This document shows positions 1-64,000 of a stretch of 64,000 bases of DNA, piece after piece (the first letter of the stretch is position 1; each line of letters starts with the position of its first letter). Below the pieces are notes generated by a model that was given only the letters and a program-made list of their open reading frames with translations, was not told where the DNA came from and searched no databases. The position numbers and the translations under genes are program-made. Origin of the DNA: Phaeotremella fagi (Eukaryota; Basidiomycota; Tremellomycetes; Tremellales; Phaeotremellaceae); assembly GCA_001599715.1 (NCBI GenBank), contig BCHU01000006.1:1222765-1286764 (forward strand), written 5' to 3'.

Positions 1-189
1 TGGGTAGGGGGAACTGACTCGAAACCAGCTGTTTGGAGCTATTTGATTGATTATGTTAGATTTGATTTCTGAGGACTTCGGTTGGGTTTTGGGACTTACG
101 GTGAATGTCCTATGATGGGGGGTTTAGATCAGTTTTGGATTGGGAGGGAAGGATCCTGCCTTTTTGTGGACTTACTTTTCTTCTGCCAT
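1..189 (-). CDS. COX12: Cytochrome c oxidase subunit VIb (Cox12)-like, partial
   Basis: N-terminal part of a gene that runs off the left edge of the window. Reading leftward from ATG at 189, a five-codon first exon (MAEEK) is followed by two introns with good GTAAGT donors. The spliced start reads MAEEKTFTLQTAGFESVPPT. The LQTAGFxxxxP segment resembles the start of Cox12/COX6B, the small twin-CX9C subunit on the intermembrane-space face of complex IV. The cysteine motifs lie outside the window, so the call rests on about 20 residues. It is divergent with the FAM32A-like gene, sharing 245 bp of upstream DNA. Confidence 0.45.
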
Positions 190-434
190 TTTAGATTATT
201 GGGGGTGCTGAGGTTGGTGAGGATGGGATGAGGATAGAATGAAGATGTTAGTTGGTAGTTGTTGATGGTAGATGGTAGGTTGTATCCCAGCCAACCAACA
301 GTAAAACGGGATTATCGGAATCAATCGGGAGAGGTGTTGGTGGCATCCACAGCATACTGTAATTTACAAGACAACTTCTACTTCGTCTCCATCTTCATCA
401 CTTCAATCCTACGTCTACATCCATACATCTCCCA

Positions 435-1020
435 ATGAGCGACTACGCCCACCGTCCAGGTGGTGCATTAAAGTTCAAAGGTGAAGGTGAAAAGTGAGTC
501 ACATAAAACGAGAGTACTGGTACTCAATCCTAATTCCAATCCAAATCTCTATAGGAAAAAGAAAAAGAAATCGCATTCCACGTCTGAACGTACAAAGCTC
601 GAGGAGAAAGTTAAAGAGAGTTCTGGTGAGACGAAGAAATCTAATGAAGGAGGAGGAACGGGAGGGGGTAGGAAATTGACTGAAGCTGAGAGAAGATTTG
701 AGGAAACTCAGAGGGAGAGGGTGGGTTTTGCATTTCATTTCACATTCGTGGACGTCCTTTACTTATTGTTCTTTTCATCCTCTTTCAGCGACATGAACGA
801 ATCTCTAAAATGGCTGGGCAGACTCATAAAGATAGAGTTCAAGAGTATAATGCGAAACTGGATAAACTTAGGTACGTGGACACCTTTTCTCCCATCAAAG
901 AAACAATGACTGACTGACGTTATATCAACAGCGAGCACCATGATTTACCTAGAGTAAGTCATCCTCATCATAGCTCTCATATAAAAACTAACCACCTGCA
1001 TACAGATTGGACCAGGCTAA
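435..1020 (+). CDS. FAM32A family protein
   Basis: Small basic nuclear-type protein of about 115 residues in several exons. Exon 1 (435-493) encodes MSDYAHRPGGALKFKGEGE; after an intron comes a lysine run (KKKKKKSHS), then the LTEAERRFEETQRER segment and a C-terminal QTHKDRVQEYNAKLD motif, ending SEHHDLPRIGPG. The order (short GxLKxKG start, poly-lysine, A-x-xxFEExQ, THKxRVxEfNxxLdxLtEHyDiPk) is that of FAM32A; the human protein has been seen in the spliceosome C* complex, where its C-terminus reaches the active site. The conserved C-terminal tail is present here. The last exon is only five codons including the stop. Confidence 0.85.
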
Positions 1021-1556
1021 GGACGATTCATCTTCTCAAACAATCGCATTTTACCGCTCTTTGCAAGTTATCGGAATATGTATCAATATGTTAGTGTTCT
1101 TTTTATGTTACTCATTCATTTCGTTTTGGTTCCTCAAGGACTCGAGACTTTGTTTCTGTTCACATTTTGGTGTGATGTTCAGGATATAACGAATGACAGG
1201 ATTTTGTTCGAAGGTTCGGAAGTGGTTTCGAATTCTCCACCATCGACTTCGAGTTTGCACAGAATTTTGTGAAGTGAGATGATGTAAGGAAATGAATCTG
1301 CAGTATACTCTTGGTATACCTTTTATTACAAGAACTGATAGAGTCACTGCGAGTGAACATTTGCTGAATACGAGCACAATAAGATCATGTACTTGTGTTG
1401 AGTTTTGCCACCAAAAATTAATTTACGCGTTGGTCCGTGCAGAGATGTGTATTGGAGACCATTGTTGCTCATCGAATCGTCTTGACAACAACCATCCATC
1501 ATCTAGTCTGATACAAAGTAAAGAATCACCAACAAATACTTTATACAGGCTCAGTG
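1021..1556 (+). other. Intergenic: FAM32A-like 3' end to UBE2O-like start
   Basis: 536 bp between two genes on the same strand. I see no supported gene. It should hold the 3' UTR of the upstream gene and the promoter and leader of the downstream one. Confidence 0.5.
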
Positions 1557-4500
1557 ATGTCAAGAGCAGTCCTTCCAGGTTTATCTGAAGACTATGTGAC
1601 TCAAGTAAGTTGAACGAATCAGTCGTTTGACATCAAGTCAGCCCTCAGTGCTAGACCTATCATCAGCTAACATATCCTTTGTCAATAGTATTTCTCAAAA
1701 GATGTCGTAACTCAAAATAGTGATGTGACTGGAAGATGGAAAGTCATGGTTAGGAATTTCTCTTTCGTTTGGAACGAGTGTTAAACTGATAGAAATCAGA
1801 GATCATGGGTTGAAGAAGAAGGGGAGTTACCACCTCCTGCACCGGGTCAGATTTTGCATCCTCTAGACAGACAGCTTCTCAGAGGAGAAGTTGGGATTAG
1901 GTATGTAAAACCCAGTTAATAGCTCTTAATCGAGGTTCTGACCTAAATCTCATAGTAACATCTCAACGGGTGAATTGAGAATCGTACCGGAATCATCTGT
2001 CTCCTTATTCACGAGAGAGTTCATGAAAGGTGATCTAGTGAAACGCTCACTTACCGATCAAGAAAGTGCAGTGGTTACGTCTTTCTATACTGAGATGCGA
2101 TTACAACACTCGGTTTCAGGTCAGATTATCGATAGTTGGATACCGATGGAGAAGGTTATGAACGCTATGAAAGTTGATAGGAAGGATAGAGTGGTTTATG
2201 ATGAATGGATAGGAACTGTTGAGGAGGCATGTCTGGTCTCTTATAGGGTTATATACTGATCCTTTTCCAAATAGATCTTAGAGGAGGGTGTCATCGAAGG
2301 TCCAGATGGTCATTTGATTACAACAGCTGAATTAGGTGGTAATCTAGAACCAGGGAAACAGATCTCGGTGAGTCGTCAACGTAACCTACGGTTTATATCG
2401 TGGAAACTCATTTCGTGAATGTAGGAGATCATGCGAACTGGAGATCCTCTATACAGATTCCCCTATGCTCCAGAACAAAACTTACCAGGTATTTCCAGTT
2501 TAGTGGTTGAGGTGAATCCTGCTATCATGTATATCAAATGGAATGCTATTAATCAATTGGTAAGGTTAAAGAAAAACAATTGATAATCTACTGACTGACA
2601 ACTAGTTGCCGATATCTGAACAATACAAACATCCTGAACCACCTCATTTCATCTCGGGTGAATTGATATCTAAATTGACCAGGTTTGATTTCATGAGATC
2701 ATTTTCTCAAGTACCAGAAGTTGGAACTGCCGTAGTCTTCATTGATGATAACGACTATAAAAGTACGTCCACATCTCAAGTGGAAATTGTGTACTGATTT
2801 GTCTTTAGAGTATAAAGCAAAACATACAGTTCATCTTGGGGGGTCGAAAACTCTTAACGTCTGGAGGATAATGGAGACAAAGTCGAAATTGTCTTTGAGA
2901 TGGCAGGATGGAAGGAGTGAGACTGTTTGGTCGAAAGATGTTGTGCCGTATAATAACATTGATGAGTGAGTGGGATGTTCCCGTCGAAGACTTTTGGCTT
3001 TACTGACATGACGATAATCAGTTATGAAGCTTGGTGAGTTTCGTTTTATTCTTCCTGATTCACATATTGATACGCATTTCCCTCAGGCCTGGAGACCACG
3101 TCTTATGGCGAAGTGACAACGAAGAGAAGCGTCCAGCTGTGATTCAATCTTTCAATGCACGTCAAAGAGTCGCTGAAATTTTGCTATTGGATGACCAAAC
3201 CAAAATCTTGGTTCCTGTCATCGAACTCGACACTGGAGGAGCTGAATCTAATTTGGGTACGAGTTACGGCGAACCAGTTCTCTTGACCAAAGATAATCAA
3301 TCTTCATTACCTGAAGTTCCGATTCTTGGTGGTATGGACAACGTCGATAACGATTGGATGAGGCAGCTCACGATTCTATCTAAAGATTATGAGAGAAATC
3401 CTACAAAGTACGGTAAACATTTACCTAATTTTGATAGGTCTTCTTTGGATTGGTGGGGGGAAGTAGAGGATCTTCAATTGGACGGTAAAATACGGGTGAA
3501 ACTTGCTAATGGACAGTCGAAGGTAGTGGAGTTGAAAGAGATCATTTCGTTAGGCGGTGCGGATGGTTATGCTGAATGGGAGAATAATGATGGTTCCTTC
3601 CCTGGTGAATGGGATCTACCACCTGGAATGGGGATAGAGATGGAAGCTATGGGAAACATGGGTCTTACTCCGGAGATGTTCCAAGGAATGTCAGCTTTCA
3701 TGCGGATTGCAGCTGGACCAGGTAGTGAAGCTAGTTGGGAGACTATGACAGAAGAAGACGACGAAGATGAAGACGATTTGATGGATGCTGGTGAAGCCGA
3801 AGATTTCATGGATAATTCAATGGATTTCGAAGATCACCAAACTCCAGATGTGGTTCCTATAGTTTTGGACTCTCAACCCGAACCTGTCGAACGTCTTGTT
3901 GAAGAGGACATGGAACCTGAAATACCTGTTGCTGGACCTTCTACACACTCTCGTGTTGTTGGTTCTCAAACGATACCTGTCGATCAGACTTGGGACAGTT
4001 TTGATATCCTTGAAGAAGCTCCTGATGATCATCATTATTTCTTGGAACCTAGGTTAGACGCTTCGAGTAAAGCGTATCATACTAGATTACAGAGGGAACA
4101 TCGGGCTTTGTCTTCGTCTCTACCAGGTATGTTTCACTCTCCCGTGCTGCTTGATACATTTTGACTTGAATAGATAACATCCTCGTTCGAACATATGAAG
4201 ATCGAGCGGATCTTATGAGATGCTTAATCATTGGTCCGGAGGGTACTCCGTAAGTTACGTTTCATCGCATAAAAGATAAGACAGACTGATTGACCACATT
4301 CTTAGATACGCTGATGCACCTTTCGTCTTTGATTTGTATCTAAACCCAACGAAATTCCCAAATGAACCCCCATCAGTTCATTTCCATTCACATACCAATG
4401 GTCATGGAAGATGTAATCCGAACTTATATGAAGAAGGCAAAGTCTGTTTATCGATTTTGGGTACTTGGGCAGGGGATAGTTCGGAGTCATGGAGGTAAGA

Positions 4501-5071
4501 TTTGTTGCTGGAGTATACAATCAGACAACGATTGATTTTGGAATGTTTAGTTCAAGCAAATCTTCTTTACTTCAAGTTTTCGTTTCTATATCTGGATTGG
4601 TTTTGGTCAAATCACCTTATCATTGTGAACCTGCGTTTGCGAAACTTCAAGGGACGAAAGAGGGTAAAGTGAATTCGTAAGTCCGCTACCACACCTCGTT
4701 CCCAATCAAGAAACCTAACACATCGTAGACGGTTATATTCCGAAAAAGCCTATATCCTCTCCAGATCATTCGTGAAAACAGCCCTGGAAAGACCACCTAA
4801 AGGTTTAGAGAACGAAATCAAATCCTTGTACATCGGCCAAGATCGTTTATCGACAGTTATCGATCATGCTCAGAAACTGATTGAGAAAGGTCAAGTGGAC
4901 GTTGAAGAGGAGAACGAATGGAATGACGATGCGATTGGAAGTTTGAGTTTGGGGGCGATCATTAGTCTTAAAGTAAGTTTCTTGCTCGATGATCCGATTG
5001 ACTGACTGTTTCTGTAGAAGATTACATCTACTTTGACGAGGATGCGGGAAGATTATAGATTGAAGGAATAG
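1557..5071 (+). CDS. UBE2O: UBE2O-like E2/E3 hybrid ubiquitin-conjugating enzyme
   Basis: Large multi-exon gene for a protein of roughly 950-1000 residues. Exon 1 reads MSRAVLPGLSEDYVTQ and is followed by SH3-like/beta-rich regions, with an acidic stretch (EEDDEDEDD) near 3750-3790. The C-terminal quarter is a UBC domain: TYEDRADLMRCLIIGPEGT, then PNEPPSVHFHSH, then CNPNLYEEGKVCLSILGTW. The cysteine in KVCLSIL is the expected thioester cysteine, and NPNLYEEGKVC replaces the HPN box of ordinary E2s exactly as in UBE2O. In animals UBE2O is a large E2 that also selects substrates, such as unassembled ribosomal proteins. The protein ends MREDYRLKE. It is convergent with the alpha/beta hydrolase gene. 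Confidence 0.9.
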
Positions 5072-5285
5072 AGATCTACTAGAAGTATGTGTTCTTGATG
5101 TTATGTACAAGTGTTGTATGATTTTCTTCTTATGGACGGATAAACCTATCGGGCAAAGAAGGCTCCCCTCACAAAACGATGCGGGAAAAACAAAGATTAA
5201 GTCAAATAACATTTAGGGTAATCGTAACCTCCATTTAAAAACATTCATTACAGAGCTCTAGGTCTCACAAATAGAATGTCCATTT

Positions 5286-6524
5286 CTATAACTTGGACTC
5301 ATCACCCGAAAGACTCCATTTCCAAATCCACCCAGCAGCCCGCTTAACCATTTCCGGTGTACAAGCATGACCAATCTCCTCTTGTTTCCAAATCTCCAAA
5401 ACTCCACCTGAAGCTTTAATCAGTTCTTCCGCATGATAAATCTGTGTCGATCCCAAATCAAATGGAACCAACGGATCAATTTTCCCATGAAGACTGAGGA
5501 TTTTCTTGGATTTGTAGGCGGCTTCGGGGATTGAATTTGGGTTGAAGAGGGATTGGACTGATGGTGGGTAGATTGGTGGTTCGAATTTTAGGTTGGCGGC
5601 TTCAGCTCGTGGTTTTAGGTAGTAGGGGAAGGCTTCGTATGGTAAGCCTATGATTGGGATTCCAATTTTGATACGGGGTTCTGTGGGGGTTGTTAATTGA
5701 TTTTCTATGTGCATGGGTTGATCTTACCATCACGTAGTAGTAGCCATGTTACGTGACCTGATATGTGCTTGTTTAGCGGATATTTAATAATGGAGAAAAG
5801 AGTGGAGACTTACCACCTAGTGAAATACCTGTTGCGATGAATTCATCGATCACTTTCTCGCCTCTCGGGAAAAGGTAACCTCCAAGGAAATCTATGATGA
5901 GAGAGAAATCTTGAGTTCCGCCCTCTAAACATGAGATTCAGTTTCATCTCTCGTGACATTACTTAGAGACTAGACATACTGACTGTAGCTGCCATATCGA
6001 TACTGTAGCAAGTGGAATTAGCTTAATCATACTTGGTATCATCCAATCACATACAAGTGGGTAGGATTCTCGTCATAAGCTAAATTCCAAGTTTGATTTT
6101 TGATTCTTTCTCCATGATTTCTTTGGTCCTGAGAATGGAATTAATCGAATGTTTATCAAATTGAAAAGAAGATACCAACCAAAGTAACGACTATCAAATC
6201 ATTCTTTCTGTTCCCATTTTTAGCTAATTCATTAGCTTCACCCAAGAGACCATAAGCGAAGTGAACCATTGCTTTCTCATTCCCCATTCGACCATGGGCT
6301 GCGATCTACAGTCAAAGTTAATGAGCTCAAGAAAAGATACTGATCTAGAGACGACTTACGACCACCGATAGAGGTCTCTCGCTATCCTTTATCTCATCTA
6401 ACCCGAAGATCTTTAAATCTAATCCAACGATTGATATTGGTTTTATGCTGACGGGTGGGTGACCGCAATCGAGGGTTATGATTTGTTTTTTGTAGGCTTC
6501 AATTTGTTCTTGGGTGAATGACAT
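5286..6524 (-). CDS. Alpha/beta hydrolase family protein
   Basis: Spliced minus-strand gene, start MSFTQEQIEAYKKQ. After the first intron comes AAHGRMGNEKAMVHFAYG, then DQRNHGERI and NQTWNLAYDENPTH, typical of a fungal group of alpha/beta hydrolases with a DxRNHG turn. A later exon gives ATGISLGGHVTWLLLRD, whose G-I-S-L-G is the GxSxG nucleophile elbow. The C-terminal exon carries LHGKIDPLVPF (acid region) and IGHACTPEMV, where the histidine would complete the triad. The substrate cannot be inferred. A hydrolase or serine esterase role is well supported; nothing more specific is. Confidence 0.8.
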
Positions 6525-6767
6525 TTTGTTTGTGAGATGAAGAGCCAGAAGCTGAAATGAATTGTGGAGACTATAAATAGTGTTGGTGGTGACCACCGGC
6601 TATAACCGACCGACGTCAAATCACCTCATGCTGAGTAAGGAATATATGTGGTCTGAGTGGGAAGTATAACTACTGCAGGGTAGAACAGAGACCGAAGGTG
6701 TAGTCAATCGATCTATACAATACATATGTAGAATCACAGCCGACGGGCATTCGAGTGAGATATCATG

Positions 6768-7973
6768 TTACCACACTACTTCTGCTCTCATCAGATATCT
6801 TTCCCCAAGTATCGACGACAAGTAGTATTTCATATGAACTCTTCGTTGCAATCTGTAAGCCATAGCGACGGATGAAGTGGTAAGAACATAGGTTGAGACC
6901 ATACTTTGATTAGATCTTTTGCAAGAAATCAAATCAGGTTTAGACATTTCTAACACAAAAAAAAAACATTAGGATCACTCACGGTGGTAACCTTTTACAA
7001 CTATCTTCACCATCTTCCAATCCACAATCTTTACCTAATTTCATTACATCTAGATCGAGTACTCTTCCCGGTAAACCTTTAATGACCACTCTCCTACCTT
7101 TCAAAGATGGTCGCATAGCCCATTCAACACTAGGTAAATCGGGAATGATTTTCATACCATACCCATCGCCTTTTCGCAACGATGAATCCTCCTTCCCAAA
7201 AGTCAAACCATCTTCTTCCTCATCCCCTATTCTCTTCTTCCAGTTTTTCCCATACTTATTCTGAAATGCAATCGGTCCGGTCATCTCAGCTTCAGTCCAA
7301 GTTTCTGCGTCCCATTCCGAATAATATATTTTAGGTTTCCCTTCGATACCGAAATTAGTGTTATCTTTCGATGATGATTGATGTTGATTTTGGTTTGGTC
7401 TTGGATATGAGAAAGAGGTGGTTCGATTTATGGATGAAGAGGATGAGAAGATTGGATAGGTTGATAAGAGTCTATGAATGTCTTGGGCTTGGGCTGGGGA
7501 GTTCGTCGTTAAGTGATATGTCTTTGTTAGGGAGGGTAAACGTGGATACGAAGGTGGTGGTGAAGTTACTAAAATGTTGATACTACGATCAGTGTCCAGT
7601 TCGTCCTATAAAGCGAAAGACGAGACATACTATTTGATATCGAAAAATCAGAGCCTACAGCTCCAATTTCACGTAGAGCACGAAGCAAATCGGACGGTAA
7701 AACAGTTTTCGGGACTTCACCAATTAAAAGATTCTTAGGACGAGAGCCTTTGGGTAGTTTACCTAATTCCCGTGGGGTGAGTACATCCATGCATCCATCC
7801 TTGCGTTGAGACAACTTACCGACGGATTTCAACGTAAGTCTCTGAGAGGGTGGAGGATTGTTTCTTGGTCTTTGAAGAGCTTTTTTCCCTTTCGTGATTG
7901 AGCTTGTACTGGCATCTGTTACTGCATTTGATATGTTCTCGGCTATTCGGAGGATGCTGGACGGTCTTAGCAT
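6768..7973 (-). CDS. Unrecognised protein, possible RRM-like fold
   Basis: Three exons (7973-7631, 7568-6983, 6915-6768) splice to exactly 359 codons. The start MLRPSSILRIAENISNAV is taken because the upstream in-frame stretch has no other ATG. The N-terminus is Ser/Thr/Lys-rich and could be a mitochondrial presequence (inference). Two segments look like RNA-recognition-motif strands: PKNLLIGEVPKTVLPSDLLRAL near residue 90, and GRRVVIKGLPGRVLDLDVMKL with STYVLTTSSVAMAYRLQRRVH near the C-terminus. Between them lies a Ser/Asn/Gln-rich linker. I do not recognise the family. It is divergent with the Ran-like GTPase gene across 157 bp. Confidence 0.65.
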
Positions 7974-8048
7974 AGCTGTTGATTGTAGGTCGACTTTAGA
8001 GATGTCAATCAAGGACGAAGAATTCCAACTTTTCGTTGTTGTTGAATG

Positions 8049-8056
8049 TCACGTGA
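8049..8056. promoter_or_regulatory. TCACGTGA palindrome (E-box) in a divergent promoter
   Basis: A perfect 8-bp palindrome with a CACGTG core lies inside the 157-bp gap between two divergent start codons (7973 minus, 8131 plus). CACGTG is the core bound by fungal bHLH factors such as Cbf1. Use by either gene is inference. Confidence 0.4.
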
Positions 8057-8130
8057 TAAGTGATCGTCATCGAATTCAAGCTAAGCTGACGCTGTTATTC
8101 AGTTCGCTTTCTAAACAACACTCACTCAAA

Positions 8131-9096
8131 ATGTCAACGAAAGTATTCAAAGTAGTCCTGGCAGGAGAATTCGGATCGGGAAGGACGACGTTCGCTTCAA
8201 GATCAGTAGAAGGTAAAGCCAAAAAGAGTAAAATACGTAAATCCCCCCCTTCGTGCCATCTAAGCGTCCACTCCAACTGGCCACTAGTACTGACATGAAA
8301 TTAATGGGAAACAGCCGCTATCAAAGCAGAAACCTATCCAATCAAATTATACACTTCGGCTGGGACGGCTGATTTGACTTTATACGATACGACTCTACAT
8401 GCTAAAGGCGGTTTACCTGATGATGGATTCTTTAGGACGGCTGATGCTGGGATTTTGTTTTTTGATACGACCAAACAATCTAGGTGAGGGTCTTACCTTT
8501 TTTGGCTCCTTTCTTTTAGTTTTGGTTTATGTTGGCTTGTTGAAAATTTATGACTGACAATGATTTTTTGTTTGATCACTCCCCTTGATAGCTACGAAGC
8601 CCTTCAGAAATGGTATGACGCATACGTTAAAGCCAACCATAAACGTGGTATGCCAGATACGACCGTTATAGTCGTAGGAACCAAAGTGGACGATATCAAG
8701 GTAAACATCCATTTCTTTATCTATTTAGGCTCGAGTTGCTTAGTGGGAACTCTGGCGGATGCCAGTCACTGATTGAAACCACCTTTTAGGGACGAGAAAT
8801 CAAACCTAAAGACAACGATTTCTGTAAAAAAAGAGGATTGAAATATATGGAGATATCTTCGAAAGCTAATTACGGCGTTAGAGAGCTCTACCTTGAATTG
8901 TTAGCTGCTCTTATGGGGTAGGTTTTGATTGTATTTCTGGAAACATATCTCGAGCGCTAACGCTGGTTCTTACTTTCGTCTTATCAGGTCTGGAGCACAA
9001 TTCACTGATGAGATCGAGTTAGTTAAAGCTGATATCAATATCTCTGATGGTGATATTGAGAATCTGGAGAAATTGATGAAAGAATTTGATGGGTAG
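8131..9096 (+). CDS. Ran-like small GTPase with degenerate nucleotide-binding motifs
   Basis: Spliced gene; exon 1 (8131-8212) reads MSTKVFKVVLAGEFGSGRTTFASRSVE. The fold follows Ran: P-loop strand KVVLAGEFGSGRTT, then LTLYDTT where Ran has NVWDTAGQE, GILFFDTTKQSSYEALQKWYDA, IVVGTKVDD, and a stretch closely resembling Ran after NKVD: REIKPKDNDFCKKRGLKYMEISSKANYG. Key residues are altered. The P-loop lysine is arginine (GSGRTT), DTAGQ is lost, and NKxD reads TKVD. The G5-like ISSKANYG remains. The Ran acidic C-terminal tail DEDDDL is missing; the protein ends LEKLMKEFDG. It is probably a Ran-derived paralogue with weak or no GTP hydrolysis. See findings. Confidence 0.75.
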
Positions 9097-9603
9097 GAGG
9101 GTGAGTGGCGGATTGGAATGAAGTCAGAAGGTGATTCATTCGTTTGCATGTGGAAGTTGTAGAAAGAGGGGTCAATCAAGTTGTTTTGTAAATACATTTA
9201 CGTAGAGATATTACACGATACAGTAGAATACAGATAAACACATGCATGAATGAAATCACTTGATATTAAAATCACTCGAACTCCGACCGGACGGTAACTG
9301 AACAAATGCCGACATCCACCACGTAACAGAGTAAACTTAAAACAACAACATACCGTACTCGTACATCCACTTACACTCAACGTTAACTCTAACATCTACA
9401 TCTTATTTCCGCACAGTTAATTATTTATTCAACACATCAATAGAAGGAAATAAACAGTCATCCAACAGTTATACACATACTGTGGAAAGCAACACTCTCA
9501 TCAAGCTCTGATCCAGAAATCCCAAAAGTGGGTCGTAGCGTTTCGTTACCATCAGATCAAACTGATCCTAACAACGGTAAACAGTCATCAATCTCCCCCA
9601 AAG
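9097..9603. other. Intergenic: Ran-like 3' end to dynein light chain start
   Basis: 507 bp, AT-rich, with no supported gene. A 3' UTR followed by a promoter is the simplest reading. Confidence 0.5.
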
Positions 9604-10048
9604 ATGTCAGATCAACCAGAGATAAAAGCAGTAATAAAGAATGTTGACAGTAAGCCCCTCCCCCCTGCCCCACCTCAACTAAAACTGATTAATTGATAAT
9701 CCCAGTGACGGAAGAAATGCAACAAAGAACCATTGAGATCTGTCTAGAAGCCATGGAGAAATACAACGTCGAGAAAGATATCGCGATGCAAATCAAGCGA
9801 ACTTGTGATAACGTTTATGGAACTACTTGGCATTGTGTTGTTGGGAAGAAGTGAGTTCAGGTTTCCGTTGTTTTCAATGAATTGATGCTGATGGGGGTTA
9901 GTTTTGGTAGTTTCGTCACTCATGGTTTGTACCCTCCTTCCCCTCACTGATCAATAAGCTAATGACGAGTTAATCTTTATTAGAAACTAAAAACTTCATT
10001 TATTTCTATTTAGGTCCAATAGCCATCCTCCTATGGAAGACGTCTTAG
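9604..10048 (+). CDS. DYN2: Dynein light chain LC8
   Basis: Four exons encode about 92 residues: MSDQPEIKAVIKNVDMTEEMQQ, then [67 protein letters not shown]. This is the full LC8 fold with the canonical TWHCVVGxNFGS and HETKxFIYFYLG segments. LC8 dimerises and acts as a hub in cytoplasmic dynein and many other complexes. The first intron splits the ATG-coding Met16 codon (GACA|TGACG). Almost no divergence from animal LC8 is visible. Confidence 0.97.
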
Positions 10049-10581
10049 GAGCGTACTCGTAAAAATACCTGTACTCTCAAAGCTATCTCTCCCCCCCCCC
10101 AAAAAAGACTGTTCTGAAAGAATGATTCAAATCTCAACCTCCATTATATCCACCTCCTCCCCGCCAAACGCCAACGCCAACATCTCATCTCGTGTTATCT
10201 AACGATGTCTATTTTTCATTCGATATATACCCCCTAAAAAACCCTTTTTTCATGCATAGTAATGTTTCCCATTTTGTGCCTTGGCCTTTAGACTCGGCGT
10301 TGTTGCTGAATCAAAGGTCTGTAACTGAAATTCACTTTTGGACAAATCATTACAAATGTAAAGGAGTGATTGAAGCTGCCAATCTGTAAACGGGAAAATT
10401 CAATTTAACATCCAAAGAAAATAAAGACAAATAGAAACGAGTTTATTTAACAGAACTAAACTAGAAACGCCAGGGGGGGAAGGGGAATCACGAAGCGAGG
10501 AAGATAAAGCTAAAAACATTGGACTTGGTGGACAGAACGGAAAACGTTTGTGATGGACTACACCGAACTGATACCAACTTT
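10049..10581. other. Convergent intergenic: LC8 and EAF3 3' ends
   Basis: 533 bp between two convergent genes. It contains C and A homopolymer runs near 10090 and no supported gene. Confidence 0.5.
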
Positions 10582-12253
10582 CTACGTCCTAGAGAGATTT
10601 TGATATTGGGTAGTGGTAGTTTCGTAATCCTTCACGAAAAGTCGTTTTTGTTCTTTGATCATCCATCTGAAAAGTGAGTTTGGGTCAGTTCATACACCAA
10701 TCTCGTGGGGGGGATCACATACTTCATGATATCGTTGATATATTCTCTAAGGATGTTCAACGATTCGGTATCGATATTGGTATAAGCGATGAATGGACCG
10801 AAGTTGACTAATACAGCGTTTTGAATCAGCACTTGGTAACGATAATGGTGAATCGTGACCTACCAAACAAGCGAAGTAAATGTTCAGCACCGTAGATCTC
10901 TGACATTGAATGTTCGCCGGCTGAACGTTTCTGTTCGACATATTGAGCTCTTTCGAATCTGTACAACAAATTGTTTCCTAGAGCTTTATCGAAATATAAG
11001 GTTATACCTGCTATAATTTCTGATAAAAGAGCTGTAGCTCGACTATAGAAGTGAATGGAATCAGTCTTTTTTGGATCCAACAGACATTTGATTATAGTGT
11101 TACTTACGTTGATCGATCTAGTGATTTCTTGGTTGCGTTGACGTATTGTCTGTATTCTTCCAATAGATCTCTGACGTTGGGTTTACGAGGTAAAGCGACG
11201 AGCTGTTTGAAAGAAAAGATTATCTGCCTGATCGCATAATTACGGAACCTTTACTAACCTGATTGTTCTTGGTGATGTTTTCCCAATCATCAACTAACTG
11301 AAGTTTCAAGACATCTGGAATAACGATCTTGACCTCTGGTCTCTTCAAATAATCGAGTTCCTGAATTTGGGCAATTGTCAGTAATTGTCTTGCGCTTGAA
11401 TCAGTATTACAACCAAGAATCAAGTAAAAAAATTGGTTCAGGAGTCCGACGCGGTTAAGGTATCTTTGGTGCATATACAACTTCTGCTGGGTATAGTATA
11501 ACCCTATACCCAAAGTTTATACAGATAATCCCCCCCTAAACCCAGATCCTATCTACCCAAAATTGAAAAAACCCAATAACAATATGAGATGACGAAGAAG
11601 GGAAAGGCAATAGATGTGATTCAACTAACCGTATCAGCCGCCGAATCTCTATTTCTCTTTCGACCACTTTCGTTTTTCTTGCCCTTTACGTTCTTCTCGT
11701 TTTTGGAACCACTCGGGGCGGGTGAAGTTGAAGATCCAGCTGTTGGGGGTGGAGCTGGTCGATTTTTCTTGGTTTGGGCTTCGAGCAGTTGTCGACGTTT
11801 GGCGAATCCTGCTTCGTTGAGTTTGAGTAATCTTTGTTCAGGTACCCATTCGTCCCAACTATGAGATTGTTAGTGGGTAACTCGGGTGGGAAGTAGTTTT
11901 TTTTTGGCACTTACGTTTGTTTCCAACCTTTGTAATGGATGAAATAATGTGGGCCGACGGTACCTAACAAAGTGTTTGATTCTGTCCATTGTTCAGAAAG
12001 AAGAATCTGATGGTAAAAACAAGGTCAGTTGGTGGAAACAGCAAGAAAAGTAGAAAAGTCAAAAACACGAGGGAATGGGAGCGGAAATCGTATATCTCAA
12101 AATAAAAAATGACATCCAGCCTCCACCCCCATGAAAATAGGTTCAAAAGAAGCCCAAAGACCCAAAGAACGTTTTAAAACGACTTACTCGTGCTTCGTAA
12201 AGTAATGGACCATGAAAAGCCAAAACATATTCATCATTCATGAATTTGTTCAT
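10582..12253 (-). CDS. EAF3: Chromatin modification protein Eaf3/MRG15 (NuA4 and Rpd3S subunit)
   Basis: Multi-exon gene. The N-terminus [24 protein letters not shown] is an MRG15-type chromodomain start; it continues with a [26 protein letters not shown] block whose aromatic residues form the methyl-lysine cage. A Lys/Pro-rich linker follows, then the MRG domain: [66 protein letters not shown] and [13 protein letters not shown], ending [22 protein letters not shown]. Eaf3 reads H3K36 methylation for the NuA4 acetyltransferase and Rpd3S deacetylase complexes. The reading frame is open upstream of the chosen ATG up to a likely 5'-UTR intron (donor near 12444), but I found no earlier ATG. Confidence 0.93.
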
Positions 12254-13628
12254 TTCGATTGAAGTTATTTTGAACGATTTCTCCTTGGTGTTAAAACTGT
12301 TTGGGTGGTAGGAAAATGTGTGTTAAACGATGAGTGAGATGGTGGGAAGATTTTAAAAGTTGTCAGCAGAGTTTTAGGGAGGTTTCACGGAAGTTATGAG
12401 AGGGGATAGGAGGGTGAAGGGGGTTGGATGTGGTTACTTACATCAAGCTTAGATTTCTCTGGTAATATCTCACACTGGGTTATGAGATATGTATCAGAAC
12501 GATGAGGTTCTCTTGATGATCACCTTGATAGTTTTTGTCAAATGATTCGTGTAGGGATCAACGGTGTATGATGATTTGTTTGATATATGACGGATATCAA
12601 AGTCTCCCGGGGACGCGTGAGTCTTCTTGTCTTTCTTGGGTTCGACGTTGTTTACGACGGTGATGACGAGTCTAGAGTTAGAAGTGGAGTGTTAGTAAAG
12701 ATGATGTTGATGGTTAGTAGATGATGAGTGGGGGAGATACGCCTTACAATTTGGATAGTGTTGTTGGAATAACTTGAACGTCGATTGTTAGTAAGAGTAA
12801 GAAGAAAGAAGAGTAGTCCAGTCCAGCAGAGTTACTCTAAACGGGGCAAAACAGCTTTGGACCCTGAATGTTTAGTTCAACAAAATACTTGTACAGTACA
12901 ACTTATTTATTACCCCCATTTAAGCATTTCCCATACATATAACCATACCATCTATCTCCATGTCTCTCTTCTTTCACATCCACCCCCCTCACCCAACCTC
13001 AACCTTCTTAGTTCTTTACTTCTTTTATTCTTCATACATCCGCGTACATCAATCAGATCCAATCGTCTAAAATCAAAGACCCCACTGAACTGTCGCTGGA
13101 TTAAGCATTAATAAAAGCTTTTAATCAACTTGGAAGGAAGGGTTTTTAAAGTGATTTAAAAAAAAAAACTTCATTTGGTGAGTATTCGGGTGGCGAGTGA
13201 AAGATTTCTCTCAGAACTAGGTCCATTTTGAATTGTGGATATCTTCAATTGTTGGAAGGGTGTTGGATGCATTGTTTTATTGTCTTTTGGGTCAGTCTGC
13301 GATAAACAGCGGGCTGACAAATCTTTTTTCTTTTTCCTTCACTTCTACCTCCTCTTCGTAACAATCCCACTTTATTGGATCAAAGCAGAGTACGGATTCT
13401 CACTCAATAAAAGTAAAAACAAAGATCGAATTAAAACGGTAGTCCCACTTGATTGGGGGGTTCAACGAAAAGAAAACGATCTCGAAGAAGCGAGCGAACT
13501 AGAACCAGACCCAGATAAAAGAAGTATCAGAGTCTTCGAGTCGTCCTTAGATACACATCTAACGAAACGAATTCGATTGGTAAGGATTGATTCTCCGAAC
13601 TCAGCTTACGTTCAGACATAAAGGAAGA
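12254..13628. other. Divergent intergenic: EAF3 and TFIIB promoters
   Basis: 1375 bp between divergent starts. On the EAF3 side there appears to be a transcribed leader with an intron: GATGTAAGTAAC donor near 12449 and a CAAACAG acceptor near 12300, read on the minus strand. The TFIIB side has pyrimidine-rich DNA at 12940-13010 and an A-run near 13159-13168. I see no additional gene. Open frames of 100-130 codons here lack ATG-driven, family-like sequence. Confidence 0.45.
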
Positions 13629-15200
13629 ATGTTAGGAACTGCTGCTCCGAGAGCACCTGGCGTGAGTATCACCTAAACAGAGGGAGCATAATGAATTATT
13701 ACTGATCGTTTGAATTCATATTCTTTTTCTCTCCAATTAACCCTTGATGGCCATATTGACACTTACTCGTACCCTCACCCGTCCTCTTCCACAGTCAAAA
13801 TACGGTCAACCTGTCGCACCTAATTTAGCTGTTAGACATATCTGCCCAAACTGTAAAACAGATCCACCAAACATTATCGAAGAATTCGGTAAAGGTGATC
13901 TGGTAAGTCATCGACTTGTTCACTTTGAGTTGACCACGTTGACCTCTCTACCAGGTATGTGGAGACTGCGGTACGATCTTAGGTGATCGAGTTGTTGATA
14001 CCAGAAGTGAATGGAGAGTGAGTTCTCACCTAATCAGAGTTTATATTGACAAAAGTAGACGTTCGCAGGTGATGAAGGAGATGATCCATCTCGTGTTGGT
14101 GGACCTGGAAACGCTTTACTAGGCAACGCCCCGTTAGACACGACTATATCTTTCAGAGACGGTAAAACCGGTATGAGTCAAGCTTTACAACGAGCCGCCA
14201 ATCGAGGTAACCTCCAATCCAACGGTGTCAACGGGAAAACCCCAATCGCGATTCTCACCGCTGTCTTCTCGAGAATAGCAGAACTATGCGATACGATGCA
14301 ACTAGGTCGAGCCGTCACTGAAATGGCTAAACATGCTTATAAAATCGCTGACGAGAGGAAAGCCATTCGAGGTAAAAACGAAAGAGCCGTTATAGCAGCT
14401 TGTATCATTTACGCTACTCGAACTGGGAACGCTGCTAGATCGTTTCAAGAAGTTTGCAAGATCGCTCGGGTAACTAAAAAAGAATTGGGGAGTGTGTTTG
14501 GATTGGTTAAATCTGCTGTTGACGCTTCACAGAGAGAAGCTTTGAATGGTGGGATGGAAGGTGGTAATCAGTATTCGGGTGGGAACAGTTTAGGTTCGAA
14601 TATCGGTAGTGGTCAATCGAAATCTCATGAATCGGCTTCCGGGATGTTGGGTAGATTCGTGAATTACTTGGATTTAGGTCAACAGATCTCGAACGCTTCT
14701 AGATATATCGCTGGTGTGGCTGTCGAGAAGACTCAGATCGATGGTCGTTCACCGGTCTCTATCGCTGGTGGGGTTCTGTATTTCACTTGTGTACTTTTCG
14801 AAAAGAATTTGAGTGCAAAGGATATTCAAGAAGTCGCTAAAGTTTCTGATTCGACTATTAAGTTGTGAGTCCAACTGTGAAATTTCAGATTGAATTGCTG
14901 ATGCTTTCTTTTCTTAGGATTGCGAAGATGATAGCAGTTAAATTGGACGAGGTTATTAAACCGGAATGGGTGAGTGATAGTGTTCATATCTATAACATGG
15001 GTTCAACTGAATTGTATCAATGGTAGAAAACTGATCATCCAACTGGTTACGCTGCTTTATCTTCTTTAGGTCGTGTAGCAGGTGAAGCGAGAACTCGAAC
15101 TGGGACACCATCTGGAGGGGTTGTTGGTGGAGTGCCATCACCCTCACCAGCTGCGATTACTGAGGTTGATAGTAAAGTAGCAATAACAGTTGTAGAGTAG
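13629..15200 (+). CDS. SUA7: Transcription initiation factor TFIIB
   Basis: Multi-exon gene, start MLGTAAPRAPG joined to [26 protein letters not shown]. The zinc ribbon is [41 protein letters not shown] (CxxC...CxxC), followed by the B-reader/linker DEGDDPSRVGGPGN. Two cyclin repeats follow: ELCDTMQLGRAVTEMAKHAY to VTKKELGSVFG, and GQQISNASRYIAGVAVEKTQ to KVSDSTIKLIAKMI. A Gly/Ser/Asn-rich insert sits between the repeats (GGMEGGNQYSGGNSLG). It recruits Pol II to the promoter with TBP. The tail after KPEW is Ser/Pro/Gly-rich and ends KVAITVVE. Orthology is clear. Confidence 0.96.
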
Positions 15201-16286
15201 AAGTGTTATTAATTATGAAACAGTACTTAGTAGTCACGGATTAAGCATCTCCAAAGCTAACGAGGCAGCTAACAGCGGAATAATCAAAGTAAAGTAAACA
15301 GGATGATCGATGTTAAGCCGTAGTTCAGGTTCGGTAACTTAACCTAAAGGCGTAACAGGAGAGGATTAGCCATTGACGTCATGTCCAGGACCCTTTGTTT
15401 GTGGACCCTGAATATTATTAAAATATGCTTCAAATTGGATGCATGCAATGGTAAGGCAACAGGTCGTGCGTGAGTCGTTTGTTAAATGAACGGAGATGGG
15501 GAGGTGGGATGGATGGATGTGGTAACAGGTAACAGGTAGAGAGGGAGGAAGAGAGGTAGGTAGTAGTGGTCTCATTAGTAAACATATTTGCTTCCTCAGA
15601 TATAAGATATACTTATAGTTACAACTGCTCACACTCAAAGGCACGTAAGGATTAACTTAACAGTATACACACACACATATAGACGTCATTTCTTCTTACA
15701 ATTCAACATACAGTTATCTTTTGAATTGATCCTTGTACATACATACATTGTCTCAACTATATCATAATACCATTACTATACCTCTGTCTGTACTCGACAA
15801 CAACACTGCAGTATACCATATCCTATCAATTCAATCCAACCCAACCCATCCATTCCCAATTCAACGGTCAGGACCGGTCACCTCTCAAGTTCTCAACCGA
15901 CTGTCATTCAAACTCAAACCCATACTCTCACTCTCACCTCCCACTCAAAACTCAATCCTTTCATACAACAGTCTTCCTTCTTCCATAACAAATCAGCCAT
16001 TCAACCCTACCTCACCGCCAACTCATCATCGTATTCTTCTTCCCCACTTATCTTATCAACTTCATTCTAACGATTAAAATCACTCAACCCAACGGAAACT
16101 GACACTGGTTGGTAATAACGAAAAAAAAACCAAATATACCGTTCTTACTTGATAACATTCACATTGGATTCACAGACACAGTTCATACACGACAACTTGT
16201 CATTCCTTATCCACTATCTCCCACTCGAAGCTTAACACCGCTTTTCATATCGTCCCTTCTTACACCTCGAGATAAAGATCTAAACA
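15201..16286. other. Intergenic and long leader upstream of the zinc-finger regulator gene
   Basis: 1086 bp. From about 15730 to 16280 the plus strand is strongly C/T/A-rich and G-poor (runs of ACTC, CCAACCC, CTCACC), as in long unstructured fungal 5' leaders. No gene is supported. Confidence 0.4.
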
Positions 16287-19200
16287 ATGGGTGGGGATCA
16301 TAAATGTCCCGTAGGTTTTTCTGTTCATTGACTGTTGACCCGCATTTCATTCTAACACCATCTCCAGCTTTGTTCGGCTACTTTTACCAGACCTCAACAT
16401 GTCGGTAGACATTTACGGGCACATACCGGTGATAGACCTTATGAATGTCGAGAATGTCCATTAAGATTTGCGAGAAGGTAATTAGAAAAACTTTTTACTT
16501 AGTCAGGTCTTACCATGACTAACGAAATTTATTCTCTAGCGACCTACTCTCAAGACATGTAAACAAAGCACATGCAAGACCTACCGCCGACGGTGAACCT
16601 CCAGCACCACCCAAGAAAACTACCAAAAAAGGTCGTAGAAAATCCATGCCCAACATCGGTGGTAACAATCCAGGTGACACTGAAGAAAGTGGTCGCGAGG
16701 ACGTTGGTCAACCTGATTACTCTGCTCGATTCCGTGGTAACAACAGTAATCAACAGCAACAGCCACAACCTAAACAAGAATCCATCGAAATTCCACCCGC
16801 ATCAACTTCCCAACAACATCATTTACAAGCTCAAAGAATGTATCCCCATCATCCTTTACTTGCGAACAACCAGAATCCTCCTTCGAACGCTATGGCCAAT
16901 CCAACTGAGGTTTGGTCACTCGACCCGACTTATTCGAATTATCTGAATAACCCTGTAGCTGGAATGAACAATCAGATGTTTTTAGCTGGTTCAGGTTACG
17001 TCCCTGGTTATAACGCTAACATGAGGAGTGGGAGTGGTTCGGATCAAGGTTCTAATCCTAATTTTGTTCATTCTCAACAAATCGGTAATCCTGGTGTTCC
17101 GACTGGACTCGTTGGGATGGGTTATGAGTTGGGTTATAAGAAGAGAGCTTGTGATCAGTGTAATCATTCAAAAGTTAGATGTGATTTTGCGGAACCTTAT
17201 GGTGAGTACTTTTTGACGCGGAGATGTTAGGAGCTTCTGCTGACTTTGATAGCTCGATGTTCCCATCGTTCACTCGCTTGTACATACAACAAACCTCAGA
17301 AATCTAGATCAATAGCTTATCCGATAAGTAATATCTCACAACAATCCAGATATCAATCACCTTCAATGTTCACTTCGAATCTATCTAATCAATCGTCCTC
17401 TCCTCAATCCCATTTCTCTTCTCCAAACTCCATACCAAGTCCAGCTGCTATGGTTAACGTCAATTCTCAAACTCTTGCAGCTTTGGGTCCAGCATTCGAC
17501 AGACGTCGTAATTCAATCGCAACACTTTCACCGAATTATGCTACTGCCACCACACCAATCCAGGCTAGACCGATTTTAACGACTGAAGCTTTACCTTGGG
17601 GAAGGAATTATGGGATGAATCAGAATAACACGACTGTCGGTGATTATAATCAGAATCCTACTACTGGTTATGTTCCTGTTTCATCGAATGTTAATATTGG
17701 AAATTACGCACCTAAATTACCGGGTACGGTTGGATCGACTAGTTCATCACCTCAACAGGTTATCGCGCCCACTCCTGGACTTACTAATACGACTAGTCCC
17801 GCTGGATCTGATGAACCACCTGAGAGAAGAGGTAGCGGTGTGAACTATAATTGGCAGGATCCAAATGTCACCGGTAGTAAATCAACCTACGTCGATCCTT
17901 CTTATTCGATGGCGACCTATAATCCGAATTCATTACCACAAACTAATGAAGCTTTATATCAGCAACCGGAGCTATTCGCTTCTTCTTCGTATTGGCCTAA
18001 TCAGATTAATAACAGCAATACCGGTGCCACTGGCGGGACAGGTACTATTGATCCGAGATATCAATTCCAACAACCTTTGGTCTCTGACGACGAAGATGCT
18101 AGTAGACCAGGATCATCGGCTACCTCGACTTTTGTTGATCTCGATGAAAACACCATGATCAATTTACAGAATCAACATCGTAGACGATCATCTGCTGTTT
18201 CCACTTCTGGAGTTTGGGCCAACGCTTTCAATCAAATGACACTTCAAGATCAAGGTGCAGTGGCTGCTGCAGCTGCTCAAGCTCAACGTGGTAATCCTGG
18301 AATTGAATTGACAGATCCGTACACCGCAGGTCAATTTGCTCAAGCCCGTCGACCGACTTTCCCAATGTATTATCCAAACTCAGTTGAAACTGGTACGAAT
18401 CCGAATCCAAATATCAATCTCACGTCTGAAGGTAAATTATCAAGTTTGAACGATGTCAAGGATATTTGGAAAATGTTCATGGCTGAACCTATGACTGGTA
18501 ATCTATCGGGTAGCGGTGTAGCTGGAATCAATGCTGGAACGACACCTTCTTTGGAGAAACATGACGAATTGGGGAACAGTTCGAATTCGATACCGATCTT
18601 AACTCCACGACCTGGGTTAGGTCGTCGGACACTCAGTAAATCTAACAGTTTACCTGATCTGTCGTCACCGCTTCATACCCAGAATCAAGCTTTCTTCTCG
18701 AATTACCTTAACGGTATCACCCCGAAACCGTCTAATGAGATCAATCAGAATTCCTATGTCCAAGATAACAACGGTGGTCAACAGAACGATGGTGTTGATA
18801 AAAACGGTGTTGATAAAATCAAACAAGAGGATGAACATCAATTGATCAATTCTGATCCTGGTGCTTTGAAGAAATGGAAGAATGAAATTCAACAACGCCA
18901 ATCTAATTTCAATTTCAATTTAGGTGATAAAAGTGGTTCAAGTGGTGGTGGGGGTGCTGGTAGTAGAACTGTTTTAAAACCTACCAGTCAACCTCAACCT
19001 ATACAGAATCGTATCATGTTACCACCGAATTCATCTGGTATGAACATGAACATAGGTATGAATCTACAGAGTCAGAATAATAGACCTATCGCGTCGGTTT
19101 TACAACATTCATCAGCTCTTCAACAGACTTTGGCACCTGAAAGAATCCCTTCGTTTGGAATGACCAACTATCCCGAAATCAATACACCACCTTTGAACCA

Positions 19201-19660
19201 AAGTGGAACTCCAAATCAACATAAACCGTCACCGTCTAAACTTTATCAGAACCAGACGAATAATCAATTGGCTGTTTCGTCGATTGCAGCTAGACCTGGT
19301 AACAAACGATTGGCTTCACAAACTCTGGTACCTGAATTACAAAAGAAATCGACGTTTGAATTATGGGATGAGGATGATTCTGGTGCTTTGGGGGATGTGG
19401 AAGATGGAGGTGGGGGTGGGGGCAATGGTGTATTCAACGTTAATCCGAATGTAGAATTCAACGTTCCTAGAAGTACACCGACTTCGAATAATTCACTTTA
19501 TAACGTGACGACGACTAATATTGGTTTAGGGGGTAATGGCGATGGGACGGGGTTCGTTGGTACTTATCCTGAGTTGTCGGGGGGTAATGGGAATGGGAAC
19601 GGGAGTTTGATTTATAACAATTGGTCGAATCAGATCCCACTTGAAGAGAATGGGATGTAG
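16287..19660 (+). CDS. Transcription factor with two C2H2 fingers and a Zn2Cys6-like motif
   Basis: Protein of about 1080 residues. Exon 1 encodes only MGGDHKCP; exons 2-3 complete two C2H2 fingers: CPLCSATFTRPQHVGRHLRAH and CRECPLRFARSDLLSRHVNKAH. After a basic KKTTKKGRRKS segment and a Gln/Asn/Pro-rich stretch comes a fungal Zn2Cys6-like motif, KKRACDQCNHSKVRCDF, joined across an intron to ARCSHRSLACTYNKPQKSR. The fourth cysteine is replaced by tyrosine (EPY at 17198-17200). The remaining ~800 residues are low-complexity Asn/Ser/Gln/Pro-rich with no recognisable middle homology domain. It is a sequence-specific regulator by class; target genes are unknown. The long leader suggests translational or transcriptional control (inference). 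Confidence 0.85.
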
Positions 19661-20142
19661 TGGACGGTGTGGGATATGTTTCTTTTCGGTGGAGGCAGGG
19701 ATGTTAGATTTTAGGATTTTGTATATAATATCGGGATATTTTCGTTTTTTTCTTTGTTTCTTCTCTCGCTCGTTGTATCAAGAAAATCAATTATGTTGCT
19801 GGGAAGGTGGTTGTAATCTGTATCCATTCCTTATATTTTAGCTAGGACTTATTCCAATATTTCGTTTTGTATCTGAATCAAACCTTGTGTATCCATTTTA
19901 ATTATCCTGACCACCGATGAAGTTGGTGACTCTAGATCACCGTATCCAGCTGTTACTTATCGGTGATAACATCGCTACGAGGATCTACTCCTATTGGCCA
20001 TCAACCCAAAAGAGACGGAGATGACCTATGGAAATGTATTCCGAATAAAATGGAATTCCATTCCATGCCATTCCTGAAAAAAAGGTATAAGTAACAACGT
20101 TAACTATCGACCAACTTGTTATTCATTCCACAATCCAAAAAG
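19661..20142. other. Intergenic: regulator 3' end to RidA-like start
   Basis: 482 bp. It holds the T-rich 3' UTR of the regulator gene and the RidA promoter. A 14-bp perfect palindrome with core GGAATTCC lies at 20048-20061. No gene is supported. Confidence 0.45.
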
Positions 20143-20714
20143 ATGTCAGCTATCCAAAAAATAAAAACCAAAACTGCAATCAATGACATTCCAGGATCAC
20201 CCAGTAGGTCCTCACGCTGTGCCATGCTGATCGGACTACAGTCGGTGGTAAATACGGATCAACGATGATATCAACCGACGACTACGTCTTCGTTTCTGGT
20301 GTAGTTGGGAAAGACGATTCGGGGGTTTGGTACGAAGGTATCGAAGCTTGTACGAAAGGAGCTATCGCCAACGCTCAAAAGAGGTTACAACATGTTGGAC
20401 TTGATTTGAAGGATAGTACGTTCTCACTTCTCACTTATTAGGTCTGAATGGTTGACAAGGGCGACAGTTTGCAGCGCAACAGTCTATCTACTACATTATA
20501 AAAAAGATTTCAACGACATGAACAAAGCTTATATGGAGGCTTTTGAGGGTCAGGGTCCGTTACCTGCTAGAACTTGTATTGGGGTTGCGGAGATGCCTAA
20601 TGATACACCTATCGAGATTACTTTTGTGAGTCGGGTTTTTTTGTTTAATAGGGGTTTTTTGATTGACGCTTTGGGATCCTTTTTTAGGTCGCTCTTAACA
20701 CTGCTAAGAAATAG
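20143..20714 (+). CDS. RidA/YjgF-family protein
   Basis: Four exons encode about 138 residues: MSAIQKIKTKTAINDIPGSPIGGKYGSTMISTDDYVFVSGVVG, then EACTKGAIANAQKRLQHVGLDLKDI, YLLHYKKDFNDMNKAYMEAFEGQGPLPARTCIGVAEMP and IEITFVALNTAKK. These are the hallmarks of the Rid family: VSG, AxxNxxxxLxxxG, PARTCIGVAxLP. The arginine in PART is the ligand-binding arginine. RidA proteins deaminate reactive enamine/imine intermediates from PLP enzymes; some family members have other roles. The second intron's acceptor is set by frame (GGGCGACAG, then TTTGCAGC). Length and motifs are normal. Confidence 0.85.
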
Positions 20715-20890
20715 GTTGATGCGAATGAGATTGAATTTAATAGTTAACATTGTGTTCTCATGAATTGTTACCTCCTGACCTCGACGTGATGCCATCGTTA
20801 AACTAACTTGAAATCTTCACCATACCTTCATCTTTCATCTATTATACAAAACAACCATAATCCCAACCCCAACCCCAAACTTCTACCCCC

Positions 20891-21981
20891 CTAATCCCTC
20901 TTCAAAGCCTTCTTAACCAAGAAAGTCCGATGACCACTCCCACTCTCCCCCAACGTCTCCAATTCCTCAACTTCAGTTCCAGCAGCCAAAACCCCTTGTC
21001 CAATCAAATCATCAGTCGTCCTACCAGGATTCATAACTACGAAAACTTCTAATCCGTCACCGACTTCTATGTGTCGTTCGGTTGCTGAGGTGAAGGAATC
21101 GACTACTAGGTCGAGGACTGTTGAGAGGGGGAGGTTTCCGGGGATGAAAGGTGCTGCTCCTGGTTCTGGGGTTTGATTTTTGAAATAGATCTGAGGGTTG
21201 GGTTGGGGTTAGTGGGTGTTTCGTTTGTTGCTTTTAGATATAGGGTACCCACTTGGTTATCTAAGAATGGTTGGACTAAGGATTGAGCGGCTCCGGCTGC
21301 ACGACATGCTTCTCTCTCGTAACTACCAACTGGGTCGAAGGAGTAAACAGCTCCTGTACCTGGAGGCGTGTCAGTTGGTTGATATCTCAGACATTCAGAG
21401 GTCCACTCACCATCCTCCTCAATACCACCTAGGATGTTATGAACGTAATAAGGGAAAAATCTTTTCCCGTATAACATGGTTTGAATCATTCTGGCGATAG
21501 CTTTAATTGGCATCGCTTTGTTGTGTGCGTGTTGATACCACTAAACGGGATTCAGCTGTAGTCGAGTTTTGTTTCAGCTCAAAACCCACCTCTAACCTTT
21601 GTTTGACTCTCTTAACAAAGTTATTTCCATCTGCTGCAAACCCGTTAGTTGCAAGGACAGCGTTATCGGTACTAAAGACCAAAGAATATTCAGTCAATAC
21701 CCATCTATGAGATGAAGTGTTTAAACTTACAGTTGGAAAACTTTTCTTGCATATCTAGTTTGAATGTTGTAACCCTCTGACTGCCTTGTATCACCTGCTA
21801 TGACACTGAAATCTTTACCAGCGATTGCTAAGATTGTACCACCGTTATCGGAGTAAGGATTGAAACGACTGTTCACAGTGGATTAGTTGGAGTTGGAGTG
21901 GGAGTGATGGTGCACTTACTGTTCTATTGGAGCTGAGGTCGACTCATGTATTTGATGAGGTGGGTTAGCGAAGATTGACAT
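20891..21981 (-). CDS. PRE7: 20S proteasome subunit beta-6
   Basis: Spliced gene of about 270 residues. It starts [38 protein letters not shown] and continues [114 protein letters not shown]. The N-terminal residue after GG is not followed by a full catalytic set, consistent with the non-catalytic beta-6 (human PSMB1). It ends [13 protein letters not shown]. It is divergent with PRM1. Confidence 0.95.
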
Positions 21982-22456
21982 TGTGAAGGTGGTGATTGGG
22001 AGAGAGTGAGAGAGAGAGAGAGGTTAGAGATATAGATAGAGGTAACAGCAACAGTGACGCTGACGCAACCACGCGTCGTCGGCGTTATCGGTGTTATCTT
22101 TGGATATTCGTCACTCATTTAAGATGTGGCAGCTACCCCTGGTTTCACCTTTAATGAAAGTTTATTGTCAACAACACATTCCAACGATAACAATAGCAGT
22201 AACAGACTCATACTGATACTGATACTGATACTGATACTGATACAGAGAACAATGCATTCACTACCCCTATTAACACCAACTAGTTTCATCATACCACCAC
22301 ACCCACTGACAATGTCTCTCCAGCACAGCACTCAACACAAAAAGATCGTTGCAACGGACGATGGGAGGATGACGAGTGGCCACACTTATATTTATAACTG
22401 ACGACCCAGTTCAAACTGACCCCAACAACTCTCTTAACCATCACTCACACTCCAAG
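21982..22456. other. Divergent promoter region: PRE7 and PRM1
   Basis: 475 bp between divergent start codons. It contains an AG-rich run (22005-22022) and a TACTGA hexamer microsatellite (see separate entry). No gene is supported. Confidence 0.5.
22211..22242. repeat. TACTGA hexanucleotide microsatellite
   Basis: Five consecutive TACTGA units plus two bases in the PRE7/PRM1 divergent promoter. The count is visible directly. Length variation between strains would be expected. Confidence 0.9.
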
Positions 22457-25400
22457 ATGTCATCTGAGCAATATCTCCAACCACCCAATACCAACTTCCT
22501 AGCGTCCCATGAAGTCCCGCTCTCCCCACCGATCCGACCACCATTCTCAACCTATCACACTTCTTCGACACTCCCACCAACCCCTCACACGCCTTATCCA
22601 CCAATCCAAAGTCCAACAGTCCAAGAAGCACCCCAAACAACATTACCACCCTATCTAACTCTCCCGCCACGTCTCCTCCTAACCACCCTAACCCCAGCAA
22701 TCCTCCCACTCCTCTTAACCATCTCCCATCTCTTTCAAACTCGAGCTTCAACAGCTGATTTAGCTACTACCATCAAATCATCCGTCCTATCCGCTTGTTC
22801 AGGTTTATCGAAAGGTGTAGCCAGTTTACAACTCTTACCTAGATATCTGGCTATGCAGACTAACGATGAGATGATCAAGGCTACTCGAGCTAGTATCAAC
22901 GCTATAGGCGATGGATTGTTGAATGTGATCACTATTATTGAAACGGTTCTGACGTTCATGTTGGACACTTATAGAAGTTTCTTTCTTTGTGTTATCCAGT
23001 TGGCTGTACAGGGGACTTTGGACGTTTTGATCGAGGCTGTTCAATTGGTAGGTTGAGTTACACTTGCTGGACTAACTTTGAATTAGATCTCGACAGGTGT
23101 TATGAGTTCTTTGAATGCTATTCGAACAAATATTCAAAATGACGTTGCAAGCGCTAATACTCTAGTACAAAAGGCTGTCAGTGCTATCAACGTGAGTCTT
23201 ATTCTTGAGCCGAGTTCTGATGATTTCTCTTACTTAGACCGTTACCAATATCGTCAACGTCAATTTAACCGTACCAACACTCACCATCCCATCACTATCA
23301 TCCCTCGAAAACGTTACAATCCCAACAACGTTCGAAACGACGTTATTAACCCTAAACTCCTCACTCCCGTCACTTTCCGAAATCAAAACCAAACTCGACC
23401 AAATAATCGATACACCCTTCGAACTCCTAAAAACCCAAATCAACGAAACAAAACAAGAAATGGTGAATTCGTTTAATTCGTCGATCCTCCCAATCCCATC
23501 TTTATCACAATTATCCGCAACCGACGCCGATAATCTCCAAAATCAACTTTGTTCCGGTATAGATACATCCCTCGTCGATGATACCGCCAAAGCTTTGTAT
23601 CAATTGGCAACGGTGTCTATTGGGTTGATGTTTTTGATTTTGGTGCTGATTTGGATTGGGTTGTTTATTTGGGAATGGAGAAAATGGAAGGCTTTGAATG
23701 GGACTGTTGAGTATATTGAGTATGAGCGGGTTTCGGGGAGGGGATTGGACGGTTGGAGAGCGGTCGCTATTGTTGAACATCCTATATTAGAGCGATATGG
23801 GAGTAGGCTTTTGGAGAGGTTAAGTGGTAATTCTAAAACTAGATCGAATATCAGATGGTATCGTGAGTCGCTCATGCTCTACTTGAGACTGAACTGCAAT
23901 TGACGTCAAACACCAGTGGCTTATCTCGCCCATCCAACCCCACTTTCTCTACTCTTAATCTCTATCCTGGGTTTCCTAACGATCCAATTCCAATTAGTCG
24001 CGTTATCAGCCATCAAATCCCATGCGATCTCCAACGCCAACTCGACAGTCACGGCTTCGACCAATTCTTTAACTGCAACTTTAAATCAAGCAGCGGCGAA
24101 TTCAAGCTTAGATTATGCTATTCAAATGAACGCTGCCATATCGGAATATGAGAATAGAATTCAGGAGGAATTGTTTGGTAGTTGGTTGAACACTACTGCT
24201 GTTACGCTGAATCAAACTTTGGTAGAGTTTTATGGGGAGATTGAGACAAGTGAGTCATTCCCAGCGAATCTCGAATACAGATCTCTAACATGGATGGTTT
24301 AGTTCTTAACGCTACATTCGGTTCGACAATCTTGTACAACCCAATCAACACGTTCATCTATTGCATCCTCGGATCTAAAATAACAAATCTTGAACAAGGT
24401 TTAAACTGGTTATCTAACCATTCAAAAGTCACTTTACCAAGGATGGCCAATGATACATTACTACTATCCAACACCTCGATGAATGAATTAGTAGCTCCGA
24501 TAACCTCCGCAGCCGTCGGTACAGGTTCGAATTCAGGTGATGAAGGTTTAGTTGGAGATCTGATCAATCACTTCGAGAAAGCTTTGATTTACGAAAGGAA
24601 TTTTTACGCTATCATACTAGGTGTCTGGTTGGGTTTCGCTTTGATCGGTCTAGGGGTAGTAGGATGGCATTCAGGTGGTCGCGAGAAATATCAATCGCTA
24701 TTCGGTAGACATGATCCTCGATCTAACGGTATTCAAAAAGCTTGGCCATGGCAGACATCAGTTCCTCATCCGATTTACGATCAATATCAAGAGAAGGATA
24801 TCCCCAAAATCAGAATCGACATGACCTCTCCAACAGGAGAAAATTCATTTTTCGAATACAAAAATCGGTCAAGTGGTGATCAAACTCGGCCGTTTGTTAC
24901 TAGAAAAACGACTTTTGGATCTTTGTCAAGTCTTTTGGCTCCTGGTCAGGCATTTTTGAGAATGGGTGGAGGTGGAGATGACAGTAGAAGAGGATCGATG
25001 ATGAGTACAGAGTTGATCTCGGAAAAGGGTTTGGATCCAGATCAAGATCAAAACCAGACGAAAGAACCGATTTGGGTAGATAGGTTTTACGGATATTTCG
25101 ATAATCTGAAATCCAGATTCCCAAGTCGAGGTATGAAACATGGAAGAGCTATCCAAAACTCCACTCAACCTCACGGTCCAACACTTGAAAGGAACAACTC
25201 GACGAGATCAGATAGGACGTTAAGTTTCGGTGCGTCACGGATTGGAACTGCGAATCTTTCACCGTCCAAAGATTGGGGTCAATTTCCGATCGAAGAGAAT
25301 CAGACTTCTTGGAATCTTGTTGATCCTTCTTCATCCGGTCGTGAGGTCTATGACGAAGTTGGATCTCGCTACCCACCTAGACAGGTATATAATCCTAGTG

Positions 25401-25780
25401 AACATACAATCTTTCCTCGACCTCTATCACGCGCTCCCACGCCTCATGAATCTAGTTTCATCCAACATGGATATGGTTTTACTCAGAACTACCCAACAAA
25501 CGATTCACGAACGAACGATTCGATTGATTATTTAGTCGATGATCCTGATCCAGCTTTCAGTGATCCATTCGCGGAGGATCATGAACGGTTGGATTCACGT
25601 GGGAACGAACTTTATTCACATACCTTATCTTCACCTGCTAGTTCCAATCACTCTTTCATCTCGGAACCGCATTTGGAATCTGTGAGTAGGGTGCAGACTG
25701 GTACTGCGGCACTTGCTGCTGTTTTCAGGAGTGTTCAGGAACGTCAGAGACGAGAGAGGGAGGATCCTTTCAAGGGATAG
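22457..25780 (+). CDS. PRM1: Plasma membrane fusion protein Prm1
   Basis: Multi-exon gene for a protein of about 1000 residues. Start MSSEQYLQPPNTNFLASHEVPLSPP. Predicted membrane segments follow: LLLTTLTPAILPLLLTISHLF; SIGLMFLILVLIWIGLFIWEW; PLSLLLISILGFLTIQFQLV; FYAIILGVWLGFALIGLGVVGW. Between them are long extracellular-type loops rich in NxS/T sites and amphipathic heptads, with a LSGNSKTRSNIRWYLAYLAHPTP connector typical of Prm1. The cytoplasmic tail from about residue 700 is Ser/Asp-rich. Prm1 promotes plasma-membrane fusion during mating and works as a disulfide-linked dimer. Topology and motif order fit well; the tail is longer than in budding yeast. Confidence 0.88.
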
Positions 25781-25942
25781 AACGGGGTTTTTGGTTATCT
25801 TTGATAGATGATTCTTTCTATTTCCATACATGCTGTAGATAAACGTAATTAGAGAGATTATGGATGTAAAATATGAACTACCGTTCAACTCGATCCTAAA
25901 CGTCGAAAACAAACCTTTGAGCTAATTGATTTCCTTTACACC

Positions 25943-26791
25943 TCATTCAAACTGAGTGACAGTGTATCTGAAACTAGGAGAAGCCGGGTCAACATCCTGT
26001 GAACGTCGCCAAGGAATATCATTATCATTAATATCCCACCCATCCTCAATCCACAATCTCCCAGCAAATTCCAATCCACCTTCACTGAAAACGTCAGAAC
26101 CCTTCTCAACTCTAACATCATGAACGACTTGAACACCTTTATCAAGAATGACGAAAGAATCAGCTTTGAACGTGATCCCCCCAGCAAAGATTTCATCGTG
26201 GAAAGTACAATACGTTGATATCGTTAATTGTTTCCTGATCATCATTTCACCTGAGATGGTGCTTTCTTCGATGAACACGTTTTCGGTAGTTTCCAATCCT
26301 TTGTAGAGATTACTATTCGATAACTTCGTTTCTCCGTTGATGAATATTTTTTCGCAGAAAATCGAAGCTTGACTTGAGAATTTGAACTCGTCAAGCTGAA
26401 TCTCGATATCGGGGGTTCTTTCAATCGATGAGATATCATCAAAATCCCCAACCCAGATTTCATCATCGAATTGTGACCTTTCACAAACGAATTTATCAAA
26501 ACATAAAATCACCCCTTTACAATCCATCCCCAAGATCGTCAATCCCTTCAGAGCAATGATGTTATCCTTCACAAGTGACTGATCAGCAGGACCAAGTGAA
26601 TTGATCGTTCGATCTTCGTAGAGGATGGTTACAGTTTCGTTCTGGCTCAGTGACTGGTATTGATCGGGTGTTAGTTGGATTGATGAATAGGGGATCATTC
26701 TTCTTCTGGTTATTGGGTCTATCGCTAGGTCGGACGTTTTGAATTTTCTCGAAGTGGAGCTTTGGAGTTCATCTTCTGTCTGACTTGTCAT
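25943..26791 (-). CDS. Unrecognised protein, paralogue family member 1
   Basis: Intronless, 282 residues, start MTSQTEDELQSSTSRKFK. The central and C-terminal parts are a series of short beta-type repeats of the form hydrophobic-x-G/D-x-h-x-h-x, for example ITISG-like QLTISTYCTFHDEIFAGGITFKAD and VVHDVRVEKGSDVFSEGGL. This periodicity suggests a right-handed beta-helix or bactofilin-like solenoid (inference). It shares length, strand and repeat style with the two genes just downstream on the same strand. I know no functional assignment. Confidence 0.7.
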   Translation of the reverse strand: MTSQTEDELQSSTSRKFKTSDLAIDPITRRRMIPYSSIQLTPDQYQSLSQNETVTILYEDRTINSLGPADQSLVKDNIIALKGLTILGMDCKGVILCFDKFVCERSQFDDEIWVGDFDDISSIERTPDIEIQLDEFKFSSQASIFCEKIFINGETKLSNSNLYKGLETTENVFIEESTISGEMMIRKQLTISTYCTFHDEIFAGGITFKADSFVILDKGVQVVHDVRVEKGSDVFSEGGLEFAGRLWIEDGWDINDNDIPWRRSQDVDPASPSFRYTVTQFE

Positions 26792-27128
26792 TTTTGAGAG
26801 TGAAGTATGAGGGACTCAACAAATCAAGCGTTTTCGTGATACGTTGGGTATATGCAGTGGGACTTCTCACAATCTGCTTTAGAAGTATCTATCAACTTCC
26901 TTTGATTTGGATGGAAGACTTGCGGTGTTGATAGATATCCGGTTGTTGGGATAGTATGCTGTTGAATGCAGGTTCACAAAGAAGCCCAGAGTATGCGGGC
27001 AGGACACGCTGCTGTACGAGTACAGTATGTGTATGAAGTAAAACAGTAAAGCACCTTACATCTCTTTTTCAAGATCGACTAACCCAACGACCATCCAATC
27101 CCCCAGCGATAAATCCAATCATTCTCAG
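26792..27128. other. Intergenic between paralogues 1 and 2
   Basis: 337 bp upstream of paralogue 1. No gene is seen. Confidence 0.5.
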
Positions 27129-27896
27129 CTAAGTCTCAGGCAGCTCTTGATCAATGAAAGCTTTATCGAAAAAGGCTTTCTTTTCAGTCTTAGTCGCCTT
27201 ATCAACAATAAACACCGCATTCTTAGACATACGAAATCTACCTTTGACATTAGGTGGATAGCGGAAATTTACCGTTCCTATAATCGTCAAATCTTGACAA
27301 GTCAATCTTTCGACAGTACAATCAAACAATGTAACCGCGTTTTTGACTGTTGTGTAATCTTTAAAAAAAGAATTTTTACCGTTCAAATCACCAGATATTG
27401 TAAGCGTTGACCTGATCGTTGTTTCCCATAATCTAGCATCTCCATCAACCGTGACGCTGTTCCTAAAAGTTGTTTTTGCGACTGACACAAGTTCAGGTAT
27501 ACGAGGTATACAATCTTCGAATTCATCTCGAACACTGTAAAAGTCTGAACCTTGAACCCAAACGTTACCCTCAAATTCGCTATGAAAAGCTATTATCCTT
27601 CTGGAGATGACGGTACCGAACACAGTTGAACGATTGAAACGCAAGCATTGACGATTTAGGTAATTATCTCCTTCGCGTATCGAAGTTAGTGTCTTTGATT
27701 CCCTAGAAGATTCAAGTTCGAATCCCCAATCAAATAGGGAATATTCCTTCTTTGACATTCGTAGAATTTTTCGCTGTTTTGATAACCATATTTCTGGGAA
27801 ATCGTTTCTGTTCGCTAAATCCCCTTCTCCTGGGAAATCTTTACTGACAGAATGGTATGGTCTCCAAGAGGATGATGGGTCTGGTGGTGGTGACAT
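27129..27896 (-). CDS. Unrecognised protein, paralogue family member 2
   Basis: Intronless, 255 residues from the ATG at 27896 (MSPPPDPSSSWRPYHSVSK). An open stretch upstream reaches 27977 but has no ATG, so the shorter start is used. It has the same beta-solenoid style as its neighbours: SVTVDGDARLWETTIRSTLTISGDLNGKNSFF and RLTCQDLTIIGTVNFRYPPNVKGRF. It ends FIDQELPET. Paralogy with the genes on either side is inferred from order, strand, absence of introns and the similar ISG-x-h repeat. Confidence 0.7.
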   Translation of the reverse strand: MSPPPDPSSSWRPYHSVSKDFPGEGDLANRNDFPEIWLSKQRKILRMSKKEYSLFDWGFELESSRESKTLTSIREGDNYLNRQCLRFNRSTVFGTVISRRIIAFHSEFEGNVWVQGSDFYSVRDEFEDCIPRIPELVSVAKTTFRNSVTVDGDARLWETTIRSTLTISGDLNGKNSFFKDYTTVKNAVTLFDCTVERLTCQDLTIIGTVNFRYPPNVKGRFRMSKNAVFIVDKATKTEKKAFFDKAFIDQELPET

Positions 27897-28353
27897 GTCG
27901 TAGTTTGTTCTGGTTGTGGTTTGAACGTAAAAGGGATGTATGAAGCGAGTTGAACGATTACTGTTTTTTTTACTCAAAATTCATTTCTCCGCTTTCATGC
28001 TCAGCTCGTTCTCGGAACTTAAGAAGTCAGGATGCAAATTTGCATCTCGTCAGTCTTGATTTCGATCTCCGATAGCTGTGATATTACACGACTGAGGTCA
28101 AAGAGGGGTCTGTATGCGAAACATGAATGGTAGCTGAGTTTGAATGTTAACTTGCAAACGATTGTTGATCGAGTGGCAGAACAATTTTTGCCACATTTGC
28201 ATACTGTACATACTTTACTCTCTGATAACGCTCAACGAAAGCGAAGTGGAATACTCTCAACAATTACAAATAATTTCATCTCTTCCCACATCAATTCATA
28301 TAAACAACAACAGAGGTTACAACCCTTCCGACATTTCTCACATCAAGAAACAT
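27897..28353. other. Intergenic between paralogues 2 and 3
   Basis: 457 bp upstream of paralogue 2. It contains no supported gene. Confidence 0.5.
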
Positions 28354-30024
28354 CTACTCTTTCTTTCGAGGGGTGATTACTCTAACATCGAAAGGCTGGT
28401 TCCTGATAGGAGCAGTCCCTTTACTTCGAGAAACTGATTCCCTGGGACCAGGACGTTGTCTTTGATTTCCAAGACTTGTTTGACTGGAACGTTCGATCCG
28501 TTCAAAAGAACTTGAAGTTGGTGATGTCGGTTGACTGTATGTTTTGATGAGAGATTCACCACCGAATGCACCGGTACTTGAAGAAGTCGTTGACATGGAT
28601 TCTCCACTTTGTCGAGCTCTGGTGGTGTACTCGACTCCATAGTCTTTTGGAATTGAATAACCCGTCTGCTCAGGTCTGGATCTAAGATCATCGTATCGAC
28701 CGGTGTTGGAACTTGATCTAGACATGGACTCAGCACCTGATCGAGTGCTCGCCGATCCACCACCAATTCTACCTGAGCTTGATTGACCTCTTGACATGGG
28801 TTCAGCACCTAGTTGAGTTCTCCACGATCCACCACCAATTCTACCTGAGCTTGATTGACCTCTTGACATGGGTTCAGCACCTGGTTGAGCTCCCCACGAT
28901 TCACCACCAATTCTACCTGAGCTTGAATGACCTCTTGACATGGGTTCAGCACCTGTTTGAGTTCTGGAAAGCTCACTACCATATAGACTAGTATTTGAAG
29001 AAGCCCGTGACATGGGTTCACCACCACGTGTACCAGGGTTGGAAGAAGTCCTTGACATGGGTTCCGTGAACTCAGTAGGCTGGGTTGATCGTGTTGTAGT
29101 AGCTGATCCAGAGAGACTAGCATCAGACATTCTCGGATCTCGATATCTTCGTCTAGAGGGACTACCTTTTCTTGATGGAACACTAGTGTTAGAAGATCTC
29201 GGGTCCTGATATCTAGGTTGAACTGATGTATTCTTTCGATCCTGTTCTTCAACTACATGTGGATCCCAAAATTCCATTATCCTACGACATTTTGGTTCTT
29301 CTTCCCCCCAATCGATCTTCGCCTTTGTATGAATCCAGATGGTTTCATGAACCATGACCTTATCTTCGAATTTGACTTTCCCCTCAAGACGAAGATTCGT
29401 AGACGTGAACGGACCTGAGATGACGCTATCTTTGATAAAAGCGTTACCTAAACAAGTGACTTTACCAAAGCATCTACTTTCTCCGTCCATTCTCAAGAAT
29501 CTAGCTACCCAAAGATGATCTGAACATGTGGTGTTAGAGAGATCAACAGAACCGTAAGCAAAAGTCTTCTTTTCGAAATTCGTATCAAAAGCTACAATAG
29601 CTGGTATAGCGAATTCCTTCATATCTGAAGTATATCGAGTTGAATCTTTTTGAGTCAAGACCGTGTCTTTGAAGGTACATTTATCGACACGAAGTTGCCA
29701 AGAGATGACGGGTTGGAGGAAATGGGTATTATCTGATTCCAGTCTACCTCGAATAAGAAAATTCTTATCGGTCTCACCCTCTTCACCACCTGGTCTTCGA
29801 ACTAAAGTCGTTAAAGTGTCTTGGCTGACACAGACGAGTTCATGATTATAATCCAATCTACTACATTCGTCTTTGGTCATTGGAGGATCGACAATGACAG
29901 CACCAAAGGCTGTGGGGATTTTTCGAATCGGTACAAGGCTGGGCTCGAGTTTTGGAATACTATCCGAAAGGGGTTCGGCTCTTGGGAACCAACGTTTATT
30001 CATCATATCTTCGTAAAATGACAT
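28354..30024 (-). CDS. Unrecognised protein, paralogue family member 3, with Ser/Arg/Gly repeat tail
   Basis: Intronless, 556 residues, start MSFYEDMMNKRWFPRAEP. Residues about 1-260 match the beta-repeat style of paralogues 1 and 2 (GKVTCLGNAFIKDSVISGPFTSTNLRLEGKVKF). The C-terminal half is low complexity and contains near-identical 24-residue units of the type GAEPMSRGQSSSGRIGGGSW, repeated between about 28730 and 29010, with looser copies on either side. It ends DVRVITPRKKE. The repeat tail is probably disordered and could be a phosphorylation or RNA-binding region (inference). Confidence 0.75.
   Translation of the reverse strand: MSFYEDMMNKRWFPRAEPLSDSIPKLEPSLVPIRKIPTAFGAVIVDPPMTKDECSRLDYNHELVCVSQDTLTTLVRRPGGEEGETDKNFLIRGRLESDNTHFLQPVISWQLRVDKCTFKDTVLTQKDSTRYTSDMKEFAIPAIVAFDTNFEKKTFAYGSVDLSNTTCSDHLWVARFLRMDGESRCFGKVTCLGNAFIKDSVISGPFTSTNLRLEGKVKFEDKVMVHETIWIHTKAKIDWGEEEPKCRRIMEFWDPHVVEEQDRKNTSVQPRYQDPRSSNTSVPSRKGSPSRRRYRDPRMSDASLSGSATTTRSTQPTEFTEPMSRTSSNPGTRGGEPMSRASSNTSLYGSELSRTQTGAEPMSRGHSSSGRIGGESWGAQPGAEPMSRGQSSSGRIGGGSWRTQLGAEPMSRGQSSSGRIGGGSASTRSGAESMSRSSSNTGRYDDLRSRPEQTGYSIPKDYGVEYTTRARQSGESMSTTSSSTGAFGGESLIKTYSQPTSPTSSSFERIERSSQTSLGNQRQRPGPRESVSRSKGTAPIRNQPFDVRVITPRKKE
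28730..28965 (-). repeat. 72-bp tandem repeat coding for a 24-residue unit
   Basis: Successive copies of a segment beginning (minus strand) GGTGCTGAACCCATGTCAAG are visible with high identity in the tail of paralogue 3. Two copies differ at only a few bases; outer copies are more divergent. Confidence 0.75.
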
Positions 30025-30440
30025 TGTATTGGGAATTTGGGTTGATAGATATGATTCGAGTTAAGATTTTGTTTGGTGAGGGGGAAAGATTGATGGAAGG
30101 AGATCTAGTATACAGCATGGTCTCTATGTTAACACCGGTCGCTGAGAAGGACAGCCTCGAAGGCTTTCGTTGGCATCGAAGACCTAGAAGGACCCGTTGG
30201 TGATGGAATAAATGCTATTTGGAATAAATGAATTTGCTGACCAACATACTACTGCGTCATTTATCGGTGTATTGTGTTGGCCTTCGAGTGGTGCGATATT
30301 ACGATTCTTGAGCTTTACTTCCTTCCAAATCGAATGCCGATTTACAGTGTTACACCGACTCCAACCCAGAAGCTTGAAGTCTTCCTCCGAATCAAGAATT
30401 TACCCGATCAACTAGAATGCATTGACTGTGATTTCGGCTT
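30025..30440. other. Intergenic: paralogue 3 promoter and GUP1 3' end
   Basis: 416 bp with no supported gene. Confidence 0.5.
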
Positions 30441-32482
30441 TTAACATTTTCTATCCAATCCCTTCCTTCGTTCCTCCTCTCGATATTCAAACATGACCTG
30501 AACCCCGACGAAAAGACATCCACATGCGAAAATCATGAACCCGATACCTAAACAAATGTGAGCTAAAGAAAGATTAGTCTAACTCACCACTCCACGTTGT
30601 CCAAAGTTCTGTCACCAAATGTTGAATCCCATCTAAACCTAACACGAATCCAACTAGATTAGCCGTCATCATGAAAAGGATATTGGCGACGCCTCCTAGG
30701 GCACACAAATGTCGATACCAGGGGTAATGACCATACTACAAAGGGTTAGTTCGATCAGGATAGCACCCACACAGTGACTTACCTTTTCCGCAGTGAACGT
30801 CTTTCTCGCTACCAACTCAGGAACGATGAACAAGCTGATCAACCATCCCCAAGCTAACAATTTGAACGATAAATCATGCCACAACGCGACAAAGGTGAAG
30901 ACAGAAATGGTTGCAAGTGCCACTCTTTTAGATCCACCGAGGGGAATGTAAATATACCTTGGAGACATCAGCAACAATGTGATAACGAAATTGATCGACA
31001 TACCGTAATAACCAAAGGTTATAACTCCTATGCCAAGATCTCCAGAATCCCAAAGTCGAATAATTATTTGCTACACAACGAACCATGTTCTCAGGTGGAT
31101 CTAGACCATCGAGTAAAGCCCAAAGACGGAAAAAACGCCAGGGAATCAGAAGCTAAAACGTGGGTTAGTCTTCGTCATTCAAGGCCATTGACTCACTTTC
31201 AGCCAAACAACAACCAGGTTCCAGAAACCTATCATACTTAGGTCACTAGGACTGTATCCCGTCCATATGCCAGTGTCTTTGATGGCGACAACGTACATCG
31301 TATGTAGTACACTTTCCATAGTTACGAGACAAAATATGAAGCGGATAAGATATGAAACTTTGGATCTTGTAGTAATCGTCACCGGATTGCGTAGCTACAT
31401 GGGTTAGCGGGTATTACTTCATGATCAATCTACCTGCCAGATGAAGTCGTTGAATGTTATTATCGGTCCAGCGATATACAGCGGTGGGTATAGACAGTAA
31501 GCCAAGAAGTTGATAAATGAATAATCCTCTTCTGTCAAGGGTGTCGAGATACGTTTCCGATACGTGTCAGGTGTAGACGTGACTTCACTAGTACCATCTT
31601 TCCATTGAAAATCAAGACCAAAAGATATAATCCTTAACATGGTGATATTGAAACCGACGTGCCATCTTGGTAAAACGCCTCCAAAAGAATCCTATCCCCT
31701 TGACCGTCGTTAGAATCCGATCTGAGACGGTGTGATTTGACTCACCAGAACTTCGAACGACGTCCCTAATCCACCGAATTTGTATCCGTCATATCTCTCA
31801 TTCAAAAACAGTAATCCCATATTCCCAACGACGAACACGATTGGCCAAGCTTTGTTGATAAGAACTGGTTTTGACAAGCGGATTAAACGAAAATTGAGAT
31901 AAAGAATAAGAAGTATTTTTAGGAGTGACAACCCGTGTAATATCGATATCATCACACCTGCTGAAGCTACAATAAACAGAGCGCGATCGCGTACTGTAGG
32001 CTGATTTCGCAGTCGAGTATAAATAATCGAACAGGCCAGATAAGCCGAAGCAAGCAAAATCAAAGACGGGAGGTTATTACGAAAAGATCGATATTGAGGA
32101 TCACTGATGTCCTAAGATTGTCAACCAAAATCTGGTCTAGGAACTTACGACCTGACGACCGAAAAGCCATCCCTTGGACAATCTCCCAGCATAATTGAAA
32201 TAGTTTGGATGATCAACTAGATAGAGTTAAAGGGTGGTATAGCCATCACCTACCAAAACTCAATCTCATGGGCCAATAAACTAGAATAGGTACTACCAGG
32301 ACGAAGACTACTCCGTAGAAGATGAATTCCGGTGTATACCATCTTGAAGGAGGTGGTTCAGAGACAGCAAGTCGAGCTTGAGAATCAGGTATCGCGATTG
32401 TGAAATTTGTGATATTCGTCTTGGACTGTCTGGCCTGATCGACCTTGGGATCGTTGTTCGAAGTTGAAAACGCAGGAATCAT
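30441..32482 (-). CDS. GUP1: MBOAT acyltransferase Gup1
   Basis: Multi-exon membrane protein of about 580 residues, start [16 protein letters not shown]. After [28 protein letters not shown] come many membrane segments. MBOAT signatures are [25 protein letters not shown] and the helix [22 protein letters not shown], whose histidine in LWHD is the conserved MBOAT active-site histidine. The segment [41 protein letters not shown] is Gup1-like. In yeasts Gup1 remodels GPI-anchor lipids by adding C26 fatty acid to lyso-PI in the ER. The C-terminus is basic ([14 protein letters not shown]). Confidence 0.9.
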
Positions 32483-33115
32483 TTGGCTCTTGACAGGTTT
32501 CTAATTGAGTGTCAACTACCAAACTTCGTGTGGATTTTTCAATCATACTCACTCGATTACGAATCATCTAATTTATCTTCGAGTCACCAACCCATAAGTG
32601 TTCGTTATTCTATCATAAATCTTGTATGCTATACATCAATACATTCGTTCTAAGATGGCAAAGTAACATTGGACCTCCATTATCGCTTAATTACTCCTCG
32701 CACTTAATATATGGTGTTCTCTGCATTCCTGAGTGGAGTTTCAAAAGGGATCGTTTGAGGTGCTTGGGATCGATCAATTTGCAGTAATTTTGCAGAACGC
32801 TTCATGGCTGATCAGTTTTTTGCTTGAATTATACAAGTATAGTTTCCGTTTGTGAGTAGATGAGCGTGGTTAGTACAGTAGAACCAATATGAAATCCAGT
32901 ATACGCAACCACAAACACAATACTTCACTTGATCGCATCGCGCGAGAATACAATCATATACAAACGTCCACCACAAAATGAAGAGAAACCGATATCAAAC
33001 TTCCAGACTTTAGGTTTCTCCACAATTCTTCACTTTGGACGTATTCGAGGCCAGATAAAAGAGGATTAAAAACACGAAAGGAATCATCCAAAACCATTAA
33101 AACATCTACTCTGTG
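32483..33115. other. Intergenic: GUP1 promoter and ATG8 3' end
   Basis: 633 bp. An upstream non-coding exon of GUP1 is possible, because splice-like ACTTAC and CTTAC motifs (minus-strand donors) occur near 32545-32560. Nothing else is supported. Confidence 0.4.
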
Positions 33116-33830
33116 ATTTCTTCCAAACCACCGAAAGTGTTCTCAGATGCGTAAAGGACGTAGAGGAAACCGTCTTCGTCTCTGTGGTTTGAAATTAGTA
33201 TTTCTGTTTCCTAACAGATAAGGGAAATTCGATGTGCGCCACTCACTTGTGCTCCTCGTAGATTGAGCTCATGAGAGCCGCTGTTGGTGGGAGGATATCA
33301 TCCACGAAAATGAAAATAGCCTTCTCTGGTGCAAGCTTGATACGTTTCCTACTAGGTGTAAGCTGATGAAAGAGTCATTGAAATGGTAGCTTACCTAATA
33401 ACATAGACGAATTGACCAACGGTGAGATCCTACATTTAATCAGCATCCATTGAATAGCAGAGCAGCGACTACGCCGCAGTCATCACCCAACACTCACAGC
33501 TGGAACGAGATATTTCTTCTTATCGATAGTGGGGATATCACTCTTCTCAGCCTTCTCGCAAATGACCTTGAATACGTGTCAGTGAATCGTGTCCTTTGGG
33601 AAATTGATCGATTTGACCTACAGGGATTCTATCTGGGTATTTTTGACGGATTCGTTCTGCTTCTGCCTTTCGTTTCTCTGAATGGATGGGTGAGAAGATG
33701 GTAGTGAAGTAATTAGATGATCGAGGAGAGATGAAAGGTTGCTTTTTGTCAGCTGTCATTGTCATGTGGGTTGAGTCGAATGACGGTACTTACCGAATGG
33801 GTGTTCATCCTTAAACTTTGATCTGACCAT
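33116..33830 (-). CDS. ATG8: Autophagy ubiquitin-like protein Atg8
   Basis: Spliced gene of about 124 residues. [43 protein letters not shown] is followed by [25 protein letters not shown] and [45 protein letters not shown]. Every Atg8 landmark is present, including FG before the cleavage site. The C-terminal extension after the scissile glycine is LEEITE, so Atg4 must trim it before conjugation to phosphatidylethanolamine. It is an autophagosome membrane protein. Confidence 0.97.
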
Positions 33831-34345
33831 TGTGGATATGAATGTGGATGTTGCTGTGGTGTTGATTCTGATAGTATGGGTAAGTTTTATATACAATTGT
33901 AGGTGATGTTTGGAGTTGAGTTGAATGATAAGTACGATGAGTTAAGTATGCGCGTGCGCGTCGGATAAAGGGGATTGAAGGGGGATGGATGGATGGTTGT
34001 GAAGGGGAATGGGGGGATACACTTACAGCTATGTGATGAGGATGGATATATACTATTAGCTGTTGAGTAATAGTAATAGTAATGATATAAGATAATAAGA
34101 TAGAAGAGAGAGATAGCAGTAGTCAGCAGGGGGGAGGACGATTAGCCCATAGTGGCCTAGTGGGTGGCAACCACCACCACACAACAACATCTAATTTGAT
34201 CCCGCTCTACTCAATGCGTCTCATGCCGTAATGCCGTACAGATCGATGTCAGATATCGGCGTTATAATAAATGTGGCACAAGAATTTCCAGCAGCATTCG
34301 TTGATATTGTTATTGACAACAGCCATTACAGTAACAACAACCAAT
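33831..34345. other. Divergent promoter region: ATG8 and FAF1-like gene
   Basis: 515 bp, with a GCGCGTGCGCGTC run near 33950-33961 and a purine-rich GATA/TAATAG-rich stretch at 34060-34120. No gene is supported. Confidence 0.45.
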
Positions 34346-35612
34346 ATGAGCATAAACGATAGACAGAAACCTAAGAGGTAAGAACGTACTCTAACTCCAA
34401 GACTAATCCTGTCTTAGTAAACCCCAACCCAAACCCAAAACCCAATCATTAGACTCAGAAGCAGAATCAGACAATGAAATCCAAGACAAAGCGTCAATGC
34501 TAGCAGCTCTCGAAGCTCACGGCAGAGCGATGTTCGGTTTGACGCTACCGACAACAGGGGAGACCAGTGAACAAGGTCGAAGGATGATGTCGAATCCTCC
34601 ATCTGATGAAGAAGATGGAGACGAGGATGAGATAACGGATGATGGTTGGGGAGCCGATGATGGTTTTGTCAGTGATAGCGAAGAGGAGGGTGGTGGTGGG
34701 TCATGCAGATCATTTATTGCTCTATGCTTAGCTAATTAAATCAGCTTGGGAGGGTATCTCCAAACCATCAGTTCCGGAGGTTATCTTCGCACCCACCTCA
34801 TCGTCAACTATTTCAACCCAATCCAAAGCAGAGAGGAAAGCTTTTCTAGTTAGTCAAAATCCTAATGACCATCAGCCCTAATTGACACCTTTTAGAATGG
34901 CACATCAGCCAAGATGATGGGTATAAAACAACAAGTCGATTACGTACCGAAAAGGAATAAAAGAAAAGTAGCCGAAGAAGACGAGGAGGATCAGTAAGTC
35001 CCTCCTCCCCTCCTCCATCAAACCAACTAACCCAACACCCCCAGATCAAACCAAAAACTCGATAAATCCTTACAAACCCTCCTCGAAACCACTCTCCTCC
35101 CCAGCACCCAAATCGAAAACGCCACCAAACCCTCGGAAAAAGTCAACCTAATCTCAAGTAGATTAATCGATCTAGCCAACGACTCCACCAACCAAGGAGA
35201 CGGTCTCCAATCCCTAAAAACCAAATCCCTTTCGAAACACCCTTCAAAAATACGTGACGCGTTGATGAAAGCGACTGTGAAACGATCTGATAAGATTGAG
35301 AAGGAGAGGTTGATGGCTGATGGGAAAATGGGCGGGTCGGCTGGGAGAGGTGAATATTTACCTGGGAAGAGGGTTCGGGGGGGAGGGGGAGGGGGAGGGA
35401 AAAGGGAGTTTGGGGTTGAGGTTAGGAAGAAAGGGATGGGGTCTAGGAAGGAGTTGGAGGGTCATAGAGATTCCGGATTGGGGATGGGGATTGGCAAGTT
35501 TAGAGGGGGGATGTTGACGCTTAGTCAGAGGGAGATTGAGAGGGGGTCTGGGGAGGGGAAGGGGAGAGGCAGAGGGAGGGGTAGAGGGGAGGGGGAAATG
35601 AGACGATTGTAG
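34346..35612 (+). CDS. Faf1/C1orf131-like ribosome-biogenesis protein (DUF4602 type)
   Basis: Spliced gene, start MSINDRQKPK, about 330 residues. The N-terminal half is acidic and Ser-rich (SDEEDGDEDEITDDGWGADDGFVSDSEEEGGG). The middle has NGTSAKMMGIKQQVDYVPKRNKRK and a basic KIRDALMKATVKRSDKIEKERL segment. A Gly/Arg/Lys-rich region contains a short G run. The end is GKFRGGMLTLSQREIERG, similar to the GKFxxGxLxLsxxDI box of DUF4602 proteins, then an RGRGRGRGEGEMRRL tail. Yeast Faf1 acts in 40S pre-rRNA processing. Assignment rests on the C-terminal box and overall layout. Confidence 0.55.
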
Positions 35613-36097
35613 TGTTTTCCTATGACTATCTCACGAAGTACTGTATACCATTTGATAATTCTGATGTTAATTTGCCCTTCACGCTTGTACATCCACAGAC
35701 CATTTGCCAAGAAGACATTACGTTAACATTGCAAAGTAGGCCAATCATTAAACAATATAAATTCATTGGTCATCTTTTCGTCCTTCTCATCAATATATAT
35801 TCCAAGTTAGTTATCTTCTTCTATCCGTTCAACGTTTTTTCTTTTCTCCCCGATTTAGTTTTCATTTTTTCACGTTCTATGTTAAAAAGTTGGAATTTTG
35901 ATTAGAATGATATGTATAATCCGGTTTTGGGAGGGAAGTGTGAAAGTAGGGGGTGGGGGTGAGGGTGATTTGGGTATAAAGAAATCGATACAAAGCAAAA
36001 GGGAATCAAAAAAGTTTTTATATTTATATACAAACGACCCAAACAATCTACAATCATCAGTGTCCAGCGTGAATAACCCTTACGACCTAAGACCCAC
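35613..36097. other. Convergent intergenic: FAF1-like and CCCH/Smr genes
   Basis: 485 bp of AT-rich 3' sequence; no gene is seen. Confidence 0.5.
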
Positions 36098-39000
36098 CTA
36101 AACACGACAAGAATCTACACAAATCGAACCATCGAATTCTGACCATGGATAACCCCAATCAGCGAGATACTGCTTTATCGAAGCTGACAATCTAATTTTT
36201 GAACTTCCTCGATTTGGATCTTGTTGACCGACATGTTTCTCTTTGCCTACGACGATATAGGCTGCGGTGTGTTAGTTGGATTCCGCGACCTCATTGAACA
36301 ACTTACCTAAACCACGGAAATTCTCGCGTTCCAACTAAATCACCATTCATCTGTCAGTATCATCGATCAACGCCTTGACAGAAAAGTTACCCACCTCCGA
36401 TAAGAATTGTCCGAGAATCTCGGAACCCTCATTCCCATGTAAAGTATGTAAATCCAACAAAACTTCCATCCTCTCTTCTGAACTCATCATCTCCCCACCA
36501 ATGATTTTCCTCCGACTAGCGATCCCCAACACGACCCCCAATCCACCTCCAATCTCTTTCCCCTTTTCTCTACGATCGTTAGAATCATCCGACCAATAGA
36601 CGTCACGTTCCCTGACTGCCATCTGAGCTTCTATCCTACGTTCTTTGACCAGCAGTAAAGCCGCTTCTGTGGCTTCGTTCAACATCCTTTCATTCAAGGT
36701 TTTCCCTTCTCGTGAGAATCTTTTCGCGGCGGCTCCGTCACCTCTTCTAAATGCGTCTGCTGCCCTCGCAAGACAGGCATTTCGAGCGTGACCCAAACGG
36801 ATAGCTTGTGATCGAACGTTCAAGTATTGTTCATTCGCTGACGCACCTGTCGTCAATGTTGGTAACAACGTTGGAGGTCTCAGTTTTATACGTTGAGAAG
36901 GTCTTGGTACAGGTAAAGCTGATGGGGTTCTTGGTTCACCAGACGGTGAATATGGACCGTTGAACGCTGGAGATAATCTAGCTCCATGACCGGTGACGTT
37001 GATTGATGGCATTGATATAGGTCCAGGTCCAACTCTCTTGACAGCGTTAGCGAATCTGTTGCGTGTCGGATCGAATCGACCTGCTGGTCTGCCTAGACGA
37101 GCAGCCAGTAAATCTGGGAATTCATCAACGGGTCCATTTTGATTAACCGGAGTGGAAGATCTTGAAGTACCATCAGAGGAGAGTTCGACTCTCGACATGG
37201 CGGTTGACAAAGCGTGTGGGTCCATGTTGATGGGTAAATGGTGAAGGAACCTACGATCCAGGATCGTCAGTCATTTTCCACTGAAAACGCAAATACCTAT
37301 ACTCACTCGCAATTCGGTCCCTTGGCACAATGACCTCTGAGCCAGAAACGGCAAAGAGCTCGATCGATATCGTGACTATTGTCAAAGTTAGTTGTGCCTT
37401 CAAAAAGAATCGTCTTCCAACTAACCTGAATCTACAATCCGATCGCCTACATTCCCCAGCTAAATAGTATCTACAAATCTTCCCACCACCGGGACCTGGA
37501 GATCTCAAATTACCGAATCCAGGACTAACATTCCCAGGACCGGGTACGAAACCTCTACCACCTTGTTGGAAATAACCATCCCTTGGAGCCTGGTGATTGA
37601 TAGGTATAGAACCTCTGTGGTTAACACCCAACAACGGACGTGGCGAAGAGACCCTTTGTGGGGTAGATGAACCTGATCTAGGTAACGCGTTGGTATGTTG
37701 TTGAACAAGGATTGCCATTGCAGATTCGAAATCGTAGTTAGCCCTGTGTAAAGCATCTTCGAGTTCTGAGGGCGGGATACTGGTAAAGACTGAACATAGA
37801 ACATCGAGTGGTGTCATACTTGAAGAAACTTGATTCAATTCATCCGGCGTTAAATCAGACGCTGCTAACGAAGATTCTCTCGATCCTCTCGAATCAAACG
37901 ATGAAGGGTCTGAGGGTGTCATACTTGAAGACAAAGATGGAATTCCAGATTGATATTCCTGGTTACTACCGAAAGGTTCAAAAGTTTTCGCTGAACTGTT
38001 AAGACTACCTTGACTGAGAACTCGATGATTCTGATGATGGAGTTTAGGTAAACCTGAGCCGAAAGGTGAGAATTCATCATCGTCATCGTCTTCAGGTAAA
38101 TAACCTTTGGTAGAGATCGGTTGAACGTTGACAGTAGGCGATTGGAATGGATCTGTTGGTATCTTTGCGAAAACTCTATTAGGTGTTCCCATGGGTGAAT
38201 GGAATGGACTGGATTCACCACTTAAAAGTGGAGCTGCTATCGCGAGATTTGAACCAGTCCTTACCATCCCCGGTGCAGATATCGCTCCGAACGGTGAAGC
38301 TGATCTGGGTGGGTCGTGAATTGCGTCGCGCCATGGATCTGATGGTGAGAAAGCTGGAGTCGGACTGGAGGTACCGGTTGGAATTGGTGTAGTGGGTTTG
38401 GGAGAGGGATTGAATAATGCTGCTTTGGCATTGAGGAGTCGAGGTGATGAAATGGGTGAACCGGATGAACTGTAACCTGACGACGATGACGGTGCGATAG
38501 AACCAGGTGCTAACGTGGGTGATGGATCTGATTTACCTAATCCAGACGATGGTGGTAGAGTACCTGGTGCTGGTGAATGAGGTCTTCCAAGTGGTGTTCT
38601 TGCTCTAAACGACGGAACTCTAGTTGGTGTATATGGTCTATGAGAATGTCCAAGTGCTGGTGACGCCCTGGCACGCGTTGGTGTCAAGTGGGTCGTGTAT
38701 GGAACTTGATCAACGTCGTCTGCAGGAGTATGAGTAAGAGGTGGATTGAATTATGGTAAGCATTTACCTTTACGTCGATGCATGCAATCCAAACAAATTT
38801 GATCCATCAAAACCTCATCCTGTATTAGTCAGCATTAATCTCCTACGTAGACCCACTTTCCCAAGATCACCCATTTGCAACCGTATCAATTCTTTGACCT
38901 CATCTTCCTCCTCGTTATCAAGAAGTTTAACCAGTTGCACAACCAAGCCTTCTTTATCTACTTGCGTAGAGGTCGATACATTCCCAGTTTGAAGTGGCGT

Positions 39001-39399
39001 TGATTGACCATCCCTAAATTTTCTCGTACTCCCACCCCCATTTTCATTCTCATCTTCGTCGTCATCGCTACCATCTGATTCACCGCTCGAAGAAACCGAT
39101 AGTGGATGCTGCGAGACCGAAGGGATCGTTGGTGTAGGGGATGGGATGGGATTAGTTTGGATGGTATGAAGTAGATTGAATATGTAATGCGCGAGATGTG
39201 GATAGGTTATTATGACTGATTGATGAGAAGTCAATGCAGACGGTGGTGAGGTTTTGGAGTTGCTACTCCCAAGTGAACCGGAATGCAAGCCAACTAAGGT
39301 ATTCCCCTTTTGAGGTGAAGGGGAACGTATAGGGATAGAAGGTGGGTCATCGGTGGTGGTAACATTCTGTTGAGTGGAGGTGGTTGGAGACGAAGACAT
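36098..39399 (-). CDS. CCCH zinc-finger, CUE-like, DUF1771 and Smr domain protein
   Basis: One long spliced gene. It starts MSSSPTTSTQQNVTTTDD. A 37-nt intron (near 38818-38854) joins RLQMGDLGK to DEVLMDQICLDCMHRRKD, avoiding a stop, and the frame then runs into the Ser/Pro-rich LTPTRARASPALGHSH region. Next is a CUE-like helix pair (TPLDVLCSVFTSIPPSELEDALHRANYDFESAMAIL), then two CCCH fingers (ICRYYLAGECRRSDCRFRH and CRFWLRGHCAKGPNCEFLH). DUF1771 follows (NEQYLNVRSQAIRLGHARNACLARAADAFRRGDGAAAKRFS), then a C-terminal Smr-type end, NRGSSKIRLSASIKQYL. The layout suggests an RNA- and ribosome-associated factor with a possible nuclease module (family knowledge plus inference). Confidence 0.85.
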
Positions 39400-39727
39400 G
39401 AGCGTTGATGTGAAGTGGAGTGTAGTGTAGTATCAGGATGATGTGGTGGTGTTGTTGAACATTGAGGTGGACTAGACGTGGGTGCTGGGTGAGATCTGTT
39501 TGTTTATGGTATGGATATAATATATAGAATAGAAAGAGATAAGATAATAAGACAATAGTAAGGAGGTGTATGCTCAGTGTGGATGATGGGATATGGTATG
39601 GTTGTATGGTGCGAATCGAATCTACTACAATGACGTTAACTTACTTTCCCACGGTGGTATAACAGCTCATCTAATTAAATGCACCTTCGTCTTCCTCTTC
39701 CAACTACCATCTAACCAAACACTAAAA
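39400..39727. other. Divergent promoter region: CCCH/Smr gene and TAF10
   Basis: 328 bp with a short purine-rich run near 39525-39560. No gene is supported. Confidence 0.5.
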
Positions 39728-40476
39728 ATGTCACAACAACAACAAAACGGGACCCAAGACCCACCCACAATCTCACCTCAAAAACCCAATCCCAACCCCA
39801 ACTCCACCCAAACAACGAACGGGATCCCCACTCAAACCCCAAACCCAAACCCAAATCACAACATGTCAGAACTCTTCGCCCAAAGACGAGAAGAAGAATT
39901 ATCACGTCGTGATCGAAGTCTAGCAGAATTCTTAATCATGTTGGACGGGTATAAACCTTTGGTACGTTCCCTCTCCCCTTCTTTTCTTGTTAGATCTTTG
40001 TGTTGAGGATGACAACAGATACCGGAAGAAGTTACAGAGTATTATTTACAAAAAGCTGGATTCGAATGTTCAGATCCTAGATTGTGAGTTCATTCTTTTG
40101 ATAACTGATACCTAACCATAATCAACACTAAAACTGATCAACATAATAGGAAACGTTTACTCTCTTTGTCAGCCCAGAAATTCGTCGCTGATCTAGCGAA
40201 TCAATCGTTTGAATTCGCTAAATTGAGGACGAACGGTACAGCAGCCGGTAGAGGGAGACCATCAAACGCTACTGTCAGTATCACATCGTCTTCGATTTAT
40301 GAAAACGTCATATCTGATTTTGTTTTTTCTTTAGAACAAAGATCGAGTGGTTCTGACGATGGATGATTTGAGTTTGGCGTTGGAGGAACATGGTGTTAAC
40401 GTTAAGAAACCTGATTTCTGTGAGTCCATTGGTCTGAGGACCAACAAAACCTAACTGACATATTCCAGATTTATGA
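39728..40476 (+). CDS. TAF10: TFIID/SAGA subunit TAF10
   Basis: Five exons encode a protein of about 170 residues. The N-terminus is Gln/Asn/Pro-rich, with runs of Pro-Asn repeats. The histone fold follows: RDRSLAEFLIMLDGYKPLIPEEVTEYYLQKAGFECSDPRLKRLLSLSAQKFVADLANQSFEFAKLR, then KDRVVLTMDDLSLALEEHGVNVKKPDFYL. The IPEEVTxYYLxxAGFEcsDPRxxRLLxLxAQKFxaDia block and the LTMDDLxxALxExGxNxKKPxf(Y) end are diagnostic of TAF10. It is shared between TFIID and SAGA. The last codons sit on a tiny terminal exon (AT TTA TGA). Confidence 0.95.
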
Positions 40477-40665
40477 TTTATCGTCAGGCAGTGAAATTGA
40501 TTTTGCATCCACATTCTTGTAATTTCCATTAGACACATTTCGATTGGTTGTACGATTTTTAATGTATGATACATATATTTACTTATAGATACAGACAAAC
40601 AAGTTTAAGAAGTAAACAGAAACAAACAGCCCAAATAAGATAAATCAATCAAACTAAATCACCCC

Positions 40666-42477
40666 TCACAGACCAATCTGTAAACTCTTCTTTCTAGTTG
40701 GTATCCTACTCCCGCCAGGACTAACAGGTCGAATAGAAGAAGAAGACGAAGATGTAGATAGATTCTTTGAATGCTTCCTAGTCGGTGTCGGTGTAGATGT
40801 TGGTGAATCCACAGAATGTGAATTAGGATTAGAAGAGAAAGTCGGAATTGAACTTGAAGTCGGCGTCAATCTTTTCGAAATTGGGATAGGGATTTTTGAT
40901 TTCGAAGTTGTTGAAGTGGTAGGTGAAGATGAGGACGATGTGGATTCGTTTAAAAGAGATTTAATCGGTTCATCTGGAATTTCATTTGGTTTCGCTGAAT
41001 TCGATGAAGGTTTGATAGGGGTCTTTGTCATCTGTCCAGATTCATCTTGATAATTCTCGTTATCCAGAATTTCCATTGCCCCATCCATCTCCAATTGAGA
41101 CTCTCTATCCTCCAAAACCTCAATCTCACCCCAAGCAAGTGCCGAAATAGCTTTATCAATATCATCGATCCCGTTGATATCTTCATCCCCAATAGTTGTT
41201 TTGTCCTGTACCAGATCGTCAAGATGATGACTGATCTTTTGATAGTTGTGTTGTAACTCTTCCATTATCGGTGATGTCTCAACATCAGAACTTAGATCTG
41301 AACCTGATAACAAAGCTTTTTGACCTTCTTCAATCAACCCTTTAAGTCTTATCGACATCAAATCAAGTCTTTCAACCATTTGATCCAGTTCTTCGTCCTC
41401 CTCATCGTTTGGAACAACACTTGTATCAGGGATCTCATCTTTCAACGGAGTTGTCATGTCATTGATTGAGCTTCTTGAACCCTCTGATTGATCGTCGTTG
41501 ATCAGCTTCACTCTAGATCTCTGATGTACTAATCGAGGTGGTAATTTCGCCCGTTTGACGACAGAAGTCTGTCGAAGATGACGAGAGTTCTGAGGTGGTC
41601 TTCGTAAAGTCGAAGCAGTAGATGTAGACGGTGTGACCAGTTGATCGTCCTATTTTTAGGTCAGTTAAAGTGAATCAAGGTAATGATCCAACTAACCTCT
41701 TCATCCACTTCTTCCCAAGTCTCCTCCACTACTTCATCCTGAACACTGCCATCCACACCAACACCATTCTCCCCAGGATCATCCACCTCATAAGCAGGCG
41801 GTGGAGGTGTGTTCTCCCCACCGTCCCCCCTCTGATCGGATTTCCGATCAGCCTCCAATTCTTCAGGAGGGATCTCAGCAGTCGTAGAAGTTTCTTCTCC
41901 TAGATCATCGTTCGTCGTGCTCGGATTTGTACTACGATTCGACCAAAGTCTATATGCAGTCCTGCGATCATCAGTTCACTTATGTCTATGCAGATAGAAT
42001 TTTGACTTACAATCCTACTGCTGCGCTGTAAATCGTCGCTGTCATCGCACCATTCATCAAGGTTCCACTCCAACTACCTCTGTTCTTCTTCTTTTCCTCC
42101 AACGCAGCGGAGGCAGCTGCCGCCGCAGAAGCAGCTGCAGCAGCAGCATTCCTTTCACGTTCATTAGTGACATACACTAAACTCACGAATCAACAAACTA
42201 CATCAGTAAAAAGAAAGAGATCAAACGTACAAGTCGATAAATCTCTTTCAATGATCCCACCAGAATCTTGAGTGACCAAAACCCTCCCCTGTCCCTTTTT
42301 ACGATCGTCAACATCACCCGTCAAAGCTACTTTACTGGGTGGTTGCCAAATCGGTGTAGGTCTTTTGGTTATTGATGCTGACGCTGAGGTTGAGGTTGAC
42401 GCTGACGCTGATGACGATATCCTTTTGGTCGATGATTGGCGAGATGTACTTGGTCTTTTGGGTGGTGATAATGACAT
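40666..42477 (-). CDS. Unrecognised Ala/Ser-rich protein with one candidate membrane segment
   Basis: Spliced gene of about 520 residues, start MSLSPPKRPSTSRQSS with an alternating Ser/Ala stretch. After the first intron come VTNERERN and a poly-Ala block (AAAAAASAAAAASAALEEKKK). One hydrophobic stretch follows: TLMNGAMTATIYSAAVGLTAYRLW. Acidic and Pro-rich regions follow (NTPPPPAYEVDDPGENG, PPAY late-domain-like motif), then a long coiled-coil-like acidic part (EEDEELDQMVERLDLMSIRLKGLIEEGQKALLS). The tail is Ser-rich, basic and repetitive, ending RIPTRKKSLQIGL. It is possibly a membrane-anchored adaptor with a PPxY motif. I do not recognise the family. Confidence 0.7.
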
Positions 42478-42743
42478 TTTCTGCTCATGGATGTGGGGTT
42501 ATGGTATGGGTATTGTGTTCTTCTGTTCGTGTTTGTTGAAGATGGTGCTGATTGAAGATTTTATTGTATGGGAGGAAGGATATCTATTCTTACGCGTCAA
42601 TTCAATCCTATTGATTGTTTACAATTCTACTTACAGTAATTTCAGTGGCAACTTGGATTCTCGATTAAATTGAATAACTTATACCAAACGATCTATGTCT
42701 GAACCCATGCATAAATATAAACAATAATATACAACAAAGTATT

Positions 42744-43866
42744 CTACTCCTCCATATCATCATCCCCATCATCATCCCTCCCAACATTGACTTTGACCCG
42801 CTTCGTTCGTTCAGGTTTCAAACCCTTCATCTTCCTACCTTGCATCTTGGACAAATCTTGTTTAGCCAAATGCAATCTACCAACTTTATCACCCATCTCA
42901 TCAGTCTCGACGTTCTTCTTCTTTTTACCTAATCCCTTCTCGATATCGCTCTTAGCGATCTTAGGTCTCTTGAGTGCATGTTTCAACATCTCCTCATCAG
43001 CTTCTTTCGATCGTCTGACTGAGAAATCTATCGATGGTCCCATTTCGGTTAATTGGACTCTTGGTATTCTAGATCCAGACGCTAACAATTTTATCGTGTA
43101 GACTCTGAAATGAACGTTGGGTAAAGTTGATTCTTCGACGATTGGTCCGACGGTGATACTGATAACGTATTCTATTGAGGTTAAAGGGATGTTTTCCAGA
43201 GGATGACCGTTGTAAAAATCTAATAATAGAGATTTAAGTAATTGATATGTAGGATGAGTGTCGAATAGATCGGAATGGAAAACCATTAAAGGTCTAGCAC
43301 CAACTGATGATTTCGCTGACTATAGGTGTGTCAATGTTTAATCCACCCACAACCCCACTCCAGGACTCACAGTGAAATCTGACATCCCCTTGATATCTTC
43401 AATACCGAATTCCAACATATCCAAAACCCTCCCATCGAACATTCTAGTGAAAATCAAATCGTTAGGTCGTTTCTTGGAATGTAAACCAGTAACGAATAAA
43501 CTGGCGTCGTTCTTTCCTGAAAAGAATTCTAACGAGGACGCATCTTCAAACGGATGTATCGGGTTTTTCTTGGAGAAATTGATGGCGTTGGGTTGTTTGA
43601 GGGCGTACTGTGGGGTAGAGGTCAGCTTGGTATTAAAATTTGGCAGAACAATAGCTGACTTACTAAATCCTTCATTGCTGCTCTGACTTTGTCACTGGTT
43701 TGATTCCCTTTAACGAAGATTGCTGTCTTTTCATTCTCCACTGTTTGGGGTTCACGTTTCTCGAGAGCTCTCTTGACACGAGCATTTTTAGGTTTTCTGT
43801 GGGATGTCAGATATATACATAGTCTTTCGATATGACGATAACTTACATCGTCCTTAACATGGACAT
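42744..43866 (-). CDS. RPF2: Ribosome biogenesis protein Rpf2 (Brix domain)
   Basis: Start MSMLRTIKPKNARVKRALEKREPQTVENEKTAIFVKGNQTS, followed by the Brix core: DLYALKQPNAINFSKKNPIHPFEDASSLEFFSGKNDASLFVTGLHSKKRPNDLIFTRMFDGRVLDMLEFGIE. Then come VGARPLMVFHSDLFDTHPTYQLLKSLLLDFYNGHPLENIPLTSIEYVISI, RVYTIKLLASGSRIPRVQLTEMGPSIDFSVRRSKEADEEMLKHALKRPK, and a basic tail ending GDDDMEE. With Rrs1 it installs the 5S RNP (5S rRNA, Rpl5, Rpl11) in pre-60S particles. The orthology is clear. It is divergent with the YBR137W-like gene. Confidence 0.95.
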
Positions 43867-44131
43867 TTTGGAGGATAATTGAAGGTTGTTGAGGATGTCG
43901 AATTCTGAAATTCAGCGAGCAACATGTTGTAAATTGAAATTCTTGAGAACGGAATCAAATTTTGAATGACAATAATAAGAAGGATTAATTTATTATATTT
44001 ATTTTGAATTAATCCCAGACGGTTAAACTGCATCTGTATGTGGGGTAAGCGGGGTAAGTACGTTCTCAGTGGATGGATGTGTTGTTAAATTGAGTGTCTT
44101 TGGGGGGTGGTATTGGAATTGGAACAACTAC

Positions 44132-45160
44132 ATGTCTATATCAAAACATAAACGTCCTATATACATTTCAATAGCTATCACTCTAACTCTCATACTCCTT
44201 CTAACTTCATACACCTACTACGACCCAACAACCCTAACCCTAACCCCAACCAACCATCTCACAATGTCCTCAATAACCTCTCTCCCAAAAGTAACAGAGT
44301 TCCCATTGACCAACACCGAAAAATTAATAGAACTGATAACAGCCCACGAGAAAGAACTTCGTTTCGAATCTTTCTCAGCCGAAAAAGCTTGGCAGGTCGG
44401 GAACGCTATTCGAGCTGGTTTCATTGCTCAGACACCGGATTATTTGGTTCAGGGGAAAGGTTTGGTTATCAGTGTAGCTCTTTTCACGGGACATGTGTTG
44501 TTTGGGGCCGCTGTCGGTGAAGCTCCTGTCATTGGGCCTGATAACTGGTGGGTCTGGTGTTTCAGCTTATCGGCCGACAGGAATTAGGAGCTGAAGCTGA
44601 TATGATGACAACAGGGCTTGGGTTAAAGCTAAAACTAACGTTGTGGAACGATTCAGTAAATCTTCACTCAGAGTTGGAAGAGAGTAGGCTATTCTCCATC
44701 AGATTGTGCTACAAGAAAATCTAACACAGTCCCTTCTCAGAATCGCTTCCAAAGGCTCAACACCAGAAGAGAAAGGTCTTGTCTTCCCAGAATACGCTTG
44801 TCACGGTGGAGGTGAGTTCTGTTTCTCATTGACAAACATAAGCTGACTCTTGATTTCAGGATTCCCAATTTGGTTGAAAGTATGTGGTTGAGGTTGTCGA
44901 TCATGTGGATTAGTCTAACTCGTGTAGAACAACAACACCGCTCCTATTGGTGCTATCGTCGTTTCTGGACTTCCTCAATTATCAGATCATCAGGTGAGCA
45001 GCTGAAGTTCTCTGTACTGTAGAGTTACCAGCTGATCTCTTCCACTCGACTTCTCTTTACAACAGCTCATCGTAAGTTTTATAGCGTCAACAAACTAATC
45101 AGGTATACTAACGAACTCCAGGTTGACACCCTATCATCAAACGCCCAACTTCTGCAATAG
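44132..45160 (+). CDS. Haem-degrading-domain (YBR137W-like) protein with optional N-terminal membrane anchor
   Basis: Multi-exon gene. The first ATG (44132) gives MSISKHKRPIYISIAITLTLILLLTSYTYY, a hydrophobic anchor or signal. A second in-frame ATG at 44264 (MSSITSLPKVTEFPLTNTEK) would give a soluble form like yeast Ybr137w. The body matches the Haem_degrading/HbpS-like family: HEKELRFESFSAEKAWQVGNAIRA, GKGLVISVALFTGHVLFGAAVGE, PDNWVWVKAKTNVVERFSKSS-like centre, PEYACHGGGFPIWL, NNTAPIGAIVVSGLPQLSDHQLIVDTL. Exon 45066-45071 is only six bases (CTCATC). In yeast Ybr137w binds the GET pathway; enzymatic activity is unproven. It ends SSNAQLLQ. Confidence 0.8.
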
Positions 45161-45267
45161 ATAATTGTCGTATGACTCACAGTATGCAAGTGATCGAACA
45201 CACGCTAGCACTGATTCGTGGCTACGACTCAAAAAGATTTGTGTAATAACAAAGGATAACAAAAGGA

Positions 45268-45377
45268 GACCTCGCGGTTTAATTACGATTGTTGTCTATC
45301 GAAACGCTGCCGTGAGAGAACGATAATCTGTGAAGGCAGATCCTTACATCCGTTATTTCACATTATGCTACGAGGCC
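45268..45377 (-). ncRNA. tRNA-like Pol III RNA candidate R1
   Basis: 110 nt on the minus strand. Ends GGCCTCG (45377-45371) and CGAGGTC (45274-45268) can form a 7-bp stem with one G-U pair. TAGCATAA follows the 5' strand directly, as at tRNA positions 8 onward. The 3' part can fold as GTTTCGAT/ATCG...AAAC. A TTTT run lies at 45264-45261. The TATA-like signal is weak (GATAAA near 45414). Confidence 0.6.
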
Positions 45378-45579
45378 GTAATTCAATGTTCTTCCCAAAC
45401 CAAAATACGATTTATCAATGAATATCCAAAGGTCCTTTGGCTTTTGATTTCGTTTCTTTGTATCGTATGACGGTCTTAATCATCTGATAACAGAAAAACT
45501 AGTCTCAATCTAAAAGGTCTTCCCAGACTGGAAAATTGACTTGACGAAAGAACTTGATTACAGGATAAAAAAACAAAGT

Positions 45580-45683
45580 GACCTCGGAACAAGTCCTCTG
45601 AAGCGCATTCCTGCGCCAGAGAGGACTCGAACGGGAGTTTAAATATTGTTATTTCAACTGAATATGGGTTATGCTACGAGGCC
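45580..45683 (-). ncRNA. tRNA-like Pol III RNA candidate R2
   Basis: 104 nt. Ends GGCCTCG and CGAGGTC pair. TAGCATAACCC lies at the box A position, and GTTCGAGTC matches the minimal B-box GWTCRANNC. The hairpin CTCTG-GCGCA-GGAA-TGCGC-TT-CAGAG has a GNRA loop. A seven-T run lies at 45573-45567, and a TTATATT box about 30 bp upstream of the 5' end (45713-45719). Confidence 0.7.
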
Positions 45684-45938
45684 TTTTGTTTGGTCCAAAA
45701 CACTTAGTTCCCAATATAAGCCTCTGACCGGTTCTCGAGAGAGGTCCTTTGGCCTCGTGTTTTGGGTTTGGAAAGTCGACAAGAAAGAAAACGTTAGTAA
45801 GAATAATGAATTTCAAGCTCGACAATGACATGAACTGAAGGAATCAGCTTGCCAAAAGGAGAAAGATAATGTTCAAGTACTGTATGGAAAGACACTATCC
45901 CAAAAAAGAAAGTATCAGAGCCAAAAAAACATCAAAGA

Positions 45939-46026
45939 GACCTCGAATGCTGTGCGTTCGAGCAACGCACAGCATGTACGCTCGAGGACGCGATAACATG
46001 ATCGTAAGTGATTGTGCTACGAGGCC
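45939..46026 (-). ncRNA. tRNA-like Pol III RNA candidate R3
   Basis: 88 nt. Same terminal pairing and TAGCACAA. A perfect 10-bp hairpin, GCTGTGCGTT / AACGCACAGC with a 5-nt loop, sits at 45949-45973. A seven-T run lies at 45929-45923. The upstream TATA-like box is weak. Confidence 0.65.
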
Positions 46027-46289
46027 GTTGTGTTTGCTAAATAAGCGATTTTGGCTATTTGAACCCTTCTTTGTGATTTTTTGAGAAAAACGTTAACGCT
46101 CCTTTCGACTCGAATATGCATGGGATTCCGTCTAATTATTGCCTACGGCTTAAGAGAGTATTTTGAATTACAAATGAACAGTAAATATGGCGAGAACAAT
46201 GATGACGGTCAACAATCCTCGGATTCGAGTATAGTACTTGCACATTGTTTTGGTACATATCATTATCTTTTCCTAAAAACAGCAAATTT

Positions 46290-46416
46290 GACCTCGAGAG
46301 CTCGAATCCATGGAGCCAATCATATGGACTGCCCCACTGATTCGAACTCTGGGCACTAGAGAGTGCACTTTCATCAAAGGATCAATTGATAGTATATTGA
46401 ATTATGCTACGAGGCC
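46290..46416 (-). ncRNA. tRNA-like Pol III RNA candidate R4
   Basis: 127 nt. GGCCTCG/CGAGGTC terminal stem and TAGCATAA. GTTCGAATC is a perfect B-box core and also forms one side of an 11-bp stem (GAGTTCGAATC with GATTCGAGCTC). Inside it are further pairs, GGGGC/GCTCC and AGTC/GATT. Five Ts lie at 46279-46275. TATATA stands about 33 bp upstream (46450-46455). Confidence 0.7.
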
Positions 46417-46927
46417 TTTGGTTTGGTTTGAAAGCGTTTTGCGTTTGGTTATATACCGTCAAGGTCACCTTACGAGTTGATAATAGTAAGGGTTAGAAGC
46501 AGTACACAGTCTGATCTTCGAATGGATGACTTCTCTCAAAGTTTTGGGTTGGTTGGGTATATAGTACAAATTTTAATCTTGCACAGTAACAGTGAACAAC
46601 TTTGGTGACGAAATTCGAAAGTGGCTTTGCCAACTTCTTGAATTTCTTTTTCTTTTTGATCGCTCATGGAAACAAAGTCTCGCCGTAATGTATACATCAC
46701 AGCGCAGGCTTTTCAAGTTTTCTACTAATTTACCAAACTTCCACTCTATACTTCAATACACTAACTTCTGGAATCACGGGAAAATTAAATAAACGACGGA
46801 GCGGTTCGTATGAACAACAAGGAATTCGAGGGTGAAGAAGATGAAATGAGAAGGGAAAAGACTGAAAACGATCTGAAAACCTCTATTAACATTTACAAGA
46901 CTAAAGCTGGAAGGGTGATGAACCATA

Positions 46928-47920
46928 TTAAAGGCTGAAGTCTTCGGTATCTTCTTCTTCTTCACGACTTGATCGAATTGGAAGTTCAACGATCTCACCT
47001 GAAATAGCATTCGGATTGACGGGACTCATATCGTAACCGCTTTTGGCGAGACTCGAGTCTCCACGTACGAGAGTAAACTCTTTCTCCTCATCTCCTTTAT
47101 CATCACCTTCTTTTGAACTCGAGGTCGCCATGTCTTCGAGTAGTTGACATACCTTCTCGTGATCTTTCAGAGCTTCTTGGAATTTCTCGTAGGCTTCAAG
47201 ATAAGTTGTATGGATTGACGCCGTTTTCGTATGATTGTAAGGATCGGTTATTCGGAGTGAGCGAAGGGATCTCCAAGGGTTTTGTAGGGCGAGATACGAC
47301 TCTGTAAGTGATTTCGTTGGATCTCCGAGGATATTGAGTTTGTCTTGGGTTAAAAGGAGAGAACCTCGGAACAATTGATTTTTGAAGTTGATTTTGGATG
47401 AATAAGCCATATCCTCGACTTCTTTCTGCTGAGAATCACATGTAGTTTCTGAAGGCTTACAATTCGTCGATGTAATATGAACCTTTTTAGCGTCTTCGAC
47501 ATTTTCGTTGAAAGTCTGTAGAGATTTGATGAGACCAATTCCGGCTTTCTGGTAAGATTTTTTGAGGGAGTTGTATTTATCTACCATAAGGGAGTATGGT
47601 ACTTCTGGTGAATGTCTCGAATACGTGTCTAATTCGTAACCCAAGATATCTTGAGTGACGCTCTTCCAAACCTTTAAATGGTGACTACAGACAGATTGGT
47701 ATTCTTTCTCAAAGTTCTCGATTTCGAGCTGAGTATCGCTACCAATGACGTCGGAACATTTTGTAAGATATTTTCTGAATGTATGCCTTTTCCTCTCCAT
47801 GGTGTTCATTGACTCTTCCATCCAGACGAGCTGTCTAAGGAATTCGTCACGAGAGGCGACTGTTTCTGGGGGAGTGTGGAGGGTGAGGAATTTGGGGGCA
47901 CTTGATGTTTGTTTCGACAT
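46928..47920 (-). CDS. Unrecognised 330-residue protein, helical
   Basis: Intronless, start MSKQTSSAPKFLTLHTPPET. Hydrophobic/charged periodicity predicts long helices or coiled coil (EFLRQLVWMEESMNTMERKRHTFRKYL, KYNSLKKSYQKAGIGLIKSLQTFNENVEDAKK, TYLEAYEKFQEALKDHEKVCQLLEDMA). The spacing is reminiscent of BAR-like eisosome or sorting proteins, but I see no diagnostic motif. The tail is acidic (REEEEDTEDFSL). It lies inside the orphan-gene island. Confidence 0.7.
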   Translation of the reverse strand: MSKQTSSAPKFLTLHTPPETVASRDEFLRQLVWMEESMNTMERKRHTFRKYLTKCSDVIGSDTQLEIENFEKEYQSVCSHHLKVWKSVTQDILGYELDTYSRHSPEVPYSLMVDKYNSLKKSYQKAGIGLIKSLQTFNENVEDAKKVHITSTNCKPSETTCDSQQKEVEDMAYSSKINFKNQLFRGSLLLTQDKLNILGDPTKSLTESYLALQNPWRSLRSLRITDPYNHTKTASIHTTYLEAYEKFQEALKDHEKVCQLLEDMATSSSKEGDDKGDEEKEFTLVRGDSSLAKSGYDMSPVNPNAISGEIVELPIRSSREEEEDTEDFSL

Positions 47921-48634
47921 GTTGACTTAGAGGAGGCAAATCGATTAAGAAGTTGGAATTGAATTAGACGTGAAGCACAAGATGATATATTTAGCGTGAT
48001 GTGGTCGATTCTCAAGTTGAGTTATGAATGTTGAGGGAATGACAGAGTTGATAAGAGTTGAATTTAATATACTACCTCGCGCCGTATTCGCTCAACAGCG
48101 CGGAGTATAGATATCAAAGAAAGAGTTACTCTCAAAAAGGATGAGTTCTCCTTTTAATGTATTACCCTATGAGACTTGTAATCGGGTTTCGTGACGTAGT
48201 TGGAAGGCGTTTCGTTTGTTCATGATGACTTATTTGCGTTTGATCCTTTCTCAGCTATGGCTATCTTTTCATGACTCCGCGTTTCTTGTACTGAAGGGGT
48301 ATCGCAACATATATCTGATTGCCTGTAGTGATCTTTTTCATTGAGTGAGCAAGTACTGTAGCTCATAGATTGAAACATTTGTAAAAATGTCATTGTCTCC
48401 GAAACAGATTGTTTTCAAATCATAATGGAGCGAAGCCTTCTAAATAAAACAGATAGTGAGCACGTTCGACATGAGGTCATTTTAGATCTCCTTTGAAGCA
48501 TTTTCTGAAAAAAGGATGGGTCGAATGCCTTCCTATATGCATTTGTCGCTATTTAGTTGACAATCAAATGACAATTTCCTCCCTTCTCTCTTTTCTTTTA
48601 CTACCACCTTTGCCACCACTGCAATACCACTATA
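47921..48634. other. Divergent intergenic
   Basis: 714 bp between divergent orphan genes. A GC-rich inverted repeat (CTCGCGC... with ...GCGCGGAG) sits at about 48076-48107; it resembles the 3' hairpin of the RNA family but has no matching 5' strand. No gene is supported. Confidence 0.45.
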
Positions 48635-49099
48635 ATGTCTACTTCTGTTGCCACCCCAACCAGAAAATTCACAGTCGGAAATTGGACCTTTTATGGTAAC
48701 ACTGAAGATGCTAAAGAAGTTTTCCCCAGCGAAAGTCACCCTTATCACCCTGATTGGCATTATTGCTGGGCCAGATCCAAGAAATTCACCCAAATCTTGG
48801 TACGTCTCTACTACGCAGATTCAGATTCATCCACTCAGCTCGCAGCCGGCTACTACGAGACGCAAATCTCCGACAGCACCATTTTCAAGCATGGTTATTA
48901 TTTTCGACCCAACATCACTCAAGAAGACATCAAGAAAGATTTAAAAGATCTTCAAACTCTAGTTCCTCGGTACAACCCGACAGTTCAACAGAAACAAGAG
49001 ATCAACGACGCTATCAATTTTGAGATCGATAATCTCAGCGAAGGTTTCTCAAGGGCGATCCAGTATAAGAAGGGGGGATACTCAGTCAGTAGTACTTGA
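48635..49099 (+). CDS. Unrecognised GNWTFYG-family protein 1
   Basis: Intronless, 154 residues, start MSTSVATPTRKFTVGNWTFYGNTEDAKEVFPSES. It contains WARSKKFTQILVRLYYADSD, AAGYYETQISDSTIFKHGYYF and EINDAINFEIDNLSEGFSRA. It is clearly paralogous to the next gene (see there). No membrane segment or signal peptide. Function unknown. Confidence 0.75.
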   Translation: MSTSVATPTRKFTVGNWTFYGNTEDAKEVFPSESHPYHPDWHYCWARSKKFTQILVRLYYADSDSSTQLAAGYYETQISDSTIFKHGYYFRPNITQEDIKKDLKDLQTLVPRYNPTVQQKQEINDAINFEIDNLSEGFSRAIQYKKGGYSVSST

Positions 49100-49514
49100 G
49101 TTTCTGGAAAGGCTGTGTCGGGTTTTGAAATTTCAGTATTGGTTGTGTAATTCTCGATTTTTGTCTTCGTAGTGAATTCTTTTGTACATATTTTAATTTG
49201 GTGAGAAATTTTTATGCAAGTGTGCCTCGTTAAAAGTCTGCCAGTCAAGTGAATTACACTACGGCTTCAAACCTCCAGCTTGTTGAAGAGAAGTTGGCTC
49301 ATCTTCTTCTATTTGAGATTTTCCGTGAAAGAACGTGGACAGAATTGCGGTTGATACATCTCTTTTGATAAACCACCTTTCTCATTTCCTGGCAGAAAGG
49401 ATAGAGGGAAGCGCCTTCCTATTGAGATTCGTTGTGTTTGTTGGACGAGCTCTGACAGACTTTTCTTTCTTCCCTCTTAAATCCTTTTGCCACTCGATTA
49501 TTTTTCAGCACCAA
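49100..49514. other. Intergenic between the GNWTFYG paralogues
   Basis: 415 bp of 3' UTR and promoter; no separate gene. The open frame that starts at 49335 and reaches into the next gene begins at a non-conserved region, so I do not use it. Confidence 0.5.
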
Positions 49515-49994
49515 ATGTCCACTCCATCAGAATACATCTCCACACCAACCAGCTTCACGGAAGGGAACTGGACCTTCTACGGTGATCCCCAAGACGCCAA
49601 ACGGTTATTTCCCACAGAGGTTCGCTCTGCTCCAAATTGGGGTTACACCTGGGCATCATCCACCAGCTTCCCTCAAATCTTGGTCCGTTCTTGTAAAAGC
49701 TCAGATACCACTCCACCAATCCAACAGTTCGCGGCTGGGTACTGCGACACTAACGTCTCAAGTACTATCTTCAAGTATGTCTTTCGCGACTTAAATTCGC
49801 CAGCCGATCTCTCCAAAGAAAACATCGCCTTGGATCTAAAATCCCTTCAAACTCAGCTTCCAATCGAGCCTTATACGAACGAGAAGAACCAAGAGACCAA
49901 CCAAGCTATCGATTTCGAGTTCGACAATCTCTGCAATGGTCTCCTCCGAGCTTCTCACTACAGCGAGAAAAAGCCGCTAACAAACGGTGTTTGA
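49515..49994 (+). CDS. Unrecognised GNWTFYG-family protein 2
   Basis: Intronless, 159 residues, start MSTPSEYISTPTSFTEGNWTFYGDPQDAKRLFPTE. Aligns with the preceding gene over its whole length: GNWTFYG, DAK-x-x-FP, W-x-W-A-S/R, F-x-QILVR, AAGY, STIFK, LKxLQT, xINxAIDFExDNLxxGxxRA. It is a tandem duplicate that has diverged substantially. Choice of ATG 49515 over the longer frame from 49335 follows the paralogue's start. Confidence 0.75.
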   Translation: MSTPSEYISTPTSFTEGNWTFYGDPQDAKRLFPTEVRSAPNWGYTWASSTSFPQILVRSCKSSDTTPPIQQFAAGYCDTNVSSTIFKYVFRDLNSPADLSKENIALDLKSLQTQLPIEPYTNEKNQETNQAIDFEFDNLCNGLLRASHYSEKKPLTNGV

Positions 49995-50688
49995 GCTTAT
50001 CAGAAGCTAGGTCGAAGTTCGAACTTTCGTAGTGAAATCGTTGTAGTCTAAGTTTGTAACATATAGTATTTATTCATTTTGATTCTTATTTCATGTTGGG
50101 TTCTTTGTTTATACTTTAACAAGACGGTACTGTGTAATGCAACTGCGAGTTTATGTAAAACAGCATCCAGCACTTTTTATGCAATCTTTCAGTTTATTCA
50201 ACGAAATCTCCCAATTTCAAGTTTGATTGTGAGACGTCAACTGACTCAAATACAGAGGTTCTTCAACAAGAAAATTTGCGAAAATATTCAAGAGTGATTA
50301 CACCGCTGTCAGCATTGGGAAATGGTTATGTCTCTCTTTCATGTTTTCGTTCATGTGTATATTTAAGCATGTCAATTCGTGTATATAGTCACGAATTCTT
50401 TGCAGGTTAACACGAGGCCTTTTAAATTTTAAAAGACAAATTTCCGCAGGACTTTCATGCCGTCTTCTCTTTGACACCACCAAAAGTAGACACGAAAAAG
50501 GAAACACTGTGAAAAAGTTCCGACTTCGTGGCAAAGCAAATGCCACATCTCAAAACATTTCAGGGATCGCCACAACCTAAAAAAAGTTCACATTATTGTG
50601 AGCAAACATACCGAATACCTTGACCGTAGCTGGCCACAGCTCAGCACCTGAGCAGAGACGCAGGAAAGAACAAAAAAGAAACGGAAGA

Positions 50689-50826
50689 GACTTCGCTTAC
50701 GCTCTTTCGAACGCCGGAATAGACCAAGTTTTATTTGTAGGTCATTCCGCACCCTTTGCAGGGGAAGAATTTGTCAAGTATTTGATTGCCCTAAGGCTAA
50801 TATTTTAACTGTTGTGCTACGAAGTC
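50689..50826 (-). ncRNA. tRNA-like Pol III RNA candidate R5
   Basis: 138 nt. Terminal stem GACTTCG/CGAAGTC, a compensated version of GGCCTCG/CGAGGTC. TAGCACAACAG fits box A (TRGYNNARNNG). Hairpins: CCCT-GCAA-AGGG; CGGAAT-GACC/GGTC-T-ATTCCG; and GCGTTC-GAAA-GAGCGT beside the 3' strand, with GTTCGAAAG as near B-box. Six Ts lie at 50677-50672. TATATAA lies 25 bp upstream of the 5' end (50851-50857). Confidence 0.72.
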
Positions 50827-51317
50827 ATGATAAGGAAGTGAAAATAGCCCTTATATACCTTTGTCTTCGAGTTCGGTAAAAACATCATCATATTTTTTCA
50901 AGTCAGGTCATCAAGGATTTTGTTCGTGGATAGTTTTGTAGACCAAGATATTTCTTTGCTGCGCGAATGTACAGCATGCACAACACAACATTACTTCCTA
51001 CAGTAGTATCAGTGTTGGTTGCTATACCATAGCAGATTCAAATGAGACCTAAAAGGATCAATATGCACCCCAAGCTCATTGAAATATCGGCTACGAAAAC
51101 ACCGCTCTATAAAGTAATTTGCTACCCGATTCCGTTGATCCGTTGAACCCTTTGGAAACTCTACTAACATACGACGTTGCTAAACTATACCTGAGATACG
51201 TTATATTTCCCACAGTGTTGTCCGGGTTTTACTCCAATGGTCAATAAGATATTAGACAAAAGCTTCAAGCGTTTCGAACGCTGGATCCAATTTGCGTTTA
51301 CGACTGCAAAAAGAAGG

Positions 51318-51383
51318 GACCTCGGGTGCTGTGCACCTCGGTAAAATCAAGAGAGATCAGATTTCATTTTATGCTACAAGGTC
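51318..51383 (-). ncRNA. tRNA-like Pol III RNA candidate R6
   Basis: 66 nt, the shortest copy. Terminal stem GACCTTG/CGAGGTC with one G-U pair, TAGCATAA, and the 3' hairpin GGTGC-ACA-GCACC placed directly against the 3' strand. There is no clear B-box. Five Ts lie at 51312-51308. A TATAA-like box is 55 bp upstream. Confidence 0.55.
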
Positions 51384-51648
51384 GCGTTAACCGTTGAACT
51401 ATTGCACTGTTGGTTATGAGAAAGACTCAAATTGCCATTATAAATGCAAAAGAATCAACAAGCCAAAATGTTGATTCGGGTGGCGAAGTATCTTTTTTCG
51501 ACAACCCGAGCAAACCATCACCAATAATGTCAAGTAGATATCTCCTTCATTCCAATAACGTTGGATCAGTACTATAACTGAACGTTGCTCTATGCTATCG
51601 AACAGAACAGAGTACCAAATGAAGAACGAATAACCCAATAACCAAAAG

Positions 51649-51737
51649 ATCTCGTGCGTTCTTTCGAACGCAGGCTTCCCTAGGGAAATGGGTCATATTC
51701 CATTTGACAAATGTCTTTCCAGTTATGCTACGAGACC
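51649..51737 (-). ncRNA. tRNA-like Pol III RNA candidate R7
   Basis: 89 nt. Terminal stem GGTCTCG/CGAGATC, a compensated variant with one G-U. TAGCATAACTG is a full match to box A TRGYNNARNNG. Hairpins TTCCC-TA-GGGAA and GCGTTC-GAAA-GAACGC (GAAA tetraloop) follow. Four Ts lie at 51648-51645. A TAATATAG box is 17 bp upstream (51754-51759). Confidence 0.72.
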
Positions 51738-51816
51738 ATTGGTAGGTAAGAGCTATATTACACTTTAAAAGATGCTTAGATCGATAAACAAAAAGGAACG
51801 ATTAGAGAAATAAAAA

Positions 51817-51912
51817 GACCTCGAGTGTTCTTTCGAACACCGGTGCTCCCGAAGGAAATTTGCGTGATAGGCAATTAACAACTCTGTCAATAATAAGTTT
51901 CGCTACAAGGCC
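51817..51912 (-). ncRNA. tRNA-like Pol III RNA candidate R8
   Basis: 96 nt. Terminal stem GGCCTTG/CGAGGTC with G-U pairs; TAGCGAAA. Hairpins TTCC-TTCG-GGAG (UUCG loop) and GTGTTC-GAAA-GAACAC (GAAA loop) next to the 3' strand. Five Ts lie at 51816-51812. TTTATATA is 25 bp upstream (51937-51944). It is the copy nearest the DUF2828 gene (674 bp). Confidence 0.75.
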
Positions 51913-52268
51913 TTGGGTGTGATGGTAAAAATTGCCTATATAAAGTTAATTTGAGTCGAAATAGCTGTTGTTCTTGTGGAAATTCAGGGAGTTGAAGAAA
52001 GATTGAAATTTGACCAAGATCCGTGAATTTTCACTAATTCGCCACTCGAAAATCGAGCGTTTCAACACTTTTTCTAAATAGAAATCCAAGAAATTCGAAA
52101 TGAAAAGTTGAGTTTGAAATTGCGAGAGAAATCTTTTGTCAATAGTCAAGACCAGGTTGCAAATATCACTGCTACGTACAGTAATGTAGAAGATGGGATT
52201 GTGAACATTGCTGAAAATTCGAGTGACATCCCTGATCTGTCTAGGGGAATGACGGCATTAGAAGTACC

Positions 52269-52284
52269 AAGCGTAAATACGCTT
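52269..52284. repeat. Perfect short hairpin upstream of the DUF2828 gene
   Basis: AAGCGTA-AA-TACGCTT, a 7-bp perfect inverted repeat with a 2-nt loop. It could be a protein-binding palindrome or simply chance. Confidence 0.4.
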
Positions 52285-52585
52285 TGAATACTATCTATAC
52301 TTGCTGGAAATTCACAAGAATTACAGAAAAGTACACAACTTTCACATCACTCCACGCTGCAGATCAGGCTCCGAAGTGGGTGTCACAATAATGTGCAAAT
52401 ACGATAATGTGTGAAAGGAAAGTCGAGTCGAGAAAAGAAGGAGGATTTGGGTGGCAAATTGGTGTATAAGTACAGGTAAATGAGCGTTCACATTTCCTTT
52501 CCTTCCTACATCCAAAAAGAAGTATATTCATTTATACTTATATTCATACTTATACATATATCCACACCCATTCCATAGTGAAAGA

Positions 52586-55018
52586 ATGTCTTCTATCAAC
52601 ACCCTCCCTACCCAGCCTCAAGCTATCCCATCGAAACCCATCAATAAACTCGACTGGTCGCTCCCATCATCTTTTACCTCTTTACTCCAAGTCGACCTCA
52701 CCACCACTCTAAACAAACTCGTTCCTCTTGTCCCTTCTTCATTCACGTTACCATCCCCTGCCCCCAAAGCTTCAGCACCATTCATCGACGCTCTTCTCGC
52801 CGTCCCTGACGCTCGTACGGCAAAAGGTGCTTTGGCCTTCAGTACCACAGGTTCATCACTTGTCGACCTGTTCTTTGACTTGAACAACGAATGTTCCGCA
52901 GAGATGGTCTTTGATCGTGTTGGAAAGGCTTGGAATGAGGATCCCATGTCGTAAGTTTTTTGTATCTTTCTGTAATTGTCCAGACACTGACTTCTCAACC
53001 TTAGAACACTACGAATTATTTTCCATGCAAGATCCATTCACGAGGGTAAAGGTGCCAAGGAGACCTTCTTCCGTGCAATGGGATGGGTTTGGGAGAAACA
53101 TCCTCGTACTTTCCTCGCCAATCTTCACTTGATCGTCGATCCAACTTGTCCTCGCGACCGATCTCAGAAGAGAGATGCTGAGAAGGCAAAGAATGACAAG
53201 GAGAAGGCTGAGACCAAATTGGCGAAGGATAATGGTGGAATCTTGCTGTTGAACGATTCTGGCGAAGTTGATGTTGAAATGGGTGATGAGGAGAAACCAG
53301 AATATCCACCTCGTCCTCATGGTAGCTTCAACGATTTGGTCGACCTTCTTCTTCTTCACCTCGCTGGTCAACTCAATTCTACCTTTGGTGGTGACTTGGA
53401 TACCAACATCGCCGAACCGGCTTTGGGTAAACATTTCAAGCAAGCCAGAACCAGTGGTAAAAAGCTCACCGCTGCTCAACGTAAAGCTCTTTACAAGAAG
53501 GCTGGGGCAGTCAACAGAAAACTCAGTCGTTCCAGGATGGCTACAGGTGAAACAACAATTCAGATGTCTTTGGCAAACTTGGGATCCAAAATAGCTCGTC
53601 ACGACTACTTGAGAGCTCGATTGATCAAGTCATTGGAAACCGACAAGAAGTTTGTGGCTTTATATCTGGTGGTCATCGATCTCTTCACTCGCCAGCTAAA
53701 GGTCGACCAGGAATCTCTGAAGAAACACTATGACTATCTGCGTTTGCCCCTGGAACAACGAAAAGGTTTTGGAAAAGATGGTTCTCCACATCTTTTTGGT
53801 ATTTCGTATGCGGCTAAATGGATTCCAACGCCAGCTCATGGTGCCGATAAACAGCTTTTGTTCTCCACTGCTATCGGTTCCAAGCTTTACCCACAAGACA
53901 ACGTCAGGTTTTCTCGAGAGAAGCTTCAGAGAAATATCCTTACAACCTTGCGTGCGGCTCAAAAGGTTCCTGAGACCGAAATGAAACAAGGGAAATGGAC
54001 GATCGACTACACCAAGGTTCCTTCATTGTGTATGCGTCGTAACCAGAAGAACTTTGTCGCTCACGATCCTAAAGGTTTCGAAGCTTATATCAAAAAGGTC
54101 AACGAGGGAAAAGCTACGGTTTCTGGTGCTAGTTTGATGCCTCATCAAATTCTGGCAGACTCGATGTCTAGCGAGATTATGACTTGCTCTCTGGCTAACA
54201 TCCAATGGAAAACCTTGGTTGACTCGATCACCTCAAGCTCCAACTCGAAGCTTTCAAACTGTCTCGCCGTCGCTGATGTTTCTGGATCTATGGGTAGTCT
54301 TGATAACTTCATCCATGGTAAACATGTTCATCCTATTGGTCCTTGCATTGCTTTAACGCTCTTGCTTGGAGAACTTGCGATTGCACCATGGAATGGATGT
54401 TTCATCACCTTCACCGACAACCCCAAGATCCAACGTATCGATCCCAGTTTACCGTTAACGAACCGAGCTCAGACGCTAGAGAGAGCTGCATGGGGTATGT
54501 CTACCAACTACTACAAGGTCTTCGATTTGTTGTTGTCGACTGCTAAGAAGGCGAAACTTGCTCCAGAGAACATGATTAAAACCTTGTTCGTCTTCTCCGA
54601 CATGCAGTTCGACGATGGAACAGGTGGATATGTCGAGACCGAACATCAAACGGCAAAACGAAAGTTTGAGGCAGCTGGGTACGAACTTCCTCACCTTGTT
54701 TACTGGAATCTGCAAGGTCACGCGAAACTTGTTGGATCTTCGAAACCTGCAAACGCGAATGAGGATGACGTTTCTCTCTATTCGGGGTTCTCTGGTGCTC
54801 TCATGAAGTACTTCTTGAGAGCGGAGGAGGAGGAAGAGGATGAGGACGAAGACGAGGAAGAGTGGGATGCGATCAAGAAGGAGACTGAGGACATGGGGGG
54901 TGTAGTTGGTGCTCAAGAGAAGGCAGCGGTCAAGGAGAAGAAGAAGAAAAATCCCTTGGATGTAGTCATGGCTACAATCAAGGCGAAACCATTTAGGGAT
55001 GTTGTTGCTGTTGATTGA
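52586..55018 (+). CDS. DUF2828-type protein with helical N-terminal half and von Willebrand A domain
   Basis: Two exons (52586-52950, 53005-55018) give 792 residues. The N-terminal ~500 residues are helical: FIDALLAVPDARTAKGALAFSTTG, TLRIIFHARSIHEGKGAKETFFRAMGWVWEKHPRTFLANL (the DUF2828 R-x-I-x-x-GKG box), then KRKSR-type basic helices. The C-terminal part is a vWA domain: CLAVADVSGSMGS near residue 545 is a complete MIDAS DxSxS, followed by FITFTDNP, TNYYKVFDLLL and LFVFSDMQFD. The tail is acidic then basic. Domain order resembles Ro60/TROVE proteins (helical repeats plus vWA), which bind Y RNAs; relationship is inference. Upstream is the R5-R8 RNA cluster. Confidence 0.85.
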
Positions 55019-55388
55019 GGGGTGAGGGAGATCTAGATAAGGTTGGTCGGGACGAAATGACGATACCCTTATATCACCTGTTGATACTATACCTTCGTGT
55101 CTGTGGATATCACGAAAAGTAACGAAATATGATGAGAAAGATGATGTAAAAGCGAAGACGGTAGACTTGTAGTAAATTGTACGTTATGAAATGTAGTGCA
55201 GTGTTGTACGTGGCATCTTACAGAGCAAGTAGCTCGGAGGCATATCTCTGCAAGTTGATTAAGATATTCAAAGTCAGCTACATCGTTCACAGTAAGATGA
55301 TTCATTTAAAGCCCGAATGACTGCATACTGTATATTACTGTTATCACCACGATCAAACACCTATATTCAATTCACTTGATCCTTCATA
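55019..55388. other. Intergenic: DUF2828 3' end to next orphan gene
   Basis: 370 bp; no gene and no copy of the RNA family is seen. Confidence 0.5.
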
Positions 55389-56540
55389 ATGTCAAGCTCA
55401 TCACTCCAACCTATCGACATCCAGCCACCATCAAATCTTCCAAAATTAGCAGGAGTAGATGTTGAGAGTTTCAAACACTTCTTTGAACCTCCGGAGGTAA
55501 ATTTCAAGGAAATGATCTCAAGCTTTCTATATGAAGTTCTGAGCGATTCCAATGTTTTCGAATTTAAAAGAAGTCCGGGCAACGTAAATTTTATCGTTTA
55601 CCCAAAGGGGGTGAGAGACAGCCTTGTCAATTATTATCTTGATACGATTTCATCCAAACTGGTTGAATTTGTTCGTGAAGATTTCATCAAGTGTTCAATG
55701 GGGTATTTCTCTCTCAGTGGTCAATGCGATGAGGGAACTGATCGCGGGAATAAAGTTTCTTTCTCTATGAAACTCATGAGAGAGGATATGATCGAAGAAG
55801 AGGAGGAAACACAGAGTGAGGGTTATAAGGGGAAGGGAAAGGAAAAGGAAAAGGGGAAGGAGTGCGTCTCTTCGTTCAATTTGATCGTCAACGTCAACGC
55901 TCCGTCTTATCGAAAATCAACTCGATCAAGACCAAGATCAGAACGCCCGCGACGACCTAGAAAGCACCAATCAATAAACGAAAAAATACGAGCAATGCAG
56001 AGTAGACAGAGAGGAGAACTATCCACCACGCAAGAGTCACACGATACCAGTCCAAATCATTCGATCGCTAGCTCGTCATATTCGCACTCGCCTACGCCTT
56101 CAGTTCATAGCCATCAAGGTACTTTCTCTCCACCAGCAGATCAGTCGTACCTTTCTCCACCGCCGATACGACCCCCACCACCCCAAAGGTCGGTTTCCTA
56201 CCCAAACTTTTCAAGGTATGAGTTCCAAGGACGAACTTATGGTGGTCAAAGTGAATTCTGTCCTACTCCGTTTAATGCTTCTTCTTCCTCGGCGTTCCTA
56301 AACCCAGATCCTTTCGGTGAGGAAACTTGGATTTCTCCACAAGAGGAACGAGAGAATTTCGACTTTTTCAGTCAAATCCCAGTTGATAGTTCGACGAGTC
56401 AGTACCTGGAAGAGGAGCTTGAGAAAGGTGAATCTGGTTCTCCCGCTGAAACTTTTAGTCAGAAAGAAATTGAGGAGTTGTGGCAACGAGGAGAGTCTCC
56501 TGGATCAATTTTCAACCAACAAAGGGAATGGGGAGGGTGA
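55389..56540 (+). CDS. Unrecognised 383-residue protein
   Basis: Intronless, start MSSSSLQPIDIQPPSNLPKLAG. A structured N-terminal third (VNFKEMISSFLYEVLSDSNVFEFKRSPGNVNFIVYPKGVRDSLVNYYLDTISSKLVEF) precedes an acidic and Lys-rich linker. Then an Arg/Pro/Ser-rich disordered region (RKSTRSRPRSERPRRPRKHQ, PPPIRPPPPQRS) and an acidic C-terminus. No family is recognised. The basic Arg/Ser stretch would suit nucleic-acid binding (inference). Confidence 0.7.
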   Translation: MSSSSLQPIDIQPPSNLPKLAGVDVESFKHFFEPPEVNFKEMISSFLYEVLSDSNVFEFKRSPGNVNFIVYPKGVRDSLVNYYLDTISSKLVEFVREDFIKCSMGYFSLSGQCDEGTDRGNKVSFSMKLMREDMIEEEEETQSEGYKGKGKEKEKGKECVSSFNLIVNVNAPSYRKSTRSRPRSERPRRPRKHQSINEKIRAMQSRQRGELSTTQESHDTSPNHSIASSSYSHSPTPSVHSHQGTFSPPADQSYLSPPPIRPPPPQRSVSYPNFSRYEFQGRTYGGQSEFCPTPFNASSSSAFLNPDPFGEETWISPQEERENFDFFSQIPVDSSTSQYLEEELEKGESGSPAETFSQKEIEELWQRGESPGSIFNQQREWGG

Positions 56541-56895
56541 TAACAGACTTGTTTTGATGGTATCTAGATTGTGTATTGTATTGTGTATAAGAATGCTACA
56601 GGCCACTCATTTGCATCGTGAGTAGTCAGCAGGGAAATCAGATATACTCTTTTGTCACGATTATCAAATCTCCAGACGCACGTTCATCCGACTGACCTTT
56701 TTAATTTTCGGAGCGAGTGTGTGGACGCAAGTGAAGGCAAGCAACTACTTGACCTTTGATTCCATCAAGAACGAAAAAAGTTTCACTTCCTTTTCCACTT
56801 TAACCGAAATGTAATCTGATTATAACCAACGTGCTACCTTCATTTTCGCATCCTCCTTGTTTCTTATAGACGACAAATTTCGCAATCTAGAATCA
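56541..56895. other. Intergenic
   Basis: 355 bp between orphan genes; nothing supported. Confidence 0.5.
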
Positions 56896-57360
56896 ATGAG
56901 CCACAGTGATAATACCGTTACCGAAGAGATCGACAGAAAAATGGAGGGAGTATCAGATGGTCAAATTCCTATTATAGACGATCTTGAAATAATCGAAATC
57001 AAAGAAGGGATGGAGATGATTTTATTGGAATCGAACCCATACTCCAGAAAAGATATTCATTGTTGGACAATGATGACCGGCTCGATATATTATCTACTCA
57101 CTCGTAAGACCTCAACTTATCCTCGAGGGACGGAATTCAAGTTCAGTCCAGGTTCAATTCTCAAGTATACTGAAGGACTTTTGAAATATTCAGGAGAAGA
57201 TGATACTGTACTCGCTTCTTATCATTGCATTCCGGCGATGAGTTCTAGAAAGTTTACGGAGGAACAAGGGATGGATTTGGGGGACCCGGTAAATATTCGG
57301 ATAACTGGATTATCTGCTGAGAAGAATTTAGTCTGGGATGATTGGATGGAACACTGCTGA
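56896..57360 (+). CDS. Unrecognised 154-residue protein
   Basis: Intronless. ATG 56896 gives MSHSDNTVTEEIDRKMEGVSDG; the frame extends upstream only with non-ATG codons. The core DIHCWTMMTGSIYYLLTRKTSTYPRGTEFKFSPGSILKYTEGLLKYSGEDDTVLASYHCIPA looks like a compact beta-rich domain. Short similarity to the next gene (KGETFxxxxxSEIIYTQGLL versus RGTEFxxxxGSILKYTEGLL) hints at distant paralogy. Function unknown. Confidence 0.65.
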   Translation: MSHSDNTVTEEIDRKMEGVSDGQIPIIDDLEIIEIKEGMEMILLESNPYSRKDIHCWTMMTGSIYYLLTRKTSTYPRGTEFKFSPGSILKYTEGLLKYSGEDDTVLASYHCIPAMSSRKFTEEQGMDLGDPVNIRITGLSAEKNLVWDDWMEHC

Positions 57361-57785
57361 TCGTTTGGAGTATCGGTTGGTATTGGGAGAGAGAATCAGG
57401 ATGTGATACAATCATTGTGATAATTCCATATTTGTAAATACTATTGCCTCAGATGAAATACCAACGCCAATACCATTCAGAACAGATATGAGCACTAATC
57501 GATTGCATCGGTGTTATGCGGCGTGAAATCCGTTTACTTGTTCAAACCTCATATCTCCTTTCCATGAAAAAGAAGGTACTTTCCTTTTATTCTGGAAATG
57601 GTTCGATCCTTCATTACTGTTCTTTCTTTTCATCGCCTTTTGAAATAATCTCAGTATACATTACTGTACATCACAATGATTTTTTTCCCTATTCTCTGCT
57701 TTCCACTTCCAAGAAATACACAGAGTATTCTACCTATAATTCAACAAGCAGAGATTTAACCAGCAACAATCAAGATTAACATACA
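57361..57785. other. Intergenic
   Basis: 425 bp; an open frame at 57516 has no family-like content, so I see no supported gene. Confidence 0.45.
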
Positions 57786-58299
57786 ATGGCAGAAGTCAAA
57801 TACAAAGATGTAAGTCCCCGTTTCACTCAAGCAACAAAGCATATTAACAAAAAGCTATTAGTCCACCGTCTCAATCTTATCAAAATGGGGAGATCAAAGC
57901 ATTCTTCTCGATCTTAGGTCTGATTCTGAGGTCTTGTGGGCTCAAGTTTCGGAAGGTGAACATACATAACTTCTTACGAGAGATATAGGAAAACACAAAA
58001 AGGGAGAAACGTTTATATGTGCAAAACATTCAGAGATCATTTACACCCAAGGTCTTTTACAAGATCTCAAGAGGTCGAAGCGTAAAGAATATGATTCAGA
58101 AGAACATGCAAGCAAGTTCAGTTTAGAATCGGTCAAGTCCCGTTTGAATCTTGGAGAGAAAGATTTAGTTGAAGAGGATGGAAGTTACAGTTTTGGCAAG
58201 CTCAAGTTTATCCTTCAAGGCTACCCAAACACCCGTCAGGCAATCTCAGAATTGGAAGCGAGCCAGAAGAAACCAGGAGTTGAGAGTGTCACCGAGTAG
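57786..58299 (+). CDS. Unrecognised 142-residue protein
   Basis: Three exons (57786-57809, 57862-57955, 57989-58299) splice to exactly 143 codons. Start MAEVKYKDSTVSILSKWGDQSILLDLRSDSEVLWAQVSEG, then GKHKKGETFICAKHSEIIYTQGLLQDLKRSKRKEYD, then a Lys/Glu-rich C-terminus. Exon 2-3 intron is only 33 nt (57956-57988). No recognised family. Confidence 0.65.
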
Positions 58300-58665
58300 C
58301 TGGAAATCTAGTTGATTGAGTGTTTAAGGAAGAGTTGTACAAGTACTATGAGGTTGGTTTGATTAGCTGAGGAATGTAATGAGTGTTGTTGCTGCAATCA
58401 TCGATGCAAAAATGACTCGTACTGTATTTCAAGAGCCACACTGAGATTCGGTTAAATCGGGTGCCACTATCCGAATCAAAACAATTCAATCGAGTAAGCT
58501 TAAGGTCATTTTCTTGGCTTGTTATTTTTTCATTCTACACCACTAGAAAGAGTTTATTTATCTCCAATCAAAGTCATCATCGATCCACAACAGACTGTAT
58601 CGAAGAATAGAGGGACTACCTACATCATCCACCAATTTCATCCACCAAAAAAACCTTCCGCAAGA
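58300..58665. other. Intergenic: orphan gene to HAP5 promoter
   Basis: 366 bp; no gene is supported, though an upstream in-frame stretch precedes the HAP5 ATG. Confidence 0.5.
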
Positions 58666-59720
58666 ATGGATCCCTCGTATTATTCCCTCGCAGGACCATC
58701 TAATTTAAACTATCAACAACCCTACCCTATGGCCCAAAGAGCCCATCCCTCCCAAAGTCTACCTCAATACCAGCAAACCCAAGTCCAATATACCAACAAC
58801 GGTATACAATCACACACAGGAACAGCAGGTCCTTCAACAACCTCCACAACCCCAGTAGAACTCGACGATGACAGATCAACAACATCTTCCGAAACTCAAT
58901 CCCAGAATAATCCTGTTGTTGGTGGTGGTCAGAATCGATCTGGTGGTATAACAGGACCGCTGGTTGAACCCCATCAAGAACTTAATGAATTTTTGGAATC
59001 GTTTTGGGGTAGACAGATTGACGGCGTCGAAAGTGAAACCCCGGATTTTAAAACTTATCCATTACCTTTAGCCAGGATCAAGAAGGTGATGAAAAGTGAT
59101 GAAGAGGTCAAGGTGGGTATCTCTCTTTTTGTTTGGGGTTAAGCTGATTCCCATCTAGATGATATCAGCCGAAGGCAAGTAGAGATGATCATCCGAATTT
59201 GCAAACCCTAACCTCCTCTATAGCTCCAATAATGTTCTCGAAAGCGTGTGAAGGTGAATACATTCATCCACTCACAACGTAAATCAGACACTGACCCTAC
59301 CCAGTCTTCATCTCCGAACTAACATGTCGAGCATGGTTAATAGCCGAATCGAACAAACGTCGAACCCTCCAAAAATCAGATGTAGCAGCGGCAATAGCTT
59401 TTTCAGACATGTTCGATTTCCTAATTGACGTAGTACCCCGTGATGACGGTGAGGAAGCTGAAGCCGAAGCTGAAGCTGAGCCTGAGGTTGAGGTGGAAGT
59501 GGAAACGGAGGTGATGGAAGGTGAACAAGTTGACGTTGAGGATGAAGACGATGATGATAATTCAATTTCGCAGAATGGGAAGAAACGAAAAGCTGATGAT
59601 GAGGGTGTGGAGGAAGGGAGGATTGGGATTAGTTCTTTGCAGAAAAGTCTGAATGGGGGTGGCGGGTATGATGAGAATGGTGAGAGTGAGGCTTTGTATA
59701 GCGAGTTCGTGCAGGGGTAG
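58666..59720 (+). CDS. HAP5: CCAAT-binding complex subunit Hap5 (NF-YC)
   Basis: Four exons (58666-59112, 59159-59174, 59224-59253, 59305-59720) give 302 residues. The N-terminus is Gln/Pro/Ser-rich; the histone-fold core is [79 protein letters not shown], near-identical to NF-YC proteins. Exon 2 is only 16 nt and its downstream intron begins GCAAGT (GC-AG intron). The C-terminus is very acidic ([20 protein letters not shown]). With Hap2/Hap3 it binds CCAAT boxes. Confidence 0.96.
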
Positions 59721-59831
59721 ATGGTAATGGGTGTCTGGAATAAGTGAATTGGTCGTATCATAGATTCTATAATTGCATGTAGGAACAACAGTGACATCAT
59801 ACAACACATATACCCATATGGCTTACTTCTC

Positions 59832-61297
59832 TTAATCATCACCCACTAAAACACTCCCAGCGGCTTTCTCAACATCAACTCTCAACTTCTTTCTGGCAGC
59901 CTCTCTCTCAGCTTGTCGATCCCTAACAACCCCTCTTCTGCCATTTGAAGCACCTTGATTTTGATCCTCATCATCTGAATCTTCATGACCATCGAAGAAG
60001 CTATATGAAGGAAATCAGCAGTAGATATAGTGTCGATCCGACTAACTCACACTTTCTCAATGAAGACTGCAGCTGTCTTTTCTGAGAACTCCGCTTCTCG
60101 ATTCCCCGATCTCCATTCGTATGTTGTCTGGTCGTTCCCTGGGATTTTAATCTAAAAGTTGAGAGGTGATCAGTAACGAGATACGGGTGTTGTCAAGTGA
60201 CTCACTTTCTCTAGATACCCATGAAACGCCAGTTTATCGAGAAATTTATCAAGTGTAAGATCACCATCTTTGGAATCGACCGAGGCTGCGGGTAAAACAG
60301 TGTCTCTTTCTAAATTAAGTCGTTTTAACAAAGCATGTAAATGATCTACAATATCGTTAACAAAGTCATTTGTTTACCCAAGATGAAACTTACCATCCGT
60401 AACAACTCTACCTAAGCAGAGGACTAGTGAAAGAATGACGGTTCTGATCCCTAGCAAAGCTATTCCACCAGTAGAGGTCCCATCAGATTTCTCAGATCTT
60501 AGCAATGAACCCGAATCGTTGCTTTCATTGGGGTCAAAAGGGTTAGGATCAACTTTATCAACGTCGTCTGTTCTTTTACCGGTTGCATCGAATTGAGGTA
60601 ACGGTTTTGGTCTTGACATTTCACTGATGATACCAGCTGGAAGTGTCGAGCGGAGGATGTACTGTTTTGAACCTATAATCTTGAGTGAGTTGAATCTGGG
60701 AAGATCAACACGCAACTTACCTTTTGATCCTGATTTTTGAGTCTGAGTAGGACCCGCTTCATCACCACCATCCCCATCAACAGCTCTACCCTTCCCTTTC
60801 CTACCTTGAGTAGCAACCCCGTTCTGAGTCGCAGCTCCATTAACCAACTCCACACCATCACCTTGATTCTTTGATCGCAATTCAACAAGTTCCATGCCAA
60901 ACGTTTGTCGTAGAATGATTTGAGCTCCATCAAATACCTGTTGAAATGCTCTAGGTGCTTTGGGAATCACTGCGGTTGGTGAGCGGAGATCAACGATTTA
61001 TGGACATGATCTACCTTCTTTGATGATTGCGTCTCGTCGGATGTTGTGACGTTTATATTCGGAGAAGAGGGCGAGACGGACTAGCTGGGCTGCTTTCTTT
61101 TTGAGTTCCTGGGGTAGAGTCAGATTGGTAGATTGTAATTCACCAACCTCTTGAGTGAGAGCACCTTTTTGTGTACTTTCTACCACGGCTTGATCATTGT
61201 TGTCTTCAACTTGGACTTCGTCTTCACTATCTGATTCTTCTCGTAAACGATTATTCCTTCTCATAGCTGCTGAGCCTTCTGCCTGTGATCTAGGCAT
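59832..61297 (-). CDS. NSE3: Smc5/6 complex subunit Nse3 (MAGE domain)
   Basis: Multi-exon gene, start MPRSQAEGSAAMRRNNRLREESDSEDE. The MAGE homology domain runs KKKAAQLVRLALFSEYKRHNIRRDAIIKEVIPKAPRAFQQVFDGAQIILRQTFGMELVELRSK, then SKQYILRSTLPAGIISEM, GIALLGIRTVILSLVLCLGRVVTDDHLHALLKRLNL, LDKFLDKLAFHGYLEKIKI and TTYEWRSGNREAEF. This is the winged-helix pair of Nse3/MAGE proteins. With Nse1 and Nse4 it helps the Smc5/6 complex bind DNA. It ends EKAAGSVLVGDD. Convergent with HAP5. Confidence 0.9.
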
Positions 61298-61446
61298 GGT
61301 GAATGGATGTGATATGATATAAATTTGGGAATGATGATGATCTTGATGAAAATTGATTTCAAAGTTGAGTGGACTATTTACAACGCGTTGTCAACAATTT
61401 ACTTTCCCACGGTGATTCAAATTATTTCCTGTCTGTATGAATTTCA

Positions 61447-62651
61447 ATGAATCACTCTCAGATTCAAATTCAACAAGATTCAACAACCATGACTACCCTC
61501 TCACCAGCAGAGATATCCTACATAATAACAGGTCTATCACATCCAACAAATCCAACGAGACAAGATGGTAGATCTCCACTTTCCCCCCGTAAAATCGATA
61601 TAAGTTATAACGAATCACCCCAAGCGAACGGTAGTTCAAAAGTCGTTATTGCAGATGGAACTGAAGTAGTTGCTGGGATTAAATTAGAGGTCACCGATGT
61701 TAACCCTGCTGCTACTTCTAGAGGTAAAGAGGGATGGAGAGGGAAAGTGGAAGTTGACGTGTAGGTCAGCGTTTTTGGTTGTTACTGATCGTCATATCGA
61801 TAGTACACCACAGGCATATCCTCATTTATCGAGTTCACAATTATCAGCCCTCTCAAGTCTATACACAGATTTCATAGTGGATCATTTCATACCATGTGTC
61901 CCAGCCCTACCAATCCTACCACCCACAAAGTAAGTCAAACCCAAACCCAATCCAAACCCAAAACACTAACGAAACCCAGATATTTCGTTCCACAACTCCA
62001 TCTAGTCCTCCAATCCTCTTCAACAGGTTCCGTCCCAACAGCCCTAATCCTAGCTGCCAGATCAGCGTTCTTCTCTCTCAGAATCCCTAAAATAAAGAAA
62101 ATAGGTATAGAAATAATGACGGATTCGATGGAGATTGATCAAACTGATGGATCGGGGATTAAGGGGGCTGTTAATTCTTCTTCGTTGAGACGGGGGAAGG
62201 GGAGGAAGAGTTTACGTGGGAAGGGGAAGGGTGATGATGAGTGGGATTTGGATTTGGATGGGGCTGGTGATGGAATGAGGGATTTGGATGGACGAGAGAA
62301 TTTACCGGTTTTGGTGACTTTGAATTTGGTATGTCAGTGTCCATCATTCTAGCTCTGATTTGACGGTATTCTCGATTTCAGGTTCCAGGATCTGACTCCA
62401 TCTTTATCGACGCATCGGTCCAAGAAGAAATATCTTGTCCAGATAAGCTACACGTCTTCGTCACTGGTTCAGGTAAATTATCGGGAATAAGATTAGAAGG
62501 TAATGCCGGGTTAGGCGTTGACAGGATAAAACCTTTATTAGAGGTGAGTTACATGTCTGCTTTGAGGTCTTTGAAACTGATTTCAATATAGGAAGGAAAA
62601 CGTATAGGTCTGGAATTGATAGCAGGGTTGAATTCTCAATTACCAACTTGA
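61447..62651 (+). CDS. RRP42: Exosome core subunit Rrp42
   Basis: Spliced gene; the first ATG (61447) adds 14 residues before MTTLSPAEISYIITGLSHP. RNase PH-like fold: RQDGRSPLSPRKIDISY, GSSKVVIADGTEVVAGIKLEV, QLSALSSLYTDFIVDHF, YFVPQLHLVLQSSSTGSVPTALILAARSAFFSLRIPKIKKIGIEI, LVTLNLVPGSDSIFIDASVQEEISCPDKLHVFVTGSGKLSGIRLEG. The order matches EXOSC7/Rrp42; catalytic residues are not expected. An insert of Gly/Lys/Asp-rich sequence (RRGKGRKSLRGKGKGDDEW) precedes VTLNLV. It ends ELIAGLNSQLPT. Confidence 0.85.
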
Positions 62652-62799
62652 TGTATCTATTTGCAAATTCATGATCGACTATTTTACATGACATGTCTAC
62701 GAATCCAGATATCACAAAAAGAAGCTAAAATAAACACCAAAAACCGAATCCAAAGCACATGACGAAACCCACTAAACTCGACTCATATCCACACTTGAC

Positions 62800-64000
62800 C
62801 TAAACCTGATGAGATCTAACTTTACCAGTTTCACAAATCAAGAAACTAGCACCTGAAATCTTTCCTCCACCCAAAATCAAAGCCGTCGCCCCGTCCCCAA
62901 CAGTTTTCCGTAATTCAGCCCCAACACTAGGATTCTGACCACGATCAGCCAAAAGTTTAGTCAACTCTGTAGACAATTGATTTGAATTGACACCACCCCG
63001 TCGGTTTCGACCTGTGACCACTAATAATGGACGCCATTGTTTCGTTGGGTTTCCAGATTGGGAGATTAAGGTTGATTCAGCTTGGGAGGTTGCGTATTCT
63101 AATGGTTTAGTCGTCTTTTGGGTCCAGAATGAAACTCTTGATAGGGCTTTTGAAAGTTGGGCTGAATGTTGGGAGGAAGTGGTTGAGGAGGTGTAGTATT
63201 CCCATGCTATCGCGTCGGCAGTTTCTGATTGAACTTGATTTTGGATGGCGTCTGGATAAACGGACGTCTGAAGTAACATATTAGTAACATGATTTGATTC
63301 AAACACCTCTACTTACTGTATTTGGTCTACCCAATGTTAGTTGATTCGATTGTAAAGCGTTTTGATGAGCTTGAACAGATTCGGACGTAACGACCTTGCC
63401 ATCAACCGTAGATTCCCCATCAGAATGTTCTTCATCGTCTCCACGTTCGATTCTAACAACACTAGCGGAAACGTTATGATGATGACACAATTGAACAACC
63501 AATCTCAAAGCCAATCTGTCATCTGGCCCACCAAAGAATGGTAAGAAGATGTGTTGACCAGACCCAGGTGAGAGGTTTGATTGAGATCCGAAACCTCTGT
63601 CGATGAATAATGCGATATCCTTGGGACATTCTGCGAATGTGTGACGAAGGAAATGGGTGTACATTGGTGAACCTGATTTATCTCCGAAGATGCTATCGAA
63701 AGCTGTCGAGGTGGATGCTGGTAACGCAGACGCATCAGTTGAGGAAGATGCACCTGAATCGACACTATTGTAGGCCGAAGGAATGGTCCAAGGGAGAATA
63801 ACAAGTTCAGTCGAAAGTTCAGTCGCATGGTCAGCTACTGCAGCAGGGAATGATTCTTCACCAACAACAGAGATATGAGTGTTGACTTCGACATCACGTA
63901 ATTGACCAAATTGTTTGATCAACTGAAGAGCGTCGTCGGTATGTAGCAATTGTTCCTTTTCTGCAGACTGCATGACTGAATAAGTACGACCGGTAAGTTC
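62800..64000 (-). CDS. KHA1: K+/H+ antiporter Kha1-like, C-terminal part
   Basis: Runs off the right edge. The visible part is the cytosolic C-terminal region of a CHX/Kha1-type CPA2 antiporter: LVILPWTIPS, DIALFIDRGFGSQSNLSPG, HIFLPFFGGPDDRLALRLVVQLCHHHNVSASVVRIERG, then LLVVTGRNRRGG, and a final GDGATALILGGGKISGASFLICETGKVRSHQV. This universal-stress-like tail after the membrane domain is typical of Kha1. The transport domain lies outside the window. Function: organellar K+/H+ exchange in yeast (family knowledge). Confidence 0.8.

Follow-up and report, generated by a model that had tools for sequence, protein, structure and literature searches.

An array of eight small RNA gene candidates next to a Ro60-fold DUF2828 gene in Phaeotremella fagi: candidates for fungal Y RNAs

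Within the analysed window, i.e., the whole 64-kb stretch of Phaeotremella fagi DNA to whose first letter all positions refer, we find an array of eight elements (R1-R8) of 66-138 nt, all on the minus strand. The two ends of each pair into a 7-bp stem; TAGCNNAA comes next, then an interior that varies between the elements, and finally a T-run. The stem GGCCTCG/CGAGGTC is shared by R1 (45377-45268; 110 nt), R2 (45683-45580; 104 nt; box-B-like GTTCGAGTC), R3 (46026-45939; 88 nt; predicted 12-bp 3' hairpin) and R4 (46416-46290; 127 nt; predicted long 3' hairpin; box-B-like GTTCGAATC). Compensatory changes are found in the stems of R5 (50826-50689; 138 nt; GACTTCG/CGAAGTC) and R7 (51737-51648; 90 nt; GGTCTCG/CGAGATC). 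R6 (51383-51318; 66 nt) has the stem GACCTTG/CGAGGTC and R8 (51912-51817; 96 nt) the stem GGCCTTG/CGAGGTC, the latter followed immediately 3' by TTTTT. A possible decayed element without 5' partner lies near 50495-50690.

On the plus strand, a gene starts 674 bp from the start of R8, i.e., the two are divergent. Its 792-residue frame begins with the ATG at 52586 and comprises exon 1 (52586..52950) and exon 2 (53005..55018), joined across a GT-AG intron. Exon 2 encodes the helical part and a vWA domain with complete MIDAS residues. The protein has profile matches to DUF2828 and DUF7788, and a single copy of the gene was detected in the genome. The original prediction, which was concerned with the array, does not mention this gene.

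That prediction had described eight minus-strand segments with pairing 7-nt ends, and exactly these eight are returned by a general scan, run on both strands of the window, for 7-bp stems of whatever sequence (G-U accepted, no fewer than 5 pairs Watson-Crick) that are followed by T[AG]GCNNAA, with a length of 60-145 nt and TTTT within 22 nt. The same scan on 40 Markov-resampled windows yields 0.275 elements on average and never more than 2. In blind k-mer scans of the window, TAGC/TAGCA is outside the ten best when no T-run is required and ranks among them in the stricter scan only.

Next, we considered the pairing within the elements. All stem cells are paired (56/56), with all seven pairs being Watson-Crick in R5 only. 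Double changes occur at 2/7 stem pairs, namely at position 3 in R7 and position 4 in R5, both from C-G to U-A. Covariation is thus present but thin, since each double change is seen in one sequence only and 8/500 shuffles reach an equal level. A model built from the eight copies, i.e., the check proposed along with the original prediction, recovers all of them with E <= 4.6e-9 (as expected by construction), while the next match in the window has E = 0.24. Folding energies are below those of dinucleotide shuffles for 7/8 elements (z from -5.3 to -2.0; R5 and R7 folded with 2 nt missing from the 3' end), with R1 reaching only -0.95. The hairpin said to abut the 3' strand does not hold for R1, whose predicted fold shows no clear abutting hairpin. 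The interiors do not align with one another, in agreement with their description as unlike in sequence.

With regard to transcription, a Pol III reading had been proposed, and TTTT is indeed found within 22 nt downstream in 8/8 elements, compared to 23/30 tRNA genes of the genome and 363/4000 random window sites. A TATA-like box at -45 to -20 is present in 5/8 elements, 15/30 tRNA genes and 225/4000 random window sites. The predicted number of five such boxes therefore stands, while their predicted range of 17-33 bp upstream is slightly off, as the boxes counted start at -21 to -39. All are on the minus strand, i.e., the box of R8 at 51937..51942 (starting at -30) and those starting at ~45718 (R2), ~46455 (R4), ~50857 (R5) and ~51758 (R7). 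The box A consensus TRGYNNARNNG is matched in full by R5 and R7, as had been noted. The motif GTTCGA, which we take to be the box B core, lies inside R2, R4, R5, R7 and R8, and for R6 only downstream, at 51279. At the level of sequence signals, with TATA and T-run frequencies about those of the genome's own tRNA genes, a Pol III reading of the array is well supported.

An acceptor-like 7-bp stem, U8-A9-G10-C11 and box A/B would also be expected of tRNA genes that are degenerate or atypical, and of genes resembling those for vault RNAs, which share their general layout with the array elements. We nevertheless regard this explanation as extremely unlikely, given the variable interiors and the lack of tRNA calls: the tRNA search finds none in the window (0/32 genome matches fall there), and the elements show neither anticodon arm nor cloverleaf. 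Rfam gives no match at gathering over the window, and over the array at E <= 10 only three snoRNA matches far under their cut-offs, none of them on an element. The claim that these are not ordinary tRNAs is thus upheld, the array being without tRNA or Rfam match, metazoan Y RNA included. A search with the vault profile PF01505 found no match either, but counts for nothing because its controls stayed silent.

The complementary ends common to eight copies could alternatively be terminal inverted repeats of a non-autonomous mobile element (MITE or tRNA-type SINE). The interiors are, however, unalignable, and DNA searches, which score best candidates only, found no second copies. All eight elements lie on one strand, no target-site duplications were seen by eye in the flanks, and the stems keep G-U wobbles at places where mismatches would be expected in an inverted repeat of DNA. 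We further screened the genome for the 5' ends. The pattern GRYYTYGTAGCNNAA has 19 matches (7 + 12), 8 of which are the array, versus 20 (9 + 11) for its reversed control; YTYGTAGCAYAA has 22 (11 + 11), including 7 of the array and one at window position 44704 without 7-bp partner, versus 31 (16 + 15). Outside the array elements, both patterns together mark 25 distinct places, and for 5/25 a 7-bp partner exists 60-145 nt away under the pairing rule of the general scan. Four of these are without T-run, among them C6:32396 with all seven pairs Watson-Crick. Only C21:25078 passes every criterion of the general scan, with a stem unlike the array's (TGTTTCG, two G-U pairs). This one look-alike, compared to ~0.2 expected from the window-wide rate, is about what chance allows. 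Dispersed copies are thus absent from these searches, which agrees with the earlier view that the elements are not copies of one SINE or MITE, and we consider a mobile element very improbable.

The neighbouring protein shows a Ro60-type helical ring and vWA fold in predicted models (exon 2; full-length orthologue). It differs from Ro60/TROVE proteins in sequence and size. That is, structural alignments with Xenopus Ro60 (1YVP), Deinococcus Rsr (2NVO) and Ro60 of Thermus phage phiLo (9L5Y) show 10-14% identity, and its 792 residues exceed the 460-532 of the compared chains. The TROVE profile PF05731 does not match it, and has no match in the whole genome at E <= 1 (1/14 controls matched). A PDB sequence search with the DUF2828 profiles gave no match.

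The same gene family is accompanied by small RNA elements in phages. Based on scans that required Watson-Crick stems, elements in which (C)AGCA comes after a terminal stem flank the DUF2828 family in 72/74 viral loci and are found beside the gene in 13/16 named phages. YrlA matches below the cut-off overlap two of the phage elements. For the viral loci, a positional test gives 0-0.06/kb for three permuted motifs, while 0.35/kb is reached close to the gene by AGCAC, a motif overlapping with AGCA. Among the named phages, AAAAA ranks above CAGCA (44 vs. 36 elements), only 26 of the 36 being located outside the gene at no more than 500 bp from it, and no CAGCA element is found in KVP40, GAP32 and Alsa_1. 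In Mycobacterium phage Lumos, elements at positions 3842-4098 of the analysed locus sit directly downstream of the gene. In the bacterial set, counted at any distance, CAGCA is only sixth (46 elements in 23/46 loci, median 14); a separate bacterial count covered 25 loci. As motifs only, Alsa_1 has several CAT-ACAGC(C/T) sites and KVP40 one ACAGCAA near the gene.

The fungal elements resemble phage and bacterial Y RNAs (including YrlA, RF02553) in the terminal stem closing a variable loop, in AGC directly after the 5' strand, and in the several copies beside a DUF2828-type Ro gene. If G-U pairs are allowed, 8/8 show the phage layout (terminal stem of at least 7 bp, AGC within 0-4 nt). They differ in a nearly constant stem sequence (widely varied in phages), in T instead of C before AGC, and in their Pol III signals. 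YrlA-type Y RNAs contain a tRNA-like module, which was not found in the fungal elements, the YrlA model having no match in 45150-52050 at E <= 10. Furthermore, the array is more distant from the gene than in phages and lies on the other strand: R8 starts 674 bp away, while the phage layout as defined here asks for elements on the gene's strand and within 500 bp of it.

This unlike arrangement would suit a lineage-specific cluster of another Pol III RNA class that lies near the DUF2828 gene by accident, as Pol III-type signals need no partner protein and box A alone explains TAGC. Since AGC also suits box A, the motif parallel with phages is weak when taken alone. On the other hand, a single array and a single gene would fall this close together by chance in 22.6 Mb at ~5 in 10,000 (post hoc arithmetic), the neighbour has just that fold which is known to partner with Pol III RNAs that pair at their ends and vary in their loops, and phages pair the same gene family with the same RNA layout. 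An accidental neighbourhood therefore appears rather unlikely to us.

A 2015 review lists Y RNAs as not yet found in fungi. Metazoan Y RNAs, as far as described in PMC4726728 and PMC4030889, have Pol III-type terminators, clustered genes, conserved paired ends and least conserved loops. Terminators and clustering are common to the array, and its paired 5'/3' ends are likewise the most conserved part, with a variable loop, which is a Y RNA criterion in PMC4030889. The conserved, Ro60-binding bulged C described there, located in a 20-30-nt stem region, is absent, i.e., the 7-bp stem has no bulge in 8/8 elements. The array also differs in its eight copies, in the box-B-like motif inside 5/8, and in a putative partner from the DUF2828 branch.

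Taken together, we consider it likely that Pol III transcribes the eight elements into Y-RNA-like RNAs that partner with a fungal Ro60-like protein. As the array adjoins the gene for a Ro60-folded protein, these eight small, differently looped RNA genes are strong candidates for fungal Y RNAs. The original interpretation is thus retained for its Pol III, non-tRNA and non-SINE/MITE parts, while 'tRNA-like' is less apt than 'Y-RNA-like' because of the Ro60-fold DUF2828 neighbour and the stem-AGC RNAs of phages at the same gene family. We propose that RNA polymerase III would transcribe the array from internal box A/box B promoters, assisted by upstream TATA boxes and terminated at the T-runs. 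Paired ends and adjoining AGC may together be the module, common to all elements, to which the Ro60-fold protein (DUF2828 + DUF7788) binds, and the unlike interiors could be loops that tether partners or gate the entry of defective RNAs into the ring of the protein.

For a broader reading, we see the chances as evenly balanced: DUF2828 + DUF7788 might represent a second, widespread branch of Ro60-type rings (phages, bacteria, fungi, plants), each with its own arrays of end-paired RNAs and a stem-plus-AGC code, such that the fungal array would supply adaptor RNAs with eight loops for one ring protein. For phages, PMC12282133 reports highly transcribed, unexplained RNAs close to an Rsr-like gene. 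If the Y-RNA-like reading is right, fungi would possess a Ro-Y ribonucleoprotein whose protein family and RNAs are easily testable, and a terminal stem plus AGC beside a DUF2828 gene would be a simple rule to find such RNAs in many phages.

The array comprises eight minus-strand elements (R1-R8, read as Y-RNA-like genes) of 66-138 nt each at window positions 45268-51912. In each element, a 7-nt 5' strand (GGCCTCG or variant) pairs with the final 7 nt, TAGCNNAA directly follows the 5' stem strand, and a T-run lies 3'. The interiors are not alignable to one another, i.e., they differ as the original prediction had stated. We scanned for the architecture only, leaving the stem sequence free (any 7-bp stem with G-U allowed and at least 5 Watson-Crick pairs, T[AG]GCNNAA, length 60-145, TTTT within 22 nt). 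With both strands of the 64-kb window scanned, exactly R1-R8 were returned, and the same scan on resampled windows (n=40) gave a mean of 0.275 and a maximum of 2. Furthermore, pairing holds at 56/56 stem cells; R5 and R7 each show a compensatory double change, and G-U variants occur several times. The predicted eight-copy family with paired 7-nt ends is recovered. The stem covariation is thin, since its level is reached by 8/500 shuffles. A covariance model built from R1-R8 recovers all eight, as expected by construction; its next match has an E-value of 0.24. Pieces that resemble decayed array elements, for which the 5' partner was not found, are a hairpin with CGAAGTC and TTTTT after it (50495-50690) as well as two GGCCTCGTG pieces at 50419 (minus strand) and 45751 (plus strand).

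For Pol III signals, the array was set against the flanks of 30 tRNA loci, taken from at least 32 matches in the 22.6-Mb, 24-contig genome. Among array elements, 5/8 have a TATA-like box at -45 to -20, against 15/30 tRNA genes and 225/4000 random window sites. Respective numbers for TTTT within 22 nt are 8/8, 23/30 and 363/4000. Both the predicted Pol III-type signals and the downstream T-run of all eight elements are thus confirmed. In addition, R2, R4, R5, R7 and R8 contain GTTCGA, the box B core. Given TATA-like box, TTTT and GTTCGA, the array elements look, as judged from sequence, like the organism's own Pol III genes. A reading as tRNAs was rejected: tRNA searches of window and genome give no match at the array elements, in line with the earlier statement that these are not ordinary tRNAs. 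Rfam searches of the window and the array provided no family match for the elements.

DNA searches with both array halves find no further copies, only the array itself, which together with the unalignable interiors agrees with the claim that the elements are not simple copies of one SINE. Two genome-wide 5'-end patterns mark 25 distinct places outside the array elements. Among these, 1/25 shows all features of the window scan (genome position C21:25078; about 0.2 expected by chance), with a stem unlike the array's. At C6:32396, the R6 5' strand is matched by a perfect 7-nt complement 91 nt further along, without T-run. C6:32396 and C21:25078 are either chance findings or a dead copy and a stray copy, respectively. 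As only C21:25078 fits, with its unlike stem, the family as such is confined to the array locus within reach of the two patterns, which different 5' ends escape.

The neighbouring gene encodes a predicted Ro60-fold protein. DUF2828 and DUF7788 are matched by the ORF 53078-55018; a two-exon reading (52586-52950 and 53005-55018, plus strand) yields a protein of 792 residues. This gene is the sole DUF2828 match found in the genome; 674 bp separate its ATG from the 5' end of R8, in divergent orientation. The protein's best homologues are Tremellales proteins (Tremellales sp., Kwoniella, Cryptococcus; 45-49% identity), several with the UniRef name 'TROVE domain-containing', which places the source of the window among Tremellales-type fungi. 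The array gap between R4 and R5 holds a 330-residue ORF (46928-47920, minus strand) and two tandem ORFs (48635-49099 and 49335-49994, both plus strand) that look paralogous by eye, all without Pfam match; a Brix-domain ORF (PF04427; 42744-43286, minus strand) lies on the far side.

If DUF2828 proteins are Ro proteins, Y RNAs are expected near other members. Gaps upstream of the DUF2828 gene, studied for 84 of 126 viral and bacterial loci (gene obtained in 81), are long (median 182 nt vs. 25 nt for other gaps). For the best 80 of 478 IMG/VR relatives (74 distinct viral loci), we counted each of the 1024 5-mers directly after a perfect 7-bp terminal stem. CAGCA ranks first on the gene strand (209 elements, 72/74 loci; median 5-mer 23) and is outside the 12 best 5-mers on the opposite strand. 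On the gene strand, the density of stem + CAGCA elements is 2.75/kb within 250 bp of the gene, 1.37/kb from there out to 500 bp, 0.33/kb between 500 bp and 1 kb and 0.04-0.08/kb farther away, with 0.00-0.05/kb on the opposite strand. Three permuted-motif controls reach 0-0.06/kb, while AGCAC, which overlaps AGCA, reaches up to 0.35/kb. Up to 500 bp from the gene, 63/74 viral loci carry 150 elements in total, whose stems comprise 81 distinct 7-mers; at this distance, 4/25 bacterial loci carry such an element. Two and three stem + ACAGCAA elements are seen beside the DUF2828 gene in an Anaerolineae (6033-6305) and an Oscillospiraceae (4235-4477) MAG contig, respectively.

A search with 267 residues from the vWA part finds a relative in 664/50,697 phage records; for mycobacteriophages, the annotation is in many cases 'Ro-like RNA binding protein'. 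From 16 named phages chosen for diversity, 13 have gene-strand stem + CAGCA elements (36 vs. 5 on the opposite strand), 12/16 within 500 bp of the gene (26 elements); 6/6 proteins tested match DUF2828 and DUF7788. The Y RNA family YrlA (Rfam RF02553; cut-off 69 bits) matches Mycobacterium phage Lumos at 3928-4036 (39.3 bits), overlapping the element 3903-4030. Likewise below the cut-off, a match in Enterococcus phage A2 (1940-2061, 45.1 bits) overlaps a stem + ACAGCG element seen in the sequence, outside the CAGCA list. These overlaps make it very likely that at least some of the elements in phages represent Y RNAs. For Listeria phage CKA15, PMC12282133 describes three highly transcribed unexplained regions less than 2 kb from an Rsr-like gene, for which its authors suggest Y RNAs. 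In another Listeria phage, LMTA-34, three stem + ACAGCAA elements immediately precede the DUF2828 gene; a ROOL-like RNA (RF03087; 774-1325, 88.5 bits, under the gathering score of 99.1) lies about 1 kb upstream of this gene.

Near DUF2828 genes, tRNA genes are present in 14/29 viral loci scanned vs. 4/31 bacterial ones. In LMTA-34, RtcB is found 1.3 kb downstream; in GAP32, the DUF2828 gene is directly preceded by an RNA ligase. This suggests an RNA repair or quality-control island in phages.

Both animals and bacteria are known to have Ro60-Y RNA particles, and for mycobacteriophages Y RNAs have been reported. For plants and fungi, PMC4726728 gives no known Y RNA candidates as of 2015, and a literature search reaching few subscription papers found no later fungal report among the papers listed. 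The phage RNAs differ from the fungal array in strand and distance to the DUF2828 gene. Moreover, the shared AGC counts only in part as independent evidence, because box A already demands T-R-G-Y; given box A, we estimate the odds of AGCA at about 1 in 16.

Most likely, each array RNA would be a Pol III product whose paired ends and adjoining AGC would dock on the Ro60-like ring, like Y RNAs on Ro60, while the loop would set further binding partners or the access of defective RNAs to the ring. Eight loops on one handle type suggest eight adaptors for a single protein.
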